Shown piece by piece: positions 1 to 49,195 of a stretch of DNA of 49,195 nt (positions within the stretch are counted from its first letter, which is position 1; each line of letters opens with the position of its first letter). The DNA lies in assembly GCF_900112765.1 (NCBI RefSeq), contig NZ_FOMZ01000004.1, positions 1 through 49,195 on the forward strand, given 5' to 3'. Below the pieces are notes generated by a model that was given only the letters and a program-made list of their open reading frames with translations, searched no databases and was not told the origin of the DNA. This DNA is from Actinopolyspora alba. Lineage in GTDB: Bacteria > Actinomycetota > Actinomycetes > Mycobacteriales > Pseudonocardiaceae. A program made the position numbers and the translations under genes.

Positions 1-597
1 GGTTTCTTCTTCCGGGATCAGGACATCGCCGTGGTCGGTGGTGGGGATTCCGCCATGGAGGAGGCGACCTTCCTGACCCGGTTCGCGAGGTCGGTGACGA
101 TCCTGCATCGCCGTGAGGAGTTCCGCGCTTCCAAGATCATGCTTGAGCGGGCGCGGGCGAACGAGAAGATCCACTGGCGCACGAACAGCGTGGTCACCGA
201 GGTCAATGGTGAGGGCACCGTCTCGGGGTTGACCGTGCGGGACACCGTCTCCGGGCAGGAGTCGCAGCTGGCGGTGACGGGCATGTTCGTCGCGATCGGG
301 CACGATCCGCGCAGCAAGGTCGTCGCCGACCAGGTCGGGGTGGACGAGGAAGGCTATGTGCGGGTGCACCATCCTTCGACCGCCACCGATGTCCCGGGTG
401 TGTTCGCCGCGGGTGATCTGGTGGACAAGACGTACCGGCAGGCTGTCACGGCTGCCGGTTCGGGCTGTCAGGCGGCCATCGACGCGGAGCGTTGGCTGGC
501 CGGGCAGGAGGCCTCCGACGCGGCGGAGGTCGCGCCGGAGCTCGTCGGTGGTGGGTACGGAGCCACCACCGAGGCCGACACCGCGGCAGCCCACTGA
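1..597 (+). CDS. trxB: Thioredoxin reductase, C-terminal part (5' end outside window)
   Basis: Open from the first base in frame 1, so the gene begins upstream; 198 residues are visible. The flavoenzyme uses NADPH to reduce thioredoxin in the cytoplasm. The visible part holds the NADPH-binding Rossmann motif [10 protein letters not shown] (about residues 13-22), the HRREEFRAS segment that contacts the NADPH 2'-phosphate in this family, and the C-terminal FAD motif GVFAAGDL. The redox CxxC lies before the NADPH motif in this family and is therefore off the window edge. An acidic, Ala-rich tail of about 30 residues follows the conserved fold. trxA lies 104 bases downstream on the same strand, the usual reductase-thioredoxin pair. 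Confidence 0.95.
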
Positions 598-701
598 AGG
601 CCGCGAGCGGAGACCCGACCGCTTCCGGTGTGGCCCCGCCGCGCCGAGGGGGCCGGTGATCACCGTCCCGTACCGATCCGAGCACCGAGTAAGGAGCGAA
701 G

Positions 702-1028
702 ATGGCAGCCAAGCCGGTTACCGTTGATTCCGAGTCGTTCAAGAACGACGTCCTCAACAGCGACAAGCCCGTCCTGGTGGACTTCTGGGCCACCTGGTGC
801 GGCCCCTGCAAGATGGTGGCCCCCGTGCTGGAGGAGATCGCCTCGGAGCACGAGGACAAGATCACCATCGCCAAGCTGGACATCGACCAGAACCCCGGTG
901 TCGCCCGTGACTACCAGGTGATGTCGGTTCCCACCCTGCTGCTGTTCTCCAAGGGGGAACCGGTCAAGCAGATCGTCGGTGCCAAGCCGAAGGACCAGTT
1001 GCTCTCGGACATCTCCGACTACCTGTGA
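702..1028 (+). CDS. trxA: Thioredoxin
   Basis: A full-length 108-residue thioredoxin, the usual size. It is the cytoplasmic disulfide reductant recycled by the TrxB encoded just upstream. The active site WCGPCK sits at residues 32-37 (cysteines 33 and 36) after the strand VLVDFWAT, and the cis-proline loop is MSVPTLL. The start is well placed: AAGGAG lies six bases before the ATG. The stop codon is inside an 11-bp hairpin (1024-1049), and a second, stronger hairpin follows at 1080-1117, so transcription of trxB-trxA probably ends here. This is the trxC of the mycobacterial origin region. Confidence 0.97.
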   Translation: MAAKPVTVDSESFKNDVLNSDKPVLVDFWATWCGPCKMVAPVLEEIASEHEDKITIAKLDIDQNPGVARDYQVMSVPTLLLFSKGEPVKQIVGAKPKDQLLSDISDYL

Positions 1029-1049
1029 CAGGTGGCCACACCTGTCACA
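1024..1049. terminator. Perfect 11-bp hairpin spanning the trxA stop codon
   Basis: Arms TGTGACAGGTG (1024-1034) and CACCTGTCACA (1039-1049) are perfectly complementary with a 4-base loop. The left arm contains the trxA TGA stop (1026-1028). It may assist termination or protect the 3' end; no T run follows. Confidence 0.6.
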
Positions 1050-1079
1050 CCCGGGCGGCGACGCCCGAGTGGCACCTCG

Positions 1080-1117
1080 ACGAGATCCCACCGTCCCCCG
1101 GGGCGGTGGGATCTCGT
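1080..1117. terminator. Strong 14-bp hairpin after trxA, probable terminator
   Basis: Arms CGAGATCCCACCG (1081-1093) and CGGTGGGATCTCG (1104-1116) are perfect, and the flanking A1080/T1117 also pair. The loop holds a C run followed by a G run. As in many high-GC genomes there is only GTT after the stem instead of a long T tract. It separates trxB-trxA from cwlM. Confidence 0.75.
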
Positions 1118-1315
1118 GTTCGAACGGTCAACGATCAGGGCCGACCAGGCTAGCGGAACGTACCGAAGCGACGACGGTGCGGCCCATGGCCCACACTCCA
1201 CAGCGACAAGGCACAATACTTCGCAGCGGACCGCATCGGAATAAACTGATACTTGGGGGTAATGACACGTCGTTAGCACCGGCCGAGGTCGGTGCCTGAA
1301 TCGAGCGAGGAGTGC

Positions 1316-2467
1316 ATGCAGCTGCTCCACCGCGGTGACGTCGGCCCGGCCGTGACCGAGATCCATGGCGTTCTCGTTGCGCTGGGGCTCTTACCACCAC
1401 CGAACGGCCATGTGGGACCGGCCACCTACGACGAGTCGGTGGAACACGCGGTACGCGCCTTTCAGCAGCAACGAGGTCTGATAACCGACGGCGTCGTCGG
1501 TCCGGCCACGTACCGAGCGCTCACGGACGCCAAGTGGCGGCTGGGCGATCGTTCGCTCGCTTACTTCGTGTCCCGTCCCATCAGTGGTGACGACGTGTTC
1601 GCCCTGCAGGAGCGGCTGCTCGAACTGGGGTACGACGCAGGCCGCCCAGACGGGATCTTCGGCAGGCAGACCGAGCACGCGCTGCGGAACTTCCAGCGCG
1701 AGTACGCGTTGAACTCGGACGGTATCTGTGGACCGGCGACCCTGCGTTCGCTGCGACAGCTGGCCCCGAAGGTGCGCGGCGGGCGCCCGGTCTACCTGCG
1801 GGAGCAGGAGAAGGTGCGGCGAGCGGGACCGCGTCTGCGCGGCAAACGCATCGTCATCGACCCGGGGCACGGGGGCAGTGACCGGGGAGTGGTGATCAAC
1901 GGTGTGGCCGAGGCCGACCTGGCCTGGGACTTCGCCCGCAGACTCGAGGGCCGCATGGTCGCCACCGGTATGGAGGCGCTGATCTCCCGCGGCCCCAACT
2001 CGTGCCCCGCCGAGGCCGACCGGGCCTCGTTCGCCAACGAGGCGGGCGCGGACCTGTTCCTGTCGCTGCACGTGGACGCCAATCGCTCACCACAGGCGCA
2101 GGGGGTCGCCACTTTCCACTTCGGCACCGGCAACGGCACCACGTCGAACGTGGGGGAGGCGCTCGCCGGTTTCCTGCAGCGCGAAGTGGTGGCACGTACC
2201 GCCATGCTGGACTGCCGCAGCCACCCGAAGAGCTGGGAAGTCCTGCGCTGGACGAAAATGCCCGCCGTGCGCATCGAAGCCGGGTACCTGAGCAACCCGG
2301 AGGACCGGGCGCGGCTGTTGGACCCCGGCTTCCGCGACGTGGTGGCCGAGGCGGTGCTCGTCGCCGTCAAACGGCTCTACCTGCTGGGCGAGGACGACCG
2401 GCCCACCGGCTCGTTCACCTTCGACGATCTGCTGCGCTACGAGCTCACCCGCGCCGAGGGAGCCTGA
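1316..2467 (+). CDS. cwlM: CwlM-like protein: peptidoglycan-binding repeats plus amidase_3 domain
   Basis: 383 residues from the chosen ATG, which is preceded by GCGAGGAG at five bases; a GTG at 1292 is possible but lacks a good ribosome site. There are two PG_binding_1 repeats (about residues 3-70 and 85-150) and an N-acetylmuramoyl-L-alanine amidase (amidase_3) domain (about 175-350). The zinc and catalytic residues of that family are visible: His185 (DPGHGG), Glu200 (AEADL), His252 (SLHVDAN) and Glu321 (IEAGYLSN). No signal peptide is seen. In mycobacteria CwlM is a cytoplasmic PknB substrate that stimulates MurA, and the lack of an export signal and the position after trxA fit that role; whether this copy also cleaves peptidoglycan cannot be told. 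Confidence 0.9.
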   Translation: MQLLHRGDVGPAVTEIHGVLVALGLLPPPNGHVGPATYDESVEHAVRAFQQQRGLITDGVVGPATYRALTDAKWRLGDRSLAYFVSRPISGDDVFALQERLLELGYDAGRPDGIFGRQTEHALRNFQREYALNSDGICGPATLRSLRQLAPKVRGGRPVYLREQEKVRRAGPRLRGKRIVIDPGHGGSDRGVVINGVAEADLAWDFARRLEGRMVATGMEALISRGPNSCPAEADRASFANEAGADLFLSLHVDANRSPQAQGVATFHFGTGNGTTSNVGEALAGFLQREVVARTAMLDCRSHPKSWEVLRWTKMPAVRIEAGYLSNPEDRARLLDPGFRDVVAEAVLVAVKRLYLLGEDDRPTGSFTFDDLLRYELTRAEGA

Positions 2468-2559
2468 GTACCCGATTCCACCGGGCGGAGCGGGGCGCTC
2501 GCGGACTGAGCGTATCCGTGCGGCGACCGGATAAGTCGAGCATTTCCAGGAGCCGTGAC

Positions 2560-3015
2560 TCACTCGACAAGGCCGGTCAACACCCTCCCCAGGTAATCGT
2601 CCCGCCCTATCTCTCCCAACGCGTACTCCAGCACACGCAGATACGTGGGTCTGGCCTGCAGTAGCTTGTTCCTCCCCCTGTCCGTTATCTGCGTGTAGAC
2701 CCCACGTCGATCAGTGGGACACAGATACCGCTCGGTGAGGCCGTCGTTCTCCAACCTACCGACCAGACGGCTCACCGAGCTCTGGTTCAGCGGTATCGCC
2801 TCCGCCAGGATCTGTTGCCGTAGGTGGCCCCCGTCGTCGGAATAGGCCAGCGCGGCCAGCGCACAGAACTCGGACAGCGTGAGTTCGTGCTCACGCTGCA
2901 ACGCGTGTTCCAGCTGTTCGGAAACTCGGCTCTCCACCAACCGTAGCTGGTGCCATCGATGCTCGAGAGCGGTCGGCATCTCGATGTTCGGGGACGTATC
3001 GGTTTCCGAGCTCAT
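2560..3015 (-). CDS. MarR-family transcriptional regulator
   Basis: 151 residues from the ATG at 3015, which has AAGGA seven bases upstream; an in-frame ATG at 3033 (AGGAG four bases upstream) would add six residues. It has the MarR winged-helix layout: N-terminal helix HRWHQLRLVESRVSEQLEHAL, recognition region LNQSSVSRLVGRLENDGL and wing RYLCPTDRRGVYTQITDRGR. Such dimers usually repress a divergent efflux gene until a ligand binds. It is divergent from an MFS exporter and the gap holds an AT-rich inverted repeat (3115-3143), so autoregulation plus exporter control is the likely arrangement. The ligand is unknown. Confidence 0.9.
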   Translation of the reverse strand: MSSETDTSPNIEMPTALEHRWHQLRLVESRVSEQLEHALQREHELTLSEFCALAALAYSDDGGHLRQQILAEAIPLNQSSVSRLVGRLENDGLTERYLCPTDRRGVYTQITDRGRNKLLQARPTYLRVLEYALGEIGRDDYLGRVLTGLVE

Positions 3016-3098
3016 AGCGTGTTCCTTCGTCATAGGACTCCTGGACAGCAGTCTGCTCACATTCCCTCTGCCCATGCAACCACCGTGTGAGCATAGTC

Positions 3099-3143
3099 TT
3101 GACACTACTAATATGTATATGCAATATACTTCAATGCATATAC
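3099..3143 (+). promoter_or_regulatory. Divergent promoter and probable MarR operator
   Basis: GTATATGCA (3115-3123) and TGCATATAC (3135-3143) form a perfect 9-bp inverted repeat with an 11-base spacer; a nested copy, GTATAT-GCA-ATATAC, lies at 3115-3129. A TTGACA hexamer (3099-3104) is followed by AATATA (3123-3128, 18-base spacer) or TATACT (3125-3130), so the operator covers the -10 region of the exporter promoter. The stretch is strikingly AT-rich for this genome. A bound MarR dimer would block the exporter and probably its own gene. Confidence 0.65.
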
Positions 3144-3164
3144 TTATGAGGGAGGTCAACCACT

Positions 3165-4382
3165 ATGCCCCTTGCCCTACTAGCGCTGATGATCAGTGCT
3201 TTCGGCATCGGAACCACCGAGTTCGTAATAACGGGCCTGCTACCCCAGGTGGCGGGTGATCTCTCGGTGAGCGTCCCGACAGCGGGACTGCTCATATCCG
3301 GTTACGCGCTCGGCGTCGTTATCGGAGGACCGGTGGTGACCGCCGCCGGAACACGGGTGCCACGCAAGGCGATGCTGCTGATCCTGATGTTGCTGTTCAT
3401 CGCCGGAAACGTACTGGCAGCGGTGGCGCCCAGCTATTGGGTACTGATGCTCGGCCGCATCTTCGCCGCGGTCTGCCACGGTGCCTTCTTCGGAATCGCT
3501 TCCGTGGTCGCGGCCGACCTGGTGGCTCCGGAGCGCAAGGCCCGCGCGATTTCGCTGGTGTTCACCGGGCTGACCGTGGCCAACGTGGTGGGAGCTCCGT
3601 TCGGAACATTCATCGGGCAGAGCCTGGGATGGCGCTCGACATTCTGGATGATCACGGGTATTGGACTGTTCAGCCTGCTCGGAATCGTGGGGTTGGTCCC
3701 CAAACAGCCCAGGCCCGAGGACGCGAGTCTGAAACGGGAGCTGGCAGTGTTCGCCCGCCCGCAGGTGTGGCTGGCCCTCGGGACGGCGGCCATGAGCATC
3801 GGAGCACTTTTCGCTTCCTTCAGCTACGTGGCGCCACTGCTCACAGAAGTGACGGGGTTCGCCTCGAACATGCTCACCCCGTTGTTGGTGCTGTTCGGCG
3901 TCGGACTCGTGGCGGGCAACCTTCTCGGTGGACGCTACGCCGACCGCGCCCAGCTACCGACGCTGTACGTCTGCCTCTCCCTGTTGCTGGTAGTGCTGGT
4001 CGCCTTCACCTTCACGTCCGGGTACAAGATTCCAGCGGCGCTCACACTCGTATTCCTGGGTGGTGCCGGGTTCTCCACGGTCCCCGGTTTCATGACGCGT
4101 GTGATCGACAAGGCCGAAGGCGCTCCCACTCTCGCTTCGGCCGCGGGAGCATCCGGCGCCAATCTCGGCATATCGCTGGGTGCGTATTTCGGTGGTCTGA
4201 CCATCGACGCCGGCTTCGGGTACACTTCGCCGACGTGGGTCGGTGCCGCCATGGCCGCACTCGGCTTGGGATTCACGGCACTTTCGGGCGTGTTGGAAAT
4301 GCGAAACAAGCACCGAATTGATGAAGAAACCGCCTTTCCGACAGCGAATCCCTCCCTTTCCACCGAAGGAACGAACCGATGA
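3165..4382 (+). CDS. MFS drug exporter, DHA1 (chloramphenicol-exporter-like) family
   Basis: 405 residues with about 12 hydrophobic segments. The start ATG has GGGAGG ten bases upstream. The N-terminal signature IGTTEFVITGLLPQVAGDL, the LGRIFAAVCHGAFFGIASVVAADL helix and the loop LVAPERKARAISLVFTGLTVANVVGAPFG are typical of DHA1 proton-driven efflux pumps related to Cmx/CmlR/AraJ transporters. The divergent MarR gene and the operator at 3115-3143 suggest substrate-induced efflux. The stop codon overlaps the ATG of a 44-aa ORF (ATGA). The trio sits between cwlM and the par region, where relatives usually have no such genes, so it looks like an accessory insertion. The substrate cannot be read from sequence. 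Confidence 0.9.
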   Translation: MPLALLALMISAFGIGTTEFVITGLLPQVAGDLSVSVPTAGLLISGYALGVVIGGPVVTAAGTRVPRKAMLLILMLLFIAGNVLAAVAPSYWVLMLGRIFAAVCHGAFFGIASVVAADLVAPERKARAISLVFTGLTVANVVGAPFGTFIGQSLGWRSTFWMITGIGLFSLLGIVGLVPKQPRPEDASLKRELAVFARPQVWLALGTAAMSIGALFASFSYVAPLLTEVTGFASNMLTPLLVLFGVGLVAGNLLGGRYADRAQLPTLYVCLSLLLVVLVAFTFTSGYKIPAALTLVFLGGAGFSTVPGFMTRVIDKAEGAPTLASAAGASGANLGISLGAYFGGLTIDAGFGYTSPTWVGAAMAALGLGFTALSGVLEMRNKHRIDEETAFPTANPSLSTEGTNR

Positions 4383-4513
4383 ACGAGCAGCCTTCCCGCG
4401 GTGACAAGTCCGCGTTGGGGCGTCTTGTTCCCAACGGCGACTCCATGAGCATCGGACTGGAACTTCCGTCGGACGGTGACTGGTCCGCGACCATCGCCTC
4501 TTCGAGCCACTGA
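4379..4513 (+). CDS. 44-residue ORF translationally coupled to the MFS exporter
   Basis: ATG at 4379 overlaps the exporter stop as ATGA, the usual sign of coupled translation. The 44-residue product begins MNEQPSRGDKSALGRL and ends WSATIASSSH; it is hydrophilic, with no membrane segment and no recognised domain. A central stretch runs GDSMSIGLELPSDGDW. It could be a small accessory peptide, a peptide precursor exported by the pump, the remnant of a longer gene, or a chance frame. I do not recognise it. Confidence 0.4.
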   Translation: MNEQPSRGDKSALGRLVPNGDSMSIGLELPSDGDWSATIASSSH

Positions 4514-4738
4514 AACACGACATCGGGCGCGCTCAGTCACAGGCCGGCTACGATCGGCACCACCACACCAGAACCAATTGGTGATTTTGCTCACTGTTGG
4601 CCAGGATGGAACGAGGCGGACGTTACACAACCGCGAACGTCACACGATGAACCGGTTAGAATCGCCGGATCAAATCCGGTCCCGCTTCCCCGTGACCGGT
4701 GCCGATCACACGGCGCACCACCGACCCTGGAGCGCGGA
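4514..4738. other. Intergenic region upstream of the aminotransferase
   Basis: No gene is seen in these 225 bases. A TAGAAT hexamer at 4657-4662 could serve as a -10 element for the aminotransferase, but no good -35 is present. A small 6-bp hairpin (CCGGAT / ATCCGG, 4665-4679) lies just downstream of it. Confidence 0.35.
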
Positions 4739-6103
4739 ATGTCCGATCATTCGAACCAGCCGAACGAGCAGGCCGAGCCGGAGAAAACCGGCACGTCGAC
4801 TCCCGCGACGGGGGCGGCGATGGGCAACCTCGACACTCACTCCGCACGGTATGCCGAGCGCACGGCGGGGATGACGGCATCGGAGATCAGGGCACTCTTC
4901 GCGGTGGCCAGCAGGCCGGAAGTGGTTTCGCTGGCGGGTGGCATGCCCAACCTGGCGGCGCTGCCGCTGGATTCGCTGTCCGAGGAAGTGGCCAGGCTGA
5001 TCGCCGAACAGGGACAGGCGGCGCTGCAGTACGGCTCCGCGCACGGCGTTCCGGAGTTGCGCGAGCAGATCTGCGAGATCATGGCACTCGAGGGCATCTC
5101 GGGCCAGCCGGACGACATCATGGTCACCGTGGGCTCGCAGATGGCGCTGGACCTGGTCACCAGGATCTTCTGCGATCCGGGCGACGTGGTACTGGCCGAG
5201 GGGCCCTCCTACGTCGGCGCCATGGGCGCGTTCTCCACCTATCAGGCCGATGTGGTGCACGTGGCGATGGATGAGCACGGGCTGCAGCCGGACGCGCTGC
5301 GCGCTGCCATCGAGGAACTCCACGGGCAGGGCAGGACCATCAAGTTCCTCTACACGATCCCGAACTTCCACAATCCGGCCGGTGTCACGCTGGCGGAGCA
5401 GCGACGCCCGGAGATCCTGGAGATCTGTTCCCGGCACGGCATCATGGTGCTGGAGGACAATCCCTACGGACTGCTCGGCTTCGAGGGCCAGACCTACTCG
5501 TCGCTGCGTTCGCTGGATCCCGACAACGTGGTGTACCTGGGCTCGTTCTCCAAGACCTTCGCGTCCGGACTCCGGGTCGGCTGGGTGCTGGCACCACACG
5601 CCGTCCGGGAGAAACTCGTACTCGCCGCCGAATCGGCGACGCTGTGCCCACCGACGCTGAACCAGATGATCGTCTCGCGCTACCTGAGCACGCACGACTG
5701 GCTGGGACAGATCAAGAGCTTCCGGGAGCAGTACCGGGAACGCCGCGACGCGATGCTCAGCGCGCTGGAGCAGCACATGCCCGCGGGCTGCGACTGGACC
5801 CGCCCCGACGGCGGCTTCTTCGTGTGGCTCACCGCCCCGGAGGGCGTGGACACCAAGGCGATGCTGCCGCGGGCGGTCACCCAGCGGGTGGCCTACGCCT
5901 CCGGGACCGGGTTCTACCGGGACGGCCTGGGAACCAGGCAGATGCGGCTGTCGTTCTGCTATCCCACCCCGGAACGGATTCACGAGGGCGTTCGCAGGCT
6001 GGCCAACACGCTCAACGAGGAGCTGGACCTGCTGCGAACCTTCGGTTCCGGTGGCGGACGCGAACTCTCCGGGCCGCAGACCCCCTCGCCGGACACCGCC
6101 TGA
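4739..6103 (+). CDS. PLP-dependent class I/II aminotransferase (2-aminoadipate/MocR-type fold)
   Basis: 454 residues, fold-type I. The Schiff-base lysine is Lys272 in SFSKTFASGLRVGW; other family marks are YTIPNFHNPAGVTL, LEDNPYGLLGFEG and the C-terminal DGGFFVWLTAPEG. There is no N-terminal GntR winged helix, so it is an enzyme and not a MocR regulator; the first 35 residues are a hydrophilic extension. The family transfers amino groups between amino acids such as 2-aminoadipate, aromatic or branched substrates and 2-oxo acids. It is followed by an ATP-grasp ligase and then parB; the same pair is known near parAB in other actinobacteria. The substrate is not defined. Confidence 0.88.
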   Translation: MSDHSNQPNEQAEPEKTGTSTPATGAAMGNLDTHSARYAERTAGMTASEIRALFAVASRPEVVSLAGGMPNLAALPLDSLSEEVARLIAEQGQAALQYGSAHGVPELREQICEIMALEGISGQPDDIMVTVGSQMALDLVTRIFCDPGDVVLAEGPSYVGAMGAFSTYQADVVHVAMDEHGLQPDALRAAIEELHGQGRTIKFLYTIPNFHNPAGVTLAEQRRPEILEICSRHGIMVLEDNPYGLLGFEGQTYSSLRSLDPDNVVYLGSFSKTFASGLRVGWVLAPHAVREKLVLAAESATLCPPTLNQMIVSRYLSTHDWLGQIKSFREQYRERRDAMLSALEQHMPAGCDWTRPDGGFFVWLTAPEGVDTKAMLPRAVTQRVAYASGTGFYRDGLGTRQMRLSFCYPTPERIHEGVRRLANTLNEELDLLRTFGSGGGRELSGPQTPSPDTA

Positions 6104-6248
6104 TCGTCGGTGAGAGAGCCGCAAGGCGTTCCCGGTTCGGAGTCTTCCCCGTCTTCCGCGAGCGCTCCGAGCCCGCTCGGAGCAGCCCTACCGACCGGTT
6201 GCCGAACCGCATAACGTCGTCCGGGTAGGTTTTTCGTACTGGTCCGGT

Positions 6249-6282
6249 AAGTCCGTCACGCTCGGCAGGGTGTGACGGACTT
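6249..6282. terminator. Perfect 11-bp hairpin between aminotransferase and ligase genes
   Basis: AAGTCCGTCAC (6249-6259) pairs perfectly with GTGACGGACTT (6272-6282) around a 12-base loop. It follows the aminotransferase and ends eight bases before the ribosome site of the ligase gene, so it is either a terminator or a hairpin in the ligase leader. Confidence 0.6.
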
Positions 6283-6300
6283 CGTCATGCAGGAGTCCAC

Positions 6301-7251
6301 TTGAGCGATCGCTGGGTTGCCGTACTTTCCGGAGGACTGTCGCACGAGCGCGACGTCTCGCTGCGTTCCGGCCGCAGACTGTCCGCCGCACTTCGCTCCA
6401 CCGGGCTCACCGTGACCGAGCTGGACGCCGACCACGAACTGCTCAACCGCCTGAGCATCGAGCGGCCGGAAGCGGTGCTGGTCGCGTTACACGGTGGGGA
6501 GGGGGAGAACGGCGCGATCCAGTCCATCCTGGAGCTGCTCGACATTCCCTATGCGGGCACCGATCCCCGGGCCTGCCGCCGGGCCTGGGACAAGCCGACG
6601 GCCAAGGCCGAACTCGCCAGGGCGGGGTTGCCCACTCCCGAGTGGATGGTGCTGCCGCAGTCCACCTTCCGCGAGCTCGGTGCTCATCCGGTGCTGGACG
6701 CCCTGGTGGACAAGATCGGTCTCCCCCTGATGCTCAAACCGGTTCAGGGCGGCTCCGCGTTGGGCGCACGAGTGGTGCGGGAGTCCTCGGAGCTGCCCTC
6801 CGCGATGATGGGGGCGTTCTCCTACGGCGACACGGTCCTGGTCGAGAAGCTGGTGGAGGGCACCGAGCTGGCGATCGGGGTGCTGGAGGACTCCGAGGGG
6901 CCACACGCGCTCCCCGCCGTACGAATCGAACCGTCGAAGGGGATCTTCGATTACACGGCGCGCTACACAGCGGGGCTGACGAGCTATCAGGCTCCCGCCG
7001 AGCTCTCGGAGGGCGTGGCTCGACGCGCGGCCGAACTGGCCGTTTCCGCGCATCGCCTGTTGGGACTGCGCGACCTCTCGCGTACGGACGCGATCGTGGA
7101 CGAATCCGGCGAGGTCCACTTCCTCGAGGTGAACGTTTCGCCCGGCCTGACCGCGACCTCGCTGATGCCGATGGGGATCGAGGCGGCGGGACGCGGACTC
7201 GGTGAGGTCTTCGACGGACTGATCGAACGAGCGATCGACGGTCGAGACTAG
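6301..7251 (+). CDS. D-Ala-D-Ala ligase family ATP-grasp protein
   Basis: 316 residues from a TTG codon with AGGAG five bases upstream; no better start exists in this frame. The fold order is that of D-alanine-D-alanine ligase: N-terminal GGLSHERDVSLRSGRRL, the GGEGENGAIQSILELLDIPYAGTD loop, ATP-grasp KPVQGGSALGARVV, and the C-terminal magnesium site HFLEVNVSPGLTATSLMP. These enzymes join two D-amino acids at the expense of ATP in the cytoplasm. It is shorter than typical Ddl (about 350 residues) and lies by the par genes, so it may be a paralogue with another substrate instead of the main cell-wall ligase. Confidence 0.85.
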   Translation: MSDRWVAVLSGGLSHERDVSLRSGRRLSAALRSTGLTVTELDADHELLNRLSIERPEAVLVALHGGEGENGAIQSILELLDIPYAGTDPRACRRAWDKPTAKAELARAGLPTPEWMVLPQSTFRELGAHPVLDALVDKIGLPLMLKPVQGGSALGARVVRESSELPSAMMGAFSYGDTVLVEKLVEGTELAIGVLEDSEGPHALPAVRIEPSKGIFDYTARYTAGLTSYQAPAELSEGVARRAAELAVSAHRLLGLRDLSRTDAIVDESGEVHFLEVNVSPGLTATSLMPMGIEAAGRGLGEVFDGLIERAIDGRD

Positions 7252-7269
7252 CGGCGCCGAGCTCGCTTC

Positions 7270-7283
7270 GTTTCACGTGAAAC
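7270..7283. other. parS: parS site 1
   Basis: A perfect 14-bp palindrome, GTTTCACGTGAAAC, the consensus ParB-loading site. It lies 19 bases past the ligase stop. Confidence 0.95.
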
Positions 7284-7391
7284 GCGAGTACCGCTTCCGG
7301 CCACGAAAGCACCGCCCGAAACAGGATGTCACCGTGACGGAACCATGTCGGTCCCCAAGGACCTTCGATTCCGTCCGTGGTTGGAGTGCGC

Positions 7392-7415
7392 CGGGGCAGT
7401 GGTCGCACTGCCCCG
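7392..7415. terminator. 10-bp hairpin, possible terminator of the ligase gene
   Basis: CGGGGCAGTG (7392-7401) pairs perfectly with CACTGCCCCG (7406-7415) around the tetraloop GTCG. No T run follows. Confidence 0.5.
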
Positions 7416-7475
7416 CTGTGCGATGCCTTCGCCCCGTAGTGGAAACCACCCCGGCGAACCCATGCGGCTCCGGTG

Positions 7476-7620
7476 GCGTAAATTTCCCACGAAATCGTCG
7501 CACCGCTACGACATAGCGCCGAACTCCCACCACTTACGCAGTCGGCACCGCCGCGGGTTCTCCCGTGCGGCTCTCGCGAGGACGCCGGAGACGTTGTGTA
7601 GGTCGCTACCCGATGTCGGG
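7476..7620 (+). repeat. Dispersed structured intergenic repeat, copy A
   Basis: It begins with AATTTCCCACGAAATCG, has a 50-base middle part (7501-7550), then CCGCGGGTTCTC, GTGCGGCTCTCGCGAGGA, ACGTTGTGTAGGTCGCTACC and CGATGTCGGG. The same blocks in the same order occur at 16021-16141 (minus strand, middle part absent) and 36641-36807 (plus strand). This copy lacks the downstream GCGAGAGCC arm found in the other two. Confidence 0.8.
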
Positions 7621-7825
7621 GCACCCGTAACTGGTTCGAACCGGCACCGGCCCGGTATCGCACCATGAACGAGACAGCGGGATCGTCCCCGGTGCGTGAG
7701 TCGGATGCATTGCCAGGCAGGGCCGCTCGCCGCGTAGGTCGCTACTCAAGAGCCGGCCCAACGCCGCAAGGCGCCGACTCACGTGCCGGCTAACCGACCA
7801 CGCGGACAAGTGCTGATGTGGACAC

Positions 7826-8815
7826 TCAGTCCCCCAACAAAAGTTCGGTGAGTCGCCGTAGATCGTCGGAGGAACCGAACTCCACGACAATGCGCCCCTT
7901 CCGTTGCCCGGACTCCACCTTCACCTTGGTATCCAGCCAGTCGGCGAGGCGATCCTGCACTTCCTCGGCTCCCGCGAGCTCCATCTTGGGACGTTGCTTG
8001 GACTTCGGCTTCTCCGGCTGTTCCCGCTTCTTGAGCGTCACCTGCTCTTCGGCGGCACGCACCGAGAGCCCTTCCGCCACGATGCGGTTGGCGATCTCCT
8101 CCTGATCCTGCGCGTTGTCCAGGCTGAGCAGCGCTCGGGCGTGCCCGGCTGCGAGCACCCCGGCGGCGACTCGACGTTGCACGGGCAACGGCAGTCGCAG
8201 CAGGCGAATCATGTTGGTGATCACGGGCCTGCTGCGCCCGATCCGATCGGCCAGCTCGTCGTGGGTGACCTCGAACTCCTCCAGCAGCTGCTGATACGCG
8301 GAAGCCTCTTCCAGCGGATTGAGCTGCACCCGGTGGATGTTCTCCAGCAACGCGTCCCGCAACAACGCGTCGTCCTTGGTCTGCCGGACGATCGCGGGAA
8401 GCGTGGCCAATTCGGCCTGCTGCGCCGCTCGCCAACGGCGCTCTCCCATGATGAGTTCGTACTGCTCGCCATCGTCGAGCTCACGCACCACGATCGGCTG
8501 CATGAGACCGAACTCCTTGATGGAGTGTTCCAGCTCGGCGAGTGCGTCCTCGTCGAAAACCTGGCGTGGCTGCCTCGGGTTGGGAACTATCGCCGAGATC
8601 TCGATCTCACGGTAGACGGCTCCGGCGACGCTGTCGCTCGTTTCACGTGAAACAACGGGTTCCACGGCGGAGCCACCGGACGGGGGAGCGGTATCAGCTC
8701 CACCCGAAACCGTCACCGTGTCGAAATTATCCCCTTCCGGCGGCGCCTCCGATTCCGGAGCACTCGGAATGAGTGCGGCCAACCCGCGGCCCAAACCACC
8801 ACGACGCTCGGTCAT
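7826..8815 (-). CDS. parB: Chromosome-partitioning protein ParB
   Basis: 329 residues. ParB is a CTP-dependent DNA clamp that loads at parS and recruits SMC and ParA for origin segregation. N-terminal [13 protein letters not shown] is the ParA-stimulating peptide; the CTP-binding ParB/Srx domain holds NPRQPRQVF and MGERRWRAA (about residues 85-160); the helix-turn-helix [25 protein letters not shown] follows; the C-terminal [21 protein letters not shown] is the dimerisation part. Its ATG overlaps the parA stop as ATGA. A parS site (8640-8653) lies inside the gene and encodes VSRET in the variable linker. Confidence 0.97.
8640..8653. other. parS: parS site 2, inside parB
   Basis: Perfect GTTTCACGTGAAAC within the parB linker-coding region; read in frame it encodes VSRET. 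Confidence 0.95.
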
Positions 8816-9813
8816 GACGTCTTCCTCTCCGTACCGCGCTCGGCGATCTCACGAGCAGCATCCAAGTAACTCATGGAACCCCGCGAGCCGGGGTCGTAAC
8901 TCAGCACGGTTTGCCCGAAGCCGGGAGCCTCGGAAATCTTGACGCTACGCGGGATGACGGTTCGCAGTGCCCGCTCACCGAAATAGTTGCGGACTTCCTC
9001 GGTAACCTGTTCGGCGAGCTTCGTGCGTCCGTCGTACATGGTCAGCAACACGGTGGAGACGTTGAGCCCGGGGTTGAGGTACGACTGCACCAGCTCGATG
9101 TTGTTGATCAGTTGCCCCAGCCCCTCCAGTGCGTAGTACTCGCACTGGATCGGGATCACCACTTCGTGCGCGCCCACCAGTGCGTTCACCGTGAGCAGTC
9201 CCAACGAGGGCGGGCAGTCGATGAAGACGTAGTCGTAGTCCAGCTCGTCGAGTACCGCCGGTCGCAGTGCCTCTCGCAGTCTCGCCTCGCGAGCGACCAT
9301 CGTGACGAGCTCCACCTCCGCGCCTGCCAGATCGATGGTGGCGGGCACACAGCTGAGGTTCTCCGACTGTGTACTGGTGGCGGCGGCGTCGGCGACGCCG
9401 ATCTCACCGAGCAGGAGTTGGTAGACCGAGGGAACCCCCGCCTGGTGATCGACTCCCAACGCGGTACTGGCGTTTCCCTGCGGATCGAGATCTATGACCA
9501 GAACCCGCAGCCCCTGCACTGCCAGCGCGGTGGCCAGGTTGACCGTGCTGGTCGTCTTTCCCACGCCGCCTTTCTGGTTGGCGACGGTCATGATCCGACG
9601 CTCATCGGGTTTGGGCAGTCGGGTCGATTCCGGCGCCGGGGAGGAGGTGCTCCGTTTCGCCTCCTCCACGAGAGGAGTCCAGGCGGTCCAATCGGAACTC
9701 GCTTCCTCCGCCTGCGCTCCCTCGCCGGCCACGGCGGGGAAACGCATCCCACCCATGGAACGACCCTTTGTTTCACGTGAAACACCATCGGTCTGGTTCG
9801 ATTCCGGGGTCAC
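8812..9813 (-). CDS. parA: Chromosome-partitioning ATPase ParA (Soj)
   Basis: 333 residues from a GTG at 9813, nine bases after AAAGGA; a GTG at 9819 overlapping the rsmG stop would add two residues. ParA is a deviant Walker-A ATPase that forms nucleoid-bound dimers and moves ParB-bound origins. Visible motifs are KGGVGKTT (deviant Walker A), [11 protein letters not shown] (Walker B) and [15 protein letters not shown]. About 85 residues of low-complexity sequence precede the ATPase core (MTVANQKGG...), including VSRET encoded by parS site 3. It is in one operon with rsmG upstream and parB downstream (4-base overlap). Confidence 0.96.
9770..9783. other. parS: parS site 3, inside the 5' part of parA
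   Basis: Perfect GTTTCACGTGAAAC. It encodes VSRET in the non-conserved N-terminal extension of ParA. Confidence 0.95.
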
Positions 9814-9815
9814 CG

Positions 9816-10523
9816 TCACCGTTCCTTTCTGTTTGGCCGCTTGTCCGGCCGACGCGTCCCCGCCCCACGAGCTCGCCTTCCGGAGCCGGCGGAACGCGAC
9901 GGAGCCGCATCCGAACGCCGCACCACGACGACATTGGCGGGAGTCTCGAGCACATCCGCTCCGCAATGGCGTACCTCGGCCGACACACCACCACGACGTG
10001 CTATCGCGGCACGATCACGCTCCAGCTCCTCGGACGCGCTGGCACCTTTCTGCGCGAGCAGCAGGCCGCCCGGACGCAGCAGCGGCAGACACCATTCGGC
10101 GAGCCGCTCCAGCGAGCTCACTGCCCGAGCGACCACGAAGTCCTGATCGTGCAGCCGGGCACGGATAGGTTTTTCCTCCGCTCGTCCCCGCACCACCGTC
10201 ACGGACAGTCCCAGATCATCCGACAGTTCCTCCAGCCACGCGACCCGACGCGCCATCGGTTCCAGCAATGTGACGGTCAGATCGGGACGAGCGATCGCGA
10301 GCGGTATACCGGGCAGTCCCGCCCCGGAGCCGACATCGACCACCGTGGCTTCACGTGGCAACAACTCCCGCAACACTGCCGAGTTGTAGATGTGGCGTTC
10401 CCAGAGCCGGTCTCCCTCCCTCGGACCGATCAAGCCACGTTGCACGCCATCCGTCAAGAGGCGTTCCGCGAACTCGCTCGCCAATGGCGCCCGATCACCG
10501 AAAATCATCCGCTCCGGTGACAT
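9816..10523 (-). CDS. rsmG: 16S rRNA m7G527 methyltransferase RsmG (GidB)
   Basis: 235 residues from the ATG at 10523, which has AGGGG eight bases upstream; a TTG at 10601 would add 26 poorly conserved residues. RsmG methylates N7 of G527 in 16S rRNA; loss gives low-level streptomycin resistance in many bacteria. The SAM-binding motif VVDVGSGAGLPGIPLAI, WERHIYNSAVL and VVARAVSSLERLAEWCLPLL are characteristic. The tail is Arg-rich (RSAGSGRRARGAGTRRPDKR). The stop is three bases from the chosen parA start, so rsmG, parA and parB are cotranscribed. Confidence 0.95.
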   Translation of the reverse strand: MSPERMIFGDRAPLASEFAERLLTDGVQRGLIGPREGDRLWERHIYNSAVLRELLPREATVVDVGSGAGLPGIPLAIARPDLTVTLLEPMARRVAWLEELSDDLGLSVTVVRGRAEEKPIRARLHDQDFVVARAVSSLERLAEWCLPLLRPGGLLLAQKGASASEELERDRAAIARRGGVSAEVRHCGADVLETPANVVVVRRSDAAPSRSAGSGRRARGAGTRRPDKRPNRKER

Positions 10524-10647
10524 TCCCTCAACCCCTCGCACAGCTTCACCCGCATCATTCTCGGCCGGGAACCGCCCGACCGGACTCTCTTCGTCCAACA
10601 ACCCGCCTCTTCGATACCCCGGCTTCGATCCCGTTCATCATAGAGTT

Positions 10648-10661
10648 GTTTCACGTGAAAC
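10648..10661. other. parS: parS site 4
   Basis: Perfect GTTTCACGTGAAAC in the leader of the rsmG operon. Confidence 0.95.
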
Positions 10662-10814
10662 ACGCCCCGAAGGCAGGCTTCGACACAGTCACCCACGAAA
10701 AACGAATACTTCTCACTCCGCATGGGTGCACCCCGCCGAACGGCCACGCCGCGCCCCTCGGGCAACGACCCCGGGCCGCCCCGCACATCACCACGCGAGC
10801 GAGACCGCCGCACT

Positions 10815-10828
10815 GTTTCACGTGAAAC
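10815..10828. other. parS: parS site 5
   Basis: Perfect GTTTCACGTGAAAC, 167 bases from site 4, on the oriC-facing side of the cluster. Confidence 0.95.
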
Positions 10829-10910
10829 GCCCCGCGACCGTGTGAGCCCACCCCACGGCGAAGCCACAGGACGAAGCCCCACGGCGAAGCCAGAGACCCC
10901 GCCGAACACA

Positions 10911-10947
10911 ATGCTGCCCCTGTGACGCGGTGTCACAGGGGCAGCAT
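10911..10947. terminator. 16-bp perfect hairpin, terminator of the rpmH-jag operon
   Basis: ATGCTGCCCCTGTGAC (10911-10926) pairs perfectly with GTCACAGGGGCAGCAT (10932-10947) around a 5-base loop. It lies 43 bases past the jag stop in the direction of transcription. Confidence 0.8.
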
Positions 10948-10989
10948 GACAACGAACCGGTCCGGTCGGAACGACCACACGCCGAGGAA

Positions 10990-11556
10990 TCACCCGGCCC
11001 GGTAAACGACCACACGCCTGCTGGGCGGCTCTCCCTCGCCCTCGCTGGTAACTCCCGACACGGCGGCGACCGCGTCGTGCACCACCTTGCGCTCGAACGG
11101 ACTCATCGGGCGCAGCCGCTGGGTCTTACCGGTACTCGCGACCTTCTCGGCCGTTCGACGGCCGAGATCACTGAGTTCGTCACGCCGGTTCGCGCGCCAA
11201 TCGGCGATGTCGAGCATCAGCCTGCTGCGCACCCCGGTTTCCTGCTGCACGGCCAGCCGGGTGAGTTCCTGCACGGCTTCGAGTACCTCGCCCTGCGAAC
11301 CGACGAGCTTCTCGAGGTCCTTGCCGCCTTCCACGCTCACCACGGCACGCCCCGACTCCACATCCAGATCGATGTCGCCGTCGTAGTCGAGCAGGTCCAA
11401 CAGCCGTTCCAGGTAGTCACCGGCGATATCGCCTTCGCGCACCAGATCGGCTTCGCTTCTGGCCGTCGATCCACTGTCCCGATCAGTGGCCTGTTCGGAA
11501 CCACTGACTGCCACGGACTGCTCGTCCTGGCCGGCCTCCTGCACGGTATCGGACAC
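10990..11556 (-). CDS. jag: Jag/KhpB RNA-binding protein (KH-R3H, SpoIIIJ-associated)
   Basis: 188 residues from a GTG with AGAGGAG upstream. The layout is an acidic N-terminal region, a KH-II domain (ESGRAVVSVEGGKDLEKLVGSQGEVLEAVQEL, about residues 66-100) and a C-terminal R3H domain (ANRRDELSDLGRRTAEKV ... MSPFERKVVHDAV). It binds RNA in the cytoplasm and in Gram-positives is linked to cell elongation control. It follows yidC in the order found throughout actinobacteria (Rv3920c). Confidence 0.92.
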   Translation of the reverse strand: MSDTVQEAGQDEQSVAVSGSEQATDRDSGSTARSEADLVREGDIAGDYLERLLDLLDYDGDIDLDVESGRAVVSVEGGKDLEKLVGSQGEVLEAVQELTRLAVQQETGVRSRLMLDIADWRANRRDELSDLGRRTAEKVASTGKTQRLRPMSPFERKVVHDAVAAVSGVTSEGEGEPPSRRVVVYRAG

Positions 11557-11588
11557 TGGGTGTCTCCTCTCTGGAGCTGCTTACGGAT

Positions 11589-12536
11589 TCACCGGTGCTC
11601 GTCCGGCTTGTCCGTGTCGCTGGAACGGTCTTCCGGTATTCCGGGCAATTCGGCTCGCTCGTCGTCTTCCGGTCGGGCACGGGAGTCCACGCGCTCGACC
11701 GGCGAGGAATCGATCACCGCGGGCGCCGCGTCCGGCGTCTGCCGCCGCTGTGCTTCCTCCTCGTCGATACGTCGAAACACGATACGCTGCTGCCCGAGGG
11801 TCCAGAAGTTGTTCGCCAACCAGTACAGCAGGATCGCCAACGGCAGGAACGGGCCGGCTACCACGGCGAACGCCGGAAAGAGCCACAGCATGACCCGATT
11901 CATCATCGCCTGCTGGTTCGGAGCGGGCGAGGGGGTGCGTTCGCCACGCTGCCTGGCTATCGAATGTCTGGTGGTGAAATGCGTCGCGACCCCCGCCGCT
12001 ATCATCAATGGAACTCCGACCGACAGCATCGAGACCCGATCGGTTCCGAAAGTGCTCAGCGTCTCGGCAGGAGCCGTGAGCGTGCCGGAAAGGCTCGCTC
12101 CGAACAAGTGGGCGTCGAGGAAGGAACGCACCCCCTCCGCGCCGAAGAAGTAGTTGCTCTCCTCGTTCGGCTGAAAACCGTTGAGCACCCGGAACAACCC
12201 GATGAAGACCGGCACCTGCACGATCATGGGCAGACATCCACCGAGTGGATTGAACCCCTGCTCGGACTGCAGCTTGCGCATCTCGGCGGTGAGACGCTGC
12301 GGATCATCGGGGTAGTCCCGCTGCAGCTGCTGTATCCGCGGCGCGACCTCCTGCATCTTGCGCATGGAGCGGACCTGGTGCACGAAGGGCTTGAACAGCA
12401 GGGTCCGCAATGTGAACACCAGGAACATCACGGACAGCGCCCAGGCGAAACCACTGTCCGGACCGAGCAGCGCCCCGAACACGGCATGCCACAACCACAG
12501 GATGAACGAGACCGGGTAATTGATGAAGTCCAGCAC
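11589..12536 (-). CDS. yidC: Membrane protein insertase YidC/Oxa1
   Basis: 315 residues, GTG start. YidC inserts and folds membrane proteins. Visible marks are the first segment ISFILWLWHAVFGALLG-like helix (about residues 6-28), the RSMRKMQEVAPRIQQLQRDY cytoplasmic coiled segment, the conserved MRKLQSEQGFNPLGGCLPMIVQVPVFIGLF block (about 87-115) and later hydrophobic segments ending LPLAILLYWLANNFWTLGQQ. A charged, disordered C-terminal tail of about 60 residues follows. It is the usual partner of yidD, rnpA and rpmH; there is a six-base gap to yidD. Confidence 0.95.
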   Translation of the reverse strand: MLDFINYPVSFILWLWHAVFGALLGPDSGFAWALSVMFLVFTLRTLLFKPFVHQVRSMRKMQEVAPRIQQLQRDYPDDPQRLTAEMRKLQSEQGFNPLGGCLPMIVQVPVFIGLFRVLNGFQPNEESNYFFGAEGVRSFLDAHLFGASLSGTLTAPAETLSTFGTDRVSMLSVGVPLMIAAGVATHFTTRHSIARQRGERTPSPAPNQQAMMNRVMLWLFPAFAVVAGPFLPLAILLYWLANNFWTLGQQRIVFRRIDEEEAQRRQTPDAAPAVIDSSPVERVDSRARPEDDERAELPGIPEDRSSDTDKPDEHR

Positions 12537-12542
12537 TTCGGG

Positions 12543-12866
12543 CTACTCCTCGCCGGTGGAAGGATCTGTGGCGCGACGCGTGTCACGGGGCGGCGGAACC
12601 GGATCTATCCCGCCCGGGTGCCAGGGACCACAGCGCGACAGTCGCCGCAGCGTCAGCCAACCGCCCCTGAGAGCGCCGTGGACCCGCAGCGCCTCCACGG
12701 CATAGGCACTGCAACTCGGATAGAACCGGCAGGTGGGCGGAAGTATCGGTGATACGACCTTGCGGTAGACGTGGATCGGCAACGAGAGCAGCCAGGCGAT
12801 CGGCCCCGGGCGAGTCACGGGAGCCGCTGCCGAGTCATCGGACGAACCGGGATCTTGCTCTGCCAT
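12543..12866 (-). CDS. yidD: Membrane protein insertion efficiency factor YidD
   Basis: 107 residues. YidD is a small peripheral protein that assists YidC-dependent insertion. The family core is complete: [34 protein letters not shown], with the conserved Cys residues of [11 protein letters not shown], then [17 protein letters not shown]. Hydrophilic tails flank it. Its ATG shares one base with the rnpA stop (TAATG), so translation is coupled. Confidence 0.94.
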
Positions 12867-13363
12867 TACGCGGGATCCGTGGTGGAGTGGGCACCACCGT
12901 CCGATTGATCACCCGGAACCGGCAGGCCCAACTTGCGAGCGGCCCTGTCCAGGTCCCGGCCGAGTTCCGCACTGGTGGCCGCTGCCGCCGGCGGCAGCGC
13001 TCGTACCACCACCATTGTGCCCGCGGGCAACACCGGAATGCGGTCACGCATCAGATGACGCAGCTGTCGCGACACCCTGTGCCGGACCACCGCGTTGCCG
13101 ACGGCCTTACTCACGACGAAACCCACCCTGGGTTGCTCCCGCTTTTCCAGGGTGGGCGGACTGTCGGATGTTCCGCGCTTATTCTCGTCGTCGGGTTCAG
13201 CGACGGCATCGCCGGCAGCCCGGGACTTCACGGCCGGTTCGGCATCCACCGTCCCGCACGTCAGTGCGTGCAGCACGAGCCGTGGCCTGCCCGCTCGACG
13301 TCCACGACGTACGACCCGGGTGAAATCCTGGCTGCGCCTGAGCCGCGCTGCCGCTGGAAGCAC
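12866..13363 (-). CDS. rnpA: Ribonuclease P protein component
   Basis: 165 residues, about 45 more than most RnpA proteins. It is the protein subunit that helps the RNase P RNA mature tRNA 5' ends. N-terminal [16 protein letters not shown] and the RNA-binding segment [24 protein letters not shown] are typical. The extra length is mostly an Asp/Glu/Lys-rich insertion at about residues 37-77, between the first strand and PRVGFVVSK. It lies 12 bases after rpmH and overlaps yidD. Confidence 0.93.
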
Positions 13364-13375
13364 GGCCCGCCCCGA

Positions 13376-13519
13376 TCAGGCGGTCAGACGCTTACGGCCC
13401 CTGCGGCGCCGGGCGGTCACGATGGCGCGGCCGGCCCTGGTGTGCATCCGCTGCCGGAAGCCATGCGTCCTGGCCCGTTTGCGGTTGTTCGGCTGGTAGG
13501 TGCGCTTGCCCTTGCTCAC
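13376..13519 (-). CDS. rpmH: 50S ribosomal protein L34
   Basis: 47 residues from a GTG with GGGAGAG upstream. The sequence [18 protein letters not shown] continues with [16 protein letters not shown] and a basic C-terminus RGRKRLTA, which is diagnostic for L34. It is the first gene of the minus-strand operon rpmH-rnpA-yidD-yidC-jag and is divergent from dnaA, the ancestral arrangement at bacterial origins. Confidence 0.97.
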
Positions 13520-14083
13520 GGTCGGCTCTCCCGGTTACTACAGGCCAACCATGCGCCTTACAAGGCACAAGATGGCCGCTGTGGCTCGGTCAAGTGTCCC
13601 CGCGCTGGAAAGCGGAAGCGGCTTTGGAGCTTTATCCGCGGCAGGCGCACGCACTCTGTCGTACGCGCACGATCCCGTGCGGACGAACCAGGTTGGGCGC
13701 CGGATCGGGTTTCGCGACCGACACAACCGTCGAACGCCCGCATTACAGCGGGAGACCCAACGAGGGTACTTACTCGAACGCCGAGCCGCGTAGCCGGGGT
13801 GCCGGTCAGCGAGGGGAACGGCGCCACGACCAGGATAGTGCCGGGGTCTCCGTACTCGATCAAGGCCGCCCCGAAGAGCGGGCGGAGCGCCACGGACGCC
13901 CCCGACAGTCACGAGCCTCCGGCTCTGTCGTACCTTCGGCAGAGCTGTGGACAACTCTGTGGATACCTCGTTTCCACCTTGTCGTACACAGGTGATTCGA
14001 CCCGGAACCGGCCGAGCGGAACTCACGAGCCCGCCACCGGGGCATCCGGAGTCCCACGGCAACGAGGGGAGGGGAGCTCAGCG
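13520..14083. other. rpmH-dnaA divergent intergenic region
   Basis: These 564 bases must hold the rpmH and dnaA promoters. Two DnaA-box-like sequences, TGTGGACAA (13946-13954) and TGTGGATAC (13958-13966), lie 118-138 bases before the dnaA start and suggest autoregulation by DnaA. A GAGGGGAGGGGAG ribosome site (14065-14076) precedes dnaA. I see no gene here. Confidence 0.6.
13946..13966 (-). promoter_or_regulatory. Two DnaA boxes upstream of dnaA
   Basis: TGTGGACAA (exact complement of the actinobacterial box TTGTCCACA) and TGTGGATAC, starts 12 bases apart, in the dnaA leader. Confidence 0.6.
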
Positions 14084-15973
14084 GTGTCGGACCACCAAGC
14101 CGATCTCGGCCGGGTCTGGGACGAGGTGGTGCACGAGCTGTCATCGGGAACGCTCTCACCCCAACAGCGCGCGTGGATGCGCGTGACACGTCCCATCGGG
14201 CTGCTGGACGGGACCGCCCTGCTGGCGGCCCCGAGCGACTTCGCGAAAGAGGCCATCGAGCGCGCCCTGCGGGACCCGATAACCGACGCGCTCTCGCGCA
14301 GGCTCGGCAGAGAGATCTCGCTGGCCGTGAAAGTGGACACCGCCGTTCCCGCCCCGACGCGCCCCGTCACCCCACAGTCCATGGGCGAGGAGGACGGGGA
14401 GGACGTCCCCGGTTCGGTCGATGCCGATCCGGACCCCGACCCGGAGCCCGTCGACGAGGGCCGGTGGCAGTTCGGTCAGGTCGAGCTGCCCTACGAAACC
14501 GGCTACGGCGCCACACCGGGGAACGGGCCGGTGGGCTACATCCCCACGGACGAGGCGCAGGGATGGCACGGCAGGCCGAGCGAGCACCGGCAACGCCCCC
14601 AAACCACGCACGAGACCGAGGACTACGGCAACACCGCGCACACGGGTTCGATCAGCGGGGCGCTCCCCCCGGCCCCGCCGGAGCAGCACCGCCCCGGGAG
14701 TACGGGTTCGGACTACTCGTGGCAGGGCATGACCCCCCTGCCGTTCGGTCCGCAGTACCGGGCCGGCGAACAGCACACCGACGGTGAGAGCGACTCCGAG
14801 CCCGAGGAGGACGAGGAGGGGGAGGCCCTGCGGGCGGCCAACGAGATCTGGCCGACCTTCGGCGGCGACAACAAACCGGAGCAGCAGCAGGGACAGCCCT
14901 ACACGGCTCCCAAGAACGGTCCCCCCACCTCCCAGACCCGGTTGAACGCGAAGTACACCTTCGACACCTTCGTGATCGGTTCCTCCAACAGGTTCGCGCA
15001 CGCGGCCGCCGTCGCCGGGGCGGAGGCACCGGCGCGCGCCTACAACCCGCTGTTCATATGGGGGGAGTCCGGATTGGGCAAAACCCACCTGCTGCACGCG
15101 GTCGGCCACTACACCCAGCGGCTCTTCCCGGGAATGCGGGTGCGCTACGTCTCCACCGAGGAGTTCACCAACGACTTCATCAACTCGCTGCGGGACGACC
15201 GGCAGGTGGCCTTCCAGCGGCGTTACCGGGACGTGGACGTGCTGCTGGTGGACGACGTGCAGTTCCTGGAGGGCAAGGAGGGAACCCAGGAGGAGTTCTT
15301 CCACACCTTCAACACGCTGCACAACTCGAACAAGCAGATCGTGGTTTCCTCCGACCGGCCGCCGAAGAGCCTGCACACACTGGAGGACCGGCTGCGCACC
15401 CGGTTCGAGTGGGGACTGATCACCGATATCCAGCCCCCCGAACTGGAGACCCGCATCGCGATCCTGCGGAAGAAGGCGGCGCAGGACCGGCTGGCCGCGC
15501 CCGCGGAGGTGCTGGAGTTCATCGCGGCACGCATCGAGCGCAACATCCGGGAGCTGGAGGGCGCGCTGATCCGGGTGACCGCGTTCGCATCGCTGAACCA
15601 ACAGCCGGTGGACGTGCAGCTCGCCGAGATCGTGCTGCGCGATCTGATTCCGGACGACGCCCAGCCCCCGGAGATCAGCACGCAGACCATCATGTCCATG
15701 ACCGCCGAGTTCTTCGGCGTGACGGTGGACGATCTGTGCGGCCCGGGCAAGACCAAGGCGCTCGCCCAGGCGAGGCAGATCGCCATGTACCTCTGCCGCG
15801 AACTCACCGACTCCTCACTGCCCAAGATCGGCCAGAGCTTCGGTGGACGGGACCACACGACGGTGATGCACGCCGACAAGAAGATCCGCAAGGCGATGGC
15901 CGAGCGACGCCGGGTCTACGACCACGTGCAGGAACTCACCGCCAGGATCAAGCAGCAGGCCTCGTTCCTCTGA
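14084..15973 (+). CDS. dnaA: Chromosomal replication initiator DnaA
   Basis: 629 residues from a GTG at 14084 with a strong polypurine ribosome site about eight bases upstream; the frame stays open far upstream but without homology. DnaA-ATP binds the boxes in oriC, melts the origin and loads helicase. Domain I is about residues 1-90; domain II is a very long acidic, Pro/Gly/Gln-rich linker (about 95-285), as in Streptomyces; domain III has Walker A GESGLGKT (327-334) and Walker B LLVDDVQF (387-394); domain IV ends with the DNA-binding signature [15 protein letters not shown]. oriC follows directly. Confidence 0.97.
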
Positions 15974-16020
15974 GCGGGTTTCGTCGGCTCGGGCCGCGTA
16001 GCGGCGCGGGTGGCGGAGCC

Positions 16021-16141
16021 TCTGGCACGGCTCTCGCTGCGGGTAGGCCCGACTTCGGGTAGCGGTCTACACAACGTCGGGTCTTCCTCGCGAGAGCCGC
16101 ACGCGAGAACCCGCGGCGCGGCGATTTCGTGGGAAATTGAC
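16021..16141 (-). repeat. Dispersed structured intergenic repeat, copy B
   Basis: Read on the minus strand it gives AATTTCCCACGAAATCGCCG, CCGCGGGTTCTCGCGTGCGG, CTCTCGCGAGGAAGACCCGA, CGTTGTGTAGACCGCTACCC and GAAGTCGGG, then GCGAGAGCCGTGCC. It lacks the 50-base middle part of copies A and C. GGCTCTCGC / GCGAGAGCC and CCCGAC / GTCGGG form nested stems. It starts 47 bases after dnaA. Confidence 0.8.
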
Positions 16142-16223
16142 GCCGCCCTCCGCCGTGACCGAGCGGTCCGATGCCTCCGGGACACCTCGCCCGACGAATC
16201 GGATAAATCGCGCAAAACGGGAG

Positions 16224-16679
16224 TGTGCACAACCTTGATCACGTTGCGTGCCCAGGGTGGGCAAAGATCACACAAATGTGAATTTCCACATCTGAACCCC
16301 GCTGAAAGTCACTCGGAAGTGGGGTTGTGCACAGCTTTCGGGATCCCCAAGGATGAGCTGGAACAGCGCCCGATCGCCTCACAGGCTGTACACAACAGCG
16401 GGGAACTTGCCCACAGCTACCCTCAAGTTGCCCACAGGATGTCCACAGATTTATCCACAACCTGATCGAGCGATCATGGCATATCCACAAGCACTGGGGA
16501 CAACCTGCGAAAATCTTGGGGATCGACTGTGGATCAACATGCCACAACTGTGGACAACTCGACTTGTGGACAAATCGATCCACACTGAGGCTTATTCATC
16601 CCCAAGTTGCCCACAGGATTCTCCACAGCCAGGTAGGGTCGCTCAGCAGCGAAAAACCGGGTTGTCCCCAATGTCCACA
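16224..16679. other. oriC: DnaA-box cluster of oriC (about 18 boxes)
   Basis: Boxes matching TTGTCCACA or its common variants start at 16325 (TTGTGCACA), 16407, 16428 and 16607 (TTGCCCACA), 16439 and 16671 (ATGTCCACA), 16451 (TTATCCACA), 16481 (ATATCCACA), 16576 (CGATCCACA), 16619 (TTCTCCACA), 16662 (TTGTCCCCA) and 16282 (ATTTCCACA). In the opposite direction they lie at 16224 (TGTGCACAA), 16387 (TGTACACAA), 16495 (TGGGGACAA), 16528 (TGTGGATCA), 16549 and 16565 (TGTGGACAA). Both orientations and dense packing are typical of actinobacterial origins. Confidence 0.92.
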
Positions 16680-17003
16680 GCCCCTACTACGCCTGCGTTG
16701 TTTGGTTTTTCTCTTAAAGACAAGGGGAAACGAAGTAGGGCCGCGAGTCAAGATCAATTTCTCGGGAGCTCCGGGCTCGACTAGCCGAGAAACCCCGGAC
16801 CCACGTCATGGGCGCAGAGCGCACGCTCTACCGTGGGAGACCCATCGGGCTTGAGAGCCGCCGCGGTTCCGCCGCGCTGGGTGGGGGCTCGAAGCACGAT
16901 TCGCCGTACCCGCTTCGGTTCGCGGTGCACAGCACACCCGCATCCCGTTCGACCAGGCTCTCCACGACCGAGACGTCGTGGAACCGGAACCGAAAGGACA
17001 CTC

Positions 17004-18125
17004 ATGAAGATCCGTCTGGAACGTGACGGTCTCGCCGATGCTGTCGCCTGGGTCGCTCGTAGCCTGCCCTCACGCCCGCCGGTACCGGTGCTGGGTGGGA
17101 TGCTGCTGGATGCCGACGAGGGCAAGCTGACCATCTCCGGTTTCGACTACGAGGTCTCGGCGCAGGTCGGTGTGGACGCCGAGGTGGAGACCGGTGGCAG
17201 GACGCTGGTATCCGGCAGGCTGCTCGCCGACATCACCAAGGCGCTGCCGCAGCGCCCAGTCGAGATCACCGTCGACGGCTCCCGGGTGAGCATCACCTGC
17301 GGCAGCTCCCGCTTCAGCCTCCCCACCATGCCCGTGGAGGACTACCCACAGCTGCCGCGGATGCCCGAACTCGCCGGTTCCGTGCAGGGCGACTCGTTCA
17401 GCTCGGCGGTGGCCCAGGTCGCCGTGGCCGCGGGCAAGGACGAGACGCTGCCCATGCTCACCGGCGTGCGGATCGAGATCAACAACGATCAGCTGACCCT
17501 GGTCGCCACCGACCGGTTCCGGCTCGCGATGCGCGAGCTCACCTGGCAACCCACCGAGTCCGTCGAGGACACCGAGGTGCTGGTTCCCGCACGCACCCTG
17601 TCCGAGTCGGCCAAGACGCTGGGCGGCGCGGGCACCACCGTGGAACTCTCGCTGGCCTCCTCCGACGGGCTGCTCGGCCTGTCCGGAACCACCCGCCGCA
17701 GCACGACCAGGCTGCTGGACGCCGAGTTCCCGCCCTACCGCAAGCTGCTGCCCGACGAGTACTCCACCTCCGCCGTGGTCGACGTGGGGACGCTCGCCGA
17801 CGCGATCAAGCGTGTCTCGCTGGTCGCCGAGCGCGGCACCCAGGTGCGGTTGGAGTTCTCCGAGAACGCGCTGCGCCTGACCGCGGGCGGTGACGACGAG
17901 GGAAGCGCCGAGGAGGAACTCCCGGTCGAGTTCGAGGGCGAGCCGCTGACCATCGCTTTCAACCCGAGCTACCTGCAGGACGGGTTGTCCGCGCTCAAGG
18001 CGGACCGGGCCCGCATGCTCTTCACGACTTCCAGCCGTCCCGCCGTGATCAAACCGGCGGGTGAGGACGGCGAGGTGCTTCCCGGGTATTTGTACCTGCT
18101 CATGCCGGTTCGGATGCCGGGCTGA
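17004..18125 (+). CDS. dnaN: DNA polymerase III sliding clamp (beta subunit)
   Basis: 373 residues; ATG preceded by GAAAGGA. The three repeated clamp folds are recognisable: [21 protein letters not shown] with [12 protein letters not shown], then [27 protein letters not shown] with [14 protein letters not shown], and the third domain ending with [12 protein letters not shown]. The ring clamps DNA and tethers polymerase III and other replication and repair factors. It follows oriC and precedes gnd and recF on the same strand. Confidence 0.97.
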
Positions 18126-18246
18126 AAACGCAGCACGTTCACGCGGCCCAACGCGGTGCGACGTCGGCTGCGACGACGTTGCTGTGACCCCGCCCCGGTG
18201 TGATCCGCCGGGGCGAGGCCAGCGAAGTGTGTGAAAGGGAGTTTCG

Positions 18247-19137
18247 GTGCAACTGGGTCTGGTCGGTCTCGGCAAGATGGGCTACAACATGCGCGAGCGG
18301 CTGCGCGCGGACGGCCACGAGGTCGTGGGCTACGACCGTGACCAGCAGGTCGCCGACGCGTCCTCGATCACCGCCATGGTGGCCGAGCTCACCGCGCCGC
18401 GCACCGTGTGGGTCATGGTTCCGCACGGCGAGCCAACCAGCAGCACCGTCCGGGAGCTCGCCGGACTGCTCGAACCGGGCGATCTCGTGATCGAGGGCGG
18501 CAACTCGCGCTACACCGACGACCGGGACAACGCGGCGTTGCTGGCCGAGTCCGGAATCTCCTACGTCGATGTGGGCGTTTCCGGCGGAGTCTGGGGTGCC
18601 GACAACGGCTACGGCTTGATGGCGGGTGGCGAGACCGCCGACGTGCAACGCGCAATGCCGATCTTCGACACGCTGCGCCCCGCCGGTGAGCGGGCCAAGG
18701 GCTTCGTGCACGCGGGCCCGGTCGGTGCGGGCCACTACGCCAAGATGGTGCACAACGGCATCGAGTACGGCCTGATGCAGGCGTACGCCGAGGGCTTCGA
18801 ACTGCTCGCCGCATCGGACCTGGTCACCGATGTCGCGGGCACGATCAAGGCCTGGAGCCACGGTACCGTGGTGCGTTCCTGGCTGCTGGACCTGCTGGTC
18901 CGCGCCATGGAGCAGGATCCGGAGCTGGAACAGTTGCAGGGCTATGTCACCGACTCCGGTGAGGGCCGCTGGACCGTCGAGGAATCCATCAACCACGCGG
19001 TACCCACCCCGGCGATCACCGCCGCGCTGTTCGCCAGGTTCGCTTCCCGGCAGGACGACTCACCCGCCATGAAGGCGGTGGCCGCGTTGCGCAACCAGTT
19101 CGGCGGTCACGCGGTGCAGTCCAGCGACGGCGAGTGA
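18247..19137 (+). CDS. gnd: 6-phosphogluconate dehydrogenase, decarboxylating (short GndA type)
   Basis: 296 residues from a GTG with AAAGGGAG upstream. It catalyses 6-phosphogluconate to ribulose 5-phosphate plus CO2, giving NAD(P)H, in the pentose phosphate pathway. The Rossmann motif GLVGLGKMGYNM is at the N-terminus; catalytic-region motifs are GGNSRYTDD, DVGVSGGVWGADNGYGLMAGG and GAGHYAKMVHNGIEYGLMQAYAEGF. The short length marks the actinobacterial/NAD-linked class, not the 470-residue enteric form. Its place between dnaN and recF is common in Streptomyces and Pseudonocardiales. Confidence 0.94.
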   Translation: MQLGLVGLGKMGYNMRERLRADGHEVVGYDRDQQVADASSITAMVAELTAPRTVWVMVPHGEPTSSTVRELAGLLEPGDLVIEGGNSRYTDDRDNAALLAESGISYVDVGVSGGVWGADNGYGLMAGGETADVQRAMPIFDTLRPAGERAKGFVHAGPVGAGHYAKMVHNGIEYGLMQAYAEGFELLAASDLVTDVAGTIKAWSHGTVVRSWLLDLLVRAMEQDPELEQLQGYVTDSGEGRWTVEESINHAVPTPAITAALFARFASRQDDSPAMKAVAALRNQFGGHAVQSSDGE

Positions 19138-19209
19138 GCCGCTGGTGGTGGCCGCGCCGCTGTCACCACGTCCCCACCCGGTTCGTGCCTCCTCGCCCCT
19201 AGGACCGTC

Positions 19210-20385
19210 GTGTACGTACGCCACCTGCAACTCACCGATTTCCGGTCCTGGCAGCACGTGGACCTTCCGCTGGACGCCGGGCCGACGGCGCTGGTCGGCG
19301 CCAACGGTCAGGGCAAGACGAACCTGGTCGAGGCGCTCGGCTACGTGGCCACCCTCGGTTCGCACCGCGTGCCCAACGACGCCCCGCTGATCAGGCACGG
19401 TGCCCAGCGCGCGGTGGTGCGTGCGGCAGTGGTGAACCAGGACAGGGAACTGCTCGTCGAACTGGAGATCGCCCCGGGGCGGGCCAATCGCGCGCGGATC
19501 AACCGCGGCTCGGCCACGAAACCGCGCGACGTCCTCGGCATCCTGCGCACCGTGCTGTTCGCCCCGGAGGACCTGGCGCTGGTGCGGGGTGACCCAGGTC
19601 AGCGGCGGGATTTCCTGGACGAGCTGCTGGTGGCCCGATCCCCGCGCTACGCCGGGGTGCGTTCCGACTACGAGAAGGTGCTCAAGCAGCGCAGCGCACT
19701 GCTGAAGTCGGCGGGCGCGGCGCGCGGCGCCGATCCGGCCGACCTGCGCACCCTCGAGGTCTGGGACGGTCACCTCGCCAAGTACGGCGCCGATCTCCTG
19801 GCGGGCAGGTTGGACCTGGTCGCCGACCTGATGCCGCACGTCACGCGTTGCTACGCCGAGGTCGCCGCTGACGGGTCGCAACCGGAGGAGGGGCCCGCGT
19901 CCCGGGTGGCCGAGCTGGCCTACCGCGGCAGCGTGCCGGGGCTGCCCGAGGACTACGGCACCCCGCACGGCACACGGGCCGATCCCGTCACGATCGAGTC
20001 CGCCCTGCTGACGCGGCTCGGCGAGTCCAGGCAGCAGGAGCTGGAGCGCGGTGTGTCGCTGTCGGGGCCGCACCGCGACGACCTGGAGCTGGTGCTGGGG
20101 CAGGCTCCGGCCAAGGGGTATGCCAGTCACGGCGAGTCCTGGTCGTTCGCGCTCGCGTTGCGACTGGCCTCGTATCACCTACTGTCCGAGGATGGTGCCG
20201 AACCCGTGCTGCTCCTGGACGACGTCTTCGCGGAGCTGGACGCGCGGCGCCGCGCCCGGTTGGCCCGGTCGGTGGCCGGGGCGGAACAGGTACTGGTGAC
20301 CGCGGCCGTGGCAGAGGACGTTCCCGCCGAACTGTCGGGGGTTCGGTTCGACGTGCGCGAGGGGGAGGTGCGGCGTGCCGAATGA
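19210..20385 (+). CDS. recF: DNA replication and repair protein RecF
   Basis: 391 residues, GTG start. RecF is an SMC-like ATPase that guides RecA loading at single-strand gaps. Visible are [20 protein letters not shown], Walker [15 protein letters not shown] (about residues 29-42), the [13 protein letters not shown] signature region, [15 protein letters not shown] and Walker [21 protein letters not shown]. The downstream dciA gene starts inside the last 11 bases, so the two are cotranslated. Confidence 0.96.
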
Positions 20386-21124
20386 GTTCGGAGGACGCCC
20401 CAGGTCCGCGGCCGAGCGCGACGCGTTGTTCGCGTCCTGGCGTCCGGCACGACCGGCCCCGGGCGGGGCCCCCGCCTCACCCGGCGGTGCCGACTCGGAG
20501 CACGGGGTCACGGTTGGGGATCGAACTGTGGACAGTGTGGACAACTCGAAGGGTGCGTCGAGCTCCCGCGACACCACATCTGCCGATCGTCGGGCCACGG
20601 GACCCGAACCGGTTGGGGCGGCGGGTGAGCGAACGACGGGTTCGGACCTGGCCCGCGCGGCGTTGCAGGCGGCACGCGAGAAGTCCAAAGCACGCCCCCG
20701 TGGCCGGGGCGCACGCCCGACCGGCCGCACTCGGCGCAGCCGTGGTTGGTCCGGCCCCGACGCCGACGACCGGGATCCGCAAGAGCTGGGGCGGCTCCTC
20801 CGGCGGGTCGTCGACGCCAGGGGATGGTCCGAGCGGTTGACCGGCGGCCAGTTGTTCGGGCGCTGGGCGGAACTCGTGGGGGAGGAGATCGCGGCGCACA
20901 GCGAACCGGTCGAGCTGAGCGAGGGGGTGCTCACGCTGCGGGCGGAGTCCACGGCGTGGGCCACCGAGCTGCGGTTGTTGCAGCGCCAGCTCGTGCAGCG
21001 GATCGCGGACGGCCTCGGCAGCCGGGTGGTGCGGCGGATCAAGGTGTCCGGTCCGGCGGCGCCCAGCTGGCGGCACGGGCCCCGGCACATCTCCGGGAGG
21101 GGACCGCGCGACACCTACGGGTGA
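20375..21124 (+). CDS. dciA: DciA-type helicase-associated protein (DUF721)
   Basis: 249 residues from a GTG overlapping the recF stop by 11 bases. DciA is the ancestral DnaB helicase-loading factor of bacteria without DnaC or DnaI. The DUF721 domain fills the C-terminal half ([59 protein letters not shown]), followed by a basic tail. The N-terminal 125 residues are disordered, Ser/Gly/Arg-rich. Two abutting DnaA-box-like nonamers (20527-20544) lie in the part encoding the disordered region. Confidence 0.9.
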
Positions 21125-23599
<2,475 letters not shown>

Positions 23600-23717
23600 T
23601 CGGCGCCCGCGCCGAATCCCCACGACCCCGCGAGATCGCCCGGCGTGGCCGTGGCCGCGTACCTGACGGGGCCACCGGGCGAACCGCGACCGCCAACCCA
23701 GCGAAGAGAAGGACGGT

Positions 23718-26700
23718 ATGACCGAGACCTTGCCCCCGGAGGGTGGCCGAGTCGAACCGGTCGATCTCCAGCAGGAGATGCAGAACTCCTACATCGACTA
23801 CGCCATGAGCGTCATCGTGGCGCGGGCGCTGCCCGACGTGCGCGACGGGCTCAAACCGGTGCACCGCAGGGTGCTGTACGCGATGTACGACTCCGGGTTC
23901 CGGCCCGACCGCTCCTACGTGAAGTGCTCCCGCGTGGTCGGCGACGTGATGGGTAACTACCACCCGCACGGCGACTCCGCGATCTACGACACCCTGGTGC
24001 GGATGGCCCAGCCGTGGTCGATGCGCAACGTGCTCATCGACGGCCAGGGCAACTTCGGCTCGCCCGGCAACGATCCGGCCGCCGCCATGCGCTACTGCGT
24101 AACCGGTGACACCCTGGTGAAACTGGCCGACGGTTCGTCGGCGCGCATCGGCGACATCGTGCCGGACGCGCGGCCGAACAGCGACAACGACATCGATCTC
24201 AAGGTGCTCGGACGTTCCGGCGATCCGGTACGTGCCGAGAAGCTCTTCCACTCGGGTGAGCACCCGACTCTCAGGCTGCGCACCAAGGGCGGCTACGAGC
24301 TGACCGGAACGTACAACCATCCGGTGCTGTGCCTTACGAAGGTGCTCGGCGTTCCGACCCTGCTGTGGAAGCTGCTGGAGGAGATCGGCCCCGGCGACCA
24401 CGTCGTCATGCAGCGGAGCGAACTTTCGCAGGGTGAGGACGACCACGTGCCGTACGTCGCCGACTACATCAGGGAGCGTGGCGCCGAACGCTGGACGGAG
24501 CGCGACTGGCTGCGGCGGCACAACGTGGACCGCATCGAGCGCTGGGAAACGGATCGTGCCGAGATCACGAGCCGGATCACCGACCCCGAGGTTCTCGACG
24601 TTGTCGAACCCCTGGTGGACGGCAGGTTCTACTACGCCGAGGTCGAATCGGTCACCGACGTCGGACCCCAGCCGGTCTACAGCCTCCGGGTGGACAGTGA
24701 CGATCACTCCTTCGTCACCAACGGGTTCGTCAGTCACAACACCGAATCCCGGCTGGCGCCGCTGGCGATGAGCATGCTGGCCGAGATCGAAGAGGACACC
24801 GTCGAGTTCTCGGACAACTACGACGGTCGCACGCAGGAGCCGGACGTCCTGCCCTCGCGCATCCCCAACCTGCTGGTCAACGGCGGTGGCGGCATCGCGG
24901 TGGGGATGGCGACCAACATCCCGCCGCACAACCTCCGCGAGGTCGCCGACGGCGTGGTCTGGGCGCTGGACAACCCCGAGGCCACCGACGACGAGCTGCT
25001 CGAAGCCATGATCGAGCGCATCAAGGGGCCGGACTTCCCGACCCACGCGATGATCATGGGCACCAACGCGATCGCCGACGCCTACCGCACGGGCCGCGGC
25101 TCGCTCCGGATGCGCGCGGTGGTCGACGTGGAGGAGGACGCCAAGGGGCGCACCTCGCTGGTGGTCACCGAGCTTCCGTACCAGGTCAACCCGGACAACC
25201 TGATCGAGAACATCGCCACGATGCATCGTGAGGGCAAGATCTCGGGGATCACCGACATCGCCGACGAGTCCAACAGTCGGCGCGGGATGCGCATCGTGGT
25301 CACGCTCAAGCGGGACGCGATCCCCAAGGTCGTGCTCAACAACCTCTACAAGCACACCCAGCTGCAGACCACCTTCGGCGTCAACATGCTGGCGCTGGTC
25401 GACGGCGTGCCCCGCACCCTGCGGCTGGACCAGGTGATCCGCTACTACGTGCGGCACCAGATCGACGTGATCGTGCGGCGCACCAGGCACCGCCTGCAGC
25501 GCGCCGAACGGCGTGCCCACATCCTGCGCGGGTTGACGCTGGCGCTGGACCAGTTGGACGCGGTCATCAACCTGATCCGCGGTTCGTCGACCGTGGACGA
25601 CGCCCGTTCCGGGCTGATCGAGCTGCTCGGCATCGACGAGGACCAGGCCACCGCGATCCTGGACATGCAGCTGCGCAAGCTGGCCGCGCTGGAGCGGCAG
25701 AAGCTGCTGGACGAGCTGGCCGAGATCGAGGCGCAGATCGCCGATCTCAACGACATCCTGGTCAAGCCGGAGCGGCAGCGCCTGATCGTGCGCGACGAGC
25801 TGATGGAGATCGTGCACAAGCACGGCGAGGAGCGGCGCACCAGGATCGTCCCGTACGAGGGCGAGGTTTCCATGGAGGACCTCATCGCGGACGAGGACGT
25901 GGTGGTGACCATCACCCGAACCGGTTACGCCAAGCGGACCCGGACCGATCTCTACCGGGCCCAGAAGCGCGGTGGCAAGGGTGTGCAGGGCGCCGCGCTG
26001 AAGCAGGACGACATCGTCTCGCACTTCTTCGTGTGCTCCACGCACGACTGGATCCTGTTCTTCACCAACAAGGGGCGGGTCTACCGTGCCAAGGCCTACG
26101 AGCTGCCGGAGGCGAACCGCACCGCCCGCGGCCAGCACGTGGCGAACCTGCTCGCGTTCCAGCCGGACGAGCACATCGCCCAGGTGATGCAGATCAAGGA
26201 CTACACCGTCTCCCCGTACCTGGTGCTGGCCACCAAGAACGGGCTGGTCAAGAAGTCCAAGCTCACCGACTTCGACTCCAACCGCTCCGGTGGGCTGATC
26301 GGCGTCAACCTCAAGGACGGCGACGAGCTGGTCGGTGCCGTGCTCTGCTCGCCGGAGGACGACCTGCTGCTGGTCTCGGCCGAGGGGCAGTCCATCCGAT
26401 TCAACGCCAGTGACGAGGTGCTGCGTCCGATGGGACGTGCCACCTCCGGCGTGTTGGGGATGCGGTTCAACTCCGGTGACGAGCTGTTGGCCATGGGCGT
26501 CTGCCACGAGGACCGTTACGTGCTGGTCGCGACCCAGGGCGGGTACGCCAAACGCACGCCCATCGACGAGTACCCGGTGCAGGGACGCGGCGGCAAGGGC
26601 GTGTTGACCATTCAGCACGACCAGAAACGTGGCAGGCTAGTGGCAGCGCTCATCGCCGAACTGGAGGATGAGCTCTACGCGATCACCTCCACGGGCGGGG

Positions 26701-26858
26701 TCATTCGCACCACCGCCAAGGAGGTGCGCAAGGCCGGTAGGCAGACGAAGGGGGTGCGCCTGATGGATCTGGGTGAGGGGAACTCGCTGGTGGCCATCGC
26801 GCGCAACGCCGATGAAGCCGCCGATCCGGACGCAGCCGGCCCGGAGCAACGAAAGTAG
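23718..26858 (+). CDS. gyrA: DNA gyrase subunit A interrupted by a mini-intein
   Basis: The precursor is 1,046 residues; removing the intein (residues 127-341) leaves an 831-residue GyrA of normal size. The N-terminal breakage-reunion domain holds [10 protein letters not shown] with Ser87 and Asp91 at the main quinolone-resistance positions (susceptible-type residues), then [17 protein letters not shown], where Tyr126 is the DNA-linking catalytic residue. The intein follows directly and the sequence resumes [13 protein letters not shown]. The C-terminal beta-pinwheel carries a GyrA-box (QKRGGKG) and a second box (QGRGGKG). The mature protein requires protein splicing, because the insert splits the active-site RYTES segment. 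Confidence 0.97.
24096..24740 (+). mobile_element. GyrA mini-intein, 215 residues, no homing endonuclease
   Basis: An in-frame insert starting with Cys and ending His-Asn, followed by Thr as the +1 nucleophile. Splicing block A is [20 protein letters not shown] (intein residues 1-20); block B is [10 protein letters not shown] (71-80) with the conserved His; the C-terminal blocks F and G are [18 protein letters not shown] then VSHN (194-215). Mycobacterial GyrA inteins at this same site are about 420 residues with a LAGLIDADG endonuclease; here there is no LAGLIDADG motif and only about 70 residues between the splicing halves, a collapsed form. All residues needed for standard class 1 splicing appear present. 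Confidence 0.95.
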
Positions 26859-26909
26859 GCGCGGGGCACCCCGCGTGGTAGGCAGCCGACGATCAGTGAA
26901 GGATCGCTC

Positions 26910-27806
26910 GTGACATCTTCGGACAAGCCGCAGGAATCGGAGTCCCGTTCAACCGGCGAGCAGGAAACGACCTCGACCACTACGACGGCGGAGGCGACCA
27001 CCTCGGTTTCCGAGGGGATGTCCACGGACGCTGCCGAGAGCGGTGGGGATTCGCACGGTTCGGCCGGTGGCGCGAAGGGCTCCCGCAGTGAGGCCGACGG
27101 CTCCGGGGGCACTCCTCCCTGGCAGCGAGTGGGTGGCTCGATGAGCACTTCCGCCGCCTCGGCGGACACCTCCTCGGGCGCCGCGGAGGTTTCGGACGAC
27201 TCGGACGGGCATCGTGACGCGGACTCGGGGGCGGGATACGAGGAGGAGGAAACGCACCGGATTCCGCATCCCGCGGGTTCGGCCTCCCAGTCCGCCGGTT
27301 CCCAGTCCGCCGGTTCGCAGTCCGCCGGGGACTCCACCGGTGACGGTGCCGCGGAATCGGCCCGCGCGGGGATCTCGCTGGGCATGGGGGGTGGCGCTCG
27401 CGGTGGGGCGGCCACCCAGGGTGCGCCGCGTCGGCCGAGTCGTGGCCCCCGGCGGGCGAGCCTGCAGATCCGGCGGGTGGATCCGTGGTCGGTGCTCAAG
27501 CTGGCACTCATGCTCAGCGTCACGCTGTTCTTCGTGTGGTTGATCGCCGTGGCGGTGCTGTACGGGGTGCTCGGCGGGATGGGGGTCTGGGAGCAGCTCA
27601 ACGGGACGTTCAGCGAGCTGACCCAGCCCGAGAACTCGTTGAGCCAGCCGTTGATCAGCCCGGTGCGGGTGTTCGCGGTGGCCTCGATGATCGGTGCGGT
27701 CAACATCGTGCTGTTCACCGCCCTGGCCACCGTTGCCGGGTTCATCTACAACGTGGCGGCGGACTTCGTCGGTGGGGTCGAGGTGACCCTTTCCGAGCGG
27801 GAGTGA
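26910..27806 (+). CDS. DUF3566 transmembrane protein (Rv0007-like)
   Basis: 298 residues from a GTG. About 190 N-terminal residues are disordered, rich in Ser, Gly, Thr and acidic residues, with a tandem GSQSA repeat (15-base DNA unit three times near 27291-27330). The C-terminal DUF3566 domain starts at RRASLQIRRVDPWSVLKLALM and has two membrane segments (LALMLSVTLFFVWLIAVAVLYGVL and VFAVASMIGAVNIVLFTALATVAGF). It follows gyrA as in mycobacteria. The function of the family is unknown; a role at the envelope is inferred from the membrane segments only. Confidence 0.9.
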   Translation: MTSSDKPQESESRSTGEQETTSTTTTAEATTSVSEGMSTDAAESGGDSHGSAGGAKGSRSEADGSGGTPPWQRVGGSMSTSAASADTSSGAAEVSDDSDGHRDADSGAGYEEEETHRIPHPAGSASQSAGSQSAGSQSAGDSTGDGAAESARAGISLGMGGGARGGAATQGAPRRPSRGPRRASLQIRRVDPWSVLKLALMLSVTLFFVWLIAVAVLYGVLGGMGVWEQLNGTFSELTQPENSLSQPLISPVRVFAVASMIGAVNIVLFTALATVAGFIYNVAADFVGGVEVTLSERE

Positions 27807-27901
27807 GGTTTCGCTTGACTCCCGGTTCCCCGGTTGACCTGGGGTTCCGGGAGTCCGCTCCGGGGGCGGTCGTCACTCGGGGCGGTGAAGGGGACCCCCC
27901 T

Positions 27902-27931
27902 TTGGAAGACGATCGCGTGGGTGTGTAGTAT
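27902..27931 (+). promoter_or_regulatory. Probable promoter of tRNA-Ile
   Basis: TTGGAA (27902-27907) and TAGTAT (27926-27931) are separated by 18 bases; a start point near 27938 would leave a short leader before the mature tRNA end at 27947. Confidence 0.55.
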
Positions 27932-27946
27932 CTATAACCGCACGCA

Positions 27947-28020
27947 GGGCCTATAGCTCAGTCGGTTAGAGCGCTTTGCTGATAACGAAGAGGTCGGAGG
28001 TTCAAGTCCTCCTAGGCCCA
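27947..28020 (+). tRNA. ileT: tRNA-Ile (anticodon GAT)
   Basis: A 74-base cloverleaf. The acceptor stem GGGCCTA pairs with TAGGCCC, the D arm is AGCTCAGTCGGTTAGAGC, the anticodon loop CTGATAA carries GAT, and the T arm is GGAGGTTCAAGTCCTCC. CCA is not encoded. Its place after gyrA is the same as in mycobacteria. Confidence 0.97.
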
Positions 28021-28028
28021 CGTGACAC

Positions 28029-28061
28029 GTGCCGCCGCTGCGATTATCGCGGCGGCGGCAC
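28029..28061 (+). terminator. Long GC-rich hairpin after tRNA-Ile
   Basis: GTGCCGCCGC (28029-28038) pairs with GCGGCGGCAC (28052-28061); a T-G wobble and an inner GCGA / TCGC extend it to about 15 pairs with loop TTA. It can end the tRNA transcript or form the leader of the next small gene. No T run follows. Confidence 0.6.
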
Positions 28062-28086
28062 ACGTTCGTAGTAGGAGGCGTCCGAA

Positions 28087-28203
28087 GTGAAGAAGCTGCT
28101 CGTTCTCGCTGCTGTTGCCGGTGCCGTCCTGTTCGTCGTGCGTCGCAAGACCGCGGCCAAGGCGGAGGCCGACCTGTGGCGTGAGGCTACCGCGGAGGTC
28201 TGA
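28087..28203 (+). CDS. DLW-39 family small protein
   Basis: 38 residues from a GTG with AGGAGG about nine bases upstream. MKKLLVLAAVAGAVLFVVRR is a hydrophobic N-terminal segment, followed by KTAAKAEADLWREATAEV, which contains the Asp-Leu-Trp that names this actinobacterial family. It is a single-pass or membrane-tethered microprotein of unknown function. It lies between tRNA-Ile and tRNA-Ala, the standard place for the family. Confidence 0.9.
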   Translation: MKKLLVLAAVAGAVLFVVRRKTAAKAEADLWREATAEV

Positions 28204-28301
28204 GCGAACCGCGGTTCGGCCGCGCTTCGGGGTGTCTCACTACGACACCACCGATCGGGCAACGTTGTCCGCGGGCCGTGGGCAGTGCTTCGGCGCTGCG
28301 A

Positions 28302-28377
28302 GGGGACGTAGCTCAATCGGCAGAGCACCGCTTTTGCAAGGCGGGGGTTAGGGGTTCGATTCCCCTCGTCTCCACCA
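28302..28377 (+). tRNA. alaT: tRNA-Ala (anticodon TGC)
   Basis: A 76-base gene including an encoded CCA end. The acceptor stem GGGGACG pairs with CGTCTCC (one G-T), the D arm is AGCTCAATCGGCAGAGC, the anticodon loop TTTGCAA carries TGC, and the T arm is AGGGGTTCGATTCCCCT. It pairs with tRNA-Ile as in mycobacteria. Confidence 0.97.
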
Positions 28378-28380
28378 ACG

Positions 28381-28412
28381 AAGGACCAGGTCATGTGGCC
28401 TGGTCCTTTTTT
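28381..28412 (+). terminator. Intrinsic terminator after tRNA-Ala
   Basis: AAGGACCAGG (28381-28390) pairs perfectly with CCTGGTCCTT (28399-28408) and is followed by a T run to 28412. It is the most canonical rho-independent terminator in the window. Confidence 0.92.
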
Positions 28413-28654
28413 CGTGTTCCGCCGTGTGATCCGTCCGGGGCACGCTCGGGACACGTCGTCGAGCGGAACTCCCCGGCAGCGGGAGCCGCTGAAACCTCGC
28501 GGTCACGTGCGTCGCGCGGTCGGTCGCGGATTCGAAAAACCCTTCGCGCCCGTTCGGGTCGCCCATTACGATCTCGAGCGGTTCCCAAGGTGGGAGCCCG
28601 AGAGGTCCGCGCGTGGCCGCCCGGCGGTTCCCGCGCCGAAAGTAGGTTTCGTCG

Positions 28655-29044
28655 ATGGCGTGTCGTATCGGTGAGCTCGTGCTCGATTGCCGCGATCCCG
28701 AGGTGCTGGCGAGGTTCTGGTGCGAGGTCCTGGACTTCGTGGAGCTCGGTCGCGAATACGCCGGGGAGGACTACGCCATCGAGATCGGGCCGCGCGAAGG
28801 GTTCGGCGGCCCGCAGCCGACGATCATCCTGCGAAGCGGGAGCGAGCCGGACCAGGGGAAATCTCGGCTGCACATCGACCTCAACCCCACTGATCGCGAT
28901 CAGAACGCCGAACTCGCACGCCTCCGCGAGCTCGGGGCACGCCCGGCCGACATCGGCCAGACCGGCGAGGAGCAGTGGACCGTCCTCGCCGACCCCGAGG
29001 GCAACGAGTTCTGCTTGCTCAAGGCCCGTCTCAACCCGCTCTGA
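28655..29044 (+). CDS. VOC / glyoxalase-like domain protein
   Basis: 129 residues. One beta-alpha-beta-beta-beta pair of the vicinal oxygen chelate fold: IGELVLDCRDPEVLARFWCEVLDF at the start, LHIDLNPTDRDQNAELARLRELGA in the middle, and WTVLADPEGNEFCLLKA at the end, typical of the Glyoxalase_6 type. Members include metal-dependent isomerases and resistance proteins; the substrate here is unknown. It stands alone, with no clear operon partner. Confidence 0.85.
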   Translation: MACRIGELVLDCRDPEVLARFWCEVLDFVELGREYAGEDYAIEIGPREGFGGPQPTIILRSGSEPDQGKSRLHIDLNPTDRDQNAELARLRELGARPADIGQTGEEQWTVLADPEGNEFCLLKARLNPL

Positions 29045-29176
29045 CAGCGCTGCGTGCCCGGCGCGGCCGTTTCTTCGTGCGGTGGGTCTCGCTGAGCTCG
29101 ACGAGATTTCACGACTGCCCGCACGGTCCCGTGCGGGGGTGTTCCGCGGCGGGACGGTTCAGCGAGGTGATGCGCG

Positions 29177-29545
29177 ATGTCCCCGGAGACCGGGCCACGG
29201 TTCCCGTGGCCGTGGTTGGTGCCGAGTCTCGTGCTCCTGGTCGGCACGAGTGCTTGGGGGACGACGGTGTGTCCCGAGCTGCCGTCCGCCACTCGCACCG
29301 GCGCGGTCAAGCGCCCCACCACCCGGGCCTCGGCGGCGCGGCAGGCAAAGGCGGTCCTGGTGCTCAACGCCGCTCTGGGAATGGCGCTGCTGCCGCTGTG
29401 TGCCGTCCAGTGGCGCACCACGCGGACGGCCGAGGTCGGCTGGTGGCCGCTCCCGGTGTTCCTCGTGCTCTTCGTCGCCGGGTTGGTGCCGCTGTTGGTC
29501 GCGGCTCGGCGGGATCGGGTGGCGAAGCGTCGAACCACCCGCTGA
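29177..29545 (+). CDS. Small membrane protein with three hydrophobic segments
   Basis: 122 residues; ATG with GAGGTG upstream. Hydrophobic segments are at about residues 9-28 (FPWPWLVPSLVLLVGTSAWG), 58-78 (AKAVLVLNAALGMALLPLCAV) and 89-110. The pattern of a first helix followed by a CPELP-type loop resembles DUF1648/SdpI-related proteins, but the match is weak. The function is not known. Confidence 0.6.
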   Translation: MSPETGPRFPWPWLVPSLVLLVGTSAWGTTVCPELPSATRTGAVKRPTTRASAARQAKAVLVLNAALGMALLPLCAVQWRTTRTAEVGWWPLPVFLVLFVAGLVPLLVAARRDRVAKRRTTR

Positions 29546-29725
29546 GATTCCCGCCGTGTGTCCGTGTCCGGTGGACACGCCGAGTTGGACGAAGCCGGGT
29601 TTCCGTGTGACGCACGTCGCTCCGCATGCGCACGGGAGCGGCACCTCGCCGGTGACCGCCTCGGGTGCCTCGGTGCCTCGCGAATTCCGGAAACGGCACG
29701 CCGCCGCCGTTCGGGAGTAACTTGA

Positions 29726-30406
29726 ATGTCGTCTCCGGTCGACAGGCGCCGAAGCGGGAAGCACAGGTGGGAAATGCGGACGAAGGCAACGAAACTCGAG
29801 CGGTCCCGGCGGCACTGGGATCGGCAGTCCCCGAGCTACGACCGGCAGATGGCGCGCATCGAGCGCCACTTCTTCGGTGACACCAGGCAGTGGTTGTGCG
29901 GGCTGGCCGAGGGGGAGGTGCTGGAGGTGGCCATCGGCACCGGGCTCAACCTCGACCGGTATCCGGACGGGATTCGGTTGACGGGGGTGGACATCAGCAC
30001 GGGGATGCTCGACCAGGCGCGCCGTCGTGCCGAGAGCTCGGGGCGTTCGGTGGAACTCGGCATCGGTGACGCGCAGCGATTGGCCTTCCCGGATTCCTCG
30101 TTCGACACGGTCCTCTGCACCTTCTCGTTGTGCGCGGTTCCCGACGTCCGTGCCGCGTTCTCCGAGATGGACCGTGTGCTCAAGCCGGGTGGGCTGCTGT
30201 TGTTGGCCGACCACGTGGTGAGTACCTCCCGGCCGGTGCGGGTGGCGCAGCGACTGCTGGATCTGGTCATGGTTCCGCTCGCCGGGGAGCACTTCCGGCG
30301 TCGTCCGATCGAGCTGGTCCGCGCGGCCGGTTTCGAGCTGCAGCGGCACGAGAGGTTCAAGCTCGGCGTGGTGGAGCGTCTGGTCGCCCGCAAGTCCACG
30401 CCGTGA
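29726..30406 (+). CDS. Class I SAM-dependent methyltransferase (UbiE-like)
   Basis: 226 residues from the ATG at 29726 (GGGAG eight bases upstream); an internal ATG at 29774 is also possible and begins nearer the conserved part. Motif I is VLEVAIGTGLNLDRYP, then LTGVDISTGMLDQARRRA, the post-II region FPDSSFDTVLCTFSLCAVPD and DRVLKPGGLLLLADHV. This is the Methyltransf_11 pattern of ubiquinone/menaquinone and phospholipid N-methyltransferases; the substrate is undefined. A 22-bp hairpin follows at 30529-30575. Confidence 0.85.
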   Translation: MSSPVDRRRSGKHRWEMRTKATKLERSRRHWDRQSPSYDRQMARIERHFFGDTRQWLCGLAEGEVLEVAIGTGLNLDRYPDGIRLTGVDISTGMLDQARRRAESSGRSVELGIGDAQRLAFPDSSFDTVLCTFSLCAVPDVRAAFSEMDRVLKPGGLLLLADHVVSTSRPVRVAQRLLDLVMVPLAGEHFRRRPIELVRAAGFELQRHERFKLGVVERLVARKSTP

Positions 30407-30528
30407 CACCGGACATCACGCCGCGGAGGCCGAGCGGCTCGGGGTGACGGCGGGCCGGCCGTGACCCGCGAACCGGGGAAGCGGTAGGGGGTCCCGAACA
30501 GGACTCCGAGCGCATGTCCGCTCAGGAG

Positions 30529-30575
30529 CGGCTGCGGTTCGATTCGGCCGCTCCGGCCGAATCGAACCGCAGCCG
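30529..30575. terminator. 22-bp perfect inverted repeat, bidirectional terminator
   Basis: The arm 30529-30550 (CGGCTGCGGTTCGATTCGGC...) is fully complementary to 30554-30575 with a 3-base loop CTC. It lies between the plus-strand methyltransferase gene and a converging minus-strand gene. Confidence 0.75.
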
Positions 30576-30720
30576 GATCCGTGGACGCGGCGGTACGCCC
30601 GGTAGGTTTCCCCGGTCGAAAGCGGGCCGGCCGAACCGTGAGTCATCGGACCCGGGACTCGCCGAGCCCGCGCTCGATGAACCCGCCACGCCCGTCGGTC
30701 CGGACGCGTACCGAACGGGC

Positions 30721-30981
30721 TCAATTCGACTGGGCGTGCCGACCGGCGGTCTGCAGCACCGCCACATCCGACCGGCCCGTTCCGCCCGACTCGGTGTCGA
30801 CGGCGTCGGTCCCGCCCTCCTCGCTGTCGCGGTGCCTGCCGCTGAGCGCCGAGTCGACCAGCAGGTCCGCGAACTCGGGCGGCTCGGAAACGGCGATCTC
30901 GGAGTCGATCGGATCGGACAGTTCGCGGGCCAGTTCGGCGAAGATCGGGTTCATCGTCTCGTTCGTGAGGTTGTCGGACAT
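30721..30981 (-). CDS. Small acidic hypothetical protein
   Basis: 86 residues from an ATG with AGGAGAGGAA upstream, one of the best ribosome sites in the window; longer upstream starts are Pro/Thr-rich junk without one. The product starts MSDNLTNETMNPIFAELARE and is acidic (DPIDSEIAVSEPPEFADLL), then Gly/Asp/Ser-rich; there is no membrane segment or recognised domain. Its 5' region carries two strong 11-bp hairpins (31044-31120). I do not recognise it; a small regulatory or precursor-type protein would fit the size but is not shown. Confidence 0.55.
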   Translation of the reverse strand: MSDNLTNETMNPIFAELARELSDPIDSEIAVSEPPEFADLLVDSALSGRHRDSEEGGTDAVDTESGGTGRSDVAVLQTAGRHAQSN

Positions 30982-31043
30982 CGTTTCCTCTCCTGTTCTC
31001 CGGATCGTTCGGCTCGGTCGTCGCGTTGTCGTCGTTGTGGGGA

Positions 31044-31120
31044 GGGGCCCGAACTTCCCCGGTTCGGGCCCCGGTGCACCGCCCGGTCCCTCCCCCGTGA
31101 GCGCCGATGACCGGGCGGTG
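31044..31120 (-). promoter_or_regulatory. Tandem hairpins upstream of the 86-aa gene
   Basis: GGGGCCCGAAC (31044-31054) / GTTCGGGCCCC (31062-31072) and CACCGCCCGGT (31077-31087) / ACCGGGCGGTG (31110-31120) are two perfect 11-bp stems five bases apart. They lie between the SRPBCC gene and the 86-aa gene, so they may be a terminator, an attenuator or a structured leader. Confidence 0.5.
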
Positions 31121-31240
31121 TTCACGGACGCGTGCCCTCGGCGGCGGGGCTCCCCGTTGCCGTCCGTTGTCCGTGGGACGCATGGCCCGCCCGCTCGTGA
31201 CGTGACTAGATCCGTCCGATTTCGTTCCGCTACCCGGTCG

Positions 31241-31894
31241 TTATGACCGGTTCGGGAAGCCGCGTCGCGGCCGGTTCGCCGGAGAGCCCGTCGGTACGTC
31301 GGACAGCCCGGTCTCCGCCCCGCACGGGGCGTCGTGGCTCCGCACGGGACGTCGTGCCGGGGTGCTTCGGTCGGCCGTGGCGAGGCCGTGTGCCTGCTCG
31401 ACGGTTCGCTTCACGGCGCGGACGGTGTGACGCATCCCGCCCTCCAGTCGTGACCTGCGGCGGGCCAGGAACAGCGTCGCCTGTTGTTCGGAGAGCTCTG
31501 CGAGCTGCACCCGCAGCCCGTGGCGGAGTTCACTCATCAAGTACCGCTGGGTCAGCAGACAACCGCTCTCGGCGGGGGTGATCTCGAACGACCAGGTCGA
31601 AGTGTCGGCCGCGTGCACGCTGCTGTGGACGCCCCACGAGAACAGGCGGGGCCGGTCGGCCTCCAGGACCTCGCACTCGGTGGTCCAGTCGCGTTGCTCG
31701 CCCCTGTTGTGGCCGCGGAAGCGGGCGCCGGGTTGTCCGGGTGGGTCGGTGAGCCATTCCCCACCGGTGTTCTCGGGGCTCCACTCGCCCATGCGGGTGA
31801 TATCGCTGACGGTGTCGTAGACGGTGTGGGGAGCGGCGCGGACGTGTACGGCGGCGTGCAGCTCGAAGCGCGTGTCGATCTCGGGCTCGGCCAT
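31241..31894 (-). CDS. SRPBCC (polyketide cyclase / START-like) protein
   Basis: 217 residues from the ATG at 31894; the ribosome site is weak. The helix-grip fold is seen as FELHAAVHVRAAPHTVYDTVSDITRMGEWSPEN, then GARFRGHNRGEQRDWTTECEVLEADRPRLFSWGV, STWSFEITPAESGCLLTQRYLM and a long C-terminal helix. Such proteins bind hydrophobic ligands. The last 45 residues are basic and Pro-rich and are not part of the fold. Ligand and pathway are unknown. Confidence 0.85.
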   Translation of the reverse strand: MAEPEIDTRFELHAAVHVRAAPHTVYDTVSDITRMGEWSPENTGGEWLTDPPGQPGARFRGHNRGEQRDWTTECEVLEADRPRLFSWGVHSSVHAADTSTWSFEITPAESGCLLTQRYLMSELRHGLRVQLAELSEQQATLFLARRRSRLEGGMRHTVRAVKRTVEQAHGLATADRSTPARRPVRSHDAPCGAETGLSDVPTGSPANRPRRGFPNRS

Positions 31895-32016
31895 GCGCGT
31901 ACTCTGCCAAGTCACCCCGACAAATCGCCCGGAGCTCTCGGCATGAGGGCCGGTGCGGGAAGCGGGGGCCGGTACGAGATCCACCGGCCCCCACATCCGC
32001 TGTCGTTCACCTTCGG

Positions 32017-32577
32017 TCAGTGATTCTGCGACCCCTGGTGCGGCTGCTTGTCCGAAACCTGTCCGTTCTCGGTCGACGCGGGGCTCTGGCCCTGCGGCTC
32101 GTTCGGGGGGAACTGCCCGTCGTCGATCGGCAGTTCCTCGGGACGGCGCGAGAGGGCGGCGGCCGCCGCTGCCGCGGTTCCGGCGAGGATCAGCACCACC
32201 CACGGCCACTTGCGCCGCTTGGGCTTGCCCGGATCGATCCGACCGGCGAGCTCCTTGCGCGCGACCTCGGCGCTCTTGGCGAGCTGCTTGCGCTGTTTGG
32301 CGGTCCGCTTGTCCCACGCCTTGCGGGCCTTCTTGCCGCGTTTGGCGAGTTCCTTGCGGGACATTCCGGTGGCCCGCTGCGCGATGCGTTCCTGCAGGTC
32401 GTCCGTGGAGATGCCGCGTGCGGCCAGTTCCTGTTCGGCCAGTGCCGCGGCCTGCTTGGACACCTTCGACCCCACGGTGCGGGCCTTGACCGCACCGTGC
32501 TTGGCGCCCTTCACTCCGGTGCCGACGGCCCTGCCCACGTTCTCGCCGGCGCGGGACATCGCTTTGACCTCGTCCAT
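32017..32577 (-). CDS. Basic, Ala/Lys-rich protein with one membrane segment
   Basis: 186 residues from an ATG with GGAGG upstream. A long Ala/Lys/Arg-rich helical region (AAALAEQELAARGISTDDLQ, MSRKELAKRGKKARKAWDKR, KQRKQLAKSAEVARKELAG) precedes one hydrophobic segment (KWPWVVLILAGTAAAAAAAL) and a hydrophilic Gln/Pro tail. It is divergent from ppiA, the position of Rv0008c in mycobacteria, which is likewise a membrane protein of unknown function; homology is not established here. Confidence 0.7.
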   Translation of the reverse strand: MDEVKAMSRAGENVGRAVGTGVKGAKHGAVKARTVGSKVSKQAAALAEQELAARGISTDDLQERIAQRATGMSRKELAKRGKKARKAWDKRTAKQRKQLAKSAEVARKELAGRIDPGKPKRRKWPWVVLILAGTAAAAAAALSRRPEELPIDDGQFPPNEPQGQSPASTENGQVSDKQPHQGSQNH

Positions 32578-32786
32578 GCTGTTGCCTCCTATTCCTGGGC
32601 CCTGCCGGACTCCTCGCCCGGGTGGCACCGCTGGTCGTCCGGCCTTCGCGGGGTCGCCGCCGTGATCAGCGGGCTGTGGACCCGGTGCTCGCTTCACGCT
32701 CACCGGGTACCGCGCACTCCTTGACGATCAAACCCCATACTGCACCCTGTGGCGGTTCGTACGCTCGTCGATGCGAGGATGAGGTG

Positions 32787-33347
32787 GTGGCAGACAACGG
32801 ATCGCTCGTGGGAACGACGGTGACCGCGACCCTGCATACTACGCAGGGCAACATTCGAGTCGAGTTGTTCCCGAACCAGGCTCCAAAGACCGTGTCCAAC
32901 TTCGTCGGGCTCGCGGAGGGGACCGCGGACTACACGGAGCCCAACGCGCGGGGTGAACGGTCCGGTCCGTTCTACGACGGTGTGATCTTTCACCGGGTCA
33001 TCGACGGTTTCATGATCCAGACCGGGGATCCGACCGGTACCGGTCGTGGCGGCCCCGGCTACCAGTTCTCCGACGAGTTCCACCCCGAGTTGCAGTTCAA
33101 CCGGCCGTACCTGTTGGCCATGGCCAACGCGGGGCCGAACACCAACGGTTCGCAGTTCTTCATCTCGGTCGCGCCGACCACGTGGTTGAACTACAAGCAC
33201 ACCATTTTCGGCGAGGTCGCCGACCAGGAGTCGCGTAACGTGGTGGACGAGATCGCCAACACCGCCACCGGTCAGGGCGATCGTCCTGTCAACGACATCG
33301 TCATCGAGAAGGTGACCATCGAACGTGGCGAGACCGCCGAAGCCTGA
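32787..33347 (+). CDS. ppiA: Cyclophilin-type peptidyl-prolyl cis-trans isomerase
   Basis: 186 residues from the GTG at 32787 (another GTG is three bases earlier; GAGGATGAG precedes both). It speeds cis-trans isomerisation of X-Pro bonds in the cytoplasm. The cyclophilin core is complete: GNIRVELFPNQAPKTVSNFV, the active-site FYDGVIFHRVIDGFMIQTGD with its catalytic Arg, NTNGSQFFISVAPTTWLNYK and HTIFGEV. There is no signal peptide. It is the ppiA (Rv0009) of the origin region. Confidence 0.96.
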   Translation: MADNGSLVGTTVTATLHTTQGNIRVELFPNQAPKTVSNFVGLAEGTADYTEPNARGERSGPFYDGVIFHRVIDGFMIQTGDPTGTGRGGPGYQFSDEFHPELQFNRPYLLAMANAGPNTNGSQFFISVAPTTWLNYKHTIFGEVADQESRNVVDEIANTATGQGDRPVNDIVIEKVTIERGETAEA

Positions 33348-33404
33348 GCCGTGGCGACGCGGCCGGTGCCGGCCGCGCGCCTCGCACGTGGAGCGGGGAT
33401 CGAG

Positions 33405-34328
33405 GTGAACGTTCCACCCGGACAGGCCGGGGACCCGAACAGTCCCCAGGACATGCCGACGTGTCCGCGTCACCCGGACCGGCAGACCGGGCTGAGCTGC
33501 ACGCGCTGCGGGCGCCCCGCTTGCCCGGAGTGCCTGCGGGACGCCTCGGTGGGGCAGCACTGCGTGGACTGCGTCAAGCAGGGACAGCGCGGTGTTCGCC
33601 AACCGGTGACCGTGGCGGGGGCTCCGCTGCGCAGCAAACCCGTGTTGGTTCCCGGGTTGATCGCGGTGAACGTGCTGCTCTACGTGCTCACCGCGGTCCA
33701 GGCCGGTTCGGCCGCCGCCAACAGCTCCGCCCCGCTGTTCCAGGCGTGGTGGTTGATGCCCGCACAGGTGGCGGGGGACCAGTGGTGGCGGGTTTTCACC
33801 TCGGGCTTCCTGCACTTCGGGCTGATTCACCTGCTGATCAACATGATCGCGCTGTGGGTGGTCGGTCGTGATCTGGAGTTGTTGCTCGGCAGGCTCCGGT
33901 TCGCCGCCGTCTACCTGCTCTCGCTGCTCGGTGGCAGCATGTTCGTCTTCCTGTTCGACGCGCCGTTCACGCGGACGGCCGGTGCCTCGGCCGCGTTGTA
34001 CGGGCTGTTCGGTGGGCTGGCCGTGGCCGCATGGCGCCTGAAGCTGAACATAAGGCCCATCCTGCTGGTGATCGGGCTCAACGTGGTGCTAACCATCACC
34101 ATCCCGAACATCTCGCTGTTCGGGCACCTCGGTGGACTCGTGCTGGGTGCGCTGTCCACCGCCGCGCTGCTTTACGCGCCCGCCGCGCGCCGCAACCGCT
34201 GGCAGGCCGGCGGGCTGGTCGCGGTGTTCCTGGTGATCGTGGCCGCGATGTTCACCCGCGACGTGATGCTCGGCGGCACGGTGTGCGACGTGCTGCAGGG
34301 CAGGCAGTTCTGCGTGCGGACGAACTGA
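33405..34328 (+). CDS. Rhomboid-family intramembrane serine protease
   Basis: 307 residues from the GTG at 33405 (GGGGAT upstream); a GTG at 33351 would add 18 residues. A zinc-binding N-terminal domain (CPRH...CTRCGRPACPECL...CVDC) precedes six to seven membrane segments. Rhomboid marks are GFLHFGLIHLLINM, the catalytic Ser in GASAALYGLFG and the catalytic His in FGHLGGLVLGA. It cleaves membrane proteins within the bilayer; substrates are not known. It follows ppiA by 57 bases and probably shares its transcript. Confidence 0.92.
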   Translation: MNVPPGQAGDPNSPQDMPTCPRHPDRQTGLSCTRCGRPACPECLRDASVGQHCVDCVKQGQRGVRQPVTVAGAPLRSKPVLVPGLIAVNVLLYVLTAVQAGSAAANSSAPLFQAWWLMPAQVAGDQWWRVFTSGFLHFGLIHLLINMIALWVVGRDLELLLGRLRFAAVYLLSLLGGSMFVFLFDAPFTRTAGASAALYGLFGGLAVAAWRLKLNIRPILLVIGLNVVLTITIPNISLFGHLGGLVLGALSTAALLYAPAARRNRWQAGGLVAVFLVIVAAMFTRDVMLGGTVCDVLQGRQFCVRTN

Positions 34329-34334
34329 TCCGGA

Positions 34335-34370
34335 CTCCCGTCCCCGCACGGGACTCACCCGTGGCGGGAG
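34335..34370. terminator. Imperfect hairpin between convergent genes
   Basis: CTCCCG (34335-34340) / CGGGAG (34365-34370) outside and CACGGG (34347-34352) / CCCGTG (34358-34363) inside form one stem with a small bulge, just past the rhomboid stop. Confidence 0.45.
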
Positions 34371-34473
34371 CCGTGTGAGTTCGTGGGCGCCGAGCGTCGC
34401 TTCGGGAGTGCTGGGAGCGCGGTGTCGGATGTCGGTGACATCAGCCGTGGAATCCTCAGCGCCGCAGCGTTCC

Positions 34474-34941
34474 TCAGCTCTGCAGCGTTCCCCGGTCCCG
34501 CAGTGCTTCGAGATCCTCGGCCACCTCGGCCGGTTCCGCGCCCAGATCGAACCGCCCCAACAGCAGCAGTCCACCGGTCAGATCCGCTTCGGGAACCTCG
34601 ATCTCCAGCACCGGTACGGTGCGACCGAACCGGCTGCTGGTGGTGACGCGGTGCGAGAGCCGTGCCCAGGGCCAGCGGTGGCTGCCACCGAGCGTGCGCA
34701 CGGTTATCCCGTCGGGGTCGGCACGGAGCCTGGGGCGCAGGTAGGTCAGACATCCCGCGACCACCACGAGCACCGCCAGGGCGGCGCCGAGGAAGACGCG
34801 GTCGAGGCTGCTCCCGGCCAGCCACACCACGGGTACCAGTCCCACGGCCACCACCCAGCAGAGCACCAGTGCGCCTACCGGTGTGGACCAGATTCGGGAT
34901 CGCGCCGCGCCGGGAACGCCGGAGTCGTCATCGCAGCTCAA
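34474..34941 (-). CDS. PH-domain membrane protein (Rv0010c-like)
   Basis: 155 residues from a TTG; no ATG or GTG with a ribosome site exists before the first membrane segment, so the exact start is uncertain. Two membrane segments (VGALVLCWVVAVGLVPVVWLAG and RVFLGAALAVLVVVAGCLTYL) are followed by a small bacterial PH-like beta domain (LRADPDGITVRTLGGSHRWPWARLSHRV). It lies between ppiA/rhomboid and crgA as in mycobacteria. Two perfect DnaA boxes lie 18-39 bases upstream of the start. Confidence 0.82.
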   Translation of the reverse strand: MSCDDDSGVPGAARSRIWSTPVGALVLCWVVAVGLVPVVWLAGSSLDRVFLGAALAVLVVVAGCLTYLRPRLRADPDGITVRTLGGSHRWPWARLSHRVTTSSRFGRTVPVLEIEVPEADLTGGLLLLGRFDLGAEPAEVAEDLEALRDRGTLQS

Positions 34942-34958
34942 CGGCTATCCGAACGAAG

Positions 34959-34980
34959 TTGTCCACAGGAGTTGTCCACA
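34959..34980 (+). promoter_or_regulatory. Pair of perfect DnaA boxes upstream of the PH-domain gene
   Basis: TTGTCCACA occurs exactly at 34959-34967 and 34972-34980, starts 13 bases apart, in the crgA/PH-gene gap, about 18 kb from oriC. Confidence 0.65.
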
Positions 34981-35029
34981 TGGGGATGACTTACATTCGT
35001 GTTATTCGGCGTCCCGGCCCAGACAGCTC

Positions 35030-35296
35030 TCACCGCCATTTCATGGTCATCAACAACCCGATGATCATGAATCCGAAGCCGACGGCGAAGTTCCACGGCC
35101 CGAGATCGGCCATGAACGGGATCTTGGGGCCCGCCAGATAGTTGACCACCAGCCACAGCAGGCCCAGCACCATCATGCCGAGCATCACGCCGACGTAGAT
35201 GGGGTGGGAGGGTCCGGCTGACTTCGCCTTCACCGGTGTGCGGCGATCTACTGGCGGGGGTGAGGAGGTCTTCTTGCGGACCTTTGACTTGGGCAT
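35030..35296 (-). CDS. crgA: Cell division protein CrgA
   Basis: 88 residues from an ATG with GAGGAC upstream. CrgA is a small two-pass membrane protein that links FtsZ and septal peptidoglycan enzymes in actinobacteria. It has a basic start MPKSKVRKKTSSPPPVDRR, first segment YVGVMLGMMVLGLLWLVVNYL, the family motif AGPKIPFMADLGPWNFAVGFG and second segment to the C-terminal MKWR. Length and position match Rv0011c. Confidence 0.96.
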   Translation of the reverse strand: MPKSKVRKKTSSPPPVDRRTPVKAKSAGPSHPIYVGVMLGMMVLGLLWLVVNYLAGPKIPFMADLGPWNFAVGFGFMIIGLLMTMKWR

Positions 35297-35559
35297 GGTG
35301 TCCTCGCCAGGTGGGTTCGGCCGCCCCGACCGTGCTGCTCGCCCGGTGAGACGGACCTTCCTCGACACGTTCCACACGCCGCCCAGCGAGGTGATCCGCA
35401 CGTTCGACCGGACCGGCACCGTCGGTGCCCGGCGACCGGCTGCGGGCGAACCGCCCCGAGGCGACTTGTCTCCACTCACACGTTAACGCAATGTCCCGAT
35501 TTTCCGAACAACCCGTATGCTGCTGTCGATATCCCTCGATCGGGATCGGGGAGGGCGTC
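35297..35559. other. Divergent crgA-sortase intergenic region
   Basis: 263 bases without a gene; promoters of both genes should be here, but I cannot assign hexamers. GGGGAGGG (35547-35554) is the ribosome site of the sortase gene. Confidence 0.4.
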
Positions 35560-36387
35560 ATGGTGAGTCTCGACACGCCGCCGCAGGCACCGCCGCCGGA
35601 GCGACGGCCGGGTCGGCCGCGCGCGGTGCTGCGCGGCTTCGGGGAGGGGCTCATCACACTGGGGCTGGTGGTGCTGCTCTTCGTGTTCTACGAGGTGCAG
35701 GTGACCAGCTGGTTCTCGGCACGCCAGCAGGCCGATGCCACGCAGCGGTTGCGTGACCGCTGGCGGGAGGTCTCCCCCGAGGATCGGGCACCGGAGCCCA
35801 TCCCCGGGCGTGGCTTCGCCCGGCTCTACGTGCCGGCCCTCGACTCGGGCTTCCCGTTCACCGTCCTGGAGGGCACCGACCAGGACACCCTGGCCGCCGG
35901 ACCGGGGCACTACACCGGTACGGCGCTTCCCGGGGAGCGGGGCAACTTCGCCCTGGCCGGACACCGCTCCGGACGCATGGCCCCGTTCGGGGATCTCGAC
36001 CGGCTCGGCTCCTGCGACGCGATGGTCGTCGAAACGGCCACCGAGTGGTACGTCTACCGCGTGCTCCCGCTGCGGGGCGAGGCCGCCGACTGGGCCCCGG
36101 AAGCCGCTCCGGAACGCTGTGCCGGTGCGGCACCGATCGGGGGGCCCTACCGCGAGGTCTTCGGCAGGAACATCGTCGAGCCACAACGCCGCGAGGTCAT
36201 CCACCCCGTGCCCGGCGTGTCCCGTGGGACGGTGCCGGAGCAGTGGCGCAGCAGGCTGATCACGCTCACCACCTGCCATCCGCGCTACTCGGCCGAGAAG
36301 CGGATGATCGTGCACGGCGTACTGACCAAGCGTTATCCGAAGGTGGCGGACCGGCCGGATCTCCGGCCACCGGAACTGGGCGGCTGA
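35560..36387 (+). CDS. Class E sortase
   Basis: 275 residues from an ATG with GGGGAGGG six bases upstream. It is a membrane-anchored cysteine transpeptidase that attaches surface proteins (LAxTG-type signals in class E) to the cell wall. After a Pro-rich start there is one N-terminal membrane segment (GEGLITLGLVVLLFVFYEVQV). The catalytic His is in NFALAGHRSG, the catalytic Cys in LITLTTCHPRYSAEKRMIVHG, and the Arg in AEKR of that same stretch. It lies between crgA and trpG, common in Streptomyces and Pseudonocardiales. Confidence 0.93.
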   Translation: MVSLDTPPQAPPPERRPGRPRAVLRGFGEGLITLGLVVLLFVFYEVQVTSWFSARQQADATQRLRDRWREVSPEDRAPEPIPGRGFARLYVPALDSGFPFTVLEGTDQDTLAAGPGHYTGTALPGERGNFALAGHRSGRMAPFGDLDRLGSCDAMVVETATEWYVYRVLPLRGEAADWAPEAAPERCAGAAPIGGPYREVFGRNIVEPQRREVIHPVPGVSRGTVPEQWRSRLITLTTCHPRYSAEKRMIVHGVLTKRYPKVADRPDLRPPELGG

Positions 36388-36415
36388 GCACCGCGACACG
36401 AGAGCGGGTTGTGGA

Positions 36416-36571
36416 ATGTACGCATGGATCTGGCGCCGGCTTCCCGGGCCGCTCGCGGTGCGGGCGGTAACGGCGCTGCTGCTGGTGGTCGGGGTGATCG
36501 CGCTGCTGCTGTTCGTGGTCTTTCCCGCGGTCGAGCCGCTGCTGCCGTTCGGCGACCCCACCCTGGAATGA
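36416..36571 (+). CDS. 51-residue single-pass membrane protein
   Basis: The product starts MYAWIWRRLPGPLAVRAV, continues into one membrane segment (ALLLVVGVIALLLFVVFPAV) and ends EPLLPFGDPTLE. The MY.WIWR.LPG start and the FP.VEPLLPF end recur in small proteins next to crgA/trpG in related actinobacteria, so it looks like a genuine conserved gene. It starts 29 bases after the sortase stop and is probably cotranscribed. The function is unknown. Confidence 0.82.
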   Translation: MYAWIWRRLPGPLAVRAVTALLLVVGVIALLLFVVFPAVEPLLPFGDPTLE

Positions 36572-36854
36572 ACCCTCGCGGGACTCAGTGGCCCCACCCA
36601 TTCCGGCCCGCGTTCCCGGTGCCGAACCACTCCCACCCCGGCGTCGATTTCTCGCGAAATCGCCGGGCGGCTTCGACGCGGGCCGAGCTCCCACCGCCCT
36701 CGCAGCGGTACCGACCGCGGGTTCTCTCGGCGGGCTCTCGCGCGGAAGGCCCGACGTTGTGTTAACTACCCGATGTCGGGTCTCCCGGAGCGAGAGCCCA
36801 CCGAGAGGTTCCGCGAGGTGACCACCCTGCCAAGCCTGGGTGCTCAGGCTTCCG
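36572..36854. other. Intergenic region with repeat copy C
   Basis: 283 bases between the 51-aa gene and the converging ktrA-type gene. Apart from the repeat at 36641-36807 nothing is seen. Confidence 0.6.
36641..36807 (+). repeat. Dispersed structured intergenic repeat, copy C
   Basis: GATTTCTCGCGAAATCGCC, a 50-base middle part homologous to that of copy A (GCCGAGCTCCCACCGCCC), then ACCGCGGGTTCTC, GGGCTCTCGCGCGGAAGGCC, CGACGTTGTGTTAACTACCC and GATGTCGGG. An 18-base arm (36724-36741) pairs with 36790-36807 with one mismatch, enclosing the CCCGAC / GTCGGG stem. Confidence 0.8.
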
Positions 36855-37529
36855 TCAAGTGAGGTCGGCGAACCGCTCGACGTCGCTGGACCGTCCGGAC
36901 ACGATCAGGATGTCGCCGTGGTGCAGCACGGTTTCCTGCGTGGCGTAGGTGAACCCCTCACCGGGGCGCTTGATCCCCACCACGGTCACCCCGTACTTGC
37001 TGCGCACCTTGGTCTCGCTCAGCGGGCGTTCCACCGCTACCGCCGGGGCGCGGGTCTTGACGATCGCGTAGTCGTCCTCGAACTGGATGTAGTCCAGCAT
37101 CCGGCCGGTCACCAGGTGCGCCACCCGTTCACCCATGTCGTGCTCCGGTAGGACGACCCGGTGGGCCCCGACCCGTTCGAGGATGCGGCCGTGCTGCCTG
37201 CTGATCGCCTTCGCCCAGATGTGGGGGATCTCGAAGTCGGCCAGCAGCGAGGTGGTCAGGATGCTGGCCTCCAGGTCGTCCCCGATCGCCACCACGGCAC
37301 GCCGGAAGTCGGGCACGTCGAGTTGGCGCAGCACCTCGGGGTCGGTGGTGTCGGCCACCGCGGCGTGGGTGACCACATCCGAGAACTGCTGGACCAGGTA
37401 GGGCCGGTTGTCCAGCGCGAGTACCTCCGAACCGCCCTCGACGAGCTCCATCGCGAGTGAACCGCCGAAGCGGCCCAGTCCGATCACCACCACGCGGGAC
37501 GGGCGTGCACCGTGATTCTGTCTACCCAA
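36855..37529 (-). CDS. Potassium-uptake regulatory subunit, KtrA/TrkA type
   Basis: 224 residues from a TTG at 37529 that overlaps the transporter stop by eight bases; a GTG at 37568 would add 13 residues. It is an RCK protein that gates the membrane subunit according to nucleotide binding. The RCK-N Rossmann fold starts VVVIGLGRFGGSLAMELVEGG with an acidic residue ending the second strand (LALDNRP), then IPHIWAKAISRQHGRILERVGAHRVVLPE; a C-terminal RCK-C domain follows (VKTRAPAVAVERPLSETKV...HHGDILIVSG). Confidence 0.93.
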   Translation of the reverse strand: MGRQNHGARPSRVVVIGLGRFGGSLAMELVEGGSEVLALDNRPYLVQQFSDVVTHAAVADTTDPEVLRQLDVPDFRRAVVAIGDDLEASILTTSLLADFEIPHIWAKAISRQHGRILERVGAHRVVLPEHDMGERVAHLVTGRMLDYIQFEDDYAIVKTRAPAVAVERPLSETKVRSKYGVTVVGIKRPGEGFTYATQETVLHHGDILIVSGRSSDVERFADLT

Positions 37530-38925
37530 CGATCGGTCGCTCCTCCGGCAAGTCGTAACGGCGGCCACGCTCCCGCAACGCCAGAGCGGAGGCCATGGTG
37601 ATCGGGCCCAGCCTGCCGGTGAACATCAGCACGATCAGTACGAGCTCACCCGCTCGCGGCAGCTGTTCGGTGATGCCGGTGGAAAGACCGACGGTGCCGA
37701 AGGCCGAGATCGATTCGAACAGGGTCACGTCCAGTTCGAAGGGGGTGATGACGAGCAGCAGCAGCGTCGCGGTGAACACCATGCCCACCGCCACCAGCAC
37801 CACGGTAAGCGCCTGGCGCTGCAGCCCCACCGGTAGTTTGCGCCCCAGCACGTGTACCTGTGCTTCGCCCCGCACCTCGGTGAATATCACGAACGCCAGC
37901 AGCGCGAAGGTGGTGACCTTGATACCGCCAGCGGTGCCCGCGCTGCCGCCGCCGACGAACATGAGCACGTCGTTGACCAGCATCGTGGTCGGGTTGATCT
38001 CGCCGATGTCCACTGTGGTGAATCCCGCGGTGCGCGGGGTCGTCCCGTGGAACAGTCCGACCAGCAGTTTGCCCCCGACGCTCAGCGGCCCCAGGGTCTC
38101 CGGATTGTTCCACTCGAACACGCCGAAGGCCAGCACGCCGACCAGCAGCAGTGCGGAGTAGGCCAGCAGCGTCACCCGCGCGTGCAGCGACCAGCGGCGT
38201 CGTTTGCCGCGCAGTCTGCGGCCGATCTCGAACAGCACCGGGAACCCCAGTCCGCCGACCACGACGGCGAACAGCACCGGCAGGCACACCAGCGGATCGG
38301 TGGCGTAGCGCTGCAGGCTGTCGGGATACAGCGCGAATCCGGCGTTGTTGAACGCGGAGACGGCGTGGAACACCCCGAAGTAGGCGCCCTCCCCCCACGG
38401 CTGGCCGTACCCGAGCACGAACCGGAGGGTCAGCGCGAGCGCGGTGATCGCCTCCATCGCGAGGCTCAGCGTGATCACTCCCGCGATCACCGAGCGGACA
38501 TCACCGAGGCCGAGGCTCTTCGTCTCGGTCTGGGCGCTGCGGCGCATTCGCAGTCCCAGCCTGCGCACCACGAGCATGCCCAGCAGGGACGCCAGCGTCA
38601 TGATGCCGAGGCCACCCACCTGGATGAGCCCGAGGATCACCACCTCGCCGAAGGTGGACCAGTGCGCGGCGGTGTCGACCACCACCAGGCCGGTCACGCA
38701 CACCGCGGAGGTCGCGGTGAACAGTGCGGTCACCCAGTCCGTCGTGCCGCCCTGCTCCGTCGAGAGCGGCAGCATCAGCAGTCCGGCTCCCACGAGCACG
38801 GCCAGTGCGAAGCCGATGACCACCATCCTGGCCGGGTGACTGGCCCGGAGGAACAGTCGCAGCAACGCCGCCGGCCGCCGTACCACGGCGGTCAGCATCC
38901 CGTTCGGTCTCCCGCTGGTCGTCAC
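37522..38925 (-). CDS. Potassium-uptake channel subunit, KtrB/TrkH type
   Basis: 467 residues, GTG start. It is the membrane K+ translocating subunit with four pore repeats, each with a selectivity-filter-like Gly: TSAVCVTGLVVVDT, VSAFNNAGFALYPDS, GTTPRTAGFTTVDIG and ISAFGTVGLSTGITE. The regulatory subunit gene overlaps its 3' end, so the two form one operon. Upstream lies trpG on the other strand. Confidence 0.94.
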   Translation of the reverse strand: MTTSGRPNGMLTAVVRRPAALLRLFLRASHPARMVVIGFALAVLVGAGLLMLPLSTEQGGTTDWVTALFTATSAVCVTGLVVVDTAAHWSTFGEVVILGLIQVGGLGIMTLASLLGMLVVRRLGLRMRRSAQTETKSLGLGDVRSVIAGVITLSLAMEAITALALTLRFVLGYGQPWGEGAYFGVFHAVSAFNNAGFALYPDSLQRYATDPLVCLPVLFAVVVGGLGFPVLFEIGRRLRGKRRRWSLHARVTLLAYSALLLVGVLAFGVFEWNNPETLGPLSVGGKLLVGLFHGTTPRTAGFTTVDIGEINPTTMLVNDVLMFVGGGSAGTAGGIKVTTFALLAFVIFTEVRGEAQVHVLGRKLPVGLQRQALTVVLVAVGMVFTATLLLLVITPFELDVTLFESISAFGTVGLSTGITEQLPRAGELVLIVLMFTGRLGPITMASALALRERGRRYDLPEERPIVG

Positions 38926-39126
38926 GGCGCCACCGCTGGTCCCGGCGCCGAGGAGCTAGGCGTGTCCACGAGACGCGGAGGCTATCGCATCGTCCTCGCC
39001 CATCACGAGCGACCCGCCGCGTCTTCGCAGTACAGCGGGCGAATCGGGTGATTCGGGTGACACGCCCCGGGACGGAGTCCTCCCGGGGCTCGCCGTGCAC
39101 GGGACCGGCGAAGTAGGCTGACCGGC

Positions 39127-39768
39127 GTGCGGGTTCTGGTGGTCGACAACTACGACAGCTTCGTTTACAACCTCGTGCAGTACCTCGCTCAGCTCGGGGT
39201 GGAGTGCGTGGTTCGTCGCAACGACGTCGTGACCGACGAGGACGTCCGATGGTCCGACGGTGTACTGCTCAGTCCCGGGCCGGGCAAACCCGAGGGTGCC
39301 GGGCGTTCCCTGGAGCTCGTCACCGGCTGCGTGCGCGAGAGCAGGCCGCTGCTGGGGGTGTGCCTCGGCCACCAGGCCTTGGGGGCCGCGCTGGGGGGCG
39401 TCGTCGAGCGGGCACCGGAGCTGCTGCACGGCAAGACCAGCGAGATCGAGCACGGCGAAGTCGGTGTGTTCGCCGGGTTGCCGCATCCGCTCGTGGCGAC
39501 TCGCTACCACTCGTTGACACTGCGCCCGGACAGCGTGCCCGCTGAGCTCGACGTCACCGCACGCACCGCCGACGGGGTGGTGATGGGGCTACGGCACCGT
39601 GAGTTGCCGTTGGAGGGCGTGCAGTTCCACCCCGAGTCGGTGCTGACCGAGGGCGGGCACCGCATGCTGGCCAACTGGATGGACCTCGCCGGGTACGCGC
39701 CGGACTGGGACCTGGTCGAGAAGCTGGAACGCGGCATGCGGGAACTCGCCGCGAACGCGCTGCGCTGA
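39127..39768 (+). CDS. trpG: Anthranilate / aminodeoxychorismate synthase glutaminase component
   Basis: 213 residues, GTG start. It is a class I glutamine amidotransferase that gives ammonia to anthranilate synthase and/or aminodeoxychorismate synthase. The start is MRVLVVDNYDSFVYNLVQYL, the oxyanion loop LLSPGPGKPEGAG, the nucleophile Cys in LLGVCLGHQALG, and the His-Glu pair in VQFHPESVLTEGG. It is the solitary trpG (Rv0013) beside pknB; no trpE is near. Confidence 0.95.
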   Translation: MRVLVVDNYDSFVYNLVQYLAQLGVECVVRRNDVVTDEDVRWSDGVLLSPGPGKPEGAGRSLELVTGCVRESRPLLGVCLGHQALGAALGGVVERAPELLHGKTSEIEHGEVGVFAGLPHPLVATRYHSLTLRPDSVPAELDVTARTADGVVMGLRHRELPLEGVQFHPESVLTEGGHRMLANWMDLAGYAPDWDLVEKLERGMRELAANALR

Positions 39769-39827
39769 CCCTCCGCCGGGCCCCGCACCTGGGTGGGCCT
39801 GACACGAGACGTCACGGGCGTTGCCCG

Positions 39828-39856
39828 GTCCCGGACGTGTGCGATTCGTCCGGGAC
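39828..39856. terminator. 10-bp hairpin between convergent trpG and pknB
   Basis: GTCCCGGACG (39828-39837) pairs perfectly with CGTCCGGGAC (39847-39856) around a 9-base loop. Confidence 0.6.
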
Positions 39857-39895
39857 GGTGGCTCCCACTCATTACGGGCGCCGGGGCCGCGACGC

Positions 39896-41875
39896 TCAGT
39901 CGAAGATGCCTCCTCCCCCGGGAGGATCCGTGGACGGTGTGCCGGAGGGATTCTCCTCGCTCCGCTCGACGCCGATCCGCAGCGTCACCTCACCGTTGCG
40001 GTCCAGCTTCGATCCGGCCGAGGGGGAGGTGGCCACCACCGTGTCCTCCTTGGCGGATTCCGAAACGGCCTTCTCGCCGGTCCTGACCGTGCCCTTGAAG
40101 CCCGCCTCGCGCAGCGCGGACTTGGCCTCGGACTCGTCGAAACCGATCAGGTCCGGCATCGACATCTGCGAGCCGTCCGAGACGGAGAGCGTGACCTCGG
40201 TGCCCTTGGCCACGCTCGACCCGCCGGAGGGGTTCTGGCTGACCACGGTGCCCTGGTCCTCGGCCGAGGCGACCTCCTCGGTCGAAACGTCGAAGCCCGC
40301 CGAACTCAGGAGTTGTTTGGCCTTTTGGACCTGGAGCCCGGTCACGTCGGACAACGGCTGCTTCGGGATGGCCTTGCCCACCACGACGTTGATCGCGCTG
40401 TCCTCTTCGGTCCGGCCGGTGGTGTCCTGTTCGATGATCTTGCCGACGTCCGACTGGTCCTGCACTTCCCGTTCCTGCCGGGTCCCGAGCTCCAGGTTCT
40501 TCTGCTCCAGCGCGGCCCGGGCCTCTCTGATCGTCATCCCGCGCAGGTCGGGGACCTTCACCGAGTCGGGGCCGGTCCCCTTAATCAGCTCTATCCTCTG
40601 GTCGGGCGGGTACATCCCGGCCCCGGGAGTCTGGTCGATGATGGTGCCCTCTCTGCTGGCGGAGGACGCCCTAGTCGGGTACGAGACGTTCTCGAACCCG
40701 GCAGCCTTGATCTCCCGCTTGGCCTCCGAAACCTCCATCCCGGTCAGATCATTCAGCCGGAGCTGTTTCGGCCCCTCGGAACCGCCGCCGTTGAACATCA
40801 CCAGAGCCAGCCCGGCCAGCAGGGCGAACACCGCCACGCAGGCGGCGGTGACCAACCCGATCGTCCACCGCCTGCGCCGTCTGCGGTCGTAATCCTCGTC
40901 GTCGCCGTCGTAGTCCGGCGGCATAGCCGCCGCCGTGCGGGGCTCGCGTTCGTTGCTCACCCGGGTGGTTTCGGTCTCTCCGGCGGTGAGTTCGTTCTGC
41001 TCCTCCTCGGACATCACCAGCGGCGCCCTGGGGCGCTGACCGGAGAGCACCCGCACCAGGTCGGTACGCATCTCGGCCGCCGACTCGTAGCGGTTCTCCG
41101 GGTTCTTGCTCAGCGCCTTGAGGATCACCGCGTCCAGCTCGGCGGGGACCTGCTGGTTGACGTCGGAGGGTTTGCCGGGCTGTTCCCGGACGTGCTGGTA
41201 GGCCACGGCCACCGGAGAGTCACCGGTGAACGGCGGTTCCCCGCACAGCAGCTCGTAGAGCACGCAGCCCGACGCGTAGACGTCGCTGCGGGCGTCCACG
41301 GTCTCGCCGCGGGCCTGCTCGGGGGAGAGGTACTGCGCCGTGCCGATGACCGCGGCGGTCTGCGTGACGGCCGCCTGCCCGTCGGCCACCGCCCGCGCGA
41401 TCCCGAAGTCCATCACCTTCACCGCGCCGGAGTCGGTGATCATGATGTTGGCCGGTTTCACGTCGCGGTGCACGATGCCGTGCCGATGGCTGAAGTCCAG
41501 CGCGGCGGACGCGTCGGCCATGACCTCCATCGCGCGGCGCGGTGCCAGGGGGCCCTCTGTCTTGACGATGTCCCGAAGCGTGCGGCCGTTGACGTACTCC
41601 ATGACGATGTACGGCAGCGGCCCGTTCTCGGAGTCGGTCTCGCCGGTGTCGTAGACGGCGACGATGGCCGGGTGGTTCAGTGCGGCGGCGTTCTGTGCCT
41701 CCCTGCGGAACCGCAACTGGAAAGTGGGATCCCGAGCGAGGTCCGCGCGCAGCACCTTCACTGCGACGTCCCGGCTGAGCCGGACGTCACGGCCACGGTG
41801 TACCTCGGACATGCCCCCGTAGCCGAGGGCGTCCTCGATCTCGTAGCGGTTGGAGAGAAGTCGCGGTGAGCTCAT
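39896..41875 (-). CDS. pknB: PASTA-domain Ser/Thr protein kinase PknB
   Basis: 659 residues from the ATG at 41875, which overlaps the pknA stop as ATGA. The kinase domain (about residues 10-275) has [11 protein letters not shown], the lysine in [26 protein letters not shown] and the activation loop [18 protein letters not shown] with two Thr, as in mycobacterial PknB. One membrane segment ([23 protein letters not shown]) is followed by four extracellular PASTA repeats that sense muropeptides or lipid II. It controls elongation and division; CwlM, FhaA and PbpA partners are in this window, and PstP reverses it. Confidence 0.97.
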
Positions 41876-43656
41876 CGCTGCGTCGTCCCGATCTGTGTCC
41901 ACGAGCGTCCCATCAAGTTGCCCCGGAAAGTCGTGACGGCTGTCGCCGACCGGTTCCGGGCGCGGTGCGCGGTTCCCCCGACTTCGTTCTTACCGGCTCC
42001 ACGCGTCTCGTCCACGATCGACGAGATCGTGTCGGTGCCTTCGATTCGCGGTGGCAGTGCGTACTGCCGCGGTGTGTCGATTCCCCGCGTGCCGGGCGCC
42101 CGTTCCGCCACCGGCCTCGGAATCGACGAAAGCCGTCCCTCAGGATGCCGTATCGATCCGCCGTTGAATGCCTCCGGAGAGGCGAAATCGGCCAATCTCA
42201 CACGACTGTCGGCGTCCGAGCGGACACTCGGTGCGACTTCCGGGGCGGTCTGTCCGGCGCCGCGCGTGCCTGCCGAACGATCGTACGTCAGCAGCAACGC
42301 GAAACCACCGGCGATCAGTATCAGCACCACGAGCACCCCGAGCACCACCAACAGAGCGGTCCGTCGCCCCGGGAGGCGCCGCGATGCCGGATGTCCAAGT
42401 GGGTGGACGTGCCCCGGGCCGTTGTTCCCGCCACCCGTGATGCCGGGGGGTGGTGCCGGTTGTGGCGGGATCACACCCGGGGGGACGGTGCTGCCCGTCG
42501 GGTGCGGTGTCCCCCCGGGTGGCGCGTGGTGGTTTCCCGGTGGTCGGTTGGCGCCGTACGTGGTGGGTGTCAGGTGTCCCCCGGTCGGCGGCGGGGCGTT
42601 CTGCTGTCCTCCGTGGGGTGGCTGGCCTCCGGTCGGTGGCTGTGGGGGCGGCGGTTGCGGTACGGGAGGGTGCTGTCCCGTTGAACCCTGGCCCGCTGTC
42701 CCCTGTCCCGTCGCAGGCTGTCCCGTCGTCGGCTGCCCCGGATACTGCTGTACCGGAGCGTGGCCGGACGTGTGGGGCGGCTGCTGCGGAACCGTCAGTG
42801 CCACCGGGGTGGGCAGGGGTCTGCCCGCGCGCACGCTGGCCACCGCGTTCGCGAACTCGCCGCCCTCGGAGTAACGCCTGCGGGGGTCCTTCACCAGGGT
42901 CGCTTCGATCAGGGCCCGGGCTCCCGGCGGAACGTCCGGCGGCAGCGGCTGCGCCACGTCGCGGATGTGCATCATGGCGACGGTCACGGCGTTGTCGGAG
43001 AGGAAGGGACGGTGGCCACGCAGGCACTCGTACCCCACCACCGCCAACGAATAAACATCGCTGGCCGGGGTCGCCTCGCCGCCGAGAGCCTGTTCGGGCG
43101 AGATGTAGTGCGCCGTCCCCATCACCATTCCCGAACGGGTCACCGGTGCCGCGTCCGCTGCCTTGGCGATGCCGAAGTCGGTCAGCTTGATGGTTCCGTT
43201 CGGTGTGACCAGGATGTTTCCCGGTTTGACGTCGCGATGTACCAAGCCGCGTTCGTGCGCGGCGTGCAGCGCGTTGCCGGCCTGTTCGAGCATCTCCAGC
43301 GTGTGCTCGGCCGTGATGCGTCCCTCCCTGGCGAGAATGGCGGCGAGGGGTTCGCCCTCGACGTGCTCCATCACCAGGTAGGCGGTGTCCTCCGGTCCGT
43401 CCGAGACGGCCGCCGCCTCGCCGTAGTCGTGCACCGCGGCGATTCCCGGATGGTTCAGCGAGGCAGTGGTGCGTGCCTCGGTGCGGAACCGGTGCAGGAA
43501 CTCGGCGTCGCCGCACAGTTCGGGCTTGAGGACCTTGACCGCGACCGTGCGGTCCAACCGCACGTCCACGGCCTGCCACACCTCGCCCATACCGCCGACG
43601 GCTATGCGCGTGGCGAGCCGGTAGCGCTCGGCGAGCGTTTGGCCGGAGTTGGGCAC
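41872..43656 (-). CDS. pknA: Ser/Thr protein kinase PknA
   Basis: 594 residues, GTG start, longer than mycobacterial PknA (about 430). The kinase domain (about residues 10-275) has [35 protein letters not shown] and DFGIAK. A cytoplasmic Pro/Gly/Gln-rich linker of about 160 residues precedes one membrane segment ([26 protein letters not shown]), then about 125 extracellular residues with no PASTA pattern. The operon order pbpA-pknA-pknB with tight or overlapping junctions supports PknA. Confidence 0.95.
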
Positions 43657-43659
43657 CCG

Positions 43660-45123
43660 TCAGCCACCCCCCTGCAGGCCGGCGCGGATAACGGCTCGCG
43701 CCACCGGTGCGGCGATCTTGCTGCCGGTGGCGTCCGCCCCCACGTTGCCGCCGTCCTCCACGACGGCCGCGACCGCGATCCGGGGGTTCTCCGCCGGTGC
43801 GAAGGCCACGTACCAGCCGTGCGGATCCTTGCCCTCGCCGTGCTCGGCGGTGCCGGTCTTGGAGGCGATCTGCACGCCGCTGATCTTGCCCTCGTCGCCC
43901 GCGTACTGCTCGGCCTTGATCATCATGTCCCGGATGGTGTGCGCGATATCGGGCGAGACCGCCTGGCCCAGCTCCTCGGAGTCGGTGCGGTCGAGCACCG
44001 ACATGTCCGGGGCCAGCGTCTTCTCCACCAGGTGCGGCTTCATCACCTTGCCGTCGTTGGCGATCGCCGCCGCCACCATCGCGTTCTGCATCGGGGTCAT
44101 GCGCACGTTGAACTGCCCGATACCGCTCTGGTAGAGCTGCGCCTGGTTCTCGATGTCGCCGATCGAGGACGGTTCCACGCCCATCGGGATGTCGAGATCC
44201 TGGCCGAACCCGAAGCTCCGCGCGGTCTCCCGCAGCTTCTTCTCCCCGATGTCACCGGCGACCTCGGCGAAGGCGGTGTTGCACGAGCGTGCCATCGCCT
44301 CCCACAGCGGGGCCGTGGGCATCGTTCCGCACGTGGCGCCGCCGTAGTTGGGCAGCTGGGCGTCGACCTTCGGCAGCTTGATGGAAGACTTCGCGGTCAC
44401 CTCGCTGTTGTAGTCGTACTTGCCGGTCTCCAGCGCGGCGGCCGCGGTGATCAGCTTGAACGTGGAGCCCGGCGGGTACAGCGTCGAGGTGGCCCGGTCG
44501 ACCAGGGGGTCGTCAGGTGCTTCGCTGAGTTCGTTCCACGCCTTCTGCTGCTCGTCCGATGACAGGCTGGCCAGCCGGTTCGGGTCGTAGGAGGGCGAGT
44601 TGGCCATCGCCAGGATCGAGCCGTCCTGCGGGTTCAACGCGACCACGGAACCGCGCACGCCGCTGCCCGCGAGCTGGTCGTAGGCGGTCTGCTGCATGGC
44701 GGGGTTCAGGGTCAGCTCCACGTTGCCGCCCTGCTGCTTCTGGCCGCTGAACATGCGCTGCAGCCGGTTCAGCGCCAGCGAGTCGGCGGTACCGCTGAGC
44801 ACCTCGTTCTCGGCCCGCTCGATCCCGCCGCGTCCGTAGACGAACGAGAAGTAGCCGGTGGCGGGTGCGAAGGCCGGTCCGTTGGCGTACTCGCGCTTGT
44901 ACTTGAACCGTTCGCTGTCGGTGGCCTCGGAACTGGCGAGCAGCTTGCCGTTCGCGATGATCTGACCGCGCGGCGTGGAGTACTGCTGGTACAGCGTTCT
45001 GCTGTTGCCGGAGTGGTTGCGCAGCGCGTCGGCCCTGATGACCTGCACATAAGTAGCGTTGGCCAGCAGTAGCACGATCATCGCCATCATGGCCATGGCC
45101 ACTCGTCGTAGTGGCTTGTTCAT
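43660..45123 (-). CDS. pbpA: Penicillin-binding protein PbpA (class B transpeptidase)
   Basis: 487 residues. One N-terminal membrane anchor (MAMMAMIVLLLANATYVQVI) precedes the dimerisation domain and the DD-transpeptidase domain with STFK (in YPPGSTFKLITAAAALETG), SCN (MARSCNTAFAEVAGD) and KTG (IASKTGTAEHGEG). It cross-links septal or elongation peptidoglycan and works with the SEDS glycosyltransferase RodA encoded just upstream. Its ATG overlaps the rodA stop as ATGA. Confidence 0.96.
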   Translation of the reverse strand: MNKPLRRVAMAMMAMIVLLLANATYVQVIRADALRNHSGNSRTLYQQYSTPRGQIIANGKLLASSEATDSERFKYKREYANGPAFAPATGYFSFVYGRGGIERAENEVLSGTADSLALNRLQRMFSGQKQQGGNVELTLNPAMQQTAYDQLAGSGVRGSVVALNPQDGSILAMANSPSYDPNRLASLSSDEQQKAWNELSEAPDDPLVDRATSTLYPPGSTFKLITAAAALETGKYDYNSEVTAKSSIKLPKVDAQLPNYGGATCGTMPTAPLWEAMARSCNTAFAEVAGDIGEKKLRETARSFGFGQDLDIPMGVEPSSIGDIENQAQLYQSGIGQFNVRMTPMQNAMVAAAIANDGKVMKPHLVEKTLAPDMSVLDRTDSEELGQAVSPDIAHTIRDMMIKAEQYAGDEGKISGVQIASKTGTAEHGEGKDPHGWYVAFAPAENPRIAVAAVVEDGGNVGADATGSKIAAPVARAVIRAGLQGGG

Positions 45124-46583
45124 CGTGGACGCTCCACCAGCTCGGTATGTGCTTCGGCGATCGGGGGCTGTTGCGGCTGCGGTTTACTCGGTTGCTGCGG
45201 GCGTCTGGAGGCGTCCGATATGCGAAGCAGCAGTCCCACCAGCACGTAGTTGCCGACCAGCGACGAACCACCCGCCGCCAGGAACGGTGTGGTCAGTCCC
45301 GTCAGCGGGATCAGGCCGGTCACGCCGCCCGCGATGACGAAGACCTGCAGCAGCATCGCGAATCCCAGCCCGCCTGCCAGCAACTTGCCGAAGGAGTCCC
45401 GCACCGCCAGCGCCGCCCGCAGCCCACGCGCGGTCAGCAACAGGTACACCAGCAGCAGCGCGGCGAGCCCGAGCAGCCCCAGCTCCTCGGCCGCGGCCGC
45501 GAGGATGAAGTCGTTCTTGGCGTAGGGCACGATCGCGGGACGTCCGCCGCCGAGGCCGGAACCGCCGATGCCACCGGTGGCCATGCCGAACAGCGCTTCG
45601 CTCAGCTGGTAGCCGGAGTCGCTGGTCATGGGATTCAGCCACGCGTCGACCCGCTGCTGCACGTGGCCGAACAGCGAGTAGGCGGCCAGGCAACCAGCCG
45701 CGAACAGCGAGATCCCGATCGCGATCCACACCGCCCGCTCGGTGGCGATGTAGATCATCACCAGCACGATGCCGAAGAACAGCAGCGAGGTCCCCAGATC
45801 GCGTTCCAGCACCACGATCCCGATCGAGGCCGCCCACGCGACCAGCACCGGAGCCAGATCCCGCGCGCGAGGGAGGTCGATGCCGAGGAATCTGCGTCCC
45901 GCCGTGGTGAACAGCTCCCGCTTCGACACCAGGAAGGAGGCGAAGAAGATCAGCAGCAGGATCTTGGCCAGCTCGGCGGGCTGGAACGACAGCGGACCGA
46001 GCTTGATCCAAAGCTTGGCCCCGTTGATGTTCGGCGCGATCACGCTGGGCAGCACGGCGGGCAGCGCCAACGCCACCAGGCCCACCAGGCCGCAGGTGTA
46101 GCTGTACTTGGCCAGCGTGCGGTGGTCCCTGACGAACACCAGCACCAGCGCCAGCAGCACCAGACCGAGCGCGGTGTAGAGCACCTGCGAGGGCGCCGCG
46201 GGGCTGAAGGCGTCTCCGGCGCGTTCGGCCTCGGCGGCGTTGCCGATGTCTATCCGGTGGATCAGCACCAGGCCGAGCCCGTTGAGGAACGCGACCAGCG
46301 GCAGGATCAGCGGATCGGCGTAGGGGGCCCAACGGCGCACCGCCAGGTGTGCCAGTCCGAACAGCGCGAGGAACGCCAGCCCGTAGTAGAGGATCTGGCT
46401 CGGGGGCTGTGATTCCAGGTTGAGATTGACGAGTGTGAGTGCGCAGGTGACGATCACGGCGGCGAATGCCAGCAGCACCAGTTCCGTACCGCGTCGGGTC
46501 GGTGTGGTGGTCGCGGCGCCTGTCCCCTTGCCCGGTCCTCCCGGGGCCTCGCGGTTGTCCGGGTTGGTCGAGGTGGCCGCCAT
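45120..46583 (-). CDS. rodA: FtsW/RodA/SpoVE-family (SEDS) peptidoglycan polymerase
   Basis: 487 residues from the ATG at 46583, whose A is shared with the pstP stop (TGATG). About 12 membrane segments. SEDS marks include LGIDLPRARDLAPVLVAW, NGAKLWIKLGPLSFQPAELAKI, VLERDLGTSLLFFGIVLVMI and VTGLIPLTGLTTPFLAAGGSS near the C-terminus. It polymerises lipid II into glycan strands and pairs with the class B PBP downstream. Disordered tails are present at both ends. Confidence 0.96.
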   Translation of the reverse strand: MAATSTNPDNREAPGGPGKGTGAATTTPTRRGTELVLLAFAAVIVTCALTLVNLNLESQPPSQILYYGLAFLALFGLAHLAVRRWAPYADPLILPLVAFLNGLGLVLIHRIDIGNAAEAERAGDAFSPAAPSQVLYTALGLVLLALVLVFVRDHRTLAKYSYTCGLVGLVALALPAVLPSVIAPNINGAKLWIKLGPLSFQPAELAKILLLIFFASFLVSKRELFTTAGRRFLGIDLPRARDLAPVLVAWAASIGIVVLERDLGTSLLFFGIVLVMIYIATERAVWIAIGISLFAAGCLAAYSLFGHVQQRVDAWLNPMTSDSGYQLSEALFGMATGGIGGSGLGGGRPAIVPYAKNDFILAAAAEELGLLGLAALLLVYLLLTARGLRAALAVRDSFGKLLAGGLGFAMLLQVFVIAGGVTGLIPLTGLTTPFLAAGGSSLVGNYVLVGLLLRISDASRRPQQPSKPQPQQPPIAEAHTELVERPR

Positions 46584-48091
46584 CAACTCACCGTCCGGCA
46601 GTTGACACCCGGTTCCTGCTCGGGAGAACTCAGCGGTGTTCCTTCGCTGGACGACTGCGAGGGCTGCGAGTTCTGGTTCGTCGCGCTCGGCCCGGTGCTG
46701 GAGTCGGCGGGATCGTTCCGCGCGGAGGCGCCGGTGGCGGGGGACCGCTCTCCGTCGTCGTTGCCGGAACCGTTGTTACGGGTGTTGCCGCTGCCGGAAC
46801 CGTCGTTGCCGGTGTCGCCCTGGCTGTTGTTCTCGGAGTTCCGCTCCGTGTCGTCGCAGATCGGCAGCAGCGCGCTCAGGCGCAGTCGGTGGATCGTCTC
46901 CCGCGCCTCGTCGAGATCGGAAACCTGCGTTATCCCGTCGCGCACGTCGGCGCGCTGGGCTTCCTTGAGATCCTGTACCTCGATCGGTGTGCATCCCTCC
47001 GCCGCGCCGGGAGGGCAGGACAGCTCCAGCTGCCGGTGCATGCTCATCCCCAGCACACTGCCCTGCACACCCTGGAAGATCGCGACTTTCTGGGAGCCGT
47101 TCACCCCGATGTAGTACTGGTTGAACAGCCACCAGCGCCCCGCGAAGACCAGCCCCGCAAGCACCACCAGCACGCCGAAGCCGACGAGCATTCCTCGTAA
47201 CCAGCGTCTCCGGCGTGGTGGGTCGGGGGGTGGGGCCGTGAACTCCTGCTGTTGCGGCGCCGGCCGGCTCCGGGTGGCAGCCGAGGCGCGAGCCGCGGCG
47301 GAGTCGGGCTGTGGACGGGGATCCTGGTCGTCGAACCCGGCCGCTCCGGCGACTATCGGCGCGTCGTCGCCGAATTCGACGTCGACGACGTCGGCGACGA
47401 TCACGGTGACGTTGTCCGGCCCACCGCCCTTGAGGGCGAGCTCGATCAGCCGGTCGGCGGACTGCTGGGGATCGGATATCCCGAGTGCCTCGGCTATCGT
47501 CTCCTCGCTGACCACACTGGACAGACCGTCCGAGCACAGCAGGTAGCGATCGCCCGCTCTGGCTTCCCGCACCGCGAGGCTGGGTTCAACCTCGTGGCCG
47601 GTCAGCGCGCGCAGCAGCAACGAGCGCTGCGGGTGGTTGGCGGCCTCCTCCTCGGTGATCCTTCCCTCGTCGATCAGCGACTGCACGAAGGTGTCGTCGT
47701 GCGTGATCTGGGAGAGCTCGCCGTTGCGCACCTGGTACGCCCGGGAGTCACCGATGTGGACCAGGCCGAGTTTGCTTCCCGCGAACAGCATGGCCGTCAG
47801 CGTGGTGCCCATGCCGTCCAGATCCGGGTCGCTGGCGACCAGTTCCGAGATCGCGTTGTTGCCGGACAGCATCGCTTCGTGCAGCTGGCCCAGCAGGTCG
47901 TCACCGGGTTCGTCGTCGTCGAGCGCGGACAACGCCGCTATGACGACCTTGCTTGCCACCTCGCCGGCGGCGTGGCCGCCCATGCCGTCCGCGAGGGCGA
48001 GAAGTCTGGGGCCGGCGTAGACCGAGTCCTGGTTGTTGGAACGGACCAGGCCGCGATCACTGCGGGCCGCGTAGTGCAGGACGAGGGTCAT
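46583..48091 (-). CDS. pstP: PP2C-family Ser/Thr phosphatase PstP
   Basis: 502 residues. The PP2C domain (about residues 1-240) has the metal-binding motifs ARSDRGLVRSNNQDS, ALADGMGGHAAGEVAS, LGLVHIGDSRAYQVR, LLCSDGLSSVVS and GGPDNVTVIVADVV. One membrane segment (RGMLVGFGVLVVLAGLVFAG, about 300-320) precedes an extracellular region of about 180 residues with an Asn/Ser/Gly-rich tail. It dephosphorylates PknA, PknB and their substrates. Its start overlaps the fhaB stop. Confidence 0.96.
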   Translation of the reverse strand: MTLVLHYAARSDRGLVRSNNQDSVYAGPRLLALADGMGGHAAGEVASKVVIAALSALDDDEPGDDLLGQLHEAMLSGNNAISELVASDPDLDGMGTTLTAMLFAGSKLGLVHIGDSRAYQVRNGELSQITHDDTFVQSLIDEGRITEEEAANHPQRSLLLRALTGHEVEPSLAVREARAGDRYLLCSDGLSSVVSEETIAEALGISDPQQSADRLIELALKGGGPDNVTVIVADVVDVEFGDDAPIVAGAAGFDDQDPRPQPDSAAARASAATRSRPAPQQQEFTAPPPDPPRRRRWLRGMLVGFGVLVVLAGLVFAGRWWLFNQYYIGVNGSQKVAIFQGVQGSVLGMSMHRQLELSCPPGAAEGCTPIEVQDLKEAQRADVRDGITQVSDLDEARETIHRLRLSALLPICDDTERNSENNSQGDTGNDGSGSGNTRNNGSGNDDGERSPATGASARNDPADSSTGPSATNQNSQPSQSSSEGTPLSSPEQEPGVNCRTVS

Positions 48092-48552
48092 GAGCGCAGC
48101 TCGATCACCGTTTTGCCGATTTTGATCGGAGCTCCGAGCGGGACCTTGGTCGGCCCCGTAACCTTCGTCCGATCGAGGTATGTGCCGTTGGTGGAGCCCA
48201 GATCTTCCACGTACCAGTCCTGGCCCCGTATCGACAGCTTCGCGTGTCGGGTCGAAGCATAGTCGTCGTCCAGGACGAGTGTGGAGTCATCGGCGCGACC
48301 GATCATTATGGGACGCCCCTCCAGTGTTATTCGGGTTCCCGACAGCGCCCCTCCGGTGACCACGAGCTGCCGTGGTGACTTCGTTTTCGGGCGTGACTGC
48401 TTGCCGGACTTCTTGCCCGCTCCCGGAACCGACATGCGCAGTCCGGAAGCCGACTGCAGGTCGGAGCGCACCACACGCAGCGCTACGAGTACGAACAACC
48501 AGAGCAGGGCGAGAAACCCTGCTCTGGTCAGCTGAATCACCAGCTCGGACAC
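48088..48552 (-). CDS. fhaB: FHA-domain protein FhaB (FipA)
   Basis: 154 residues, GTG start. One N-terminal membrane segment (LVIQLTRAGFLALLWLFVLVALRVV) and a C-terminal FHA domain (ITLEGRPIMIGRADDSTLVL, then YASTRHAKLS and [15 protein letters not shown]) that binds phosphothreonine. In mycobacteria it couples the kinases to FtsZ and FtsQ in division. It overlaps pstP by four bases. Confidence 0.95.
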   Translation of the reverse strand: MSELVIQLTRAGFLALLWLFVLVALRVVRSDLQSASGLRMSVPGAGKKSGKQSRPKTKSPRQLVVTGGALSGTRITLEGRPIMIGRADDSTLVLDDDYASTRHAKLSIRGQDWYVEDLGSTNGTYLDRTKVTGPTKVPLGAPIKIGKTVIELRS

Positions 48553-48604
48553 TTGTTGGGGACGCTCCTAGCTTGCTGGTCGGCTCGTGCTGGTAGGGCA
48601 GGAC

Positions 48605-49195
48605 TCAGCCCTGAGCCCGGAAAACCAGGGACGAGTGACCGACGCGAATGACGTCGCCATCGGCCAGCTGCCAGGTCTGCACCGGCGTGCCGTTGACCGT
48701 GGTGCCGTTCGTCGACCCCAGGTCGGCGAGCATCGCCGCCTGACCGTCCCACTGGATCTCGATGTGCTTGCGGGAGACCCCCGTGTCCGGCAGTCGGAAC
48801 TGGCCTTCCTGGCCACGCCCGATCACGTTGCTGCCGTGCTGCAGGGTGTACGAGCGGTTGGAACCGTCGTCGAGCTGGAGGGTGGCGGTCAACTGCCTGG
48901 GAGCCGCGTCCGGCGGATAACCGCCCGGCGCTCCCGGCGGTGGGTACCCGGGTTGGCCGTAGCCGGGGGGCTGCTGGCCGTAGCCCTGGTCGTATCCGGG
49001 CTGGCCGTAGCCCTGGTCGGGGAACCCACCGGACTGCGGGTATCCGCCACCCGGCTGCCCGTAGCCGGGGGGTTGTGCGTAGGCCTGCTCGTAGCCGGGG
49101 GGTTGGCCGTAGCCGGGGGGTTGTTGGCCGTAGCCCTGGTCGGGGAAACCGCCGGACTGGGGGTATCCGCCGCCGGGCTGACCGTAGCCCTGGTC
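48605..49195 (-). CDS. fhaA: FHA-domain protein FhaA, C-terminal part (5' end outside window)
   Basis: Open to the window edge on the minus strand; 196 residues are visible. The first 100 are a Gly/Tyr/Pro/Gln-rich linker with a tandem higher-order repeat (unit [18 protein letters not shown] seen twice, 41 residues apart). The last 95 residues form an FHA domain ([26 protein letters not shown], then [13 protein letters not shown]). FhaA binds PknB-phosphorylated partners such as MviN/MurJ in mycobacteria. The N-terminal DUF3662 part expected for the family is off the window. Confidence 0.93.
48920..49195 (-). repeat. Low-complexity tandem coding repeat in fhaA
   Basis: [10 protein letters not shown] and [16 protein letters not shown] units alternate; a block of at least 66 bases occurs twice with an offset of 123 bases. 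Such repeats change length easily between strains. Confidence 0.8.

Follow-up and report, generated by a model that had tools for sequence, protein, structure and literature searches.

The gyrA locus

The window, the whole 49,195-nt stretch of the Actinopolyspora alba genome that was analyzed (contig NZ_FOMZ01000004.1, forward strand), contains an open reading frame of 1046 aa (23718–26858) encoding DNA gyrase subunit A (GyrA) with an in-frame insert. The insert (24096–24740) is 215 aa long, begins with CVTGDTL, ends with NGFVSHN, and lies between Tyr126 of GyrA, which we take from the gyrase literature to be the active-site residue, and the following Thr (+1). The initial annotation had described it as running from Cys1 to His-Asn215 before a Thr, directly after Tyr126, and the reading frame with its translation bears this out. 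One gyrase-A-type gene was found in the source genome (genome search, E ≤ 0.001). Downstream of gyrA, ordinary genes for tRNA-Ile (GAT, 27947–28021) and tRNA-Ala (TGC, 28302–28377) were located. The features of the locus are as follows:

21626–23599, + strand: presumably gyrB, named from its sequence; context, 5' of gyrA (open reading frame, used in the tree)
23718–24095, + strand: GyrA N-extein, 126 codons, ending with Tyr126 at 24093–24095 (open reading frame, profile, genus alignment)
24096–24740, + strand: GyrA mini-intein, 215 aa, Cys1...His214-Asn215, without homing endonuclease (profiles, sequence match, predicted fold)
24096–24437, + strand: N-terminal splicing region, residues 1–114, the part before the deletion (TIGR01445, residue counts)
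24096–24098, + strand: Cys1, within the N-terminal splicing region
24309–24320, + strand: block B, T72–H75 (T72 and H75 present in every one of the 75 distinct inteins)
24437–24438, + strand: junction of the missing 615 bp (205 codons, LAGLIDADG endonuclease), by comparison with A. righensis; exact cut ambiguous by one base
24438–24626, + strand: kept helical segment, residues 115–177 (alignments, predicted model; putative DNA recognition)
24627–24740, + strand: C-terminal splicing part with His214 and Asn215 (TIGR01443, residue counts)
24741–26858, + strand: GyrA C-extein including the stop codon, starting with the +1 Thr (open reading frame, genus alignment)

Identification of the insert as a mini-intein

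Class 1 inteins begin with Cys or Ser, carry a TxxH motif in block B, end with His-Asn, and are followed by Cys, Ser, or Thr at position +1; the insert has all of these residues. Inteins were read from 83 of the 105 loci scanned (22 gave none), and the removal of 8 exact duplicates left 75 distinct sequences. T72, H75, and H214 were present in all 75, as were Cys1 and Asn215, both of which were demanded by the extraction pattern. All 83 extracted inteins were preceded by Tyr and followed by Thr, the pattern allowing Y/F/H/W and T/S/C, respectively. The insertion point is that of the other actinobacterial GyrA inteins (83 extracted) and corresponds to an empty codon in six congeners.

A search of the insert alone with intein profiles, suggested in the initial annotation, was positive for both NCBIfam models, intein_Nterm TIGR01445 (44.5 bits; cut-off 24.5) and intein_Cterm TIGR01443 (25.6 bits; cut-off 15.6), while Pfam Intein_splicing (PF14890) matched below its curated cut-off (32.9 vs. 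35.8 bits). In the genome-wide search the Pfam match scored 32.2 bits, and this family also had matches in 6 of 14 control genomes; the intein of Actinopolyspora righensis likewise remained under the cut-off (33.0 bits). The whole reading frame passed the NF038098 model "intein-containing DNA gyrase subunit A" (2063.8; cut-off 1850).

The closest solved structure by sequence was the GyrA intein of Mycobacterium xenopi (1am2, E = 2e-64). A predicted model of the insert (pLDDT 94.6) had the HINT fold and matched the same structure with E = 3.6e-24 and a TM score of 0.91 by target length; the homology to the mycobacterial GyrA intein proposed earlier is supported by both comparisons. The earlier assertion that the LAGLIDADG domain was lost also stands: no LAGLIDADG family was detected within the insert with Pfam at E ≤ 1, and 0 of the 205 endonuclease positions were filled. 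An intact LAGLIDADG endonuclease, the mark of a full-length homing intein, is therefore absent, which places the insert among the mini-inteins. By sequence and predicted model, the insert belongs to the known group of endonuclease-free GyrA inteins, in which it is an ordinary case.

The deletion relative to A. righensis

The nearest named relatives of A. alba were A. righensis DSM 45501 and Actinopolyspora xinjiangensis DSM 46732. The GyrA intein of A. righensis is 420 aa long and differs from that of A. alba by 16 substitutions in 645 nt and by one 615-bp gap; DNA identity was 98.8% over the first 330 nt and 96.3% over the last 300 nt. The gap corresponds to residues 115–319 of the A. righensis intein, and its loss removes the LAGLIDADG endonuclease and little else, with the reading frame preserved. 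The missing 205 residues matched Pfam LAGLIDADG_3 with 79.6 bits (cut-off 22.5). We read both LAGLIDADG motifs of A. righensis (LAGAFVSEG and LIGLFTGDG) as intact in their acidic residues. Full-length GyrA inteins of this type (about 420 aa, NF038098), including that of A. righensis, occupy the same site as the A. alba copy but carry the 205-residue endonuclease domain.

In the predicted model of the full-length A. righensis intein (pLDDT 93.3), both edges of the gap lie in less confidently predicted loops (mean 74 for residues 111–120 and mean 70 for residues 311–320), before the helix 117–132 and after the helix 299–310; thus, the deletion runs along domain borders. The sequences around the two breakpoints have one 5-bp and four 4-bp words in common, none of them in register, which does not support deletion between direct repeats. 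The junction base agrees with neither side. End-joining or slippage is the likelier route.

A search of the A. alba genome with the 205-residue A. righensis domain as a query gave no match (E ≤ 0.01), so that a free-standing endonuclease acting in trans was rejected as well. Within the genus, matches to this query at E ≤ 0.01 lay inside full-length inteins alone, in 3 of 10 genomes.

Distribution in the genus and age of the deletion

The gyrA gene was found in all ten Actinopolyspora genomes: one (A. alba) contained the mini-intein, three contained full-length inteins (A. righensis, which is genome G005, and G009, 420 aa each; G008, 422 aa), and six were empty. In the latter, GyrA is 831 aa long with nothing inserted at the same codon, which is the length expected after splicing; the initial annotation had proposed looking for empty sites in close relatives, and they do occur there. 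The DNA identity of the gyrA exteins was 98.8% between A. alba and A. righensis, 98.4% between A. alba and its nearest empty allele (genome G004), and 99.1% between G004 and A. righensis. In trees of gyrB and of a 12-kb upstream stretch, A. alba was sister to the pair of A. righensis and the empty G004; support for the pair was 100/98 in the ten-genome trees and 100/100 in the five-genome trees. The gyrA extein tree had the same topology, less firmly supported (88/90).

The same LAGLIDADG domain is carried by congeners G009 and G008, and 52 of the 75 distinct inteins, each at least 412 aa long, have at least 200 of the 205 endonuclease positions filled; therefore, the full-length state is ancestral. 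Among the three full copies, dN/dS of the endonuclease was 0.145, 0.211, and 0.291, indicating purifying selection, so the domain could well have remained functional almost up to its deletion. Near relatives with an empty site exist for every one of the three full copies, which may reflect either repeated loss or repeated invasion. The G004 empty allele differs from A. righensis by two synonymous changes within the 12 nt before the insertion point; being two sites only, they may be due either to chance or to a cleavage-resistant site.

Between A. alba and A. righensis, extein dS was 0.041; between A. alba and G004, it was 0.060. For the intein, dS to A. righensis was 0.080 overall and uneven along its length: behind the junction (24438–24740) it reached 0.143, vs. 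0.035 before the junction and 0.041 in the exteins, all based on few changes. Over the common intein parts dN/dS was 0.103, with 4 nonsynonymous changes against 12 synonymous ones, the changes being unevenly distributed. Taken as a whole, intein dS fits descent with the gene, except for the excess behind the junction. The deletion is younger than the divergence of A. alba and A. righensis (extein dS 0.041), which speaks for a young, single-step loss of the endonuclease.

The helical middle segment

In the predicted model of the insert, residues 115–177 form four helices (121–128, 133–141, 147–160, and 164–173). By alignment, they correspond to the segment located between the endonuclease and the C-terminal splicing block of full-length inteins and differ little from their A. 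righensis counterparts. The initial annotation had suggested that this middle part (intein residues 110–180) might be an endonuclease remnant or a replacement linker; it is instead an ancestral helical segment.

All 45 positions of residues 116–160 are filled in A. alba, in contrast to 0–14 in the ten other mini-inteins of at most 220 aa, showing that the segment is usually lost with the endonuclease; its near-intact state in A. alba fits a young deletion. A twelfth mini-intein (G748, 224 aa), from another actinobacterial family, also keeps the segment in an altered form; the segment is thus mostly lost in 10 of the 12 GyrA mini-inteins found among the matches listed, and the view that the A. 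alba copy alone retains it was dropped. The G748 intein is 67% identical to that of A. alba over residues 1–215 but has a different short linker at the junction and a changed WTER stretch. One of three genomes of its family, its own, contained the intein, and no full-length copy was found there.

The GyrA mini-intein of M. xenopi (1am2, 4oz6) resides in the same gene, has the same splicing domain, and is free of endonuclease like the A. alba copy; from its published description we take it to be at the same site. Residues 2–111 and 162–215 of the A. alba intein align with it, whereas the stretch between does not, and the helical segment is longer in A. alba. The two mini-inteins probably arose by separate deletions. 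A mirror image was observed in a 378-aa GyrA intein (L111, genome G027), with 204 of 205 endonuclease positions filled but 4 of 45 positions of the helical segment.

Among solved structures, the full-length A. righensis model matched the TliVMA/PI-PfuI architecture first (7qss, 7qsu, 1dq3). The accessory domains of these archaeal inteins are structurally diverse, and the GyrA segment is likened to them by position. In inteins combining HINT and endonuclease domains, accessory domains modulate DNA cleavage, according to PMC8966425. By analogy of position, the helical segment is perhaps an accessory DNA-recognition domain. A bolder scenario is conceivable but highly improbable: that a still-functional endonuclease was deleted when near relatives had empty target alleles, and that the freed 215-residue intein retains DNA-recognition helices and thus may still bind the gyrA homing site, shielding alleles or modulating gyrA. 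If true, the intein would have a part to play in DNA binding despite having no endonuclease.

GyrA inteins outside the genus

Matches to the A. alba intein were found in at least 89 of 390 genomes of the family (1e-10), at least 79 of 397 of the order (1e-15), and 20 of 396 of the phylum (1e-15), G748 being the one newly fetched among the last; there is overlap among these samples, and inteins of other genes are counted among the matches. From the matches listed, 60 places of the family search and 18 of the order search were picked by hand, short frames being favored; therefore, the share of mini-inteins is not a frequency. The 22 loci without an extracted intein comprised seven gyrase-A-like junctions, three Acidimicrobiales proteins, and 12 others, among which L120 (G051) and L123 (G194) look like GyrA-type inteins missed by the pattern. 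Endonuclease content was scored by filled positions and not by intact motifs: patterns for the motifs found all three in 42 of the 75 rows and missed real motifs in some full-length rows, so residue counts were relied on. One scan of viral contigs for phage carriers gave six stretches matching a pattern, none of which encodes a relative.

The 75 distinct inteins fell into three length groups: 11 did not exceed 220 aa, 11 measured 274–381 aa, and 53 had 406 aa or more. In a quickly built tree from the splicing columns, with 29 of 72 inner branches open, the mini state required four changes (at least two forced by well-supported branches) and the intermediate state eight (at least six forced). 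Together, the changes and the intermediate lengths indicate that endonuclease loss is recurrent in the GyrA allele and has intermediates, unlike in fungal PRP8 inteins as described in PMC1508164. The count of mini changes stayed at four after G748 was added, so its separateness as a loss is not supported by the tree.

A 182-aa GyrA mini-intein is shared by four species of one family (L158–L161; G442, G448, G466, and G538) and forms a supported clade, an apparent case of long-term persistence. Aquificota genome bins (L077–L080) contained same-site GyrA inteins of 414, 363, 414, and 274 aa, with partial endonuclease loss. In seven gyrase-A-like genes of other members of the family (L127, L128, L130, L131, L135, L137, and L141), recognized as such by the junction GHGNFG..DDGPAASRY/C (GHGNFG or PHGNFG) alone, an intein of about 50% identity sits apparently at the same active-site position. 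It is as if the intein had moved between the related genes, gyrA and the gyrase-A-like one.

The A. alba genome encodes two more inteins in its DnaB helicase gene (L001, G000:C27:65067-67685), one of 306 aa, starting with Ala after GVGK, and one of 328 aa, starting with Cys. One weak Pfam match to LAGLIDADG_3 was obtained, in the second (21.9 bits, below the cut-off). By match extents, both are present in 6 of the 10 genus genomes (A. alba included) and the first alone in four, a distribution unlike the patchy one of the GyrA intein.

Origin of the mini-intein

We consider it very probable that a class 1 GyrA intein was recently turned into a mini-intein by one in-frame 615-bp deletion. Its anatomy, the deletion, and the direction and relative age of the latter are established at the level of sequence comparison. 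The ancestor would have had a standard intein of about 420 residues with a splicing domain, a LAGLIDADG endonuclease, and the helical segment; once the A. righensis lineage had branched off, a single deletion would have taken the endonuclease and left the rest.

The initial annotation had viewed persistence without homing as a hint of either a fixed relic or regulation. A mini-intein that was old, long fixed, and retained for a regulatory effect of its splicing on gyrase would have a parallel in the 182-residue element described above, which demonstrates that durable mini-inteins exist; however, a full-length relative at an extein dS of 0.041, a deletion younger than the A. righensis split, and the absence of the intein from 6 of 10 genus genomes, including the sister of A. 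righensis, make such an origin very unlikely. Nothing was seen that points to a host function, and the regulatory role, when considered, gained no support. Arrival of a ready-made mini-intein from another species together with a gyrA stretch appears less probable still, in spite of the GyrA mini-inteins present in other actinobacterial families and of the raised dS behind the junction (0.143): 151 of the 152 splicing-domain residues in the tree are identical to A. righensis, the intein overall is neither closer nor much farther than the exteins (dS 0.080 vs. 0.041), and these endpoints occur in no other mini-intein of the alignments. Finally, the genome is a draft of 42 contigs, and an assembly artefact might hide a full-length gene, but we regard this as the least probable origin of all: the common words near the breakpoints (at most 5 bp) seem too short for a repeat collapse, the deletion is in frame and along domain borders, and the endonuclease was not found elsewhere in the assembly.

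For the mini-intein produced by the recent deletion, ordinary protein splicing is the most likely course, by analogy with a well-studied family. The steps are the known chemistry of class 1 inteins. The splicing domain would fold within the GyrA precursor, Cys1 would attack the bond after Tyr126, Thr+1 would take over, and Asn215 would cyclize, releasing an 831-residue GyrA with the Tyr–Thr bond of the active site rebuilt. Without splicing, the precursor would have no continuous active site. Homing would be lost, as the mini-intein can hardly home by itself, and the occupied site should block re-invasion by full-length copies.

Significance

Inteins are described as passing through a cycle of invasion, endonuclease decay, and loss (PMC8966425, PMC4071816), and the co-existence of full, mini, and empty alleles is already known in Halobacteria (PMC4071816). 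In one literature collection, we found no paper joining inteins with Actinopolyspora, or with pseudonocardi and gyrase. Here the three alleles occur in three genomes whose gyrA exteins are at most 1.6% apart in DNA; what is new is the recent age of the reduction, which is one deletion along domain borders. A. alba thus shows a known kind of element shortly after it took a step expected in its life cycle, and the pair of A. righensis and A. alba offers a natural before-and-after test of whether the loss of the endonuclease costs splicing.
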